In this document: positions 1-64,000 of the stretch, piece after piece
Position numbering within the stretch: position 1 is the stretch's first letter
Layout: each line of letters starts with the position of its first letter
NCBI GenBank assembly: GCA_030272155.1
Contig: CP126193.1
Location: 2,666,001-2,730,000 of the forward strand
Length of the DNA: 64,000 nt
Reading direction: 5' to 3'
Origin: Tetradesmus obliquus
Lineage: Eukaryota > Chlorophyta > Chlorophyceae > Sphaeropleales > Scenedesmaceae
Translations under genes and position numbers: made by a program
Notes under the pieces: model-generated
The model's input: the letters and a program-made list of their open reading frames with translations, nothing else
What the model was told of the DNA's origin: nothing
The model's database searches: none

Positions 1-109
1 CCATGGCAGGTAGGACGCTAATCTAAAGATAGCTGCAGTAGCTTACAGCAACAAGGCCACTGGCATTGGCAATCGCAGCTACGCATGCTCAACATGCGCA
101 TATTGTGCT

Positions 110-892
110 GTGGCCTGTTGTGGTGGCAAGTCGTTGATCGCAAACAGGCTCTGCTGGCGTGCCCACCACAAGACTGACTGCTTACAAAACGCTGACTGCT
201 ACATGCAACACCGCTGTGTCAACCTTGCAGAACATCTTGGCAGTACTACTGCTGCTACTATTACCCACCGCACCGCCTGGTGCGCTTCTGCAAGCTGGGT
301 GGCTGTGCCGACATCGCCCCAGCAGGAGACAGTTGCACAGCAGTGCTGCGTGCTGCCCATGACCTCTGCTGCCTTCAACACGCTGCCAGACAACCGCAGC
401 TTCCACAACCCCAATGTTGACTACACATCCTCGCAGGCGCCACACCTCACCCGCCCTGTCACCATAAGCCAGCAGCAGCTCGACGTTCCTTGTCACTTGC
501 CTGCTCTGCTCAACAGCAGCATCGTCAGCACACCATCTGCTGCCGCTGGCAGCGTGGCTGCTTGCTACAGCTGCAACTGGCCGCTGCTGCCAGCCATCAG
601 CAGCGCGGGCAGCATGAGCACCGACGACAGCCCTGCTGCCACATCCACCACAGACACGATTTCAAACGTGCTGCTGCTACTGGGTGGCAGCAGCACCACC
701 AACCAAGCCCTCGGCTCCGACAGCGCATCAACAGAAGATGACTCATGTGAGGCAGTTACAGGGACTCCCTCTGCCATGCACAGCGCTGCATCAAGCAGTG
801 CCGGCTGCCCTCCCAACGCGCCTGCGCGCCGACGTCCTCCCGTGATGCTGCTGCCTGCTGAGGAGCTGCCAGGCCTGCTGCTGGCGGCATGA
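110..892 (+). CDS. Hypothetical protein, 3' terminal exon region (paralogue A)
   Basis: The function is not recognised. An open frame ends at the TGA at 890-892. The exon start is unresolved: the frame opens with GTG rather than ATG, and intron acceptors are possible at about 323 and 436, so the gene may begin before the window. The strongest support is a block at about 799-889 encoding GCPPNAPARRRPPVML followed by LLPAEELPGLLLAA at the extreme C-terminus. It recurs almost base for base at 4990-5080 in a second gene. A second shared patch is TDT(I/V)xNVLLLLGG. The remainder is Ser/Ala/Thr-rich and looks disordered. The T/G-rich DNA downstream contrasts with the C/A-rich exon. I am fairly sure that the conserved tail is coding, and unsure of the rest. 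Confidence 0.4.
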   Translation: MACCGGKSLIANRLCWRAHHKTDCLQNADCYMQHRCVNLAEHLGSTTAATITHRTAWCASASWVAVPTSPQQETVAQQCCVLPMTSAAFNTLPDNRSFHNPNVDYTSSQAPHLTRPVTISQQQLDVPCHLPALLNSSIVSTPSAAAGSVAACYSCNWPLLPAISSAGSMSTDDSPAATSTTDTISNVLLLLGGSSTTNQALGSDSASTEDDSCEAVTGTPSAMHSAASSSAGCPPNAPARRRPPVMLLPAEELPGLLLAA

Positions 893-3600
893 GGGCTGGG
901 GCTGGCGGCGTGCGTGTGGTGCCACAACTGCTGGCCCTGATGTCCCTGGGGTGCCAGCTTCAAGGCTGAAGAAATTTTAGTTTGACAGCTCAGACAAAGC
1001 CCTGAAGCAGCACATGCACTGCTCTCTTGGTGTGTGCGTTGCGCATGTGCATGCATATGCTTGCAGTGCTGCGTGGCTGCATGGCTGCTAGGCAGGCAGA
1101 GCATGCCAGTTTTGTTATGGCATTGTGCCAGCGTCGTCAGCACTGACTGATGCGTGTACGGCCCTGGGGACGTGGTACCACCACTTGGCAACCGCACCTG
1201 AAATCAGCAAGCAGTGTGCAAATGCTCTTGAAGAAGGCTCAGCATGATTTGGTGTTCCGCCAATTTGGAGGAGCAGCTGCACAGTCTTGCTTGTTGTCAA
1301 TTTCGTGCAATTGCTGGCAGTTACAAGATGCCACTGGCTGTCTGAAGAAACTCGCACTGTGCTTGAACATTTGTCCTGCTGACACTGCATTACAGGCAGC
1401 AGCAGCGTTCTGGTATCATCTGTTTGGGAGTTTCTCCAAAAGGGGTTTGAACGCTAGCCAGCTGTTTATGTGTTTTGCGCAGCTCTTTGTTGAAAGCCTT
1501 ACAGCTGCAGTGCGTTATGTACGGATATCCTTGCATGCACCTGCATGTGTGGCTCTGCCGGGCTATGCGCATAGCAGCAGCGTGCCGCTTCGCCACGTGC
1601 CGTGCAGCTTTTGCTGCACTGTCGCATCTTGTTGTGGCATGATGCCAGGAAGGTCGAGCCAGCAGCATGCATGGCTGCCTCTACAACTTTGTGAGAAGCA
1701 GGACATGACCCAGCGTTCACTGGTGATGCGCTTGCATCATTTCCAGGCGCGTTTGTGCTTTGTAAATGCTGCCAACGCCTATAAATTGCATCACTGCTCC
1801 TCTGTCTGCTGTGCAGTGCCGCATCATGGAGCATGTGCTTGCAGAGCGTCCAGTAGATGCTGGCTGAGACTTTTTGAGACTTTTTGCATGCAGGCATATC
1901 TGCAATGCTTTGGATGGTTAGGGCCTACAGGCCAGCCTGCCAAAATCCATGGCATGCAGGCAGGTGCCATTGTTGTTCATTGGTGCATACTGACAGCAGC
2001 GTGGAGCGCATGTGAAGCAGCAGGTTTGTGTGTACATCAGCTGCTGTTCTTGGCACGACTACTGCAGCTGTGGGCCCGCATAATGTCGGCTAGGCACGTG
2101 AATTGCATGCTATCTTGGCAGGCTGCTGCTGTACCTTCACCTGTATTGTGTGCGCGTTGTTGTGCCTGGGCCCAAATGTGTGCATTTCAATCTGTTACAA
2201 GACATAGTGGTACAGGCTCTACGATAGATACAACCGGGGTGATGTGAATTGGGGCTGGAAACAGCCACAGTTTTGTGCTGCTATCTGTGCCGCTGAAGAG
2301 GAGGCATGAAGGTGCTGTCATGTAGTACCTGATTGTGTTGCAGATCATATTGGGCTGCACATGCGTACCTCGCTACCTGCCTCGACTTTGTGATGTTGAC
2401 TATGCATGCCTATTTTATGCTATGGGTCTTGTGGACCCCGGTCAGTGCTGCATCTGTCTGTTGTTTCTAGTAGGTGCCTGGTGCCTGCCTGCAATTCCAG
2501 AAATCTCCAGCCCGCCTGGCCTGGTTTGCTTTTTGTCGTGCTCCATGAAGGCTTTGCAAATTCAGTGGTTGTCCGGCTGTCATGGGCGAGGCAGGTGGCT
2601 TGCTCTCAAGGTGCTTTGCAAGTTCATGTATGGTTGTAATCCTGCTTGCATCACGCTCTAGTAGTGTCTTCAGCACCTACAGTCACTGCTGCTCGCCAGG
2701 ATAGATGTTGTCTGTGCTGCTTGCATTTCCAATGTTTGACTATGCTGCGCCAGCTCAAATACGGCGTCTGGTGGGCCTCCGACAGGCAACCTTTGATGTT
2801 CACAGCCAATACAGCCACCATCACATTTCTTCGCTGCATCAAGCGTTGATGCAGTGCACTGCTTGAGGTCCCTGCAAGCATGTGTAGCGTGGTACAGCAG
2901 AGGTGTCACAGCATGGATGCTGGCACAATGCTGACTCGCATTGCGTTGCAGTGTGATGCACCGGCAGTGGCATCCACATGCCTTTGGGTTATGTCACACG
3001 CTGTCTGTGAAGACATGGAGGATGTGCAGTAGGAGCTTTTCAAGCATGGCCATGTGCAGTAGGACCTACTGAATGTGTTGTTTGTGGGTTGCTGTCATGA
3101 ACAAGCAGTCATGGAACCAGCTTCTAGTACTTGCCTGTGCAAACAGCGGGTAGTTCAGCATGTATCTGGTGTGTGCAGCACGCCCAGCGAGCAGTGTTGC
3201 ACGACCACTCGCACTTGACAGCTATGTTCTGCTGCAAATGTTCGAATGGATCAACTGTTGTCATGACAGTGCAACATGTCTGTGCATGTGATGGATCCAC
3301 GAAGTTACAGATGTGGTTTCTGCCCGACTACAGTTGCGGGTGCTTTGTTGACTGTAACAGATGTGTGTCCACTCCAGCTGTTGGCATGGTCGGGTCCCAG
3401 TTGAGGCTCTACAAAGCCGTATGTGTGCATGCCCATGATTTCTGCTCCAGGCGGCGACAATTCTTCAAACGTCTGCTGGTCTTACGACATGGCTAGTGGC
3501 AGCACCTATCTGCAGCGACCTGCCGGCAGCAGTGACAGTACATGCTAGAAGGCCCTTCAAGTGAAGGCCCTCCATGTGCACTGTGTGTCCAAGGTTAGCA
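893..3600. other. Gene-poor T/G-rich stretch
   Basis: No gene recognised. The + strand is visibly enriched in T and G (TGT, GCATG, TGCTG), and open frames here translate to Cys/His/Trp-rich sequence typical of chance ORFs in such DNA. It could be a long 3' UTR, a non-coding transcript or decayed repeat. Confidence 0.4.
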
Positions 3601-4504
3601 TCTTCAAGATGTGACCCTTGCACCGACGCAGCAGCACGCCCAACCCCAGCCGATTACTTCGAATGGTTGCTCACTTATCAGTGAGTTTCATTCTCACGGC
3701 GTGGGTCCCTCGGGGCTGCAAGCGTGCGTACGAACCTGTTAGAACAGCTGTTACCTTGGGCTGCACTGGAGCCTCTATTAAAGGCGGCAAGCCACACTTT
3801 CTTTGGGTTCCACATTTCATCGTAGCAATTTTCCTGCCCATTTTCCTCGGAAGTGCATTAAACAAATTACAAATTCTGAAGTAAACGCGCCGCAACCTAG
3901 CTGAGGACAGTCAAGGTCGCCAGAGGACTTCGGCGAGTAGCTCATATACCGGCTCGCTGACGTGTGATCCGCGTTCAAATACAGGTTCCTAGGTAGGTGT
4001 GCTGCTGTGTCTATGCAGCTGCTGTGTTGCTACCTGCCAGTGCTCTGCTCGTCACTTCCACGCTCTCATACCCGCGTTCTGCCATCAACAGGACCCATCA
4101 TCTTTCCTACACAGGCTACAAAAAGCACCATGCGCGCTTTTAGCCAACATGCAACAGGTGGGTGTTGTACCAGCTGGCTCTACGCTGCTTTTTGTTTGAG
4201 GTCATCAGCAACCACCTGCTCATTTCGTGAACGTTCTTGCCGTCGCCTTTGACATCACTGTAATCTGCTAGTTCAGAGTGCTTGGCGCAGGAACAGGTAG
4301 CACGAGCGCTGGTGTTCCTTGGACGGAACTGCATGCATAGCACGCTGCTGCTCTCTGCCTTTAAGCAGCAGGCTTCTTGCACGGAGCGCATGGATCAGGA
4401 CATGTCTCTCCTCGATCGTCGTCACCTTGCTACGGTTGTCAGCTTAACTGCCTCAAAACATTGCTGTTACTGTCTTTGCCGCCACAGGGCGCGTATCCTT
4501 GCAG

Positions 4505-5083
4505 CAGGCCGCCGGTCCTGCTGGGTGCTTGATGCAGCCTGCAGCCCAATGCTGGTATGCCATCCCAACAAGCACGCAAGCTGCCCTTGATTGGCACAGC
4601 CCCACCCTCTTCAACAGTCACCAGATGGAGTCCAGCCTCTGCCAGTTCCCTTCACTGCACCGCAGCAGCAACATGCCTGCAGCTGCAGCAACAGCAGCAG
4701 CATGTGATCCGTGGGGCGTGCGTGATAACGAGTCAGGACATGACAGCGCAAGCAGCCTCTGTGGCAGCAGCACTGGGAAGGGCGTGACATGCCACAGCGC
4801 AGGCAGCACCGCTGCCACCACAGACACAGTGATGAACGTCCTGCTGCTGCTGGGTGGCGGAGACGCCTGCAGCCGCAGCGCCAGTGGCGCCTGCCCCACA
4901 AGCAGAACCTTGGACAGCAACAGCACCTCCACCAGCTGGGACCAGGGGCAAGGGTCCACTCCTGCAGCTTCATCAGGGTATGGCGCTGGCGTTGGCTGCC
5001 CGCCCAACGCGCCTGCGCGCCGGCGTCCTCCCGTGATGCTGCTGCCTGCTGAGGAGCTGCCAGGCCTGCTGCTGGCGGCGTGA
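4505..5083 (+). CDS. Hypothetical protein, 3' terminal exon (paralogue B)
   Basis: Paralogue of the gene ending at 892; the function is not recognised. The frame is open from a plausible acceptor (CCTTGCAG at 4497-4504) to the TGA at 5081-5083. It encodes about 190 residues rich in Ser, Ala and Thr, a TTDTVMNVLLLLGGG patch and the shared tail GCPPNAPARRRPPVML plus LLPAEELPGLLLAA. Within the last roughly 90 nt only a few bases differ from the first copy, while upstream sequence is largely diverged. The short tail is therefore either strongly constrained or recently gene-converted. Upstream exons probably lie in 3,990-4,500, where composition changes from T/G-rich to balanced, but I could not place them with confidence. 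Confidence 0.45.
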   Translation, partial: QAAGPAGCLMQPAAQCWYAIPTSTQAALDWHSPTLFNSHQMESSLCQFPSLHRSSNMPAAAATAAACDPWGVRDNESGHDSASSLCGSSTGKGVTCHSAGSTAATTDTVMNVLLLLGGGDACSRSASGACPTSRTLDSNSTSTSWDQGQGSTPAASSGYGAGVGCPPNAPARRRPPVMLLPAEELPGLLLAA

Positions 5084-8000
5084 GGGGAGGCAGGATGGAT
5101 GGCTGCTACATGGCTCCAGAGGCTTATGAATGTTTGTATATGACCAGGCTGGCGAGCATCCATGTGGTGCGTTGCTGCAGCACATTTTGCTGTTATATGG
5201 CATAGAAGGCTGCGGTGGTTGTGTGCCGTTGTCTTCGTGGCTGGGCATTGCCTTGAGCATGGTGTGTTGCATGCCATTTTGGCAGGCTTGAGCAAGGTGT
5301 GATTACGGGTGGTTCGTGTGATCGGCAGGCGGTGTGATGAAGCCGTAGGAACCCATCAGGCTCTTGGCTGAGGTACATGACTTCACGCCATTGACACTTA
5401 GGCGTAGGACAGGTGACATAGGTGTCATTTTATGCGGGTGGATGTCTGGGGCATGCAGTGCTGCTTCAGTCTGCGATTTCGGCAGGAGCACTTTAGGTGG
5501 AGTCAGGGCGCTGCATACGCATGCAGGTCACCTGCTACCTTCCGCAAAGCATCCTGGCTGCACATTCGCCAGCCCCATGGCTGTTCATTGTGAGCAGTGT
5601 ACTGCTGTGAATTGGTGAGCAGCTACATCAGCCGGCAGTAGTGTGCTTGCTGCCATTTTTCAGCTGATGGGCTAGAGCGCTGCAGCGTTTGCACTTAGAG
5701 TATGCAATGCAGGCGCACGTGCTGCATTGGCCACACGCCTTGAGATGCAGTGTGCAAGTGTGGGCTGCAGGTGCTGAGGTGCGTGTGTGCTTGAAAGGGT
5801 GTACTCAGATGTGTGCGCCACCCACCATCTCTAGGGTTTGGTGGTGCGTGAGCGTGCATGTGTGCATGCTTGCATGCGCGCGTGCGTGCATGTAATCTTG
5901 GGTGCAGCAATTGCAGGATTGCGGAATGATTTGTGTGGCTGTGAGTTGTGCCATGGCTTGCCGGTGCACCCTGGGTGCCATGCAGGCGCAACAGCTGGTG
6001 CTGGTGTCTGAGAGGGTGGACTTATCATTGTTTGCAGGTTTGTCTGCTTCCGGCAAAGCACAAAGGAAATATAGACACATTCATGTGCTGATCTCGTGAT
6101 GATGGGAATCCTTGACGCACATGCATGTGACCTGCTCTCAACATGTGCTGTCGATACCAACAGCACATGGGCACAGGACTGTGTGATAGCGACACCAGCA
6201 TTGATATGTATCTGCTTGCTTACGAGTGCGACATGCGAGGCTGCTGTAGAGGTGTGCACTGTGTGTGTTCTGCCTCACACGGCCCCGTTGCTTGAGCGAC
6301 CTGACTCATCTTGTTAGGATCCTGTCTCATCTTGTTAGGATCTTGACTCATCGTGTTAGGATGCAGAGCATACTGGTGACACTGGCGTGATGTGCTGTGT
6401 GGTGCTGACATACAGTGTACACATGCATTGAGCAGGCGGCTCTGCTATTGCTACAGAGCAGCAAGTGTTGGAGGTGGCTTTGCTGAGTCACTTGCCAGAT
6501 GGGCAACACGTCAGCTGCATGCTGATGTGTTGTGCAGTTTGTACCTGCGTGATGGTTGCTGCTGCGCATTTTGTGTGGAGGGCAGCTAGGCGTGATACAC
6601 AACATGCCTGCTTTGTGCGCTTGCAATGCTGTTGCTGTGACATATGCGGCATGATTTGCGCACGACGCTGTCGATGGACAGCATATTGCTGTGCTATACA
6701 GTGGACGTCTAGTGGGCCTACGCTCTGGGATTAATGCTATGGTGCATCGGGCCCAAACTGGTGTCATGTAGGCAGGAAGTTAGGACAATAATGCTTGCCG
6801 GGTAGAGTTTAGTTGGGTGGCTGCTGCTGTGTTAGCATGTTTACAAACAACAGAGCGGCGCCGCGCCGTTGCGGTGCGGTGTACCGTGGCTGTGTTTGCT
6901 TCTCAGGTGTGACGTGCTGACGGTGCTTGGGATGTGCGTGATAGCATACGAATGTGGATATGCACATGCTTGCTTTCATGTCCTTGGTTGGCAGCTGACA
7001 TGCATGTGGAAGCATTCGTGATGTGTTGATGCAAACAACATCTGCGCCAGCTGCAACATATGCAGCCGGCAGGCTAGCATCTGTTACATGTCATCTACAG
7101 GCAGCACCTGGTGCCTGTGGCACCGCACGAGGTGCCATAGGTAGCTTTGAGGTATGGAGGATCAACAAAAGCGTGCTGTGGCGTGCTGTGTGCCCTGTCC
7201 TGTGTCAGTATTAATGGGCATCAAAAAGGTGTGCTTGGCGTCGTCTTGCTGTTTGTCGGTGTGTGGCAGTCCGATGCTTGCTGTCATACCAGGTTTGTAG
7301 TGTGCTGCGTGGGGGCGGCACAAAGGGGAGAACTTGTATGGATTGCAGTGTGGGTATGTGCTTTGCATAGTCTGGGCATCTTTCTGCCTGCTGCCGTGGC
7401 TGTGTTCTGGCTTGTCAGGTTTATGTGGTGTGCGTGCACATGGGGCTGGACACCTAGCCGCATTGCAGCAGCACTGCGCGTGCCGGTGCTGAGTGCTTCA
7501 GCGCTCTCAATTAAAAGGTGGAGCACAGAGTGTATGTGCTTGCGGGGATGTGCACGTAATATGGCGGCAGCTGCAGCTGTTGTGCTGTGGTTGCTGTTTC
7601 TGCTACAGTTGCCTTGGCAGCAGAATCTGCATGCTGCTGTTTCGGCTGCATTAGTGCAAGTAGTTGCATGTGGCTATGATACGGCCAGCACCGAGGTGCT
7701 GGAATAAAGCTTGTGTGAAGTTCTCGGCCATGCCTGTTGCAGTGTTCTGCCATGCTATGATCAGCCGTGGCTGAGCTTGTTTGTGACTTAGCTTGAGTGT
7801 GCATGCTGCTTGTGGTTGGTGTGGGACGGCATGAGCATGTAGTGTTGTTGCAGGCTGCTGCACCCAACCCAACCTTTGCACATCAAGGATTTGGCTGCTG
7901 CTGTGCTGGTTGCAGATCTGTGGTTCACAGATACATATGGACTGCGACGCGTGCTGCATGCCACCAGGGCGCAGTGTGTTGTCTGGATTGCTATCTATGT

Positions 8001-10535
8001 GTCGCTGCTACCTGCTGCTGTCGCTGACGGTGCAATGCGGGTGTGACCGGCATGCTGAGCCAAGCTATGCTGATTGGTTTCAATGCTGGCTGAAAGCCGC
8101 ATAGGCCAACCAGGCAGCTACGTATGTTGGCTGTTAGCATTGCAGATGTTGTGTACAGGCTGTGTACTGGCCACCAGCGGGAGAGAGGTGTTGAGGCGTT
8201 TGGATTACATGTAGTGTTGTGTTGGACGAGGTGAGTAGTATGTGGCGTCAGGGGCCTGTACAGATGTGTATGTGGGGAATAAGGCGTTCGAGGGTTGTTG
8301 CGACTCATTACCAGAGCTGTTTGTATCAGTCAGTTGTAGTATGGCCATGTTTGTTAGGATCTGGGACGTCACAACGACCTTGAGTGCAGTTATATTTCGT
8401 GTTTTTGCTTGTTGTGGTGCTGAAGCTGTCAGCGCTGGATGACAGCATAGAGAGGTAGTAGCCACAGTCACCTTGCACATACACACACTGCCATGCTCCA
8501 CATTGTTTACCACAGTGCTTGCGAGCGTGGTTGTTGCTATGGCGTGAACGGTGTAGTTATTGTTAACAGTTATGGTGATGAGGAGTGCGAGCATGGAGAG
8601 GCTTTGCTGGTTGTGGTTGCAGTTTTCATGTTGCTTGCATGCACCATCCGAATGCTTCTGGGTGTCATGGGATCAGCCTGTTTCACGGGAGCGTGATGCT
8701 GCATTGTCAGGCTATGGAAGATGCTGGCACTATGTTAGCCATATCTGTTTGCGACTGTTATGCTTGCTAGGATGCTTGTCGAGCGTTGCTGCTTAACGAC
8801 AACAGTGAGCCCAGCTTGTCAATGTGCGCAGCCACATGTCTGTGGTTTGGATGGGCTTTGAATATTCAACTGCTGGCGTGCAGTGGCGGCACACAGCATG
8901 AGGCAATGGCTCTGGTTTGTTATACATGGCCTGCTTCATCTGATGTGTGGGTCCAACTGTGATATGTTATGGGTGCCAGTCCTGCTTGCCGGTCTCATAC
9001 ATACCGCCGTATGCAGGCTGCTGGCAGCTGCTAACTTGGCTGTTAGGCCGCCGCAATCTGCCGAGTTTGCCAGTAGCTGTCAAGCTTGGCCAGCTTTAAA
9101 GCAAATTTGCTAGCAACTGCATATGTGGTGGGTCTCGCTTAGATCTAGATGTCTGTCTGATCAGAGCTTGCATTGTCGAGCTGCCTCGCTATGTTATAAT
9201 GAGATGTACTGCTTTGACTAGTCAAGCACTGACCTGCAGCCAGCATGCTGTCGGATAAATCGTGGCACATATGCGCTGCACAGTAGAGATGTCTTGGGTA
9301 TCAGGCTTTGGTGTTCTGCCAGTAACAGCGTTTTGCCAGGACACAGCATGCCAGCGGGCCTGCAAGGTTGACAGTGGGCAGCAGCTGTGGGGGCGAATGC
9401 TGGCCATCCAAGGCCAGGCTGTGGAAGTATATTTTGGCAATATATATTGCCAAGACTGGTCACAGCCAGCCACAGCGCCAGTCAAACAAGCGCCAACATG
9501 CTGTGTCAGGCGTACGCCGAACTGTTGATGGTGGAGTGCCAGGCGGTGTTGATCATGCTGCTGCCACATGTGCTGCAGCTGTACAGCTGTGCAACTGGTT
9601 GCGAAGCAGCAGGCTTTGGCACTGCAGCACCTTTTGGGTGTGTGATTTGGCAGTGGGAGTGCCGGCACTCCCAAAGGTTGGTCGGATGTGTTGAGTTGTA
9701 AACGCTGATGTGTACATCCAGTGCTGTGCTGTTTTTATTACATTGACTGTGGTTGGATGCCCTGCTGCCCATCATGGGCATGGCATGCCCATGGCATGGC
9801 AGCCACGGGAGTGACCGCACAGTCACTTTGCCTGATGTCAGCAGGTGTTAGCCTACCCCGGGTGACACAACCTCGCGGTTCTACGGAAGACTAGAAGACG
9901 TCTTGTAGTGTTTCTGCGTATATATTCTGTCCGAAAGATTTATTTCGGCTGCTCCGTGAAAGTTCATGTTCGCTTTGATGTTCCCGTCGGCACTACGTTT
10001 TCAGGCCACCCTGAAGAATACACTGATCATCATGGTTTCAGCTGTAACTTGCGTCAAATTAAGCTAGGGTGAAAGCTGTGCTCTCAGGCAGTCGACAGCT
10101 CCTGTTCAGCGGTGCTGTCGACAGCAAGAGCTACCGATCAGCAATACAGGCGAAGTTCTTGCATATCTTGAGCTTACGGTATCATTCAGTGAGTAAGAAC
10201 CACACATGAATCGCAGCGTTGGGTAGGGTGCGGGCAGTAGCGGCCCCCTGTCGCCGAAAGCCTGCACTGTCGCAGCCAGCAGCTATACAGTTGAAGATAA
10301 ACACGTACAATGGATAGGTGGTCGTGTATGTGCTAGGGTTTCAGCACGCCTGCTTGTCTGTCCACCTGGCTGGCTCAAATACGTCTCCTTGCCTTGTGCC
10401 AAAGCAGTACCAACTGTGACACATCAACCCCAAGCAGTACTGTAGATGATCAACTGCAGAAACACTGCAGGGCTGAACACACGTGGCCTGCCCGCTGCTG
10501 CTGCTGCTGCTTCTACTGCTGCAGGCTGACTCCTG
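5084..10535. other. Long T/G-rich gene-poor interval and upstream region of the peptidase-LRR gene
   Basis: No gene recognised. From about 5,084 to 9,840 the + strand is T/G-rich, with alternating GCATGC/TGTGTG tracts. After about 9,840 composition becomes balanced, with a TATATATT at about 9,918. The last few hundred bases are probably promoter and 5' UTR of the gene starting at 10,536. Confidence 0.35.
6301..6362. repeat. 21-bp tandem repeat, 3 copies
   Basis: Three copies of a unit like TGACTCATCTTGTTAGGATC in head-to-tail array, inside the T/G-rich interval. Confidence 0.9.
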
Positions 10536-11087
10536 ATGCAGCACCTTGCCGGGCTCAACCTGCTAGCAGCAGCCAGGAGGGTGGCAGTACTGCTGACGGC
10601 AGTGCTGCTGGTGCCATGGCCATCACACTTCCCGCTGCAGCTGCAGCAGCAGAGTGGTCAGAACACTGCTGTTTCCTCGTCGCACCGGCTCGTGGCTGGT
10701 CAGGGACTACTGGTGGGGCCTGAGAGCCTGGGGGCAGGAGAGGTGGCAGTGGCACAGACCTTTGATCAGTTTGAGGACATGCTTGCTGTTGCAGCGCAGC
10801 TGTCAGGTAAGCCGGACATCTTGCAGCATCCAGCAGCAGTTGGTGCGACAGAACTTGCATGCACTTGCATGCACTTGCTGTTACTCCTGGCTGGCTTGGA
10901 CACGCCTGAGTGGTGCGCCTGCTGGGCTGTGGAGTGATGTATGCAGTGCACGCAACATCAAATAAGAGCACCTGTGGTGACACGCCTAGCAGATGGCAGC
11001 TCCTACAAGCGATGGAAACTTCACATCCAACAAAAATGCTGCCGCTGGTGCTTCTGCTGGCGCCCTGCTACTGCCACTGCTACGGCC

Positions 11088-11119
<32 letters not shown>

Positions 11120-14100
11120 AGGTGGCAGGGGCCGTGGCGGCCGCGGCAACAGCAACAACCTGGGCGGGGGAGGCTTCAGCAGCTACACAGACATGGTGCA
11201 GCTGCAGCTGTCAAGCTACATCCTGGCAACCACACCAGCTAAGTTCCGCACCAGACGCCTGCCAAAGATCAGGGACCAAGGTAAATATGCCGCTCTGCCG
11301 CCACAATGCCCGGTCGCCTCATCTGCTTCCAAATCTGCAAGAGAGCGTCAACAGGGTACACCTGCATATGGCATCAGCAATGCTGGAAGATGTTAAATGA
11401 GGCTGCTGCCACCTCTTGTGCATGTGTTGCGTGCCCTGCAGTTTCCTGCTCTACCTGTGTTGCCCAGGCTGTTGCTGCAGCAACGCAAATATCCATCGCT
11501 GCTGCTCTCAATGAGTCTGTCAGCAAATGGGACATCAGTGCTCGCTCGCTGTACTACTGCAGCTTGCAGGGAAGGAGCTGCAAGGTAAGACTGGTGAACC
11601 CCTGCAGCAGCAGCATCGCTGCTCGTGTGCCCAGTGCCACAGCCGCCTTCTTGTAGTCCAGCAACAACAGCAAACATGTGCCAGCAACATCATACCGGCA
11701 TGCGCGAATTCAGAGAGGACTTGCGGGATACTTCTATTTCCAACGAACCCGTGCTCTTTGGGCAGCGCACGGCCTGGTCTGTATCCGGCAAGCGCCTGGT
11801 CGACAGCAATGTGTATCGCAACACAACAGCCATATTAATGTGTTTGGCCATGTAACGACCTCAACTGCCAGACAATATTGTGTGCTGCCAAACCTGCAGA
11901 CCGGCTGGGACATCCCTGATGCATTAAAGTACATTGTGAGTTTTCGTCAGCATTGCAGCAGCAGCAACCATGGATGCCCAACTAGTGCCTTCTGCTGCGA
12001 CAGCAGCCTGAGAGATGGCACACAGCAAGGAGGTGGCTGTGTGACTTGGGCAGCAATCAGCGATCAGCAGCCGCGTGCAATGCTGAAACCTGAGCAAAAA
12101 CGCTTCCAGATTGTCTATGGGCAGCACCACGGTGATGCTTGTTGACCCAGCTGACTAAATGCTTGCCATACTTTGACATGGCCTGCTTGACTTCCTGCTT
12201 CTGACCACACACTGCAACTTAAACCTGCCTGCCTCTCGTGTCATTCGTTCTGCACAGTTAGACCACACACCAGAGCTAGTGCACCCCTCCAGCTGCCTTG
12301 CAACCTCGGACTCGTTGTTGAAAACGGAGTCGGGGTTCACTGGCTGGCGGCCACTGTGCGCACAAGCACTGGAAAAAGCAGCTGCAGGCAAATGCAAGGG
12401 TCATCTGGGAAGCAAGATCACCAGAGCTGAGCCCTGGATAAATTGCACCTACAAGTCGATGAGCTCCTTCGTGGAGATACAAGTAGGTTGAAAGACCAAC
12501 GCAGGAGAAACCTGCAAAAACTGCATGTACGTACATGAGCACAGCAGCCTGCTTGTTGGACGCCTAGAATGCTCAATGCATATGCTTGCCATCTGAAGTG
12601 CAATTCTGCTTGCAACAGCAGCATTGACAGCAGCAGCAGCAGTAGCAGCAGCAGCCTCCCCGACCCTTTCAATCCGCCAGCAGCTCCGCTGGTGCTGCCA
12701 TTGGCAGCAGCGCCCAGGTCTCAGGTCAACTTTGAATTTGCGATGCTTCCTTTGTCGACAACTAGCTGGTATGTTGCGCTGTGGCTGTCACCTGTGCAGG
12801 AGCACATCCGTGCGCATGGCGCTGTCATATCAAGAATCATCATATATGTGAGATCTTGCCTTTTGAAATGAGTAGCAAGCGCGCCCAATCGTCACAGGAT
12901 TCATAGCTAGCCAGCGTGGCCGGCAGCAGCATCACTCCAGTTTTGCTGTGCACTCATCACATCTGTGCAGCCGCAATCTTGCCTGCCAGCACCCTCGACA
13001 CAAGCACGCTTTGCAAACAACGTGTGTCAGTTATTGCCGGCATTGTCGCCAGCAGCAGTTACGTCGCATGTTATACTTATTCCAGCAATATCAGTCAGGG
13101 TGCAGCTGTTTGAGTGAGCAGATGGACACATGCAGCTGAAAGCAGCATCAATGTATCTTCCAGCCATGAATGCTCATGCCTGCTGCCACAGGATGACTTT
13201 CAAGTGCAGTTCAATAGATCTGCCAAGCTCCGCACCAGCGAGCAGTTGCCCCCATACCAGAGGAACCTCACAGCTAGGCCAGCCTTTGCGCATGCTGTCG
13301 TGCTTGTGGGGTGAGTGCTGCTCAAATCCAACACCTGAGGTTGTCTTACAATGCTAGGCAGCTGCAGCCTGTTACACCGCCTGCTACAGGGACAGGCAGG
13401 CAGGCTGAAGGGGCGTGAATTTACTTCTTTCAGTAAAGACAGTCGTGCTTGCAGCATTCGACGCAGCGGCAGAGCCTGCCAGCACTTCAAGCTACTGGTT
13501 TGCGACGAGTGCCACGTGCTGCTTACTCACACAGCCTGCCCGTGTGTCTGTGTGCTTGCAGCTATGACAACGACAATTACACATGGACTGCCATGAACAG
13601 GTGCGCTGCATGAACACGCTCTTGGCTACTTTGCAGCCCCAACTGAACATGCGATGTGAGTGATGGGGTGGATGCCGCTGGTGCTGAAGTTGTTGGGCCT
13701 AAGCAATGCATAGCAGGTCACCAAAGCACACCACGATAGCATGTGCAGGAAAGCAGCTGCTCTGTGTTCCGGCGTCGTGACACCGGTGCGATGACGACAC
13801 GCCATTGCTATGGCATGGCACTCACGGCAGCAATCTGGCCATATAACCCTCGTGGTGGCTGTTTTTGCTGACAGTGCCTGGCAGCACATGTACAGGCATT
13901 CATGTCATGTTGCTGACTACTTGTGCCTGTGTAATGTGGCGGCACCCGCCTGCGCTGCAACAGCTGGGGTAAGGGACTGTCCACACTTATATCTCAGCCG
14001 GGTGTCACAGCGGATGGCCTGTTCATGATACAGATGGGCATCGGAGGTGAGCAGCTGCTGCACGGGCAGCACATCATGTGGCATCTCAGCTTGTCCTGGT

Positions 14101-17100
14101 GGCCTGCGGCAATCATTGCCTGTGGCAGAGTATTCGTTCTAAGGTTGTAAATTTGAAGAACAGGCATTTGCCGCAGGCGGGCTGCTATGCAAGCATAAAA
14201 GCCGCCAGGGAACACCATCACACGTTACTGTATATTTGACAACGCCCCACGCATGCATGAACATCCACACTGCTTGTAGGTGTGGGGACGCCAGAGCACA
14301 CGTACGGGATCACCTGCACTGCAACAGAGCAGCGCAAGTTGGCCACCGTGAACACTCAGCCGTGGGAGCAGGAGAGGAGGGCTGTTCAGCCTGTCAACAC
14401 ATCTGTTGCCCTCAACACATTGGCAGAGTGCTACAAGTACAAGGTTGTCGAGGGTGACACAGTGGCATTTGTAGTGAGCTGGTCTGGCGTTCTTTGCGGG
14501 AGTTTATCCAACGAAACTGGCGAAAGTTTGGCAGGCTGCAGGATGTGACATTCAGCTTTGCCAGCAAGTTGGCGGAAGCAGACATCCGCGATGTGCTGCA
14601 ATCTGTGGAGCAAGTTACACATGGCTTCACAAATGTCAAGCCCTTCTTCACATGCCTGACATACACTGCAAGCGGCTCGGCTGCAAATGTGACCTGTGAC
14701 CTTGGCACCACAGCAAAGTGCGCGGAACCAGGTGTGGCTGCATGCACCTTGCACTACAAAGACGTGAATGTGACTGACAGCCTGCCAATAGGTGAGATGT
14801 CTGCTGCATGGGAAGGCATACTTTTTTCTGGAAAAGGGCACGTTAGAAAGCTAATGGTGCTGCAGCATATGGCGCATGCAAAGCCAGCGCAAAGCACGGT
14901 AAGAACCCATCAACAGGACGAAGTAGGCAGGTACCCGCATGACTACTGCCAGCATATGGCCATAAGTACATGTTTCATGATCAGCTTGTTTTTTTTTTGC
15001 AAACTGCTGCACAGATGCCACTTAACATGTTACAAGCTCCAACAATGTACATTGCAACCTTGTGCGTGCATTGCAACAATCGCAAGGTGTCATGTGTTTT
15101 ACTTGTGAACCTCATAATGCTAAATATGCAGCACTCCAATCAAGAGCATGATTAATGTGTCTTGGCTCCGGCACGTACTGAGTAATTGCAGGATCCATTG
15201 TGCAGCTCTGTGACTCCAGATTTACAATCCCAGGAGAATTTGACAAAGTTGCGTTTGTGGATGACTACAAGGTATCACAGCAGCGTGCTCTGGTGAGCAT
15301 CTTAAAGTCGATGGCACCGAGCTCAACTGATGAGGAGGTAGCAATCTACTCCAACTGCACACCGAGCTATAGCATCCGTGCAGGATTCCGTATTCTATCC
15401 GAACGTGGTTACAAGCTCAGTTGGCATGTCAACTGTACCCTGAGTCCCTACCAAATTACGAAGCTTATATTTAGACTTTTGCTGGAGGTTCCTCCCAATG
15501 CACAACTTCAGGGTGCTCTGCCTGCCCTTACCCCAAACATAATGAACTCCATTCTGTTGCTAAAAGACAGCCTGGAGAATCTTGACATGTTAGTATACAG
15601 TGGAACAATACCTGCCAAGCTTGGCGCTCTTAACAAGCTGCAGACATTGGTGGTGAGGCACTACTGCATGTCAGGCAGCTTGCCCCCCATTCTGCTGCTT
15701 GGCCTGCCAAATATCTACCGTATCAACATTGGGCAGTATGCAGGTGGTGAGCAGTACCAACCGTATGGCTTACAGTGTGGCATTGTTGACCCTGTGCCGC
15801 CTGAATGGTTCACAACCACAAAAGATGAGTCAGGCAACATGGTGGCTCCTGGCAGGCTCCTTATAGATGTCGACGTCTCCAACAATCATTTGACTGGCAA
15901 CCTTCCAGACATACGGGCATGGCCACATGTAGGGTCCCTGAGCCTGGCCCACAACAAATTTAGTGGTGGGGTGAGTGTGGAGGCGACTGAGCAACATGAT
16001 GTGTGGCATTCTTTTCTGGGTTGTTGCTTGGATGGCACGTGCAATAAAGTAAAGTTTGTGGAAGCATGCCACAATGATTTCTTTGTCTTGCACCGCTTTG
16101 CAGCTCTGTAATTAGCTTGCAAGTTGAATTGACCAAGTTTACGCCAATATCCCCACCTGTTAGGCTGCAGTAGCAAGCAAGCCTCAGCCTTATAAGGCAA
16201 GCTTGCTGGTTGTTGTTGGCTTGCATGCTGCTGCTGCCTAGCTCGAGCTTGTGTTGGGACACCTGAGCGACTGACTGCGGGATAGGCAACTGCACAAGGT
16301 TCCAAAAGCGCACCTTGACTGTAGTGTATGCACACGCGGACACAGTTGATCTTCTGGTCAGTGCTTCTCACCACGGCCACATGCATGCAGGTCCCTGCCG
16401 TGTGGGCAGACAATGCAGCGAGCAGCAGGGACTTCTATGAAATTGACCTTGGGGACAATCGGCTCAGTGGTTTGTTTCCTCGTGAGTGGTCACAGATGGG
16501 GAAGATATACATACTCTCATTAGGCAGCAACCAAGGGCTGAGTGGTTGTGTGCCAGTTGAGTCAATTGAGGCAGATGGCATTTTGACATACGAAAACACA
16601 GGCGTAGCTGGATTGTGCAAGGCCAAAGCAGCCGAGGTGGAAGCGCGGCAAGTTAAGGCTGTGCAAGCCCATCTGGTGCCATTGTTGGGAGCCGGAGCTG
16701 GTCAGGGATACATCACAATGCTGAAGCAGCTGGTAGAAGAAGTTGCAGGCTTGGGAAACATGGTCAGGCCAGGCCAAACAACCTCAGAAATCAATAGACG
16801 GCTCTCTAGTGTAAACTGGTTAGTTGACGTGACCATTGGCATACAGTTGTTCGAAAGTGCTACGTACATCACAGGCATCGAAGTGTATAGGGGTGATACA
16901 GCTGGGTTGAACCTTACACACCTGGTGCCGCTGGTACAGAGTCTGCCACGGCTGGAATCATTTAAGTGCTCTTCGTGTAGTGCCAACTCTGAGCCTGGCC
17001 TCCAGGACTTGCAGCTTCCAGTCCAGCTTGCACAAGCAGCGCCTCTACTGAAGTACCTGAAACTGACAGGTTGCGGTCTCAGGGGATCGCTGCCAAGTGC

Positions 17101-19228
17101 GTGGGGTTGCTGGACTAGCCTTGAAGAATTGCTGCTTGGAGCTGTATATTGCACCCCTGATTCACCCGCAGACTTTCTCACTGGCAGCATCCCTGCCTCC
17201 TATGCCAACATGGCTAGGCTGAAGTATTTGAACCTCTGCAACAATCAGCAGCTCACAGGAACGCTGCCGCCTGAGTTTGGCTCTGCTGGGATGATGCCGA
17301 TTGATGCACAGTTCCGCCTGGGCGACACAGGCTTGCACGGCTCTATTCCTCCCAGCTGGTCTCACTTCAGCCGTGGCAGCGTTGGAGTTGGCGGCAGCAA
17401 CATCAGCTTGGACTGCACCCCTGATGGGTTGATGGTATATCAAAGATATACATGGGACAGGGTTGACCGCCCATGTTCAGGACGCAGGCCTGACGTCAAT
17501 GCGTTAGTGGCCCTACAAAGACTGCTCAACACGACAGGCGGCGTGTCTAATGATTTGGCTGCTTGGAACAGCAGTGACAGAGGGAGCGCAGGTGAGCAAC
17601 TGCAGCACTGCACGAGAATTCGCTTTTTTGCAAAAAAGTTGCTTTCTCTCTCATGTTGTTTGGCATTGCACCTTCTATTCATGTGCTCCTTGGCATCACG
17701 CTCATGCCTGCAACGTTCAGTGGGCGGTGCCTGTGCATTGCAGGTCCTGAGACACCCCCAAAGTTTTGCAGGCTATGGAAGGGTGTTACTTGTGACGCAG
17801 CCTATCAGATCACATGGCTGAACCTGACGCAGCTGAACATACAATTTCCAGCAGGAGCAGCCCTCCCACTCCCAAGGGTGGCCGACATACTGCAGCCGCT
17901 CGCTGCTTTCCTTTTATCACTGGACGCAGCCTCATTGCACTTGGCGGGCACCCTGCCTTCCAGCTTTGCTGCCTTCTACAACCTGCAGCATCTGGACCTG
18001 AGTGGCAACAGGGGCCTAACAGGCAGCCGGCCCAGCTTATGGTCAGCACTCACTGCGCTGCAAACCTTGGACGTCTCTGGCACTGGCATCAGTGGCAGTC
18101 TACCACCCTCTTGGGCGTCGCTGCAGGAGCTGCGTGCATTCAGGGCAGCAAACTGCAGCAGCTTGTCAGGGCAGCTGCCACTAGAGTGGGGCATCTTGAG
18201 GAGCCTAGAGGAGCTGGTGGTTACAAACAGCAATCTGAGTGGGACCCTGCCAGCTTGGACAGATTCAGCGGCTATGCGGGCAGCAGGTGACGCTGCACTT
18301 GCTGCAGCTCAGCAGGCAGCTAGCGCTGACGTCAATCAGGCAGCGGCTGCTGATGTGTCACCCGCCACTGTTCAGCGGCAACTGCAAGGAACCGCGGCAG
18401 TCATGTTGGCGCGCGTGCGTCAGCAGCAGCAGCCAGTCGCGCTGTCAGCGCGCTGAGTGCAGCAATTGCAGCAGCACCGGCAGGCACGCGCTTCATGCCG
18501 CTACGCGTAATCAATCTGTCAGGCAACAAGCTGAGCAGGCAGCTGGTGCCAGGCTGGTCACTGTTTGAGCAGCTACAGGTGAGCTGTACATGTTGCGCAG
18601 TACACGCAGCTGCTAAAATGAGAAGAAATGCAGCTCAAGTACTGCAAGCATTATCTGCTGCGCAAGATGGTGCCACAGCTAGTCATGCCAGCAGGAGCAG
18701 AGAACCTGTGTTGACAGGAGGCGCTTGCCAAGACCATGAACTTGCAGCATATGCATGTTCACAGCATGTGACATGCCAGGCAGCACCATACTTGTTTTCT
18801 GGCTCTTCAAGTTGGGTTGTTCACTGCCCATTCTGGCTGCTGCTCTGTTCTGACTGCACCAGGTGCTGGTGCTTGCCAACAACAGCTTGACCGGCTCACT
18901 GCCAGAGTCGTTCGCCCGCCTCACCACCCTGGCGGTGCTGGATGTATCCAGCAATGCTTTCAGCAGCACATTGCCTGCCAGCTGGGTTAGCTTGCGCAAG
19001 CTGCAGCAGCTAGATCTTTCCAACAATACTCTGGTCAGCCCCGTTCCTGAGGCCTGGAGCTATCTGTATGTTGGCGCTGGGTCGCAGCTGCGGTGCCTGG
19101 CACTGTTTGGCAATGCTGGGCTGAGCGCTGCAGAGCTAGCAGCGCTGAAGAGCACGCTAGAGCAGCGCTCGACCGGCAAGACTACTGTTGTTGTGTCTGG
19201 TGATGGGCCAATGTGCCCCAGCCTATGA
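10536..19228 (+). CDS. Secreted papain-like (C1A) cysteine peptidase fused to leucine-rich repeats
   Basis: Sixteen exons close in frame (1494 aa): 10536-10806, 11122-11280, 11442-11584, 11900-11935, 12258-12482, 12800-12847, 13192-13310, 13562-13600, 13964-13968, 14280-14473, 14542-14791, 15192-15970, 16391-17591, 17744-18286, 18472-18578, 18863-19228. The ATG at 10536 begins a signal peptide (LLAAARRVAVLLTAVLLVPW). The peptidase part shows KIRDQ with oxyanion Q143, SCSTC with C149, AHAVVLVGYD with H328 and MNSWG with N346; the Q-C spacing of six matches papain. A Cys-rich stretch with N-glycosylation sites follows. LRRs of the type LxxLxxLxLSxNxLxGxLP then run to the end, including an LRRNT-like cap (AAWN...CRLWKGVTCD) at about 17,560-17,815. 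No membrane anchor or kinase is visible. It is inferred to act in the secretory route or wall. W26 of papain is Val here, so activity needs testing. Early exon borders are less certain than the LRR exons. Confidence 0.8.
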
Positions 19229-20444
19229 CTGCCTTGATGCCTAGCACTAGTGTACACCAGTATAATGCAGCTGGCTATCTAGCCAGGTATAGCTGTCATG
19301 CAGTCTGTATACAGTAAAGTAGCTTGATGTTCAAAAGGGAACATAATGTGACGGAATCGACTCAGCAGCAGTACAGGTTATGTATTGCCTTTGATCAAGG
19401 CTCAGCCCTGTTGATGCGGGGCTGGGTCCGTCACTTGTTAATGCACCATTAGCAGACACGCTGCTTTGGCATAATGTTGCAGTTGAGAACTTCTGCTGTT
19501 GGCAGTTTTAAGGCTGCTGGCGGCACAGTTAGCAGCATACATATGCGTGCGACCTGCACGACATCTGTTGCAGTTATGCAGGACTTTGCGCCAGCTGATG
19601 CACCTATTGATATGAAGCTTGTTTGATTTGGAGTTTGTTCATTTGTTGGCTGTGTTGTCACAGTTCAGGGTGCCTGGAGCACTGTGCAGTGCACCACATG
19701 TTGCATGGCCTACTGTTGCGCTCGTACTCCAAGTGCGGCCTTGAGATGCGTGCGAGCTATCTTACTTTATCAGTTGAGACGCGAATTGTCACCGCACGGG
19801 CGGCTTGCTCATCTTTAACACATGACAGCCTTCACTCCACACTATAGCATGAGGTTCAGCAGCCATGGTGGCCTTTCGGGGGGGCCACTTCTTCAAGAAC
19901 GCGGGCCATGTGAGTACGCATTATGTTGCATTGTGCTTGTGCTTGTAATGAACGCAACCGGTAACTTCAATTATAAAGCATGGCATGCCTGCCACCATGG
20001 TGCCCACAGCAACGGCAGCTGCGGCTCTGGCCACACAAGCACCGCCGGAACACTGTTGGCATGACAGCTGATCAGCAGAGGATGTGATCGATACCAGGAT
20101 CAGCAGTTACAGTACTAGTGTTCCCCCTAGACCTGCTTGACCCAATGTTACACCCGCCTAGCTGTAAATCACGTCGGTTTATCACGCACACCAGCAAGGC
20201 CACAGCTGCGACAACCGCAGCAGCAATCGCACCCATGTCGGACCAGTCCCTCACAACAACGATTGAAGCATAAGGAATACAGCGCCATTCAGTGCATGAC
20301 TGTTCACTCGGATCCCCTGGGGCCATGCTAGCACGTGCATTCAAAGTATGCACCAAACAGCAGCAACTGGTGATCACAAAGCTGCAGTGCAGGAGCTCGT
20401 GGTCACGCTGGCTATGGCTGGTGCAGCAGTTGCTTGCAAGCTGT
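19229..20444. other. Convergent intergenic region
   Basis: Lies between the peptidase-LRR stop and the arabinosyltransferase-like stop on the opposite strand. It should hold both 3' UTRs. Apart from the doubtful 40-aa gene at 19,865 nothing is recognised. Confidence 0.5.
19865..20087 (+). CDS. Possible 40-aa basic protein, two exons
   Basis: Tentative. The ATG at 19865 sits in the context AGCCATGGTG. Exon 19865-19909 ends at a strong GTGAGT donor, and exon 20010-20087 follows a CCCACAG acceptor and ends in TGA. The joined frame is 40 residues, beginning MVAFRGGHFFKNAGH and continuing with an Arg/His-rich QRQLRLWPHKHRRN segment. It resembles small organelle or ribosomal proteins in size and charge only. 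I do not recognise the family, and it may be chance. Confidence 0.22.
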
Positions 20445-23400
20445 CTATGGTTGGTGCCGCTTGGCTGTCGGGTAGATACTGTTGGGCAGCTTCTCATCAC
20501 ACGTTGCGATCTGGCCCGTCTTGTAGTAGTCATCCCAGCAGGGGATGTTCTCTGCAGCAGCAGGAGCAAACACGGCGGCAGCAGCAGGTCAGCACTTGCA
20601 GCTACACCTGGTAGCTGCATTTGAGTGTGCCACAACGTCAGGCGTCTGTTTTGGGTGCTTGGGTGGGCAACTGGGCATGTTCCGCAGTTGCAGTGCTGCT
20701 CTGAGCTGTCTTGTTGCTGTCGTGCAACACCAGGACGGCAATATTCCATTGGTTGCGCACAGTGCCATGCAAAAGCGTGCACTAACAACTGGCAGGGAGC
20801 TTGAAAATTGGTTGTCAGCAGCTCGAATCCGATCTGGTCTACAGCACATGACAAACTCAGCAGGTACAGTCGTGCGGCGCTGCTGCTGTCATAACAAGGC
20901 TCATGCAGCTCACCTGTCGCCTCATTGATATGGCTGATGAGCGCGCGCACCATGTCGTTCTGCATCTTCTCAGGCGGGTCGCCCAGCCGCCGCGGTGGCG
21001 GCTTTGCATACGTGCGCTTGTCAAAGCGCCAGAACCCAAACTTGCCTGCGGCGATTGCGCAAAACAACAGCGAACAGCAGCAGGAGCAGACGCAATCCAC
21101 AGCTGTGTCAGCAACCGCCTATGAGCAGCGCATGGCAGCATTAGCCACCACAGAAAAGCTGCAAGAGATCAGCCAAACCCACCCGCCCAGAGCCCCTCCA
21201 ACAGAATACTTGATGCCTACTATCACTATCTCAGCAGATGGTGCAGCAGCTGATCCACAGCCCCCCACCTGGCGTGTGCTTGCCCTCCGCATTATAATCA
21301 TTGCCGTAGGTGTAGTGCAGGATGTAGTAGGGCCGCCCCGGGCCCATGGCCATGCGCGAGTCCCAGGGCGGCTGCGCCATCATGTGCAGAATGAGGTCCA
21401 CGTGGCGCACGCCGATCACAAACAGCGACACCGTGAACGCGTACATTTCCTGCACCCAGCCCCACTTCTGCAGGCGGGAACAGGAGCAGGCAGCAAGGTT
21501 GGTTGGTGCACTGTAGTGTGTGAGGTGTGAAGGGTGCGCTGTGTCGTCACAACGCAAGCAGAGTTCATGTCAGCAGGAACGGCTGAGGGCTAAACATATA
21601 GTGGAGACCGCTGCTGCTGATGGCGGCAGAGTTCGGGCAAGGATGCGTGCTGTTTGACGCAGCTCACACAGCATGCACATCTTATTGAACCCAAACTGGC
21701 CACAGCACACACTGGCACATGCCATGCATAGCACATACCAGCACAACCTGTCCTCCGCTATAACCTCACAGGGGAACACAGCACAACCCATCTGCCCACA
21801 GCGCACAGCGCTGCTGCCCCTCGCACCTCGTTGGCCTCCTTGTCCTTGAAGATGGCCACGCTCATGTTCTGCCACAGCGGTATCACCTGCTTCATCTGCT
21901 GCATGCTGAGGAAGGTGGGGCTGTTGCCCATGGGGGCGATGGTCTCCGCATCGGAGCGGCTGAGGCTGCCACCGGGCACAAACTTGGCAATGATGGGGAT
22001 GTTCTCGTCCTGCAATGTGCAGCAGATGAGGAATGATCACAATACACAGCATTGCATAACACATATCGTATCATATCATAGGATGATCATGATGGGGATG
22101 TTCTTGTCCTGCTCAGCAGATAGCAAAGCAGGCGGCAGCACCATGGGGTTGAACGAGCGTGCAAGAGTCTAACGGCTGGTTGGGTGGCTACTGGCGCGCA
22201 ACAGATTGTGGTTTTGACTGAGCACGCTATGTTGGAGATCGCGAAGCGCTGCGGCCGAGGCAAGCAAAGCATCTGCGCCATTGCTGCACATGTATGCCCC
22301 GCTGCATCAAAGCAGCTCCAGCACCTTACACCCATACCCCGCGCAGGCCCAGGCGCCATCCATCCCACAGTCAGTCCATCCCACAGTCAGTCCATCCCAC
22401 AGCCAGTCAAAACTAACTGCACACACACCTTGTGTGGCTCAATGTAGAAGAAGGGGAAGGCTGCCGGCCTGTCATCCTTCTTCATGAAGTTGGGAAGCGG
22501 CCTCAGGAAAATGTGATCTGGCTCACTCATCATCACATACTCCTCTGTTATCTTCGCCTGCTGCACCCACTGCAGCAGCGCGTAGGGGCGATTTAGTACA
22601 GGGTAGTACTCGTGAGGCACCACGCTCTCTGGCAGGGGCTGGGCCACAAAGGTGGGTATTTCGTCGACGAGGTCGTCCGGCGTGCCACTATGCAGCAGGC
22701 GCGTAAAGCCGCCCATCTCACAGTTGGGCTGCTTGTCGCATTCCTCTTTCTGCTTGAGGTACCTGCGGCGGCAAGCAGCAGTGTGAAGGTGAATGAGTGT
22801 TTGTCGCCGTGACTCCTTGGCACAAGAGAGGTGCTGCTGATGACAGACTCAGGTGCGTGACAACTGCACTGTGCCACACCGGCGCAGCCAGCATCACCCG
22901 AGCAACACCTTATGGATTCCCAAGCGCAGCAACAGAGCCCTGCATGCAAGATCGACTACTGCATACGGATGGCGCAATAGCAGTTTGCCGCAGGGCTGTG
23001 ATCTGGCATCCCCATCCGTGCTGCGCATGCCCAGCACCGCCAGCGCGTGCTCACCAGTAGTAGTGCACGCGCGTCTGCCAGTGCACCAGGTCACCCTGTG
23101 CTGTGGTGATGATGTGGAACTTGCGCACCTGCGCGCAACGATAGGCAACAGCATACCACACACAATGTGAGCACGCGTTTCGGTCAGGGATTGCATCTGC
23201 GCACAGCGCCTACCGCTGCCTGTTGTGTTTTCTCTGCTCTGCGCGCGGCTTGCTGGGCACCAGGTCAGCAAGCATTGCACAGCAACCAGCAGAGCAACAG
23301 CTGGCTGCACTGCTGCTAGCCGCACGCACTGCTTCGCACCTTCTTGTCTGCGGGGTCCTGCTCATCGGTCCCGTGCTCCTCTGCATCCGGCCCCACAATG

Positions 23401-24487
23401 CCTGACGTCCAGCCCACCTCTGGGCCCTCGCGCGCTGGCTTCGTGGCGCGCGGGTGCACCTGCATTGAATTATGTGTGCAGACGTCGTCTCAAAGTTGGT
23501 GCGGAGTGCGGGTGTTCCAGCTGCTGCTGCTGCTGCTACCTTTTACTGACGGCAGCTGCTGAATGGGTTGCAGCATGGGCGCTAAACAGTGCCAGCCCCA
23601 GAAGTGTGTGCTGCACTGCCCTGCTTCCTCAGGCAACGTCACCACTGCCCATCCACAGCTGCTGTTGCAGGTGCTGCTGGCTGGTGCTGCTGCCCCTGCG
23701 TGCCGCTGCTCACCAAGTGCTTCAGCCAGCACTCCCGGTACTGCCCGCCGCAGCTCTCCTTGATGCCACACCACACCCACACTGCAGCAGCAGGGCAAGG
23801 CGTGCTTCAGGTGTCTATTTGCCTATGCAAAGCAGCCAGCTACCTGCTGGTGGCGCAACTGTACAGCAACTGTCGGCAAGATTGCAGCTGCAGCGCAAGG
23901 CGCTGGACAGAATACAGAAGGGCATGCACGTGTTGACAGCTGCTGCAGCTGCTAGGACATGGCCCTGTGCACACTGCAAGTACAACCAACACACAAACTC
24001 ATCATGTCTGTCGGTCCAGCTACTCAGCACACATGAGCTGCCTGCTGCATGCAGATCATGGTAAGACTCAGTTGCACTCTCTTACCGTTACATTTATGTG
24101 CGCTGTGCTTGGCAGGTGTGTGCTTCAGGCACGCCTCGCAGCACTCCCCTGGGGTGTTGGTATGAAAAGAAGAGCCCCATTTCACCACATCACCCCACAG
24201 CCTGCAGGAACAGCAATTACCCAACACACCTGTGCTGAAGCTGTGCTGTGCTACACCCCTCCAAATCAGAGTCATAGGCATCTTCTGCTGCGAGTCCTAC
24301 TGCTGCAAGTGCTTCGGCTTCAGCACTGGCAAGCACGCACGCGTGAGCCCTGCTGCGGTCTTGCATGGCTTGCCTGCAAAGCTGCCGCTGCCAGACCGTG
24401 CGGCCTGCAGCTGCCGCTGCTTCTGCCGTTGCTGCTGCCTGCAGGAGGCTGCTCAGCGCTGTTGATCCAAGTGGCATGGCGTGGCAT

Positions 24488-24521
<34 letters not shown>

Positions 24522-24720
24522 GCTGCATGACTCACTCGGTGAACTCCATGGCGTTGCACTCCTTAGGTGCAGGTGGGTAGTCGCTGCTCTCCTTCATCAC
24601 TTCTGTGGCGGGTTTGGGTTTCAGTATCTGCTGCTGCTTGATGGGCTGCTGCTGTCCTGCCTGCTGATCTTTCTCTGACAGGGCACCGCAGCAGCGGCAG
24701 CAGTTGCAGAGGAGCAGCAT
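20445..24720 (-). CDS. Hydroxyproline O-arabinosyltransferase-like glycosyltransferase (GT95 type) with PAN-like region
   Basis: Expected to add arabinose to hydroxyproline of secreted proteins in the Golgi. Ten exons join in frame (505 aa): 24536-24720, 24086-24201, 23714-23781, 23340-23459, 23055-23128, 22429-22762, 21827-22009, 21269-21467, 20914-21045, 20445-20551. The C-terminal two thirds match plant HPATs: KFHIITTAQGD, MGGFTRLLHSG, DEIPTFVAQPLP, VLNRPYALLQWV, the acidic SEPDHIFLRPLP motif (about residues 267-278), YYILHYTYGNDY and FWRFDKR. The N-terminal part has a Cys pattern (WGDVVKWG, ECCEACLKH, CNVWVWCG, ECWLKH) resembling the PAN/Apple-like module seen in algal relatives. The first ATG is provisional: a short Leu/Cys-rich hydrophobic start may be a signal anchor, and an upstream exon is possible. 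A Ser-galactosyltransferase relative is the alternative. Confidence 0.85.
22090..22112 (-). repeat. Partial copy of exon 7 5' edge (HPAT-like gene)
   Basis: The intron upstream of exon 7 carries a second copy of its first bases (AGGACAAGAACATCCCCATC against AGGACGAGAACATCCCCATC), 100 bp from the real acceptor. Confidence 0.7.
22361..22408. repeat. 16-bp tandem repeat, 3 copies
   Basis: Unit CATCCCACAGTCAGTC, in the intron between exons 6 and 7 of the HPAT-like gene. Confidence 0.9.
24490..24520. repeat. CTG trinucleotide run
   Basis: About ten CTG units within intron 1 of the HPAT-like gene, close to the exon 1 donor. Confidence 0.9.
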
Positions 24721-26213
24721 GTGGGTGACAATCTTAAGCAAGGCTCTGGACACTTGCTGCTGGGCGTGCTACACAGCTGCCAAATCACTGTCCAGATATC
24801 TATTCAAGGCAGCAGGTGCCTCACCTGTTCCTGCATTGACTGCAAACACAGGGTTCCCGTGATGTGTCCGTGTGGGCAGGTGCTCCACATGCTGCACTGC
24901 CCGCTCTGCTATCTGCTCCACTGTCCTCCAGTCACCGTGTGTAGGCAAGTAAGCTGCATGGTCTGCTGCTTTGTCGCTGCTGGCAATCAGTGTCTGCAGC
25001 TCGTTGAGAGAGACCAGGGTCACTATGGTTGCCAGGCAAACTGCTATTGTGATGACCTGCTGTGGCTTGACATTGCCCAACCCAATGCCCTGACTGCTGC
25101 TTGTGTGAAACGGCTTCATGTTGAGACATTTCTCAGCGCATGCTGCTTCAAACCAGCGGTGATAATCGTGCGCTACTGCGCAGGCTGATGTCGTTGCTGC
25201 TGGTGTGTCTTTGCTGCGTGAAAGTTGCAGATCGATGGTGCTGTGCTGAATCGATATGTTCAACTGCGTTCCCACACATGCGAGCGGCCGGCGGACCCCT
25301 GCTTTTGCCGAGCTCAGCTGGGGTTTGAGCAGCGACAGGTGGTTGGCATAACTGTCATATCAGGACATTCTAGGAAAGAGGCGTGGCCTCATAGGACAAA
25401 ATGAGGTTTCAGAAGTTGCATGACCATAGGATTCCTGCACATATTTCAACCACTGCTGTTCAACCACTGCTGCACTGGGAGCAGCACGGCAGCTGTGTCA
25501 CACAGCCAAGACACCCCTCATCACATATTTGTGTCACAACAACGTGGCTAGTGCTTCAACATGCTATAGCCTCAGCCACAGTAAGAAGTAAGTCATACGC
25601 TACGCACTATTTGTGGCATCGTAACACAGGCATGCAGGCAACTGACATGCCATTGCGCAACACATTCCAGCTGGCCCATCCGGCCGGACCGCGGCGGCTT
25701 GCAGGAATCAGTGACATCAGCACCATAGCCTGCACAGAACTGGGCCATCTGGCATTTCCTGCCAGCTGCTCACTGGAGCTCGCTCGATCGTGGAAACAAC
25801 AGCTGACATACAGCCAGCCTGGCCACGCAGGTCTGGCGAAGACTTGGGTTTGCTAGGTAGTAAACACAGATACCTGTGTGTCTTAGCCTGCCTGCAGCAT
25901 CAACTGTACTGTGCAGTTTGATCCCAGTCCTAAAGAAGCCCGGAAGCCTAATTGAAGAAGCCCCAGCGAACCAATCTAGCCCCCCCCCCCCCCCCCCCCC
26001 CCATATCATTTGCAGCAACCAGACCCAGCAGCAACTCCCGTCACTACCTCACAGCCCAAACGCATACCCCATCGTCATACCAACAGCTGCAGATCCTTGT
26101 TTTTGCAGATTCTTGCATGTGTATGCCTCAACACCACCTCACAACTCCTCACGCAGCCCTGCCTGCGGCTTCCAGTGGCAGCTGCTATCATCACCACCAC
26201 CCACATTCAATAT
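24721..26213. other. Intergenic region between RUS1-like and HPAT-like genes
   Basis: Both neighbours run on the minus strand, so this should contain the RUS1-like 3' UTR and the HPAT-like promoter, possibly with a missed 5' exon. No protein family recognised. It contains the poly-C tract at 25,980-26,002. Confidence 0.5.
25980..26002. repeat. Poly-C tract (about 23 C)
   Basis: Uninterrupted run of C on the + strand, G on the minus strand, just downstream of the RUS1-like stop. Confidence 0.95.
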
Positions 26214-26546
26214 TCAAACCGACAGCTGCAGCTTCAGCAGGCGCGCCTCCTTGGGGTTGAGCATTGTCTGGCTCAGCTTCCAGCCCTGCCTGTCTGCCTG
26301 GCGCGAGAAGTCGCTGTACAAGCTATCTACAGCACACTTGCTGCGCTCCAGCAGCTTGCGGTAGTACTCACTGCCAGGGTCGCTGTTCCAAGGCAGAGCA
26401 ATTGCAAGCTTCTTCCACGTCTCACGCACCAGAGCAGCACCCTGCAGAGGTGCGGCAGCAGCTGCTGCAGCTGCTGCTGCCTCCTCCTGCGTGCTGGGCT
26501 GCTTGCTGCTGCGGCCGCCAAACAGCCGCCGCAGGCCCTTGCGCTC

Positions 26547-26593
<47 letters not shown>

Positions 26594-29500
26594 CCTTGCT
26601 GCTGTCAGTGGCTGCTGCAAGAGCAGCTGAGCTGCTGCTGCTACTTGCGCTGCTGCTGGTGAGTACGTAGCTGCCGGCACCTGCAGTGCTGCTGCTGCCT
26701 GCTGCTGGTGCCTCTGTGTGCTCCTCATCCAGCATGTGCAGCAGCACGTGTGCAGAGAATGCTGCCTTGAGGCAGTCTGTGGGCTGCGCACCCTGCCTCA
26801 GCAAGATGTGCACCTGCAGGCACGGGCACAGCACGCACCACAGCAGATGAGACCATACCACACATTCATCAGCCTAAAGGCGCCAGATGCACGCAGCAAC
26901 AAGTCACACGCAAGCAAGCCAAGCTTCCTCGCTGCACATCACCAGCTGTTCCCCTCAACATCAACAGCACTTGCACCATCAGCGCCATGATGTCGCCCCT
27001 TTCGCTGTTCCCGTGCACGCACTGCTAACTCAAGCATGTGCGGTCGGTTACCACCTGTGCACAACTGCATACCCAGCAGTTACATTTGTCAAAAGCATAT
27101 AGCACCCCTCACCTTCTTGGTATCTGCGCGGAAGCACAGGACAAACTTCTCATGCTTGTACAGCCCAGCAGCGTGGTGCAGGTCTGCAGGCGTCGCGCAG
27201 GCTGCCTCAACCCTGCTGCCCAGCACCACTCTGCCCTGGTGGTAGCGGCCCCATGGCAGCAGCGGTTCTCCTTTGTTGGCCTCCTTCACGCCAGGCACCA
27301 CGCCTGCAACACTCAACATGAGCGGCGGAAGGCACATGTGAATGGCTTGCCAGCTGCCACTGCAGTCGCCGTGAAAAGCAAGGCTGCAGCTGTGCACACA
27401 AAAGCGCAACTCTTTGCATGCCGACATCTACCATGCCGCACTGACCACCATGCAGCATGCCATCAAGCACACCTTCTGCAGCCACAAGATATGTAGGATG
27501 TAAATTCCGTAACCGCAGGTCCTACGGCGTAGGTTTCTACGGCGTAGGCTACGCCGTAGGTCTGAAAACCGGCCGTAACAGCCGTAGGGGCGCCTACGGG
27601 GTGACCTACGGGGTGGGGGTGCCTATAGGTAGCTACGGCACTTGTCCAATTACTTGTCCGTAGGCTGAAGCACAGAACGGCTGCTTTTTCCGTATTTTGA
27701 GCCCTATGAGCGTCAGAATGATCTCAAACTAATATATCAATAATCTCTTGAGCGCTGTATCGACTGCCAACTGCTCGCAGCGAGCAAAATGCCATTCCCG
27801 TTCTGGCCCCGCTCAGCTCGAAGTTCAGCTTGACAAAGGCCTGCGATGCTCACGCCGCTAGAGGTTATCATGTCGTGCTTTGCAGCGTCGAACCGCTCTC
27901 GGTTGAGGCTGTACACCCCCACCGGAACATCTGGCTACAGCAATACAGTAGGTGAAGCGCACAAGTGCATCAGCTGTGCTGTTGCACTAAGCCACATCAT
28001 ATGCACATCATATGAACGTCACCACACACAGCCGCGACATTTTGTGTTCTTGAGTCAGCCACCACTGTGTGTTGGGTGATGAAGCTCCTGCCAGTGTTCT
28101 CGAGGTGTGCTACGTGGTTTACGCAGTAGAACCGCACATGGCGGCCAGCTAGTGGTAGTGATACTGTGTTTCCAGCATACATTGTGGCAGCTGGTGCTGC
28201 ATCAATTCAACAAATTATATACATCAACACATTGTGTAACATATATACCGTACGAATAAGCAGCAGCTAGCCTCCCAGAAAAGTATACCCCCATACCTAC
28301 GCCTACGATTACGGCGTTACGGCGATACGGTGTAGGTTTACGGAGTTACGGCCGTAGGTCAGCTGGCAGACCTACGGAATTTACATCCCTAAAGATATGC
28401 ATGCACACCATAACCCGGGCACCGCTTGCAGGAAACACGTGCCTATTTCTTGCTGTTGCTGCAGCTGCGCCTGCCCACGCACCCGAGCCCAGGAACTTGG
28501 TTGCCGTGTAGGCCAGGCGCGCCCTGTTGAGGTATGGCAGCTCCACGCTGTCCACCTCCTTGCGGCTGGCCAGCAGGTAGCCGCAGGACAGCACCACAAA
28601 GGTGGGCACCATGGGCAGCTTGCCCTTGGACAGCATGATGCCTGCAGGAGCGAAAAACAAGCAGCGCAGCAGGCGGGCAGCACGGATTTTGGCCTTCATA
28701 CACACTGCTTGCAGGACAGCACCACGAAGGTGGGCACCATGGGCAGCTTGCCTTTGGACAGCAGGATGCCTGCAGGGCAGCAGCAGCAGTGCATCGAAAA
28801 CAGCAACGCACAGCAAGGTCTTGTGGGAAAAGGTCGCGCGCATGTTGAGTGACTGCCGCATGAGGCCTGCTTTGCAAGACGGCACGGGCGCAGCCGTGCA
28901 GTGGGCAGGCAAGCAGGCACCACGGCATGGTGCTGAGAAGAAGCTTGTGCGGCACGCAGCTGCCTCCTTGTGGCTATTTGGCTTCTGTCAGTTGTGCATG
29001 ATGTCGACACAGCATCAGCCAGCCACCCTGCAGGCACAGCAATAAGCGCCATTCAGCAGCAGTGCAAGACATATGCGCTGCACCCACCTGCCAGCGTGCC
29101 CAGTATGTCTGCCAGGTTGGCCACCGACTCGCCCTTGGCTGTAATATCTGCCAGGTTGTTCTGCAGCGCAAACGTGCGGTAGATGGGCGCGCGTGTGCTG
29201 CTGGCGGCCACTGCAGCCAAGTTCTTGGCCAGGTTGGCTGAGCAGGCCAGGGGCAGGAAAGCGTGCGGCGCTAGGATGGTCGACAGCTCAAGCGCAGCGC
29301 CTGCAGGAGTCAGAAACACAGCAAGTTGTCACAAATGGAGATAGCGTGCCTGAAAGGGGCGGCGGGGAGATGCAGGTGTGCGGGCAGCAGCCTATAGGTT
29401 CGTATTAGAACTGTGACGCGTTGCGATGTGTCGGCACGTGTGCGCACTCAGCTTAGTTCTGCTGCCGTCCACCGCTTGCCGCGACTCCCCGGCCAGCTGC

Positions 29501-31169
29501 AGTTTATACTCCCCCAAGCCTCCCATCTTTTGCGGCTGCTGCAGCCACCCCATCCTGCCGCCTCACCTGCCTCCATCAGCAGGTCCCCTGCCAGCCGGAA
29601 CTGCTTCAGCTCGCAGTCACATGCAAACGAACACGTCTCCTGCCAGCCGGAACTGCCACAGCTGCGAGCACGCTACAAGCAGCATGCCGCCTCACCTGCC
29701 TCCATCAGCAGGTCCCCTGCCAGCCGGAACTGCTTCAGCTCGCAGTCCAGCTCGCGGCCCCAGCGGGCAAACAGGAAGCGGCCCAGCCGCCCCGCGCCGT
29801 CCTTCAGCACCCAGTTGATGGCGGCAGCAGCCTCGCCCTGCAGGAGGCCGGTGGCAACAGACATTCAGACAGGTGCAGCAGGTGCTGCGTATCAGCTGCT
29901 GCAGGGCTGTGTATGGCTGGTGTACTGCATGCACAGTTTACAAGATGCCTCCATACTGTGCAAAAGAACAGCGCGCTGCTACCAGTCCTTCCTCAAGCTC
30001 TGCCACCAGCCTCCTGCTGCACCATGCTGCCAACGCATCCCTGCTTCCTGCAACCCACCGAGTGCCGCCCCGCCACGCCCAAGCTCGACAGCAGGCACTT
30101 GGTGGTGAACACGCTCATGGCGCCGCCAAAAAAGTATTGCACACCGCGCCAGCCCATGTAGGTGGCGTACTGCGGAGCCACACTGTCAGGGAAGCCCTGC
30201 GGCAGCAGGTAGCTGCGCACGAGCGCTAGCATGCGGCCCTGGTGCGTCTGCGGGTCCTCAACCTGCAGTGCATTGGTGCGAGCATAATGAGTTAGAGGTG
30301 GCGTGATGGGGCGGGGCGGTATGGATTTGAATGTGCGCCTGCGCGCATGCATGCATACACACCTGCAGGTTGCTGCTGCTTGGTATCCAGTTTCAATGCA
30401 CAGCAGATGCACAGCAAACACTTGCATGAGTGCCTTGCAAGCACAGGCGCACACGTCAGCATCTGCCCGCTGCAAGAGGTGCTGTATCTGTACACACGTC
30501 AGCCAGGCTGGCCTGCTTGCATGCATCCAAATGCAGTCACTTCGCCAACATGTGTCGACACGTGCGCACCATGTCGAAGCCCTCCCAGGGCCTGCCGCTG
30601 CCTTTGTCCACGCCGCGCCGGATGTTGTACACGCGCTGCCTGCCGCCCGCATCTGTCTCCAGGCACACCATGCCTGGGGCGCTTGCAGGATTCTCATCGC
30701 TGCCGCGCGTGCGCAGCTTGTTTCTGTCTGGCAGCGGCTTGCTGCTGCTGCTGCTGCCGGTGCTGGTGCTGCGGGCTGTAGCTGGCTGCTGCTGTTGTTG
30801 CTGCTGCTCCCTGCCTATGAAAGGGAAGCGGGGTGCTGCTTCCTGCTGCGGGTGGTCCTGCTGACTGCTAGGTACGGCTGGTGATGAGCCCGGCAGCTGA
30901 ATGTGCAGCCATGCTAGTGGTGCATGATGCTGCTGATGCTGCTGTGCGTGCTTGCGTTGCTGCGAAGCCCCAGACTGCTGCTGCAGGCCTGCCAACTCGA
31001 GCCCTGCCATGACTGTGTTGGCCAGTGCCTGTTGTGCTTGCTTGATGTCGCTGGCATCTGCTCGTGCCTGCAAGCTAGATATTGTGGCAAATGTGATGCG
31101 GCACTTGTGTTTTGCATTTTGCTGCTGGTGCACCGTCAGCTGCTGTTGCTGCTGCTGCTGGGCAGTCAT
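26214..31169 (-). CDS. RUS1-like protein (DUF647 / ROOT UV-B SENSITIVE family)
   Basis: RUS proteins are plant and algal membrane proteins linked to UV-B responses and vitamin B6 homeostasis; the biochemical role is unclear. Seven exons close in frame (702 aa): 30570-31169, 30059-30262, 29696-29837, 29088-29300, 28483-28641, 27113-27303, 26214-26813. Family signatures are YLLPQGFPDSVAPQYATY, AAAAINWVLKDGAGRLG, RLAGDLLMEA, SANLAKNLAAVAASSTRA, FALQNNLADITAKGES, PTFVVLSCGYLLASRKEV and, late, QPTDCLKAAFSAHVLLHML. The N-terminal 150 residues are Gln-rich and the C-terminal exon holds a Ser run of about 15, both longer than usual for the family. The 3' end of exon 2 is ambiguous (30059 or a nearby donor). 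Intron 5 holds the hAT-type element, and introns 3 and 4 hold partial exon copies. The ATG at 31169 faces the ubinuclein-like gene. Confidence 0.85.
26548..26592. repeat. CTG run encoding poly-Ser
   Basis: About 15 CTG units, read on the minus strand as AGC and giving the Ser run in the last RUS1-like exon. Confidence 0.9.
27486..28399. mobile_element. Non-autonomous hAT-type DNA element (MITE-like), 898 bp with 8-bp target duplication
   Basis: The element spans 27494-28391. It is flanked by the direct repeat AAGATATG at 27486-27493 and 28392-28399. The ends are inverted: TAGGATGTAAATTCCGTA on the left, and on the right, read inward, TAGGGATGTAAATTCCGTA. Subterminal regions are packed with CTACGG/CCGTAG motifs, including near-palindromes such as CTACGGCGTAG. 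An 8-bp target duplication and a TAGGG-type end are typical of the hAT superfamily. No transposase frame is present, so it needs a helper in trans. It sits inside intron 5 of the RUS1-like gene and is AT-richer than its surroundings. Confidence 0.88.
28711..28776 (-). repeat. Partial copy of RUS1 exon 5, 5' edge with acceptor
   Basis: A 66-nt copy of 28583-28648 with about three mismatches, 128 bp upstream in the gene. It includes the CCTGCAG acceptor and about 57 nt of exon encoding LLSKGKLPMVPTFVVLSC. Confidence 0.9.
29556..29618 (-). repeat. Partial copy of RUS1 exon 3, 3' edge with donor
   Basis: Perfect 63-nt copy of 29685-29747, offset 129 bp, carrying the end of exon 3 (LKQFRLAGDLLMEA) and its GTGAGG donor. 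Confidence 0.92.
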
Positions 31170-31690
31170 GCTGCCAGGTTTAGAATGGCTTGCGCTACTG
31201 CATCTACGGCAACTGCGGCCGAAAAAGGCCTTCCATTTCTCAACAGAAGCGCCACCGAGAAAGCTGCAGCTGGGAACTGTCCAAGTTGAAGTTAGCTACA
31301 CGGTCAGAACTGAGCAGCAGAACTGCCTCTCGGGATAACGCACACCGTCGCAACAAGCACAAGCGGCTCAGCTCTTGTTTCCAACGTGTTGTATATTTTG
31401 TTCAAATGCAATTTCAAGCCACTAGCTTCGACTGCGGAGTGCCGGATCCTAATGAGATGGGCTAAGTTGGTGGGCGATGTCGCTGAGGTGCCCCGGTATT
31501 GCCTTATCATCAGCTGTGAAGCTTACACTAATACTTTATAACCGCAGAAACCAAGGTGTACACCATGTCGTGGTTCTGGATGTCAGTTCAGTGCGAATGT
31601 GTCGGTGCCAGCCCCATCTTCACATAGGGCAACTTGAAAACATCAAAGTATACATGTATTCACGGGTTCAGACTCAGCTGTGTTTGCACC
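31170..31690. promoter_or_regulatory. Shared divergent promoter region of RUS1-like and ubinuclein-like genes
   Basis: About 520 bp separate the two ATGs, which point away from each other. Composition is less repetitive and more AT-rich than in the genes. No specific factor site is claimed; the assignment rests on gene orientation. Confidence 0.45.
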
Positions 31691-34600
31691 ATGGACAGAC
31701 CTCAGGCGCAAACCAATTCAAAAGCAGCTCAACCCCCTCCACGTCGACGCATCGTGCCAGTTGCAGTAGCACCGCAAGATCAAGCACCATCGTTGGCAGC
31801 ATTCGATGACGAGCAGCCGCTGGTGGTGCCCCCACCACCAGCCCAGGGCAGCAGCAAGACAATTTCTACTTCAGGCCAGGGCAGGCGCATCTGGGTGGAT
31901 ATCCACAACTCAATCGAAGTCAAGTTCAAAGAGGTGATTTGCATCTCGTATGCTGCTGTTTCATCAGGACGCTACCAAGCCTATAGGCTGACACAGCATG
32001 AGTACCGCAGGTGCTGAAGCAGCAGGGCTTGGAGTACAAGACATGGCGTGCAGCAATGCAGCAGCGGCGTGCGAAGCTGGATACAGCTGCTGGTGCACAG
32101 GTAAGATCCTGTTCTGTGCCTGGGAGCCTCGAACAAGTGCAGGAGGCCCTGATTCCACGCACAGCACAGCACCGCCGACCACACAGCATGGCAGGCACAC
32201 AGCATGGCAACCGGCCCTGTGCTGCGTGCGCAGTTGCTGCTGCAGAAGTGAATGCAGCTGATGTGTGTTTACGTTTGCAGGGCGGCGATGCCAGGAGGCA
32301 TGGCCTCTCAGCAGCTGGCGTGTATCAACGTACGCAGGGCATGTATGAGGTGAGGCTGGGCTCAACAAGTGCCGCTACAACAGCTGCAGCAGCAACAGCA
32401 GATGGGAAAGAGGGGAAGCAGCTTTAAAGCTTCATTCTGTTCAGGCTGCTGTATATGCTTGCAGACGCTTGACAGAATCAGACCTGCGACCGCCCTTGAA
32501 GCACTGCAGTTGCTATTTCCCACGCATTGCGCATGCTGTGCCTGTCAACAGCACTGCCAGCAGGCCAGCATGGTGTGACGGCAACAGCAATAATCGAAGT
32601 GTTTCTTTGCAGGTGGATGACGATGAAGATGAGGATGAGGAGGACGATGACGAGGATGATGACAGCGGCTCAGATGGACCAGCAGCAGAGGTGCGTGAGG
32701 CAACGCAGCCTGCCACGCACGGCTGTGCCAGACAGCTCACATGCAATCTGTGCAACAGACTGGATTTCCAGCAAATGCTGTGGCAGCTGGGCAGTAATCG
32801 CGCATCTGCAGTATAAGGGCACTGGCGTGCTATTGGATGGCTTACAGAGCAGTTGAGCAGAGGTGGGCTGCACAGCCGTGCTTCTGTGCACACACAGGTG
32901 CTGTCGTCACCTTTCCTTCCTGCTACAGACCTGTGTAGCAAGACATATGCTACCTGTCGCCTGCCTTGATGTGAACTGTGACTTCTTGTTGTGTTGTAAC
33001 TACACCTGCAGTTGTGTGCCTTTTTATACACCTGCTTGCCCCTGCCTGCGCTGGTTGTGGCGTGCTGCAGGGTGCTGGCGAGGAGGGCGATGCTGCTGGC
33101 TCATCTGGCGACAATGACGAGGACGATGACGAAGATGACGAGGAGGATGACAAGGGCAATGACACGGGTGGGCGCATTGTTACATAACATGTTGCAGGTG
33201 TCACAACAACATGCAATGCTCTGCCGGCTCCGGCAGTCTTTTCCTGGAATGCGTTTGGATTCACAGCCCTGTCCATCCCCGCATGCATGCGGACACGCTG
33301 CAACAACTTGCCAAAGCACATAACCTCCCCTCCCTGATTCAAACTGGCAAACAACAGCCTCACCTATGTTGTCAATAACAATAACAACTGCATCCTTGCA
33401 GCCGGCGAGGTGGACCTGGAGAAGGAGGAGGCTGCCGCGCGCAAGGCCCCCAAGCCCAAGCGGCCGCGCTTTGAGCGCTATGATGATGACTTCATCGACG
33501 ACAGCGAGCTGGAAATGGTGCGCGGCGGCGCGCCAACAAAGACAAAGTTTTCCGGCTTTTACGTGACACAGGTAGGGCGCTCACGGTTGTACTATTGTTT
33601 TGAAGTACAGCGCGTGGTGGCCTGCCCATGAAGACCAAAGATAGCAGTTGCTACGTGACCCAGGTGCAGCGTCTGTCTGTGGTTGATGAATGACTGTGTT
33701 GCTGGCATGCTTTGGCGGGTGCTGATCTTGTTGATATTGATTTCATGTATGACAGCCAGCTGGTGGAGGTGCGGGGCGGGGCGCCCACCAAGAGTTCTTT
33801 GAGTTCTACGTGATGCAGGTGCGGCGCTTACAGCTGCACTTCTGCGTGCTGAATTCCGCTGCCATGCAAAACGCATGTGCGCGGCTGTGCGTATCTATTG
33901 TTCCATCCTGCTTCCGCGCCACAGCTGTGCGCTGGTGTGCGTGCGTGCGTGTGTACGAGCGTGTGCGCGCGCATGCGGGCGGGCGGGCAGGCGGTGGGCG
34001 GGCGCGTGTGCATGTGCGCGCGCACTGTTGTGCGTGTGTGCATACGAGCGCGCGTGTGTGCGGGCGGGCGGGCGGGCGGGCGGGCACGTGTGCGTGCGTG
34101 TGGGTGCGCACGTGCGAGTAGTTACACTTACTACTGTGCGGGCGGGCGGACGGGCATGCGCACGTGCATGTGCGCGGGCGGGCGAGCAGGCACGCGTACG
34201 GCGGGCGGGTGGACATGGGTGTGAATATGGGCGCGCGTGCGGGCGGACGGGCGCGCGGAGCGAGCGCGTGTGTCTGCTGCCTGTCTCTGGGGACACAGCA
34301 CGGTTGCGCACTGGCACAGTCGTAATCTTCACAAGCTCTGTGTTTGTTGCATTCATTGCAGGGCAATGTGGAGACAATTGAGGAGCCCAGCAAGCCCCGC
34401 GCAAAGCCAAAGCCCCGCCAGCCCAAGAACCACACAGACGCATCAGCAGGCGCTGCAGCAGCAGGGGGCTCTGGGCCTGGCCGGAAGCGCAAGCAGCCAG
34501 AGAAGGCACAAGAGCAGCAGGAGCAACCGCAGCAGCAGCCACAGCAACAGAAGAAGAAGCCGCAGCAGCAGGACGGCGATGCTGCTGCAGCAGGCGGCAA

Positions 34601-37148
34601 AAAGAAGCGGCAGCGCAGCGAGACGCCTGCAACAGCAACCGCAGCAGCAGCAGCAGCAGCAGCAGCGCAGGACAAGCCGCCTGCTGGGAAAAAGGTGAGG
34701 TATACGCATGATGCTGCAAGTTTGTGGTGTGCATAAGCTGGCAGAGCTGTACTGTCTCATTGTAGTTTGTGGATTGCAGCTATGTGGAAAGACCGCAGCT
34801 GCCACGACTGCGCTGCTGACGGCTGCCGTGTTTCTGGTTTCTGTGATTCCCTGCAGGCCAAATCCGCAGCTGCACCCCCGGCGCAAGCAGGAGCAGCGGC
34901 GGCAGCAGACACGCAGCAACAACCTGCAGCAGGCAATGCAGGCGCGGCTGGTCCAGCTCCTGCAGCAGCAGCACCAACAGCAGCAGCAGCACCTGGTACA
35001 AGTGCTGGCGGCACAGCAGCTAAGGCTATGGCGGGCATCAAAGGTGCGCTGCTGCTGGGGAGCACATGACACTGGCTCACTGATGCTTCAACAGTGGCTG
35101 CTGTCATGCCGCGGCTTTAGCAAGCACAATTGTGCTCTTCCTGTACCAGCAGGATTTGTAGCATGATTCCAAGGACAACGCGCTTGCTAGCTTCAGCAGA
35201 TCTTGCCTAGGGTGCGTGTGCGCTACTCAGTGGCTGCTTGACCGCGCATTCTTTGTTGTTCATTGACTGCAGCTGCTCTTGCTGCCAAGAAGAAGCCGCC
35301 TGCGACTGACAGCAAAGCTGCAGCAGCAGCAGCAGCAGCAGCAGTGGAGGCAGCAGCAGCAGCACCTGACAGCAGCAAGCCCAAGGAGCAGCAGCAGCCT
35401 GCCGCCAGGAAGGAGGCTCAGCAGCAGCAGCAGCAGCAGCAGCAGCCTGCTGATCAGCAAGCAGCAGTGTCTGGACCTGCAGCAGCAGAGCCTGCCGTGG
35501 ATGCTGCGGAAGCAGCAGCAGCAGCGGCAGCTGGCGGGGCTGTGGCGGCTGCTGCTGCTGCTGGGCTGCCGTCAGCAGTGGTGGCTGCAGTGGAGGCCCT
35601 GCAGAAAGAAGTTGCAGAGGTGCGGCAGCAGCACTGTGCGCATGACGTTCCGTGGAACAATAGCAACCAATACGTCGCATCTGCACTGTTGTGTGTGCAT
35701 CCAACTGTGTCTCACTCCAGGCCGGATTTTAAACACTGTGGCTGTCCTCTGCCGCTGCCTCGGCTGCTGTTGTTTCACTTCCGCAGCACAAGCCGCCACC
35801 ACCCGGGGGCCCCGGCAAGAGTGCCGGCATGAGTAAGGCGGTGCGCCATGCACTGGACAGCCTGGGGCTCACTTTTGCACGGCTGCCAGCACAGGTGCGT
35901 GGACTTGCGGTGTGCTGCTGTAGAGTGATGGTGTTGCTGGCACACACGCCTTTGACAGCCTGGGGCTCACTTTTGCGCGGCTGCCAGCACAGGTGCGCCA
36001 CGCTGGCGCTGGTGGCCATGTGTCAACATGGAGTTTCCAGAGTTTTTTAGCATGTAAAGCAATATGTGTGTTGCTGCAGTGGGGTCTTGTGGGGCACGGA
36101 TATCAGCCACTGCCCTACTCTTTGCACCCATCTGCCGCACATGCATGCAGAAAGTAACTGATACACCAACTTGTTCAGTACTACATTTTAATTCAGCACA
36201 ATGAATCTGCTGGGCACGCATGCATACGTGCATGCACGGAGTCCAGCCACTTCTATGCTCCCCGCCACCCGTCATTTACAACTGTACACGTTGCCAACGC
36301 CGCAGGTGCGCCAGCAGCAAACAGCCGCATTGGTTGCCGCGCTGGGCCCGCTGCTGCTGCCCTACTTCAAGCTGAAGAAGCTGCACGTGCATGCATGCCA
36401 CCCCCTCTCCCTGATCAACAGCAGATGTGCCTGCTGCGCATGCCTGCAACAGACCTGTCCGCTGGGTGCGCATGCATGCCTGCATGCTTGCATGCATGCA
36501 CTCAGTCCGGCCGCTCCCATGCTCACCGCCACCCGTCATGTGCACATTGTCAACGCCGCAGGTGCGCGAGCAGCAAACAGCCGGATTAGTGGCTGCGCTG
36601 GGCCCGCTGCTGCTGCCCTACTTCAAGGAGAAGAAGCTGCGCCGCATTCTGCTGGAGGAGGCAGCCAGCAGGGCGGGAGAGCTGCAAGACACGCGGCAGG
36701 CGCTGTTCGCGCAGCTGGAGGCATGTGCGCCCGGCGGCGGTGCGGCTGGTGCAGGTGTGCAGGCGTGCAGCATGAGGCAGGATTGACCAGTGAATGCATT
36801 GTGCACAGGCCAACTTGTGTTGAATCTAGTATGGTCTTGTACAACAGCGCGTCGTGTTGGTGCACTGCAATGGCCGCTTCCTGTTATGGGTTTGTACCTC
36901 ACACTGCTGCGGGAGGAGGCAGCCAGCAGGGCAGGGGAGTTGCAGGACACACGGCAGGCGCTGTTTGCGCAGCTGAAAGCATGTGCGCCCGGCGGCGGGG
37001 CGGCTGGTGCGGGTGCGCAGTAGCGGTGTTTGCACGGCAACTTGGGAGGAATGGGGCTGCAGGGGTGGTGTTGAGAGTCCTGTTCTACCCGCAACTGAGA
37101 GTGCACTGAGCGTTGCTGCTGCCTGGCCGTGGTCTGGTTGCGCCTTAC

Positions 37149-37182
<34 letters not shown>

Positions 37183-39727
37183 AGGTGGCGCTGGTGACGA
37201 GGACTTCCAGCCGCACATGAGCGCAGCAGCCGAGGAGGCGCTGGCGCAGCTTGAGAGACAGGCCTGGTCTCACGCTGCTGCTGCTGTTGCTGCTGCTGCA
37301 ATCCCTCAGGTGGCGCTGGTGATGAGGACTTCCAGCCGCACATGAGCCCATCAGCCGAGGAGGCGCTGGCGGCAGCCTGGGCGGCGCACCAGGGCTCGCC
37401 CGAGCAGCTCACTCAGCTGGCGGTGGACGTGTGCGCGCAGCTGGGCTGGGCGCATGTGCAGGTGCGGCTGGCGTGCGTAAATAGATGCTGCTCAAGCTGG
37501 TGGAGTGGCGCAGCTGCTGAAGTCAGCTGCCGCGGCAGCTGTGTAGGGTGGCTGCTTGACAGCTGCGCACAGGTTGCTGGCTGAACGCCAACGCAGCAAG
37601 AATCATGCTCAGTGGAATTCGTTGGGATAACCTATGTTATCGCTCACCGTTGATCATGCTGTCGACACTGCAGGCTGTTCTGCCATCGTGTGTGCACATT
37701 GTGTGCGCTGTAGCAAGTACCTATGCCCCAGCCTTGCCTCCAGTGTGCATTCTGTTCCAACCCGCTGTCTGTGTGTGCACCTGTGTGACTTGCTGCAGCC
37801 TGACAAGGCCGTAGCAGAGCTGAAGCAGATCAGCATTGCTTCCAGTTCTGCATGCTGTCCATCTTCCACATTCCCGTGTGTGTATGTGTGCCCCTGTTTC
37901 CTGCTGCAGCCTGACAAGGCCGTAGCAGAGCTAAAGCAGATCAGCATTGCTTCCAGTTCTGCATGCTCTCCACCGTCCACACTCCCGTGTGTGTATGTGT
38001 GCCCTGTTTCATTCTGCAGCCTGACAAGGCCGTAGCAGAGCTGAAGCAGATCATCAAGCAAGCGAAGAAGCGCACAGCCAAGAGCAAGGGCGCAACACCA
38101 GCACCAGCAGCAGCAGCAGCGGCAGCAGGTGCACTCAGCCAGCAGCCGTCTCTGCAGCAGCAGCTCAGCGGAGGCCTCACTTCCTCGCGGCAGTCGCCAG
38201 AGCCCTCAGGCGCTGTTGCTGCTGCTGCTGCTGCTGCTGGTGGTGGTGGTGGTGGGGACACCTCTGGAGGCGGCACCCCTGGTGGCATGACTCCTCAGCG
38301 GCTGGGGCTAGCGCCAATCGTATTGGCAGCGCAGGCGCAGTCGGGTGGTGCCGGCGGCAGCGGCAGCGGCTCTGCGTCTCAAAAGCAGCCAGCCGAGAAG
38401 TTCAGCACGCTGCAAGGTGAGTGCTGCGCTGCTCTGATGCCGCCAGCGCTTGGCGCGCAAAGGGTGATTATGGCTGCTGTGCATCGCCTGGGCGACAGGC
38501 TAGAAGTGTCAGCGACGCGCAGCTGTGTTGCACTGCTGTGTAGCACCCATTAGGCGGCGAGCAGCTGCATGTGCTATACAGCTTGTCAGTCCTCTATCAT
38601 TTGCTCTGTCGTCTGCTGACAGCTTTGGGATGCGTGCTGTCGGTCAGCTGGCGTCCAGCAGCTGTAGTGCAACATCTGCTCCCGCTGCTCTCCTGTGCGG
38701 ACGTGACCTGCCCGCTCACACTGCCCTGCCTGTTTGAATCCTGGTGCACAAACAATGCACATCTGGCTGCAATGCAGCGCCGAGTCCCCGCCTGCAGCGC
38801 TGCCTGGATGCAGCCGTGGCTGCTGGCGCACCTCTGGAGTGGCTGCAGGAGCGCTACCCCAGCCTGCGCGGCAAGCACATGCACCAGGTGCGACGCAGCA
38901 GCAGCAGCAGCAGCGACAGCCTGCAAAGGGCTGCGCTTCATACACTGTGTGCTCTTTTTATGCTGCGCAATTCATGGTTTGTTGAAGGGGCAGCGCATGG
39001 CACGCCATGCCGCACCACCAACAATTACCCACCCACCGTGCTGCACGCGCTCTGACGAGCGCCGATGCGCCTGTCTGAAACCCCTGCCGACCTTGCGTGC
39101 TGCACCAGATGTTCCGCACACTGTGCGTGTCGGGCCCTGCCGGCTGTGCCATCAAGGACATGGTGTCCCGCGCAGCGCAGCATGAGCTCAATGTGGCCTG
39201 GGAGGACAGCAAAGGCGCGCGCGCAGCGCTGAAGCAGTCGCTGGCGGGCAACGCGATGTGCGCGGTTGCGGGCACCACGGGTGAGGCGTGCTGTGAGACT
39301 CAGCAACTGTGTGTGTATGTAGCTGGACGTTTTGCACGGCATGCAACACGCGCCAAGATACGTTGCTGTATAGGTCACTCAGCTTGTGCAACACGCAATT
39401 ATGTACACCACATCACAAGTCACCTTATGCCTGCGAACCCACAGCCAGCAGCAATCAGGCCCCACAAACGGCCTGTTAACATCATGACTGGCACCTGCAA
39501 GCATGTACTGCAAAAGTAACCGCTAGCGCCCCGTCCTGCCTGGTGACTGTTGTTCACACTGCTGCTGCTGCTACCTGCCTGTCTGGCCATGTGCAGAGGC
39601 GGACCCCAAGGCGTATGCGCTGCTGTGCTTCCCTGGCGTGCGCAAGCAGCCCGCAAAGCAGCCCAAGGCGGCACCTGATGCAGCAGCAGCAGCAGCTGGC
39701 GGGGCTGGTCAGGCTGCAGCAGAGTGA
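31691..39727 (+). CDS. Ubinuclein / HPC2-like subunit of the HIRA histone-chaperone complex
   Basis: Ubinuclein partners HIRA in replication-independent H3.3 deposition in the nucleus. Sixteen exons close in frame (958 aa): 31691-31933, 32011-32100, 32281-32349, 32613-32690, 33071-33167, 33402-33571, 34362-34694, 34857-35043, 35273-35619, 35787-35894, 36562-36754, 37310-37461, 38020-38416, 38778-38887, 39109-39280, 39597-39727. The key evidence is the HUN/Hpc2-related motif at about residues 215-245 (RFERYDDDFIDDSELEM, then TKTKFSGFYVTQGNVETIEEP). It is preceded by two acidic Asp/Glu exons and followed by Lys/Arg-, Gln- and Ala-rich disorder. Later exons (QQTAGLVAALGPLLLPYF, PDKAVAELKQIIKQ, FRTLCVSGPAGCAIKDMVSRA) resemble the helical C-terminal region of ubinucleins. 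Introns contain at least seven partial exon copies, so exons 11-13 were chosen as the copies that splice in phase. Confidence 0.75.
33631..33818 (+). repeat. Two partial copies of ubinuclein exon 6, 3' edge
   Basis: Degenerate copies end at 33663 (CTACGTGACCCAG|GTGCAG) and at 33818 (from GATTTCATGTATGACAGCC to TACGTGATGCAG|GTGCGG). The real exon edge is at 33571. The second copy spans about 85 nt but has lost bases and the frame. Confidence 0.8.
33955..34265 (+). repeat. GGGC/GTGC-rich simple-repeat intron
   Basis: Intron 6 of the ubinuclein-like gene contains tracts such as GGCGGGCGGGCGGGCGGGCG mixed with GTGCGTGTGCG. The G tracts lie on the coding strand and could form G-quadruplexes in the pre-mRNA. 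Confidence 0.85.
35951..35992 (+). repeat. Partial copy of ubinuclein exon 10, 3' edge with donor
   Basis: A 42-nt copy of the end of exon 10 (SLGLTFARLPAQ) plus its CAG|GTGCG donor, 98 bp downstream of the real edge at 35894, nearly identical. Confidence 0.9.
36214..36390 (+). repeat. Upstream partial copy of ubinuclein exon 11 with intron and acceptor
   Basis: Matches about 36466-36640 at an offset of 256 bp. It includes intron sequence (CCGCCACCCGTCAT), the CGCCGCAG acceptor at 36305 and exon sequence QQTAALVAALGPLLLPYFK, then diverges after LKKL. Confidence 0.88.
36911..37022 (+). repeat. Downstream partial copy of ubinuclein exon 11, 3' part
   Basis: Copy of about 36653-36760 at an offset of 258 bp, covering EEAASRAGELQDTRQALFAQL to GGGAAGA and a GTGCGC donor-like end. 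Several point differences. Confidence 0.9.
37185..37259 (+). repeat. Upstream partial copy of ubinuclein exon 12 with acceptor
   Basis: Starts after TGCTCAG at 37184 and repeats GGAGDEDFQPHMS as in the real exon beginning at 37310; offset 125 bp. Confidence 0.9.
37799..38019 (+). repeat. Two tandem copies of ubinuclein exon 13 5' edge plus intron
   Basis: A unit of about 110 bp (CTGCAG acceptor, PDKAVAELKQI, then intron with TGTGTATGTGTG) occurs at 37799 and 37910 before the real exon at 38020. Confidence 0.92.
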
Positions 39728-40853
39728 CACAGATTTGTGTGCACTTTAAAGTGCAGCATGGTTTGGAGCGTAGCACAAGACACCACTCACCCCGCGCGCC
39801 ATTGAGCAGAAAGATAGGCGGGGCAGGCTGCAGCAGAATAGTCGTGACATACAGAAACCATGTGGCGAGACCGCAGAGGTATGTATGCTCAGCTCTGTAC
39901 GCAGCTGTGTGGTGGTTGTGGTTGGGCTGCAGCGTTCGTGATTTGACCCCCGCCGCATTTTTTGTGTGCGGCGTTGCAATTGCTGTTGTGGTTGCGTCTG
40001 CGGCAGGCTTGGCTATTACACACGGTTGTGTCGTGGGCCAGCATGCTTTGTGGTGCACATTGGTTAAGAATTGTAGCATCACTGGTCAGTGCTGTCACAC
40101 CCTTCAACCAGTGTTTCCATGCTTCCATGCTCTTGTCAGTTGATTCGTGGTGATGTGGCCTACAAGAGGTACACAGAAGGCGATATCACAATGATCATCA
40201 TGATGATCCTGTTCAGGCACAGCAGCAGTATCACAAACAAGACGGGCATTACAATCCTGCAGCCTCGGCAGCAACTGCAACCTTGTGCTGCTTTACATTG
40301 CTTAAGACAAACACACACTCAGGAGATGAAGGCATCGTCAAACATTGCAGCCGTGGGAAGGTGCGCACAATCAGCATGTGCTAGCATGCATGTAGAGGAC
40401 TACTCACGTCTGGTAGTGAAATCTTGCAACGTGTTGACAAAGCAACAGCAGCAGTCATGACTGATCAGCACGGTATATGATGTTACTGTCAAATTACCAG
40501 CTACTAAGCCACAGCAACAACGCCTTCGGCCACCACCACTGTCTATTCTACAACAAAGATGCATATGCGTTGTGTACAACTGTCATCGAGTGTGGCTGAT
40601 GTCTGTTGGTGTGTCAGTGTGTGGCGCTCGTCCAAGGTTGTTGACAGCTGTCAGGTTTGACAACATGATGGTACATGCCAAGCATGTGTGGTACATGCCA
40701 AGCCTGCGCTCTGCTGAGGTCCACGTCACAGCACTGCCAGCCCTAGGCAGTACAGCATCTCTTGATGGCTCAAGTGTTTAACTGCAGTTGGCTACAATGA
40801 AAACAGCTGCTGGTCCCATGCCAAAACATTCAAGAGTGTTGCTGCCCGCCCTC
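39728..40853. other. Convergent intergenic region
   Basis: Between the ubinuclein-like stop (+) and the UBL-E2 stop (-). No gene or RNA recognised; presumably 3' UTRs. Confidence 0.5.
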
Positions 40854-42083
40854 TCAGCCCATCGCATGCTGCCTCGTCATGGCAGCTGCCTTTTCACGGT
40901 ACGCATCTCGTTCATACTCATATTGCTTGGCACACTCCTTGTTCAGCGGGCTGCTGGCATTGGGTGTGGCCAGCAGCATCTGCAGCGCTGCCAGCACACA
41001 CTCCACCGCGCATGCACCTGTGTCATCGCGCTCCTGGCTGATGCAGATGCCACCTTCGCTGCCAACATTTGGGTGCCAGATGGGTGTCAGGAAGCGGCCT
41101 GTCGGCATGCTGCGTGGGAAGTCTGAGGGGAACTTCAGCTCCACGTCAAACCAGCCGCCGCTGTATGGCGTGCCTGCTGGGCCGCTCAGCTGCAGGCAGC
41201 AGGCAGGGACAGCAAGCAGGGGCAGCAGGCAGTGTGAGTCGACAGTGTCCTGAGGGCAGTGCGCCACCGAGGATATTGTCATTGTGTCTGACTCGGACAT
41301 TGCATACGTGGTAGTGGCTACAGCAGGCCCACTAGGCAGTGCTACTCCGTACAAAGTGGAATGCAAGGTTGTAGATTGTCAGCATCCAACGCCCTCATGA
41401 GGTGGCCATAGGATGCAAGTCAACCGCATCAGGCGTTACTTGATGCATGCACGCGGCTTGCAGCTCTGCATGCTGTGCCATACCTTCACGTACCACGTCA
41501 GCACATCATCCTCACTGGGCCCCACTGAGATGCCAGGGATGGGATGGCTCATCTGGCGCCGCATCTGCCTGGCCAGCTCAGCAGCGGGGCTGCCGCCCTG
41601 CATGCGCTTCACAACATGCAGCACGTTGACGGCGTCTTTGGGACGGAAGGCGCTGTCGTTCCTGCAGTCGATCTCCCTGCCAGCGTACGCGATGCGCAGC
41701 TGCAGTCGCAGGGGGTTGGGAGACGAGGCAGCAGCAGCACCAGCAGTAGCAGTGCCAGATTCTTCACTAGGTGCGCGCAGAGTACATGTGCACGGATACT
41801 ACCAGTGCAGATCGAAGTTCGTCAGCTGCAAGACAGATGGCATGTTTTGTGCAGCTTTTGGATGCACAGCCTGTTGGGGCTGCGTCTGCTGTACTGTGGT
41901 ATACCACATATATCTGCAACCGTTGCACTGCACCGCATGCCTGCTAGTCAATAACCTCACCGCACCTGCAGGGCTGTTGATGGCATGTGCCACAGTCTGC
42001 AGCAGGCTGCGGTTGGTTGTGTCATCGTCAACATTAATCAGAGACTTCTGTCCCTCGATGGTCATGACGGTCAGCTGCTTCAT
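40854..42083 (-). CDS. Ubiquitin-like domain fused to ubiquitin-conjugating enzyme E2
   Basis: Three exons join in frame (243 aa): 41966-42083, 41484-41761, 40854-41189. Residues 1-96 form a ubiquitin-like fold: MKQLTVMTIEGQKSLINV at the start, LRLQLRIAYAGREI in the middle (compare the LIFAGKQL strand of ubiquitin) and VNVLHVVKRMQGG at the end, with the di-glycine at residues 95-96. An Ala-rich insertion sits in the first loop. From residue 97 the E2 core follows directly: helix 1 (AAELARQMRRQM), PGISVGPSEDDVLTWYV, PYSGGWFDVELKFPSDFP, the HPN motif in TPIWHPNV, catalytic Cys181 in GGICIS eight residues after the HPN asparagine, and PLNKECAKQYEYERDAYREKA. The start is the first in-frame ATG. 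Predicted to be cytosolic or nuclear. The gene is head to head with a Ulp-like protease. Confidence 0.87.
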
Positions 42084-42833
42084 GGTGCTGTGGGTGAACT
42101 TGCCTAGTCGGTCAATGATCGACTTGCAGAGGACGTTCTGGTCGAGGCAGCTGTGCTTGCTGCCAGCAAGAGCATGCAAACACTAAGCTTCAGAACGGAT
42201 TGACCCGTGACCTGCTGCACCCGCTGCCGCCGAGATGAGGCACGGTTAAGGTGCCATGAACTCCTATCTGTGCCGCGCGTTCCGAGGTCCAACGATATGC
42301 ACCCGCGCATCTACAAGCTTGGTGTGGCTGCGGCTGGTTTCGCTGAAAGTGGTTAGCTACATGTAAATATTTCGAAATTTTCCAGAGCCAATGTGGCCTT
42401 GGCCTGTATTGTATCGCAAGCTCGAGCTTTGCCTTGCTGTGCTCAAGTTCCTGGCATTGACCTCCCCGCGTGTAATACTGCTGCTCAGACGTATTTTAAT
42501 GCGTGCGAAAGTCTTCTGGAGCAGCATGAAGCGGTTGCTGTGCGGTGAGCGCCGTCTTGTGCCCTGTCCGAGGTGCTGTGCGGGAAAAAAGTCGCTAGAA
42601 CGTGCGGCAAATCGCACGGCCAGCTTGCAAGACCCGATACCAATCAATGTGCCGGTGATCACAGAGTTGTTCGTGGCTGACAACTGCACTGTGCCCTGGC
42701 ACCCAGCGTAACCGTCATGCTGCGAAAGCACCAGGCCTGGTGCTACCCTAGGGCAGCATGCCACCACTGCTGCGCAATAGTACTGCTGCGGCTTACCGTG
42801 TTCACGTCCGTTGGCCACCGACCTGATTTGCAG
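42084..42833. promoter_or_regulatory. Divergent promoter region of UBL-E2 and Ulp-like protease genes
   Basis: The UBL-E2 gene reads left from 42083 and the protease reads right. A frame opening at the ATG at 42391 (about 106 codons, containing CPRCC) may be the protease 5' exon, but I could not join it in phase to the exon at 42834. The promoter core is most likely within 42,084-42,390. Confidence 0.4.
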
Positions 42834-44644
42834 GAGGTACATCAGCAGACGCAGTCAGCACCTCGACGGAGTACCCGCCTTTGCTTGAAAGCGCTACTGT
42901 ATCCTCGCCCACCTCAACGCCAGCAGACGACACAGCCCTGACCTTTCCAGACACCACAGCAGCAGAAGAACCTGCGGACTTTCCAAGAAAGGGTGCACAC
43001 AGCAACAGCAAAACAAGGCTGTCGTGGCATGGCCCTACTGCTGCTGCTGCCGCTGCTGTTGCAGCCTCAGACCACGTCAGCATACGCATTACAGACCAGC
43101 CCTACAAACCAGGCAGCAGCGCGCTGCGCGCCAAATGCCCACCCACTACAGAACAGCAGAAGCAGCAGCAGCAGCAGCAGCAGTGGGGAGGTACTTTGGG
43201 TGTCGCCTCCTTGGGCTGCAGCACACCAGCTGCCTACATGGTGCAGCAAAGATGTTCATCCAGCATCATGCCTAAGACAGGCTGCGTAGAGCGCATCAGG
43301 CTGGAGCTTGCAGCACGGAGAGCTGCAGAGGCAGCTGCAGCAACAGCAACAGCCGCCGCTGCTGCCGCTGCAGTGGAAACAGCAGCATTAGCAGAGCAGC
43401 TAGTGCAGCCGCAGCCCCCCATGCAGCTTGGTGGTCAGCTGGGGCTGTGCAGCACAGTGCCGTCCTCGCAGCTACCACAAGACAACCCAGGAGACGCTGC
43501 TTCCCTGACAGAGACAGCTGCAACCGGTCAAAGCCCTGCTGATGATGCTGGCGTATTAGCAGCAGCCCCACTAGAGGAAGCCCGCAGCATGCAGGCAGTG
43601 GGTTTGTTGGCAGCAGCGCCTGCACTGGCTGCGTGGCCAGCTGGGCCGGCTGTGACAGATGACTTGGCTGCTGCTGCTGATGGTCATGCTGACAGGTGCT
43701 TGGCAGGCACGCCAACAGTGCATGCAGCCACTGGTGTACTGACAGCAGAACTTATCATCACCGAAGAAGACGATAATCTGCAGCCGGTCACAGCAACAGC
43801 AACAGCAGCGGCGGTAGCAGTGAGGCCAGAGGTAGCATCAGCACCAGAAGACCCAGCAGCACGAGCCCAGGATCCAGCTGAACAGCAGCTAGCGACAGCA
43901 GCAGCGGCGAATCAGCCAGCCTCTTTCCCACATGGGACAGCAGCAGAGGCAGCCATCACAGTAGACGCAGCAGCAGCTGCAGCGTGTGGGGTGGCTGGGC
44001 TGGCAGACACAACAGCAGCAGGGCCAGCGGAGGCAGCAGTGGCAGGGGAGGCAGCAGCGGCAGCAGCAGAGAGCCATCAGCATGATGCAATGCTGCTGCT
44101 GCCCCAGATGTCTGGCGCCCACCATTTGGTGTGGCAGCCTGCGGCCGCTGTCGCGCCAGCTGTCAGGTGTGCGGTGATCACCACAAGTCTGTTATATACC
44201 TTGCAGAGCACATGTCACACGGTTGTCCGCCACTTGTTGTTGGCCTGCCGTATGCGCTGTCACAGCGAAGAAGTTATTTAGTGCTTCATTCACATGTCCA
44301 GCACTGTGCAGTCCTGCCTAGCACCATGCCTTAACTGAATATCCACAAAAGAAAGCAATTTGTTGCATATGAGTGGGCCGCTTCCTTGCTTCCAGCATGT
44401 GTGCTGGCGATTGTACAACTTGTTTGACACGTGCCTGTGGTTGCCGTCCTGCACTCTTGTCACCGCGTTACCACTGCCACCTGCAGCAGCCACCACCTGG
44501 ATATGGCAGCCCACCTGCAGCACCCATCATCCCGCCTCTTCAACTTCCTCCTAGCTGCTGCATCAGCTGCCGATGCCGCCGGCATCAGCAGCAGTCTGCA
44601 AGCTGTTGCGCAGCCTGGCTGCATTGCTCAAAGCATGAAACAGT

Positions 44645-44678
<34 letters not shown>

Positions 44679-45046
44679 GGTGCCAGATGAAGTAGCTGGC
44701 CTCTACATGTCACCAGCAGTGAAGGAGTACTACTGCTGCAACCCGGCTGTAGCACCTACTGCGTGTTGCTACCTGCAGCACCTGCCAGTTGGTGAATTTG
44801 TAGTGCCTGCAGCACTTGCCATGATGGCAGCGGCAGCAGCAGGCGGTGCTGCAGTTGGCGTGGATCTCAGTGAGAAGGGCAGTTGGCAGCAGCTGGAGGC
44901 AGCAGTAAGCTGTGGCGCTACACCTGTTGCAGCAACGGCAGCAGGCGCTGAGCAGGCTTTGACCTGTGCGCTGCTGCTGCAGCAGTCACACAGGACGCGA
45001 GAGGTGGCAGTGCTGCTGCCTGTCGGCTGGCCTGCAGCTTCGAATG

Positions 45047-45092
<46 letters not shown>

Positions 45093-46207
45093 AGATGGTC
45101 AACCGCCTCATGACAGCAGCGGCTGTGCTGTGGCGCGCTGGCTGCTAGTGGACCCTTCTGGTTACTTTGAGCCTGTGTATGATGAGCTGCCGCCAGGTGA
45201 GCCACAGATCATGCCTTGTGATGAGACTGACAGCATCTACACATCATGAGAGTGTGGCACCCGGCGTGGATTTGCATCATTGCTCTAATGGTGCTGTTCT
45301 GTGTGTGATGCGTCAGGCACAGTGTGGCCCCTACGCCATACAGTGCGCCAGAGCTTTGTTGTCAGGCCATGAGCACTTGTTGTCTTCATGTTTGTGGCGC
45401 AGTCGGCTGGTCGCACTCGGTTGGCATCGACGAAACCTCCGGTATATCAAGTGTATTTTATTCGCATGCAGCCCGACGAGCATTGCCTGAGCTGAATATG
45501 TCAACTGCGCCCTCCCTGCCGCTGCTACGCTTTATGCCACAGGCAATGCATTCTACTTCAACCCAGCTGCAGCGCTGCCAAGCAACCACAGGCAACCTGT
45601 GCCGGGCACCAGCAGCTGCCACATCATTGCTGCTCTGCTGGGCTTTTGCAGTGGCTGGCTGGACTTCTCAAGCCTTGCAGCGCTGCACAGCAGCTATGCT
45701 GCTGCTTTCGGCAGGCTCGATGATGTTGACTATGCAGTTTCATGCTTGGCAACGCTGCTGCTGGAAGGGCAGGTGTCCATTGGACTCCTTGGAATGAAGC
45801 TGGACAGCAGCAGCATCAGCAACGGCAGCAGAAGTAGCAGTAGCACTGTGTTTGGCAGGACTTGCAGCTCAGCTGACAGCATCACAGACACCATGCTGGC
45901 CACGTGGCGGCAAGCTGCTGCTGGCAGTGCTGGTGGCAGCAGTGTGTGGAGAAGCAGCGGCAGCAGCGGCAGTGGTGCTGCTACCTGGCTGGACATCAGT
46001 GATCTGGCTGATGTTCTGCATCAATTGGATGGTTACTGTGCGCCGGATGGGCACAGGCTGCTTGTCAGCTGCCACAGCAGGCTGACAGGCACTTGGCTGC
46101 CAGCTTCAGCCGACAATGGCCTACCACTGTATCAGCAGCAGCACATGCGCTGGATGAGCAGCACTTTGGGGGCTGCCGCGTATGCCTCTGCAGCAGGCCC
46201 TGGCTCG

Positions 46208-46248
<41 letters not shown>

Positions 46249-46668
46249 TGCGCTGTCAGAGATGGTGCTGCATTACTCAGGGTCCCACTTCACCCTCAGC
46301 ATCCTCAACCACCAGCACAAGCTGCTGCTGTACTTTGACTCCCTGGGTGGCAATGGACAGCACTACAGGCTGCAAGCACCAGCAGGTTACGAGACAGTCG
46401 TGCTGTCTCGGCACATTCAGGGCCAGGCAACGTGTGGCGCTCATGCGCTGTTTGTAGCGCTTGCATATGCCGCAGACTTTCAGGGTCTGCGCAGTGCATG
46501 TGCTGCTGCGGATGGCCTGATGCCTCCGCAGCTGCAGCCACCAACAGATGGCAAGGGGCAGCGAGGCAGCAATGGCCGGCCAGAAAAGAAGCGCAGGAAA
46601 GACAACAAGAAGCAGCATGGCAGGAAGAAGAGCAAGGCAGGAGACGCCAACCTCAACCCAGCGGCAGA

Positions 46669-46707
<39 letters not shown>

Positions 46708-46909
46708 AGCCATAACGGTAGGTCCTGCAGCAGTTGCAGGAGCAGCGCCAAGCGGTGGCTGCCAAGGTGCAGCAGGCAGAGATACCAGGCTGCAGCGGGC
46801 ACTGGCGGCATGCTATGGTCAGCGAGCTCACGGCTGGCACGCAGATGCACTCGTGTCAGCAGCATACTGCGCTGTGCGGGCTGCCATCTCTGTAGAGGCA
46901 GCAGATTGA
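42834..46909 (+). CDS. Ulp1/C48-like cysteine protease with long Ala/Gln-rich N-terminal region
   Basis: C48-type proteases process or remove ubiquitin-like modifiers such as SUMO. Exons 42834-44166, 44487-45196 and 45543-46909 join in phase (2, then 1); the 5' exon is unresolved because the first listed exon begins with a partial codon. The catalytic signature lies in the last exon: SHFTLSILNH with His at 46286-46288, YFDSLGG with Asp 17 residues later (the same spacing as yeast Ulp1), and HIQGQATCGAHALF with Cys at 46433-46435. The Asp-Cys distance of 32 is shorter than in Ulp1. Upstream are about 440 Ala-rich residues, then LVDPSGYFEPVYDELPPGNAFYFNP and an Ala/Ser/Gln-rich linker. The tail is Lys-rich (RPEKKRRKDNKKQHGRKKSK), a likely nuclear localisation signal. 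An adenain-like relative is the alternative family. Confidence 0.6.
45049..45092. repeat. CAG run encoding poly-Gln
   Basis: About 14 CAG/CAA codons in the second exon of the Ulp-like protease gene. Confidence 0.9.
46209..46248. repeat. GCA run encoding poly-Ala
   Basis: About 13 GCA codons just upstream of the catalytic His region of the Ulp-like protease. Confidence 0.9.
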
Positions 46910-47396
46910 ACCCGCAATGTTGACAGCTGCGCTCATGATTTGTTCTGGTACAAAGAGTGGTTGCACAGGTTGGCGCAGGGCCAATGCATCAGAAGGTTGT
47001 GAATATTACAGGCAAATTCATGATGCTGATGATCGTTGCAAGCATACGCGTAGTTGAAATGGTTCTGGTGTACACGGCGACAAGCCTGCCAATGTCCTGG
47101 CTGTAGTGCAGGTGACATGCAGACAACGCAGTGCGTACTGTAGGGTCACCGGTGCACCAAACCGTCTGCCGCTAGGATTGCTGATAACCAGCTAACAACC
47201 TACATATGTATCAAAACCACCTACAAACGTCCAGCACCAGTTGTACAAGCTCGCCATCATGGAAAGCGAACACACTCCACCAGGCCCAGCTGTGAGCCGG
47301 AACCCCACATGCCTCGGAACACGTGAGAGCCTATAATGAAACAGCAGCACCTTCACTGTGTGAACATCATCTCCATTGCAGTCAAAGCCTCGGCTG
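46910..47396. other. Convergent intergenic region
   Basis: Between the protease stop (+) and the nitrate reductase stop (-); nothing recognised beyond presumed 3' UTRs. Confidence 0.5.
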
Positions 47397-50300
47397 TCAA
47401 AACTCGATGACGTGCTGGTCTTCGAAACCCATATCCTTCAGCGCTGGCTTGCAGGCCTTCTCTATCATCGGCGGCGGGCCGCACAGCAACGTCACCACCA
47501 GCTGTCCACCCTGCTGCTGCTTCTGCTGCTGGCCACGTCCAGGCAGCTGCTCACTGCTCACTTTGTTGCTGCCGTTGTCAGCAGCTTCACTGCTGGCTGG
47601 CGTGGCATTGCTGTGCGCTGCTGCAGGGCCGAAGAGCGCAGCGCGTGCCATGTCAGCGCTGATGTGGCCAGTCTTGTGCGGCCAGCCTTCGGGGGCAGCA
47701 GCATCCACAGTGTACTCCAGCTGCAGGCAGCAACACAGCAGCTGTGTGTCGCAGCTGTGCTGCATTTACTGCCAGGCTGAGTGGGACGTTTTCGCAGTTT
47801 GTGCAGCGCACGTCGAAGTGTCATAGCACAGTGCAGCATGTGACTGTACACACGGACGGTCCTTATGGCCCTGTGCTCAAACTATTGACCCGCTGTGGCC
47901 GCAACATCACGTTGGTGCAACTTTGGCTGCATGCATGGGAGGCGTGCTGTGGCTGTGACTAATACTGCTCTCATACATTGCATTCTGCTCCAAATAAGGG
48001 TCTGCTGCTGCTCACCTGAAACCGGCCCCCAGATGCCCCCGCCAGCTCATCTAGCTGCTGCCGCAGCAGGATGTCGTCGGGAGTCTTGTTGGCGTACAGC
48101 AGGCGCAGCTGCGTGGAGTCGGCAGGGTCTTGCAGGATGGCCTGGCAGCAGCAGCAGCAGCAGCAGGAGCAGCAGCAGCGGTGGCAGCAACAGCTGGGGA
48201 TTTGCATTGATGGCAGCTGCCAGCTAGCTAGCTAGCTAGCAGGCTAGCTACAGCAATACTATTTCAAAAGCAATGAAGCGACCATTGTTTGTGGTTGCCT
48301 CACCTTGATCACTTGGTACAGTGGAGTGATGCCGGTGCCTCCTCCCATCATGTTCAGGTGTGTCACCTGGAAGGAGGCGTCCTTGAAAGTCAGCCGCCCC
48401 CGGCCGTGGTACTCGACATCACCCACAGGGCCCCGTACCTGCACATCCAGCAGCAGCAGCAGCAGCAGCAGCAGTGTCTGAGCTCGCTGCAGGCGCGCGC
48501 ATAAACGAGGTAGTGTGATGCCCCTCCTACACCAGTGTGGTACCATGTTCGCTGGAGAGGCATGTGCAGCTGCCACAATCGAGCCAGCTCTACAAGCTGG
48601 CCAGCCATGGCGTAGCAGCATCGTGCTGCGGAAGCATGGTGCTGCTGGCACTGTGCAGCGTGCTGCTGCCATCCTGCAGGCTGGGCTGCATCCCACCTCA
48701 ACAGTGTCCCCCACTGCCAGGCTGTCCAGGTACTGACTCATCTTGCCACCCTGCGGGCATGCAAGCAGCAGGCACACTTCTTTCTCAGAGCAACAGAAAC
48801 AGGAGCCTGCCGCTGTCATACTTGTCATTGCAGTCTGCAGTCCTGATGAAGCCGCGATGACCCGCAAATCTGCTTTATGTTGGCCAGCAGGCACCACAGC
48901 AGGGTTACACAATGCTGCCGCAGCAGGTGCTGCAAACCAAATGCTGTTCAAGTCTACGCATATTCAGCAAGCTGCCCGCGCCCCCAGCAGCAGGCACAAC
49001 GAGTTCGCACTACATGGCCACCACAAACCAGCACAGCGGTTCCGCCCACACACCTGTGGGTATTTGGGTGGTGCCGGCGGGTACACCTTCACCACTAGGT
49101 CAAAGTGACCCAGCTCATTGTCCAAGGTTGTCGGTGTGTAGGGCCGCACCACTCCCTCCCCTCCAATGTTTGCGTACAGCTGGATGTGCTTGCCCACAGG
49201 CAGGCCCAGCCGGTGCTGCGGGGTAGGCAGAGCAAACCTGCAGGGCAGCCAAGGCACGCAGCAGGCACTGTGTGGCAGCGGCACGATGTGGGCGCATAAT
49301 GCAAGCAGCCATGTGGCATGTAGCGCGAACCTGAACGGCAGCAAAGACATGCAGCAGGCAGCGGCACGGTGTGCTCGGGGTACTCAGCCATGTGGCGCCT
49401 CTTACAACCTTGGCGCATGGCAGGCTGCTGGCTACTGCTGTTTGAGATAGCGCACAACTCTGAAATGCCAGATGCCTGCATTCAATCAAGCACTCACCAG
49501 GGCGACCCCACTGTGCAGCGGGCAGCAACCTGCACCAGAATCGAGCTGCTGCAGTGCGACCTCACCTGAACTGGCGTGTGTCGTGGCTGACGTTGTCCTT
49601 ATGAGCCAGCTGGAAGGTCTGCCGCTTGTGTGGGTTCAATGCCACCTGGGGGCCCAGCGCAGCCTTGTGCTGCTGCTTGGCGGCCGCCTGCATGCGCACC
49701 GGCAGTGCCAAGCAAAGTGATTCATTACAACTAGAGCGTCCGCCAGCTTGCTTCAAGCAAAGTTTCAATGCAGCGGGCCGGCCTGCGTGAGTTCTCCGTA
49801 CGGTGTAGCAGGAGAGCATGTTCCATATATTAAAGCCACAAGCATGTTCCATAGATTAACGCCACAAGCATGTTCCACAAACTCAAGCAACAAGCAGGAA
49901 CATGACTGTGTCAGGGGGCTGCATGGGCCCAGCAGCTGCACCCACCTGATCAGGGTGCTGGGGTGGTTGGGCACCCTCCAGCCTGCCAATCAGGTACTGC
50001 ACACTCATGCGCCGCGCCCTACAGCAGCCACAGCGGCATGATGCTCTCAATGCTACGCATGTAATGTAATGTAATGTCATGCATTGCAGGTGAAGCTAGC
50101 TGACAGGCGCTGCACAGTTAACGGCTGCAGTCTCAGCGAAAGGTGCATCAGGCAAGTCAGCTGGGGTGCCACACAGTTCAGCGGGAACAGCCAGCAGGTT
50201 GCACTCTACGAGTCCACCCTTGCTGGGGCGCTTGGTGCGGCTTATGCACAACATCACCTGCCATCATGGATGCTGTCGAACTCGTCAGTGACGTAAGCTG

Positions 50301-52652
50301 ACACGCATGCTTGAATGACGATTGAGCACAGTAGATGCATTCTCACCTGTCGTCGTGGATGCTGTCAAAGTCGTCGGTGGCATTCTGCCCTGCCAGGCTC
50401 TCAATGATTGCAGCACCACCAGGGTGCTTGTCGAGAAATGACGTCACATCGTACACCTTGTTGTCACGCACAAACCACACACCCTTCTCACGGCTGCTGT
50501 GCTGCTCCACCTGCATGCAACACACAGCATCAAGTACAAAAGGCGCTGCATGCACCAACCACGCATGCGCTGGGGGTGTTGGGTGATTATATTGTGCCCT
50601 GCACGCGCATGCACGCTGTGCCCTGTCAAGGGACGGATGCCACAGACACAGTTGTGTCAGGAATGCTGAAACCAGGCTGCGCTGCAGCTGGCGAAGCCAG
50701 AAGTTTGTGCGCACACACTACACTACATGCATCAAGCACGTGTGCTGGTGGGATGCTATGTGTTGGGGCTTCCCTGCCTGCACATGCACACAGCATCCTT
50801 TAGCAGACCGTGCAGGTGTCTGTGAATTGCCGATGGCCTCCGACTTGCTAGAATCAGGCTGCGCTGCAGCAAGCACAGCTAGGATTCTGCGCACGCACCT
50901 CCTGCATGCTGATCTCCCGCAGCTGCTCCCACTGCTTGCCCTGGGCCGCCTCCTCCTGCAGCTCAGCAGCAGACTCCACCACGCCGCCACCTGCAGCACG
51001 ATTGCATATGTTATTTAACAGCGCACAGTGTGGCAGCAAGCCAGGCACAAGTAGCATTACAGAAGCACAACAACGATCGCACTCTCTGCGCCAGGCGCTT
51101 TGGCGGAGCTGGGCCCTCAATCCGACACCCGCCAGAGTAATGTCAGCTGTAAAGGGAGAGGTTTCATTTAACAACATGTAAGCAGGGCGGAAGCTGTGTG
51201 CACACTCGCCCAATCCCCAGCCCGCCTCACCTGCTGCTGTCGCTGCCTCTGCCATCATCCAGCCCCCATGGCCACCTGGCCCCTCAGTGACAGGATGCTC
51301 AAAGCGCAGCGCCAGCCTGCTGCTGCTGCTGCTGCTGTCATTGTCTGCTGCCAGGTGCTCGGTGTGCAGCTTCACTGCGTACTGGCTGTTGTTCATGGAG
51401 CCTAAGAAGTTCCAGGAGGGCCTGCAGGAGGCAGCAGAAGCAGCAGCAGCAGCGGCAGCACCCACATGGTGTGCAGGGAGGTCATTTTACCGCTGAGGAG
51501 GTCCATCTGCAAAGAGCTGCAAAGACTTCCTTGGTGCAGGAAGCTGGCAGTGCCATCACTACAATTGCATAAGGTCGACGAGACTTTGCATGTGCACCAT
51601 AACAGCACATCAGCACTGACTTCTTTCTGGAGAAGCAGATGCCTTCAAAGCAGGTTAGGGCTGAGTCCCCACCATCACGCACTGCACGTTTGATGCACAG
51701 TTACAGCAAGTTATCCACAAGCCGCACACCTCTCTGGCTGGCTGTTCATGGCGCTGTCACAGGCCCTGCAGCGCACTTCAGGTGCCCCAGCCAGCTCATC
51801 GAATGGCACACCAAGCTCCCACACATACCTGCACACACAGCACAGATGCCAGCAGCAGCAGCAGCAGTGATGATGCACATTGCCTGCAGTGCATTGTCTG
51901 CAGCTGTTATGCATGCCGTGAACCCATTGTTCATGTGACTGCTGGCCATACCAGCACCACTGATATGAGCAGCTGCCAGCTGGCTTAACTAGGGCACAGT
52001 CAGGTCGATCGCTTGAAAGGTCAGTAGTACACTCCAAACAAACTGTATAACCTGTGCAACCCACCACGACCAATGTTTGCCATATGCATTGAGGTGGCTG
52101 TTGTCCGCCCTGTCTTCCTGGCTGGGCCCCCCGCCGTGGCTCACAGGGGCCAGCCGCCAGCTGGCACCGCAATCCAGGGACACCTCAACATGTGTGACCC
52201 TGCGCCCACCACCTGCAGCGAGGTGCACAGGCATCGATGCATTGTTGCAGCCTTGCACGAGTCAGAGACTGTAGCAACAAACCTGCAACATTGTCGGCAA
52301 CAGCTAGCATTAGATGCCCTGGCATGCTGTGCACAGCTTGGCGTCCTCTCCCACCCACTTCCGCAATGCAGCGGCAATGCTTGCGGTGTGTGACACGGAG
52401 GTTTACTGTCACACGCTACGTGCATCTGCCCTGGTGCACACAGTGAGGCGCATGTGGTGTCACTGCAGCACTTTTGTTCAGCGCACAACCTGTGTCCATA
52501 AGCTGTCTGTCGCCATCACTAAAAAAGTGCTTTCCACCAGCCAGCTACAAGCTAGCCTGGCAGGCGCATCACCTGTGTAAGCGTAGCCCTGTATAGTCAC
52601 AAGCTGCGGCTCTTGTCCATCAGCAGCATCAGCAGACAGACCATCGCCCTCA

Positions 52653-52700
<48 letters not shown>

Positions 52701-55529
52701 TCTCTTTGCAGCACCAGCTCATCGTGCCCTGGCAGCAGTATGGCGCTGTTCATGCAGTCCTCCATCACTGCAAAGCTGTAGGCCCTGTCATTGCTTGGGT
52801 CAAAGTAGCCGGCCTCATCTGCAGCTGACCTGCACAGGGGGCAACAGGCACACGTGAGCGTATAGCAGCCGACGCCTTGCAGCTTCTGCTGCTGCTGCTG
52901 GCTAGTTGCTTGCCAGCAGCCGCCGCAGCACATTTCACCACGGTGAAAGCACCGCAGGAGTTGGGTGGTTGACAGCTTGCTGGTGCTGTGCCCAGCTGCA
53001 AAAGTCACCAACAGCACTGCAGCGGCTGCACCGCACAGCCCAGCTTCTGCAGTGGCTCCGCTCGCTAGCAGCCGCCAAAACAGGCCTCCGCTGCTTGCTG
53101 CACTGCCCAGTCCCACCTGTCAAGGGACTCAGGGAAGCGCCTGTTCTCCCTGATGTGGTGCGTGTTGGCTGTGGGGCTGTCACTGACGGTGATGTGGCTG
53201 AGCCACTTGACTTGGCGGCCACCAGCAATGCCTGGTGCTAACAGCCGCAGGGGGTAGCCATGGTCAGGTGTCAGCAGCCTGTAAGGCAGCACACACAGTT
53301 TGGGGTGCAAGCGGGGTCGTGGCAGGCTGGCCAGCGCTCACGAGCAGTGCTGCTCAGCAGCAGGCGAGCCTGTGCACGTTACAAGTTACAAGTCCTACGC
53401 ATCAGAAGCAGGCGAGCCTGCTTGAGCCTATGCTCTTCTGCGCGAAGACAAGGACAAGGACAGGCCCGGTATGGGCCTGAGAGTTCTATTGTGAAAACTC
53501 ATTCCTATCCTACTACGCCATGTGCACGTCTTGCAGCTGCACTGTGTTCCTTCAGCTCAAGGAGTGTCCCTTGCTTATAGTATTCTGCACCCGGCGCACT
53601 GCCACACAGCAGCAAACATCACCAAAGCGTGGTTCTGCGCCAGTGAGCCAACGCCTGTACGGCTACTGCACAACCGATGCACACAAGTAGAACATAACCC
53701 AGTCAGCTCGGCTAGCGTGGAGCCCACCTGCCGTTCTGCTTGTACGCCAGCAGCACGTCATTTGCCGGGTTGAGGCAGTGCTCCAAATCGAGGCAAGTGG
53801 CGTAGCTGCTGCCACCCGGCAGCTCATCATCAGGCCCAGCAAAGTGCACCCAGCGTGCACCCTGCTGCACTGACTTGACGCCCAGCTGCTGCAGCACAGC
53901 AGCCAGATGCACGCCTGCAGGTGCAGCGGTTGCGGCACAACCTTCTTTTACTCCAGTTGCTTTCGCGGGCATGACCACGCCACCATAGTGGCTACACAAA
54001 CCTGTTGCATGACACCGACTGGTGCAGCAAGATGTTGCAGAGGTGGTGGCTAGCCAACCGCCGCAATCGCATGCTCAGGCACTGGCAAGGTATCCCTGCT
54101 GCTGATCTGTTCGCCAGCAGGCACAGCACACTGCCAAATCAGATACACATAATGCTGCGCAGGCACCTCTACACAGCGCCAGTGCTTTGGTCAGCAGCAA
54201 CGTCAAATCACATCAGTTTGTTCGACTACTTCCATCTGCTTCACACGCTTAACAACCCTGAAAACTCCATGTTCAACAGCAGCAGCCTCCCCCGCACCTG
54301 TCCACTGGCTGTTGCCCACTGCTGTGCGGCCCATGTCGCTGCCCTGCAGCGGCTTCAGCACCCGCAGCTCCTTGCGCCTGTTGCCGGTGCATGCCATGTA
54401 GGCTGTTATGGTGGCTGGCGCGGCCATGGCCAGCAGCTGCTGCATTGAGATCTGCACAGGGTGCTCCAGCATGCCATCTATGGTGACCTATGTTGTTTTG
54501 CATCAGGGTTGTGCATCAGACAGCGGCTCTCAGCAATGTGCAGCACGATGAGCAGCAAGGAGCAGCATGGATAACTGTGCAGGGTGCTCAAGCATGCCGT
54601 CGATGATTACCTGCGAGAATGCAGAGCTTTGGTTTGGCGGCGAAGTAAAAGGGCTGTTGCCAATGCGCAGCGAGGTGCATGTTGACAGTGCCGCGAAGTG
54701 CAGCAAGCCAGAGCACAGAACCTGCTTGCATGGATGGCTGGCCATGCGCTTTATCCGCGCCTGCAATTCCATGGAACTTACAAACAGCTGCCTGTCAGCA
54801 CCAAACCAGTTATCACCGTCAACATCAACATGTCACCCAACAAAGATTCAGCAGCATCAGCAGGGCAATCACCTTGTGAGACTGCCACTCCAGGCGTGGC
54901 ACTGCGCCGTGGTTCCTCACGTAATGCAGCGACACGGGGGTGATGAAGCCGCGCTCTGCCAGCAGCGCTGCTGGTGAAATGGCGTTCAGGGGGTGGTTGC
55001 CGGTGAGCCTGATGAGGTGGGGGTTCCTCCTGATCCAAGCATCTGGGGTGGCCTTGTCCCTGCAGGCGCCAACAGCATATGACTCCTTGATAATGGGTGA
55101 ATCCAAGCATCTGGGGTGGCCTTGTCCCTGCAGGTGTGGACAACGCCTCCCTGTATGGTGTATGTTGATATCAATTAAGATGGGTTGCTGTGCAGGACCC
55201 TCTGTCCAACACCGTGTCCATGAAATGCTATAGTTGGGCACATGCAGTGGCACGCACGCCGCACGGGTCAGCAGGCGACAGTCGCACTTGGGGTCAACAT
55301 GGCTGGCAGGCTCATGGAATGACCAGCTGGGGTCATCATCATGCAGCGGCGGTTCTTCTGGTGCTGCATCCTGCTGCTGGTCTTCTCCGCTGCTGGCAGC
55401 AGCAGCAGCACCCACAGCATCAGGCAGGGCAGCATGATCTATTGGTGCATTGCCAGTGATCTGCACATGGCGGGGCCCCTTGCTGTCGCCAGCACTCTGC
55501 TGGCTGTTACTGTCTTTGTCCCTGCCCAT
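47397..55529 (-). CDS. NIA/NIT1: Assimilatory nitrate reductase (NAD(P)H)
   Basis: Reduces nitrate to nitrite in the cytosol with Mo-cofactor, haem and FAD. Eighteen exons close in frame (978 aa): 55288-55529, 54873-55059, 54298-54487, 53728-53914, 53117-53278, 52573-52829, 52065-52212, 51730-51828, 51231-51421, 50899-50990, 50347-50510, 49946-50018, 49566-49687, 49054-49237, 48697-48750, 48304-48438, 48016-48141, 47397-47720. Mo domain: [18 protein letters not shown], Cys176 in [24 protein letters not shown]. Dimerisation domain: [35 protein letters not shown]. Cytochrome b5: [13 protein letters not shown] (His614) and DSIHDD (His636). FAD/NAD part: RPYTPT (about 736), [12 protein letters not shown] (about 816), LLCGPPPMI (Cys951). 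The usual FNWGAAG stretch after the Mo cysteine is replaced by divergent sequence. A Ser run and a Gln-rich insertion interrupt conserved domains. Several introns carry decoy exon copies. Confidence 0.95.
48225..48250. repeat. AGCT/CTAG microsatellite
   Basis: Short run of AGCTAGCTAGCTAGC in a nitrate reductase intron. Confidence 0.85.
49320..49345 (-). repeat. Partial copy of nitrate reductase exon 14, 5' edge
   Basis: A decoy acceptor TTCAG|GTTCGCGCT (encoding FAL) lies 93 bp upstream in the gene of the real CTGCAG|GTTTGCTCT. Flanking intron (ATGCAGCAGGCA, AGCCATGTGGC) is also repeated. Confidence 0.75.
49815..49892. repeat. 26-bp tandem repeat, 3 copies
   Basis: Unit like AGCATGTTCCATAGATTAAC plus GCCACA, in the intron between nitrate reductase exons 12 and 13. 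Confidence 0.9.
50262..50297 (-). repeat. Partial copy of nitrate reductase exon 11, 3' edge with donor
   Basis: Degenerate copy of the exon end encoding [10 protein letters not shown], including CAG|GTGAT, 79 bp downstream of the real edge at 50347. Confidence 0.8.
52657..52698. repeat. CTG run encoding poly-Ser
   Basis: About 14 units, giving a Ser run within exon 6 of nitrate reductase, in the Mo/dimerisation region. Confidence 0.9.
54575..54612 (-). repeat. Partial copy of nitrate reductase exon 3, 5' edge with acceptor
   Basis: CTCGCAG|GTAATCATCGACGGCATG (encoding [15 protein letters not shown]) lies 123 bp upstream in the gene of the real exon start at 54487 ([15 protein letters not shown]). 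Both have an AG acceptor; only the downstream copy continues into conserved sequence. Confidence 0.88.
55101..55134 (-). repeat. Partial copy of nitrate reductase exon 2, 5' edge with acceptor
   Basis: Perfect 34-nt copy of 55033-55066, offset 68 bp, with CCTGCAG|GGACAAGGCC and the codons DKATPDAW. Confidence 0.92.
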
Positions 55530-56732
55530 GAAGTGGGCAATCGCTAGCCGTCTGACGTGTGCTTGCAAGGAGATGGTGGTGTGATGGGTAGGCAGCCTTG
55601 GTGCTGGGACTAATAGCGCAGCGGGAGTGCTGCCGCGCCTGCTGCTGCTGCTGGCAGCAGGGCCGTGCAGCAGGCTGCTGCCAGAACTGCAAACATGTAA
55701 CACATGTCAGACATGCTGCCACCGATGGAAATCTATTATTAAAAGACCAGGAGAAGACAGGCAAGTGGGTACTGCAGCTCGGAAGAGCAGCTGCTGCTCG
55801 CTGACGGAGCATGTAGGCTTACATTGGACACTGGAGCTGATGGATTTTATCAGAGGAAGACAGCATAACGGCCATGCCACCAGCTACTAGCAACTGTTGC
55901 TGAATATAATGTGTGGGGACTTCGTGCCGCAAGCAGCTCTGCCAGGTTTTCAGTGTGAAAGCGAGGAGTATGCACGCTCGTCCTACGAGCCTCGCATCAG
56001 CGCAATGAAAGCACTTAGGACCACAAACAAAACGATACGGAAACTTTGATTGTTCTGTCTGTGTGCTCCCTGCAATGCCCACGTTAGGACCGTTGCCCCG
56101 AGCCATCACGTGGGTGACAGACCTCCCGCCCCTTCGCCGTGCACAGCTGATTTGCCCTGCACAGCCAGCCAAATATATCCAGAAATTGATACATACATTA
56201 TAATGTGGTGGTCTCCTGCTCGACGCAGCGACGAGTGCTTGACACTTGAGAGTCATGGCCTGCCGTACTGCCAGTATGTGTGCAACATCCACGCGCACAC
56301 AGGCTGGTGGGCTCAGCCACTGGCTGCAGTGCGGCAGAACCCCAGCCTGTATTTTGATTGGTTTAGGACGAGCAGACGGAAAGCATGATCTTTTGTGGTG
56401 TCCTGCGTAGTAACAAGCCAGCACTCACAAAGCTCGCACACTGCAACTGCGCACAGCAGCACTGCACATGCCACGCCACACCACCGCTAAGCTTTGCTTT
56501 GAACTTGAATCATGCAACATCTCTTGACCTATGATAGGTCAAGATGTCACCCTGACATCACAGCCTTGCCGTTGGCCCTGAGCTGCATCCCTGCATCACA
56601 GCGCCAATGCACACCAGGGTAGTGTAAAACCCTCCACAACTTTACTTGCTTGAGCTTCAACCGTTGAAGCTGTGAGTTGCTGTGACAGCAACTTGCCAAG
56701 GGTTTGAAGCCCTACAGGGATAGCTATCACTG
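55530..56732. other. Nitrate reductase upstream region and NFRKB-like 3' flank
   Basis: Both neighbours are on the minus strand. The part next to 55,529 should hold the nitrate reductase promoter and 5' UTR. An open frame at 56,050-56,388 (+) shows no recognised family and was not called. Confidence 0.45.
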
Positions 56733-59700
56733 CTACCCTTGCTGCTGCCACTGCGCTCCCGCCCCACCTGCTGCTGCCTGCCGCGCTGCTAGCACTGCCT
56801 GTATCTGCTGCAGCTGCTGCAGTTGGTTTGCCGTAGGTGTTTGACCAATGCCCAGCTGGCCTTGACCGCCTTGCACAAGCCCACCCATTGCTGCACCACC
56901 AGCCGCGCTGTTCAGCAGCTGCAGAGCTTGCATTGGCTGCTGTTGCTGCTGCCACTGCTGCTGTTGCGAGCCGTGTGCTGCGGCTGCAGCAGCCTGCACA
57001 ACATGCGACCCAGCCGCAAGCTGTCCCGGATGCTGCTGCTGCTGCTGCTGCTGCTGGCCAGCAACACCACCCATTGCAGCTGCTGCAGCTGCCGCTGCTG
57101 CCGCCTGCTGTGCTTGCAGCTGCCGCTTGGTGGGGTTCTTACTGAAGTCCACAGGGCCTTCATACACATACAGCTGCTGCCTGCTGCCACTGCCTACCAG
57201 CCCTCCTCCAGCATCACTGGCTGCTGCTGCTGCTGCTGCCGCTGCTGCTGCAGCATCAGCAGCTGCGCGCGCTGCCGCTGCTGCAGCTGCCTTGCCGCCA
57301 GTTGCAGCAGCTCTTCTATCCGTTGGCGCTGCTGCTGCTGCTGCTGCTGCCCTGGTGTCGCCAGCAGGCCCGCCAACATCAGCATCGCCATCATCATCCG
57401 CATCTGCGATTTTATCCCATCGCGCGCGCTTCGCTACTGTGCGTGGCGATTCTGGCACGGCCACCTCGCCCGCCTGTGCAGCCCGCCACAGCGCTAAGCG
57501 CTCCGCTGTTGAGGCGCTTTGCGGCAGCAAGGCGGCCCACAGCCGCTGCATCTCCAGCAGCGTGGACACCTGCAGGCGCAGCAGCATTGGGTTTTTCAGC
57601 TGAAGCAGCATCAGTTGTAAAGGGCAATGCAGCTGATATGCTGTCGAGGCGCTTATGGGCAGCAGCGCAGCGCACAGCCGCTGCATCTCCAGCAGCGTGG
57701 GCACTGTGACCTTCATGGCAGATAATTATGCGGAAATTACATTGAGGCAGCAGTCACTGGGCATCGTGGTACTCCCACAGCTGCATAAAGGCACATGCAA
57801 AGCATGACGCCGCACCGCCGCACCGGCTCGGGCCCACCCTGCCGCACCGCCGCACCGCCACACTGGCCCCCGGTGGCACTGCCACACCCCACCCCACCCC
57901 ACTCCCTTGCCCCAAATTACCCCTGTGGCCCACCTGTGCATCGTTGTATTCCCGCAGCTGCATCGCCCCAGTCGCTGGCGATGCACCCGCATCCGCCCTT
58001 CCAACGCATGTTATGTGACATTTTGTCACAAACTCCCGCCGCTCCTGCGCGTTGTGGTACTCCCGCAGCTGTATGGCCGCCAGCTGCTGCTGCATCCCAC
58101 CCACACCCGCCACATTCGCCCCACCAACACATGTGATGTTCCATTGTCCTGTCGCACCTGCGCTTCGTGGTACTCCCGCAGTTGCACTGCCCCTGCCGCT
58201 GCTTTGCACCCCCTCTCAGTCGTACCCGCTGTAGAATACACCCTTACCGCATCACCCCCCGCCGCACCTGCGCGTCATGGTACTCCCGCAGCTGCATCGC
58301 CGCCAGCTGCTGCCGCAGCTGCACCGCCATCTCCTGCGTACGCCGCACACGCGGGTTTGACGCGCCGCCCTGCAGATCAGCCCAGAACTGCGCCAGCGGG
58401 TTGCCGAAATTGAAATTGGCGCTGCCACCCAGCAGCGCTTCCAGGCCGAGCTCTGCACCCGGTGCCTCATCAAACACTACTGCTGCCTGTGAGGAAGCAG
58501 CAGCAGCAGCAGCTGGCTGTGTCTCAGCACCTGGAGTAGCATCTGGATCAGCAGCGGCAGCAGGCGTGCCAGCAGCTGCTGTGTTGCTGCTGCTGCTGCT
58601 GCCGCCGCCTGGCAGCAGCGCGCGCAGCGCTGCGCGGTCAGCCTCATCCAGCACGTTGTTCCAGGTGTCTAGATTTAAAATGCTGCTCAGCTCCTCTAGC
58701 TGAAACAGGTCACTGGGCACCAGCAGTGGCCTTGTGGTGCTTGAAGGAAGGCCAGGAGGCAAACACTCCTCATACTCTACCCCAGGCTCCTTTGCAATCT
58801 TCGGCTCACGCGGCAGTGGCGGGGCACGCCACAAGCTAGGAGCAGCAGCAGCAGCTGCCGCGCTGCTGCCGCCAGCCGCACTGCTGCCGCCGCCGCCACC
58901 TCCGCCGCCGCCGCCCCCTGCCCCTTGATCTTTCTTCTTGCTGCTGCTGCTCTTCTTCTTGGGGACAGTCGGCGGCGCCACACTGGCGAGTGCTGCTGCT
59001 GCTGCTGCCGCGGCATCTGGAGGCAGCGGCGGCAGTTGGCCAGCTGCTGTGCTGCCAGAGTGCTGCTGCTGTGTCCGCTTTGCATGCTTCATCTGCCGCT
59101 TCTGCTGCTGCTGGCCTGGCGCAGCTGCGCCGTCTGCTTCATCCTCTGTCTCCTGGTCCTGCTCTGTGTCATTGCCATGCTGCTGCTGCTGCTGGTGATG
59201 GCCTGCACCAGGGTGCCCCGTTGCTGCAGAGATGCTGCCGCCCGGCATTGGCACCAGCCCCTGCCCTGCCACTGGCATCATACCACGCAGCTGCTGCGGC
59301 GTCTGATGCTGGTGTAGCATGCTGCTGTTTCCTGCAAGTCTCTGCTGCTGCTGGCTAGCCCATGGCTCTGCTGCTCCTGCTGCTTGTGGCGCCTTCAACC
59401 AAGCAGGAGATGCTTCTCCTGCAGCGCCAAAGTCAACCATGCCTGCTGCGCCTTGCCCGTTTGGTGCATCAGACATGTCCAGAAAGGATCCTATAGATGA
59501 TTTGCGGCCTGTGCCGAAGCCATAGCCTCGACCTCCCGCTGCTACTGCTGCTGAACTGCCAGACAGCTGCTGCTGCCAAGGTGACGGGGGTCCCGTCAAG
59601 CCCAAGCCTTGCTGTGCGGCATCCCGGGAACCTAAAGAAGGGCTCGGAAGCAGCAGAGGCTCCGATCCTCTTCCACCTAGCGACTGCAGGTTCAAATCGG

Positions 59701-59770
59701 ACGCTTCGTCCCATGGAGTCTCAGCCAACGTATTGTCCGTTGGATCGCTGAAAGGATCATCTAAATCCAT
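56733..59770 (-). CDS. NFRKB / INO80G-like chromatin-remodelling subunit
   Basis: NFRKB (INO80G) is a DEUBAD-type subunit of the INO80 remodeller that recruits the deubiquitinase UCH37 in animals. Two exons join in phase 0 (779 aa): 58268-59770 and 56733-57569. The ATG at 59770 is followed by an acidic start (MDLDDPFSDPTDN), long Gln/Gly/Ala-rich disorder and a PKKKSSSSKKK basic patch. The diagnostic region at about residues 350-500 has LLVPSDLFQLEELSSILNL and DTWNNVLDEADRAALRALLP, then FNFGNPLAQFWADLQGG and MQLREYHDAQ, which follow the order seen in plant NFRKB-like proteins. The second exon begins VSTLLEMQRLWAALLP, contains AKRARWDKIADADDDGD and VDFSKNPTKRQLQ, and ends in Ala/Gln repeats. 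The long intron is filled by partial copies of both exon edges. Confidence 0.75.
57640..57710 (-). repeat. Partial copy of NFRKB-like exon 2, 5' edge
   Basis: Encodes TLLEMQRLCAALLPISAST after a possible AAG acceptor at 57711. It mirrors the real exon from 57569 (TLLEMQRLWAALLPQSAST) at an offset of 141 bp. Confidence 0.88.
57757..58200 (-). repeat. Four tandem partial copies of NFRKB-like exon 1, 3' edge
   Basis: Copies of QLREYHDAQ end at 58158, 58045, 57934 and 57757; the real edge is 58268. Offsets are 110, 113, 111 and 177 bp. The first and third keep a GT donor (CAG|GTGCGA, CAG|GTGGGC), the second reads CAG|GAGC, and the fourth CAG|TGAC. Confidence 0.92.
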
Positions 59771-61895
59771 TGTAAAGGTTTTTTATTCTTTGTCGTTAGC
59801 ACTCAGCTAGCTAGCGCACAACAGCAATACAATGCACCCCTTCAGTTTGGAACACCAACAATCACTTTTAACTGCAGCTTCACCCAGCCAATAGAATGCT
59901 TAAGAAAGAGCAATAAGGAACACATCTGATGTTTGGGCATTTGGTTACCTCAGCACCACAGTAACCCAAACCCTCCGTTACACCATTTGAGGGTTTGGCA
60001 TCTGCTAGACTTACTTGTGCCACCATCGCTGCCAACGTATGCCACCAGAGTAGCAACAGTCGTGCAATACGCACCAAAACCAATGAGCTTTCACCCTCAG
60101 TCCCTGTACTGTCCCGTGACCATGCAGCAAAACCGCATGCGGCAACCACATGGCACACACTGATGTGTAAAATGACGATTTCTAGACAAAGCCAGGATCC
60201 CAAAGGACGCTGGTCATGTACTAGATACGCACTGTACGCCTGACAGGACTTGGCATGGCAGTCCAGGCAGCCGCCTACCAATCTGCAACATGAAAAGGGC
60301 ACAGCGGCCATGCAGTATGCGTGTACGCTAGGCTAGGCTAGCAGCTAGGCTAGCAATGCCTGACTACCCTATACATGGGTAAAAGGACGAATTCATGTGT
60401 TGCTGCTTTGCGCAAAGCTTCTTCACCACATGCGTGCCCTCCCCTTATCTTTGCTCCAGGAGAACCAAGCCACACAGCAACCTCTGCATAATGTGACCGC
60501 AGCATCGAGGGGCCTTGGCCAACCCAGCTGTACCCTCCAGACTCTGGCCTTTGGCCGGCTGAACCAGCATGCCGGCTGAACCAGCATACCGGCTGAACCA
60601 GCATGCCGGCTGAACCAGCATGCCGGCTGAACCAACATGCCGGCTGAACCAACATGCCGGCTGAACCAACATGCCGGCTGAACCAACATGCCGGCTGAAC
60701 CAACATGCCGGCTGAACCAACATGCCGGCTGAACCAACATGCCGGCTGAACCAGCATGCCGGTTGAACCAACATGCCGGGTGAACCAGCAGCCGGCTGAA
60801 CCAACATGATGTCAGTAACACGCACATGGTCAACACGCTGCTGGGCAGCTGGTAGCAGATTCCAGCAGCATCAGATACACAAGAGTAGTAACTATGCAGC
60901 GCAGACAGTGTAACACGCCTTTGCCACCCATGGTGGACATGAGCAGAAAACAGTCAACAGCAACTTTGGATTGACATGTTCACCGCCCAGGTTTCCCTTC
61001 AATCTCGACACTTGTCACCAGTGTGCTGCTTGTTCCTACTCAACCTCACCAATCTGCAACGCCTGCTGCAACGCAGCCTGTGCATGACGGCTTTGGGCAA
61101 ACCGACACGCTTTGATTCAAAAGCAACCAAATGCAACACATGTCACCAGTCAATGTGCCAGCTGGTACGCCAGACACTGCAGTCGCATACATGCAGCCTG
61201 TGCGCTGCTGCACACTGCATGCCTGCATCACGAGCGGATAGTGTGAGCTGCGATGACATGCAGCAGCAGCAACAGCAACCGCTGACCGTATGTGGCCAAC
61301 ATACACATACAGAGCTATGTTGTACAACAATACTGTTGGCGCACAAGCTGTGTTGTCACATCTGTCCGTGCCAAACCACCTGCCTAGTATACACGCTTTG
61401 GCTGATACGCATGACATGACGTCAGCCAGCCTCCCTTTCCACACAACACACCTACACACAAATGTTAAGCCGAGTACAAGCTGTCTGGAAAGAAACTGCA
61501 ACTGGTGTCAAGCACAGCGCAGGAACCAGAGCCATCACAGCAGCACAGAGCATGGTTGGATTTAATCACAGGTTGCAACATACAAGCATTACAACCACCG
61601 ACAGGAAACTGAAAGAAGCATACTGCTCAACAAAGATGAGTAAAGGGCGTCATCACATGGGCAGCAAAAGCTAGACTTGTTCTGCACTGCTGCAATCATG
61701 CTGCTGCAATCATGGATATACACTGGTCACTACAACACATGAAGATGTTGAGGACAGCATGCCCAGCGCAGATGCCATTGCCTGTCTGTCACACACGAAT
61801 ACACAACAGGCAGTAGCTCAGCCATGCACCTGACTGCTGCAGCCGCCGCAACCGCGCTACTGCTACTAGCTACAGCTACTACTGGCTGAGCTCAG
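59771..61895. other. Intergenic region with minisatellite
   Basis: Between the NFRKB-like start and the transporter stop, both minus-strand. It should include the NFRKB-like promoter and the transporter 3' UTR. It holds the 17-bp minisatellite; no gene recognised. Confidence 0.5.
60555..60808. repeat. 17-bp minisatellite, about 15 copies
   Basis: Head-to-tail units of CCGGCTGAACCAACATG or CCGGCTGAACCAGCATG, nearly perfect. Because 17 is not a multiple of 3, all frames stay open and produce spurious repetitive ORFs. Confidence 0.95.
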
Positions 61896-63100
61896 CTATC
61901 TCTGCTGCTGATCACAACCTGCTGCTGCATCGCTGCTGCTGCTGCTGTCGCTGATCCAAGCTGCACCTGGCTGATCACTAGCATCGGCTGCATCAGGTGT
62001 GTCTGGCAGCAGCTGCATGTCATTCTGCTGCTCAGCATCCCCAGCTGGTGCAGGCGCAGCACTGCTTGCTGCACCACCACTGCCCTGCTTCACCTTTGCA
62101 AGAACAGCAGCAGCAGCTGCTGCTGCCAGCGCCGCAGCTTTGCGGGGCGCATCTGCAACTGCTTCTACATCATCCTCATACTCATAATCATGCAGCAGTG
62201 GCTCCTGCTGATCACTGCTGGCATCGCCTGCCTGGCAGCTGGCCTGTGCTGCCTGCTGTGTGCTGCTGCTGCCAGGGGCCTGGCCTGGCCGCTTCACCAG
62301 GTGTGCTGGGATGGAGGCTGCCACAGCAGCTGCCAGCACTGTGAGGCCGCAGGTGGTCCAGAAGATGATGCCCGGGTGGTAGCCAAACACTGCAGCAGCA
62401 GCAGCAGCGGGTAAGAATGCTGGAACAAAACCGAGCAAGCTAGTTGGTGTGAGAGGACGTTTGAGGACAGACACTCCCACAAGCTGCGCCCCAAACCACT
62501 AAACAAGGCCGAGTTCAACATCCACATCGCTGACCAATTATAGGCACAGCTGCCCCAGCACGCAGTGCCAGCACGGCACAATACACCACCCGCCAGGTCC
62601 CGCCCTCCCCACAGCCCAACCCCGCCTCGCACCCCACATTCCAGCCACCCCTGCAACATACCTGCGCTGGTCTTGGTGCAGCTGCTGAACAGCAGCGCAA
62701 ACGCCAGCGGCCCAAGCCCTGTGGCCAGCGCCCGTATTCCTGCAAGCGCCCCTTGCACCAGCCCCTGCTGGTCTGGCCTGCTGTGTGTCGACTTGATGCT
62801 GGAAATGGCCGGAAACGACACGCCAGCGAGCGAGCCCAGGCTGACGGCTGCAAGGGCCTGCCATTTTGTGGTGACTAGAGCCAGCATGGCTTGCTCGATG
62901 ATGCTGAAGAGGAGGCCAGTGATGAGCAGGCGGCGCTCCCCTAGGAAGTATGCCATGCTGGGCAGCAGCGCAGCCTGCACGGCAGATGGATGATCAACGT
63001 CAAAACAATGATCAGCTACCTGTGGCAGTGAGGATGAGGATGAGTGCACCTGCTTGACACACATTGCTGGGAAGGCACATGGAACAACAGCAGAGGATGC

Positions 63101-63160
<60 letters not shown>

Positions 63161-63780
63161 CGGTCAGTCCTGCTGGCAGTACAAGCATGCCGCACCTGCA
63201 CCACCAGGTTTGCTGCGCCCAGCAGCGTGAACAGCAGGCTCTGGTCTGCCGTGTTGAAGCCCACCACCAGCTGCAGGTACTGGATGAGCATGTCTTGGAT
63301 GCCCTGCAGGCAGCAGCAGCAGCAGCAGCAGCGACAGCAGAAGACATGAGCACAGTGCATGCAGCTCGCGTGTCCAGGCCCTCTAATCTGTACGCAAGAC
63401 AAAGGTCATCGCAACGCTGCAACGCACAGCCTGATCTGGAGGCCACATCTCCAACTACTGATGGGCTGTGGTGTTTTGACATACACAAAAACCACCAGAA
63501 CCGGGCCTGCTGCTCACCTCAGAAGCCAAGCACCTAGACATCAATCACTCAGAACTGCTGCCTCACACATGCAAGCTTCGCTGAACGTTCAACCCCACCT
63601 ACCAAATCTTACCCCAACAGCTGCTCACCTCAGACACCACGCCCACAATGGCCATGCACAGCGCCAGCCGCACAAACAGGCTGCTGCTGGTGATGAGCTG
63701 CCAGCTGCGCTGCAGGCTGAGCAGCGCATCCAGGGGGCGCAGCTTCCAGGAGGACGCGGCAGGCGGGCAGCCCGGCAGCA
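61896..63780 (-). CDS. Major facilitator transporter, MFSD14/HIAT1-like (3' part; 5' end not resolved)
   Basis: Membrane carrier of the MFS superfamily; the substrate is unknown. Four 3' exons join in phase: 63629-63780, 63196-63303, 62662-62974 and 61896-62389. Upstream exons were not identified and probably lie beyond the window. The encoded part is the second half of the transporter: LALCMAIVGVVSE, IQDMLIQYLQLVVGF, LLFTLLGAANLVVQ, YFLGERRLLITGLLFSI, AGVSFPAISSIKS, DQQGLVQGALAGIRALATGLGPLAF and IIFWTTCGLTVLAAAVAA. These give about six membrane segments with the GVSFPAISSI and QG.L.GI.AL..GLGP signatures of the MFSD14/tetracycline-transporter-like group. A cytosolic tail of about 130 residues is acidic and Ala/Ser-rich. 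The intron at 62975-63195 holds an AGCA microsatellite. Confidence 0.8.
63101..63160. repeat. AGCA microsatellite, 15 units
   Basis: Sixty bases of uninterrupted AGCA repeats inside a transporter intron; read on the minus strand it gives a spurious Cys-Leu-Leu-Ala repeat. Confidence 0.97.
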
Positions 63781-64000
63781 CTGCAGCACAAACAAAGGCA
63801 TGCGCAGGCAGAGAGGGTTGTGAGCGCGCAGTGTTTGGCAGCATCTTGCGAAGCAAGGATGCGGCTGCACTACCCTAGCAGTTGTAGCTGACTGCGAGAT
63901 ACCGCGCGCTATATGCTTTTTGGTGAGTCAAGATGCTCATCATCGCACCGCTGCAGGTACACCAGTACCATGTCCTGAACTGACGGACGAATAGGCTGAC

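Follow-up and report, generated by a model that had tools for sequence, protein, structure and literature searches.

Fusions of ubiquitin to ribosomal proteins are classical, and a review describes how uncleavable ones may become fixed ubiquitin-like (UBL) domains (PMC11354881). In ubiquitin-L40, ubiquitin-S27a and FUBI-eS30, an N-terminal ubiquitin fold of 76-77 residues ends in Gly-Gly directly before a complete protein (PMC11354881), an arrangement that the gene described here shares. In our gene, however, the protein that follows is an E2, itself part of the conjugation machinery, the UBL is diverged and cleavage is putative. Some bacterial species have operons of type 6e in which a polyUbl is joined to an inactive E2/RWD-like domain, so that a Ubl and a UBC-fold domain share one protein, as in our gene (PMC1779556). 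By contrast, the account of those operons calls the UBC fold inactive and places it in JAB-E1 operons, whereas our gene encodes a eukaryotic-type E2 with an HPN motif, a catalytic cysteine and exons. Among algae, diverse ubiquitin fusions such as ubiquitin-NiSOD occur in two with complex plastids, a cryptophyte and a chlorarachniophyte, and a targeted search of Chlamydomonas and three other model genomes is reported to have found the two ribosomal fusions and no other clear one (PMC6332867). These resemble our gene as unusual algal ubiquitin fusions; unlike it, they have no E2 partner in the main text of that study, where the words "conjugating" and "UBC" occur 0 times (PMC6332867). In the portions of the literature searched, we found no eukaryotic E2 with its own Gly-Gly-terminated UBL; domain databases and annotated algal proteomes lay outside the scope of that search, and the architecture may exist there unremarked.

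The gene lies on the minus strand at 42083..40854 of a 64,000-nucleotide stretch of Tetradesmus obliquus DNA, which we call the window. It is modeled with three exons, whose 675 bases, including the stop codon, encode 224 residues:

41961..42083, minus strand: exon 1, with the start codon and the first half of the UBL (residues 1-41)
41700..41960, minus strand: intron 1 (GTGAGG...CTGCAG), phase 0, with one in-frame stop; position as in paralogues B and C
41484..41699, minus strand: exon 2, with UBL residues 42-77 (ending KRMQGG) and then, unbroken, E2 helix 1 and the first strand (residues 78-113)
41190..41483, minus strand: intron 2 (GTATGG...CTGCAG), phase 0, with two in-frame stops; position as in paralogues B and C
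40854..41189, minus strand: exon 3, with the remaining E2 core, HPN 152-154, Cys162 and the stop codon; above the cut-off for the Pfam family UQ_con

The start codon stands in the context CACCATGAAG. Both introns are of the GT-AG type and their lengths preserve a single frame; reading through from start to stop encounters three stop codons, all of them intronic. Exon 2 reads as a single open stretch, from the second half of the UBL (LRIAYAGREID...KRMQGG) into the first helix of the E2 (SPAAELARQMRRQM...), and the join between the two domains is therefore independent of splice choice. Its open frame was matched by both the UBL and the E2 family profiles, which include the window sequence, and exon 1 scored 53.3 bits against the family UBL profile, a value that is partly circular for the same reason. 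The predicted protein thus consists of a UBL (residues 1-77, with Gly-Gly at 76-77) and a 147-residue E2 (residues 78-224) with no linker between them. The preliminary description of this DNA had proposed a UBL ending in KRMQGG fused to an E2, and we recovered that fusion on the minus strand, with both domains represented in exon 2; at the level of sequence it is real.

The genome (104.66 Mb in 17 contigs) gave 52 exon-level matches to chlorophyll a/b-binding proteins, which marks it as that of a photosynthetic eukaryote. Searching it with the 224-residue protein returned 18 matches: 3 to the window gene itself, 8 to four further fusion loci, 1 to a UBE2S-like gene and 6 to other E2s. The four fusions, and a fifth locus that encodes a UBL alone, are as follows:

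Fusion A, contig C3, about 6584.1-6585.7k: one apparent frameshift, in the UBL exon
Fusion A2, contig C3, 6587.1-6588.7k: two apparent frameshifts
Fusion B, contig C3, 6624.8-6623.2k: catalytic Cys replaced by Tyr; three exons read, all open
Fusion C, contig C11, 1389.8-1391.8k: apparent frameshift in the E2 exon
Locus E, C3:6620384-6620904, minus strand: UBL alone, ending RFRGG-GAARP-stop

All four fusions have UBL exons followed by E2 exons, in the order of the window gene and on one strand per locus, and in B and C the junctions lie before VRLxYAG and after W-x-V-[KR], the same places as in the window gene. In the aligned pieces, the paralogue E2s are 47 to 58% identical to that of the window gene (A 49, B 47, C 58 and 50). 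HPN is present in all four paralogue E2s and the catalytic cysteine in three of them; the E2 exon of B (6623538-6623196, minus strand) is open and retains HPN with Tyr at the cysteine position, making this copy possibly a natural dead E2 with a UBL. The segment between the domains varies: the window gene has no linker, C has 39 residues (16 of them serines) and B has 79 Ala-rich residues. Of the five fusions, the window copy alone was seen to combine a UBL that is open and ends in Gly-Gly with an E2 that is open and retains HPN and Cys. The apparent frameshifts in A, A2 and C may be sequencing or assembly errors. In seven of eight codon-aligned exon comparisons (the exception being E versus B) the third codon position was the least conserved, a pattern that suggests protein-level constraint on the family in the past and is no proof of constraint on the window copy today.

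Locus E, for which there was no E2 match within the surrounding 9 kb, looks like a modifier precursor, a UBL plus five residues; it shares a stretch of about 41 kb of contig C3 with fusions A, A2 and B. Ahead of their UBL exons, A, B and E have similar open stretches with MLQLRTTA or MLQFQTTA, which by eye have the look of organelle-targeting peptides; none was noticed for the window gene. On contig C11, tandem arrays of the UBL second-half exon (periods of about 115 and 110 bases) lie within 1387.6-1390.9k, upstream of and within C, and the same region also contains repeated UBL first-half stretches, perhaps alternative exons or a poly-UBL.

The paralogues also bear on where the first intron ends. 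The preliminary description had given a 243-residue protein with Gly-Gly at 95-96 and the catalytic cysteine at 181, a numbering that is off by 19 residues, since the Gly-Gly is at 76-77 and the cysteine is Cys162. The sole GT-donor model that we found to place Gly-Gly at 95-96 uses a donor at 41965 and an acceptor just before 41761 (the AG of GTGAAG). By comparison, the donor at 41960 and the acceptor at 41700 yield a UBL of 77 residues, ubiquitin length plus one, and put the first junction before VRLxYAG, at the splice position of B and C. This shorter UBL scored 22.6 bits against a ubiquitin-family profile, versus 13.4 for the longer model, and 36.7 versus 24.9 bits against a paralogue profile built without the window copy. 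Splice sites, paralogue junctions and profile scores together led us to reject the 243-residue model, whose first splice junction is probably wrong.

We then asked how well the N-terminal half compares with ubiquitin. Ubiquitin was its best Pfam family (E 0.0022), at 18.1 bits and under the cut-off of 25.4, a threshold passed by the UBL of paralogue C (26.0) and by another UBL read upstream of C (26.2). Against the ubiquitin-family profile, which was built from four ubiquitin-family proteins, the best of 2000 shuffles of the window UBL scored 7.6 bits, and against the paralogue profile the best of 2000 scored 11.7; in neither case did any of the 2000 reach the score of the real sequence. A profile of four UBLs from the genome (window, C, B and A2) matched monomeric ubiquitin over residues 3-76 with an E of about 2.7e-4, the values near 1e-48 from the same profile being repeats summed over chains of nine ubiquitins. 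When the window UBL was searched against the PDB with phmmer, single ubiquitins were not significant (E about 0.05-0.4) and the best single-domain match was the parkin UBL (E 0.002). Parkin-type enzymes resemble the window protein in carrying an N-terminal UBL on an enzyme of the ubiquitin system; parkin, however, is an E3, whereas the window protein is an E2 with Gly-Gly present. The UBL of parkin is not known to have a processed Gly-Gly. Aligned with ubiquitin, the window UBL is identical at 17 of 75 residues. As a single query against the whole genome (E 1) it found itself alone (both of two matches), and the UBLs of C and E, used as queries, each gave 11 matches from which the window UBL was absent; its putative kinship to them is drawn from profile scores, the shared E2 and the shared junctions. 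A single-sequence AlphaFold prediction of the intron-containing read-through had a mean pLDDT of 33.1, and the strand-strand-helix order of exon 1 was ubiquitin-like, too weak to count. The N-terminal region appears to belong to the ubiquitin family, as a member that is weak when used as a lone query.

The C-terminal half is certainly to be classed as an E2 (UBC). It matches Pfam UQ_con (PF00179) with an E of 3.4e-32 and 111.4 bits against a cut-off of 27, residues 83-216 covering positions 2-138 of 140, and its PDB matches at E 0.001 comprise 288 distinct sequences. The alignment of residues 78-224 with UBE2D2 runs end to end, Ser78 falling on UBE2D2 Met1 and the HPN motif and Cys162 aligning with UBE2D2 N77 and C85. 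Like the class I enzymes UBE2A/RAD6, UBE2N/UBC13 and UBE2D, which are its best PDB profile matches, the window E2 is a minimal core of about 147 residues with HPN and Cys; it differs from them in lacking Trp-Ser-Pro and the RING-docking Phe/Met, in having a helix of its own and in its N-terminal UBL. That helix (V[CR]SVACVL-like, ACAVECVL in the window copy) is specific to this family. In place of UBE2D2 F62, W93 and P95 the window E2 has Arg, a gap and Gly, respectively, and these positions are likewise replaced or missing in A, B and C. RING E3s dock at F62 and the Ser-Pro-Ala loop of E2s, and the alteration of both suggests that normal RING partnership has been lost. These residues are not universal, as UBE2S too is without F62 and P95, and the membership of the window protein among E2s therefore still stands; with Phe62, Trp93 and Pro95 replaced or missing, its activity is not certain. 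The protein had been introduced as an intact E2, a label that holds for the HPN and the cysteine and fails for the Trp-Ser-Pro region and the RING-docking residue.

The E2 cannot be assigned to a named subfamily, because RAD6/UBE2A, UBC13/UBE2N and UBE2D scored nearly equally with the E2 family profile (122 to 113 bits among the best 60 of 270 matches). In a single-sequence search, UBE2S came narrowly first, with 98.6 bits versus 96.6 for UBE2N. We considered membership of the UBE2S/plant UBC22 group and rejected it, since UBE2S was absent from the best 60 of 270 family-profile matches and the genome has a separate UBE2S-like gene (C4:486.9k).

A six-frame Pfam scan of window positions of about 37000-46000 (E 0.01, exons unjoined) identified UQ_con as the sole family, and this, together with the presence of the cysteine and HPN, sets the gene apart from the bacterial type 6e operons. 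An Ala-rich open stretch of 484 residues at 42827..44281 on the plus strand faces away from the gene and has no Pfam match at E 0.01. Elsewhere in the genome, E1-like genes gave at least 20 exon-level matches at about nine places, a lower bound, none of them on C3 or C11; no surplus E1 can be argued from these. Pattern scans for relatives, with tblastn confirmation, gave 1 pattern match in IMG/VR and 14 in a prokaryote genome set (no eukaryotes), and 0 were confirmed in either. A published Scenedesmus wall proteome reports ordinary ubiquitin peptides (PMC11839794); neither a free form of the UBL nor a conjugate is documented.

The tail of the window UBL, Arg73-Met-Gln-Gly76-Gly77, aligns with ubiquitin R72-G76. 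Arg occupies the ubiquitin Arg72 position in the UBLs of the window gene, C, E, B and A2, and three of the seven UBL copies have R-x-x-GG where ubiquitin has it (window, RMQGG-S; C, RMKGG-S; E, RFRGG-G). The remaining four have no Gly-Gly at that place: it reads RTND in B, RVND in A2 and RVNI in A, with a displaced Gly-Gly (RRAAAGG) in the fourth, the UBL upstream of C. The UBLs of the window gene and of C have an overall identity of 32%, yet share four of five tail residues. Ubiquitin L71, L73 and R74 are replaced by K, M and Q in the window UBL, and common deubiquitinases may not cut it as a consequence. Ubiquitin and many fixed UBLs are recognized through a patch centered on Ile44; the six aligned UBLs all have Ala or Ser at this position, indicating that the usual binding patch is not kept.

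What might the fusion be for? The reading that we favor, while giving it somewhat less than an even chance, is that it is a precursor of a UBL modifier and its own E2, to be cut after Gly77. A deubiquitinase-type protease would cleave there, freeing the UBL and the E2; the exposed Arg73-x-x-Gly-Gly tail would be activated by an E1, perhaps of the UBA1 type; and the freed E2, with a normal, unextended N-terminus, would take the activated UBL, or ubiquitin, on Cys162. With the usual RING-docking residues lost, transfer would then require either an unusual E3 or no E3 at all. Modifier and conjugating enzyme would in this way come from one gene in equal amounts, as ubiquitin and ribosomal proteins do from ubiquitin-L40 and ubiquitin-S27a. 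A Gly-Gly at the exact ubiquitin place, beside a kept Arg and in otherwise diverged copies, is what would be expected of a processed and activated UBL, and the UBL-only sister gene E resembles an ordinary modifier precursor; both points favor the precursor. So does the precedent for processing at Gly-Gly in the ubiquitin-ribosomal fusions, as that review presents them (PMC11354881). Counting against it are the absence of Gly-Gly from A, A2 and B and its displacement upstream of C, and also the frameshifts in C, A2 and A and the Tyr for Cys in B, which suggest that the family may be decaying. A more specific version, a private conjugation pathway in which a modifier and a dedicated, RING-independent E2 are made as one polypeptide parted at Gly-Gly, with a second, stand-alone precursor on the same chromosome, we consider possible, though rather unlikely.

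Alternatively, the UBL could remain part of the enzyme, regulating the E2 or serving it as a docking domain; it might mimic the ubiquitin that certain E2s bind at their back face, or bring in a partner. We regard this as possible, on balance doubtful. N-terminal UBLs in enzymes are usually permanent, parkin and several deubiquitinases being examples, and A, A2 and B, whose UBLs lack a terminal Gly-Gly (in B with the long Ala-rich linker before the E2), may well represent such a state. However, linkers of 0, 39 and 79 residues in the window copy, C and B conserve no fixed geometry, the Ile44 position is altered throughout, and RxxGG is kept in the window copy, C and E despite divergence elsewhere. 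Release and permanent attachment had both been offered as fates of the UBL at the outset: for the window copy its length, the place of its Gly-Gly, Arg73 and sister gene E lean toward release, whereas the Gly-Gly-less sisters keep the permanent domain a real prospect. It is distinctly improbable that the window gene, as part of a dying family, is itself decaying or unexpressed and its open frame a remnant. All four other fusions have apparent frameshifts or have lost the catalytic cysteine, and some E2 motif residues are missing from the window copy; against this, the window copy has plausible splice sites and is open across its three exons, and the pattern of codon-position conservation is consistent with past constraint on the family at the protein level, though this is not shown for the window copy today. 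That the UBL and E2 are separate genes wrongly joined by the model we think hardly credible: the joining of exon 1 to exon 2 is by prediction alone, but the end of the UBL and the start of the E2 share one frame within exon 2, the domain order recurs in A, A2, B and C, and the junctions are shared in B and C.

In eukaryotes, it is normally an E1 that passes the modifier to the E2. The striking property of the window gene, as far as its sequence can tell, is that a Gly-Gly is kept directly before an E2, without a linker, in a member of a small family within one genome. If the UBL is released, the gene would provide a new modifier together with its own conjugase, and a direct instance of the two evolving as a unit; if the UBL stays attached, the protein would offer a natural experiment on how an E2 is controlled by a tethered ubiquitin fold. 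The family, with Gly-Gly kept in some copies and absent from others of the same genome, would suit the study of how a modifier turns into a domain, or the reverse, and in T. obliquus one gene may supply both the tag and the tagging enzyme.
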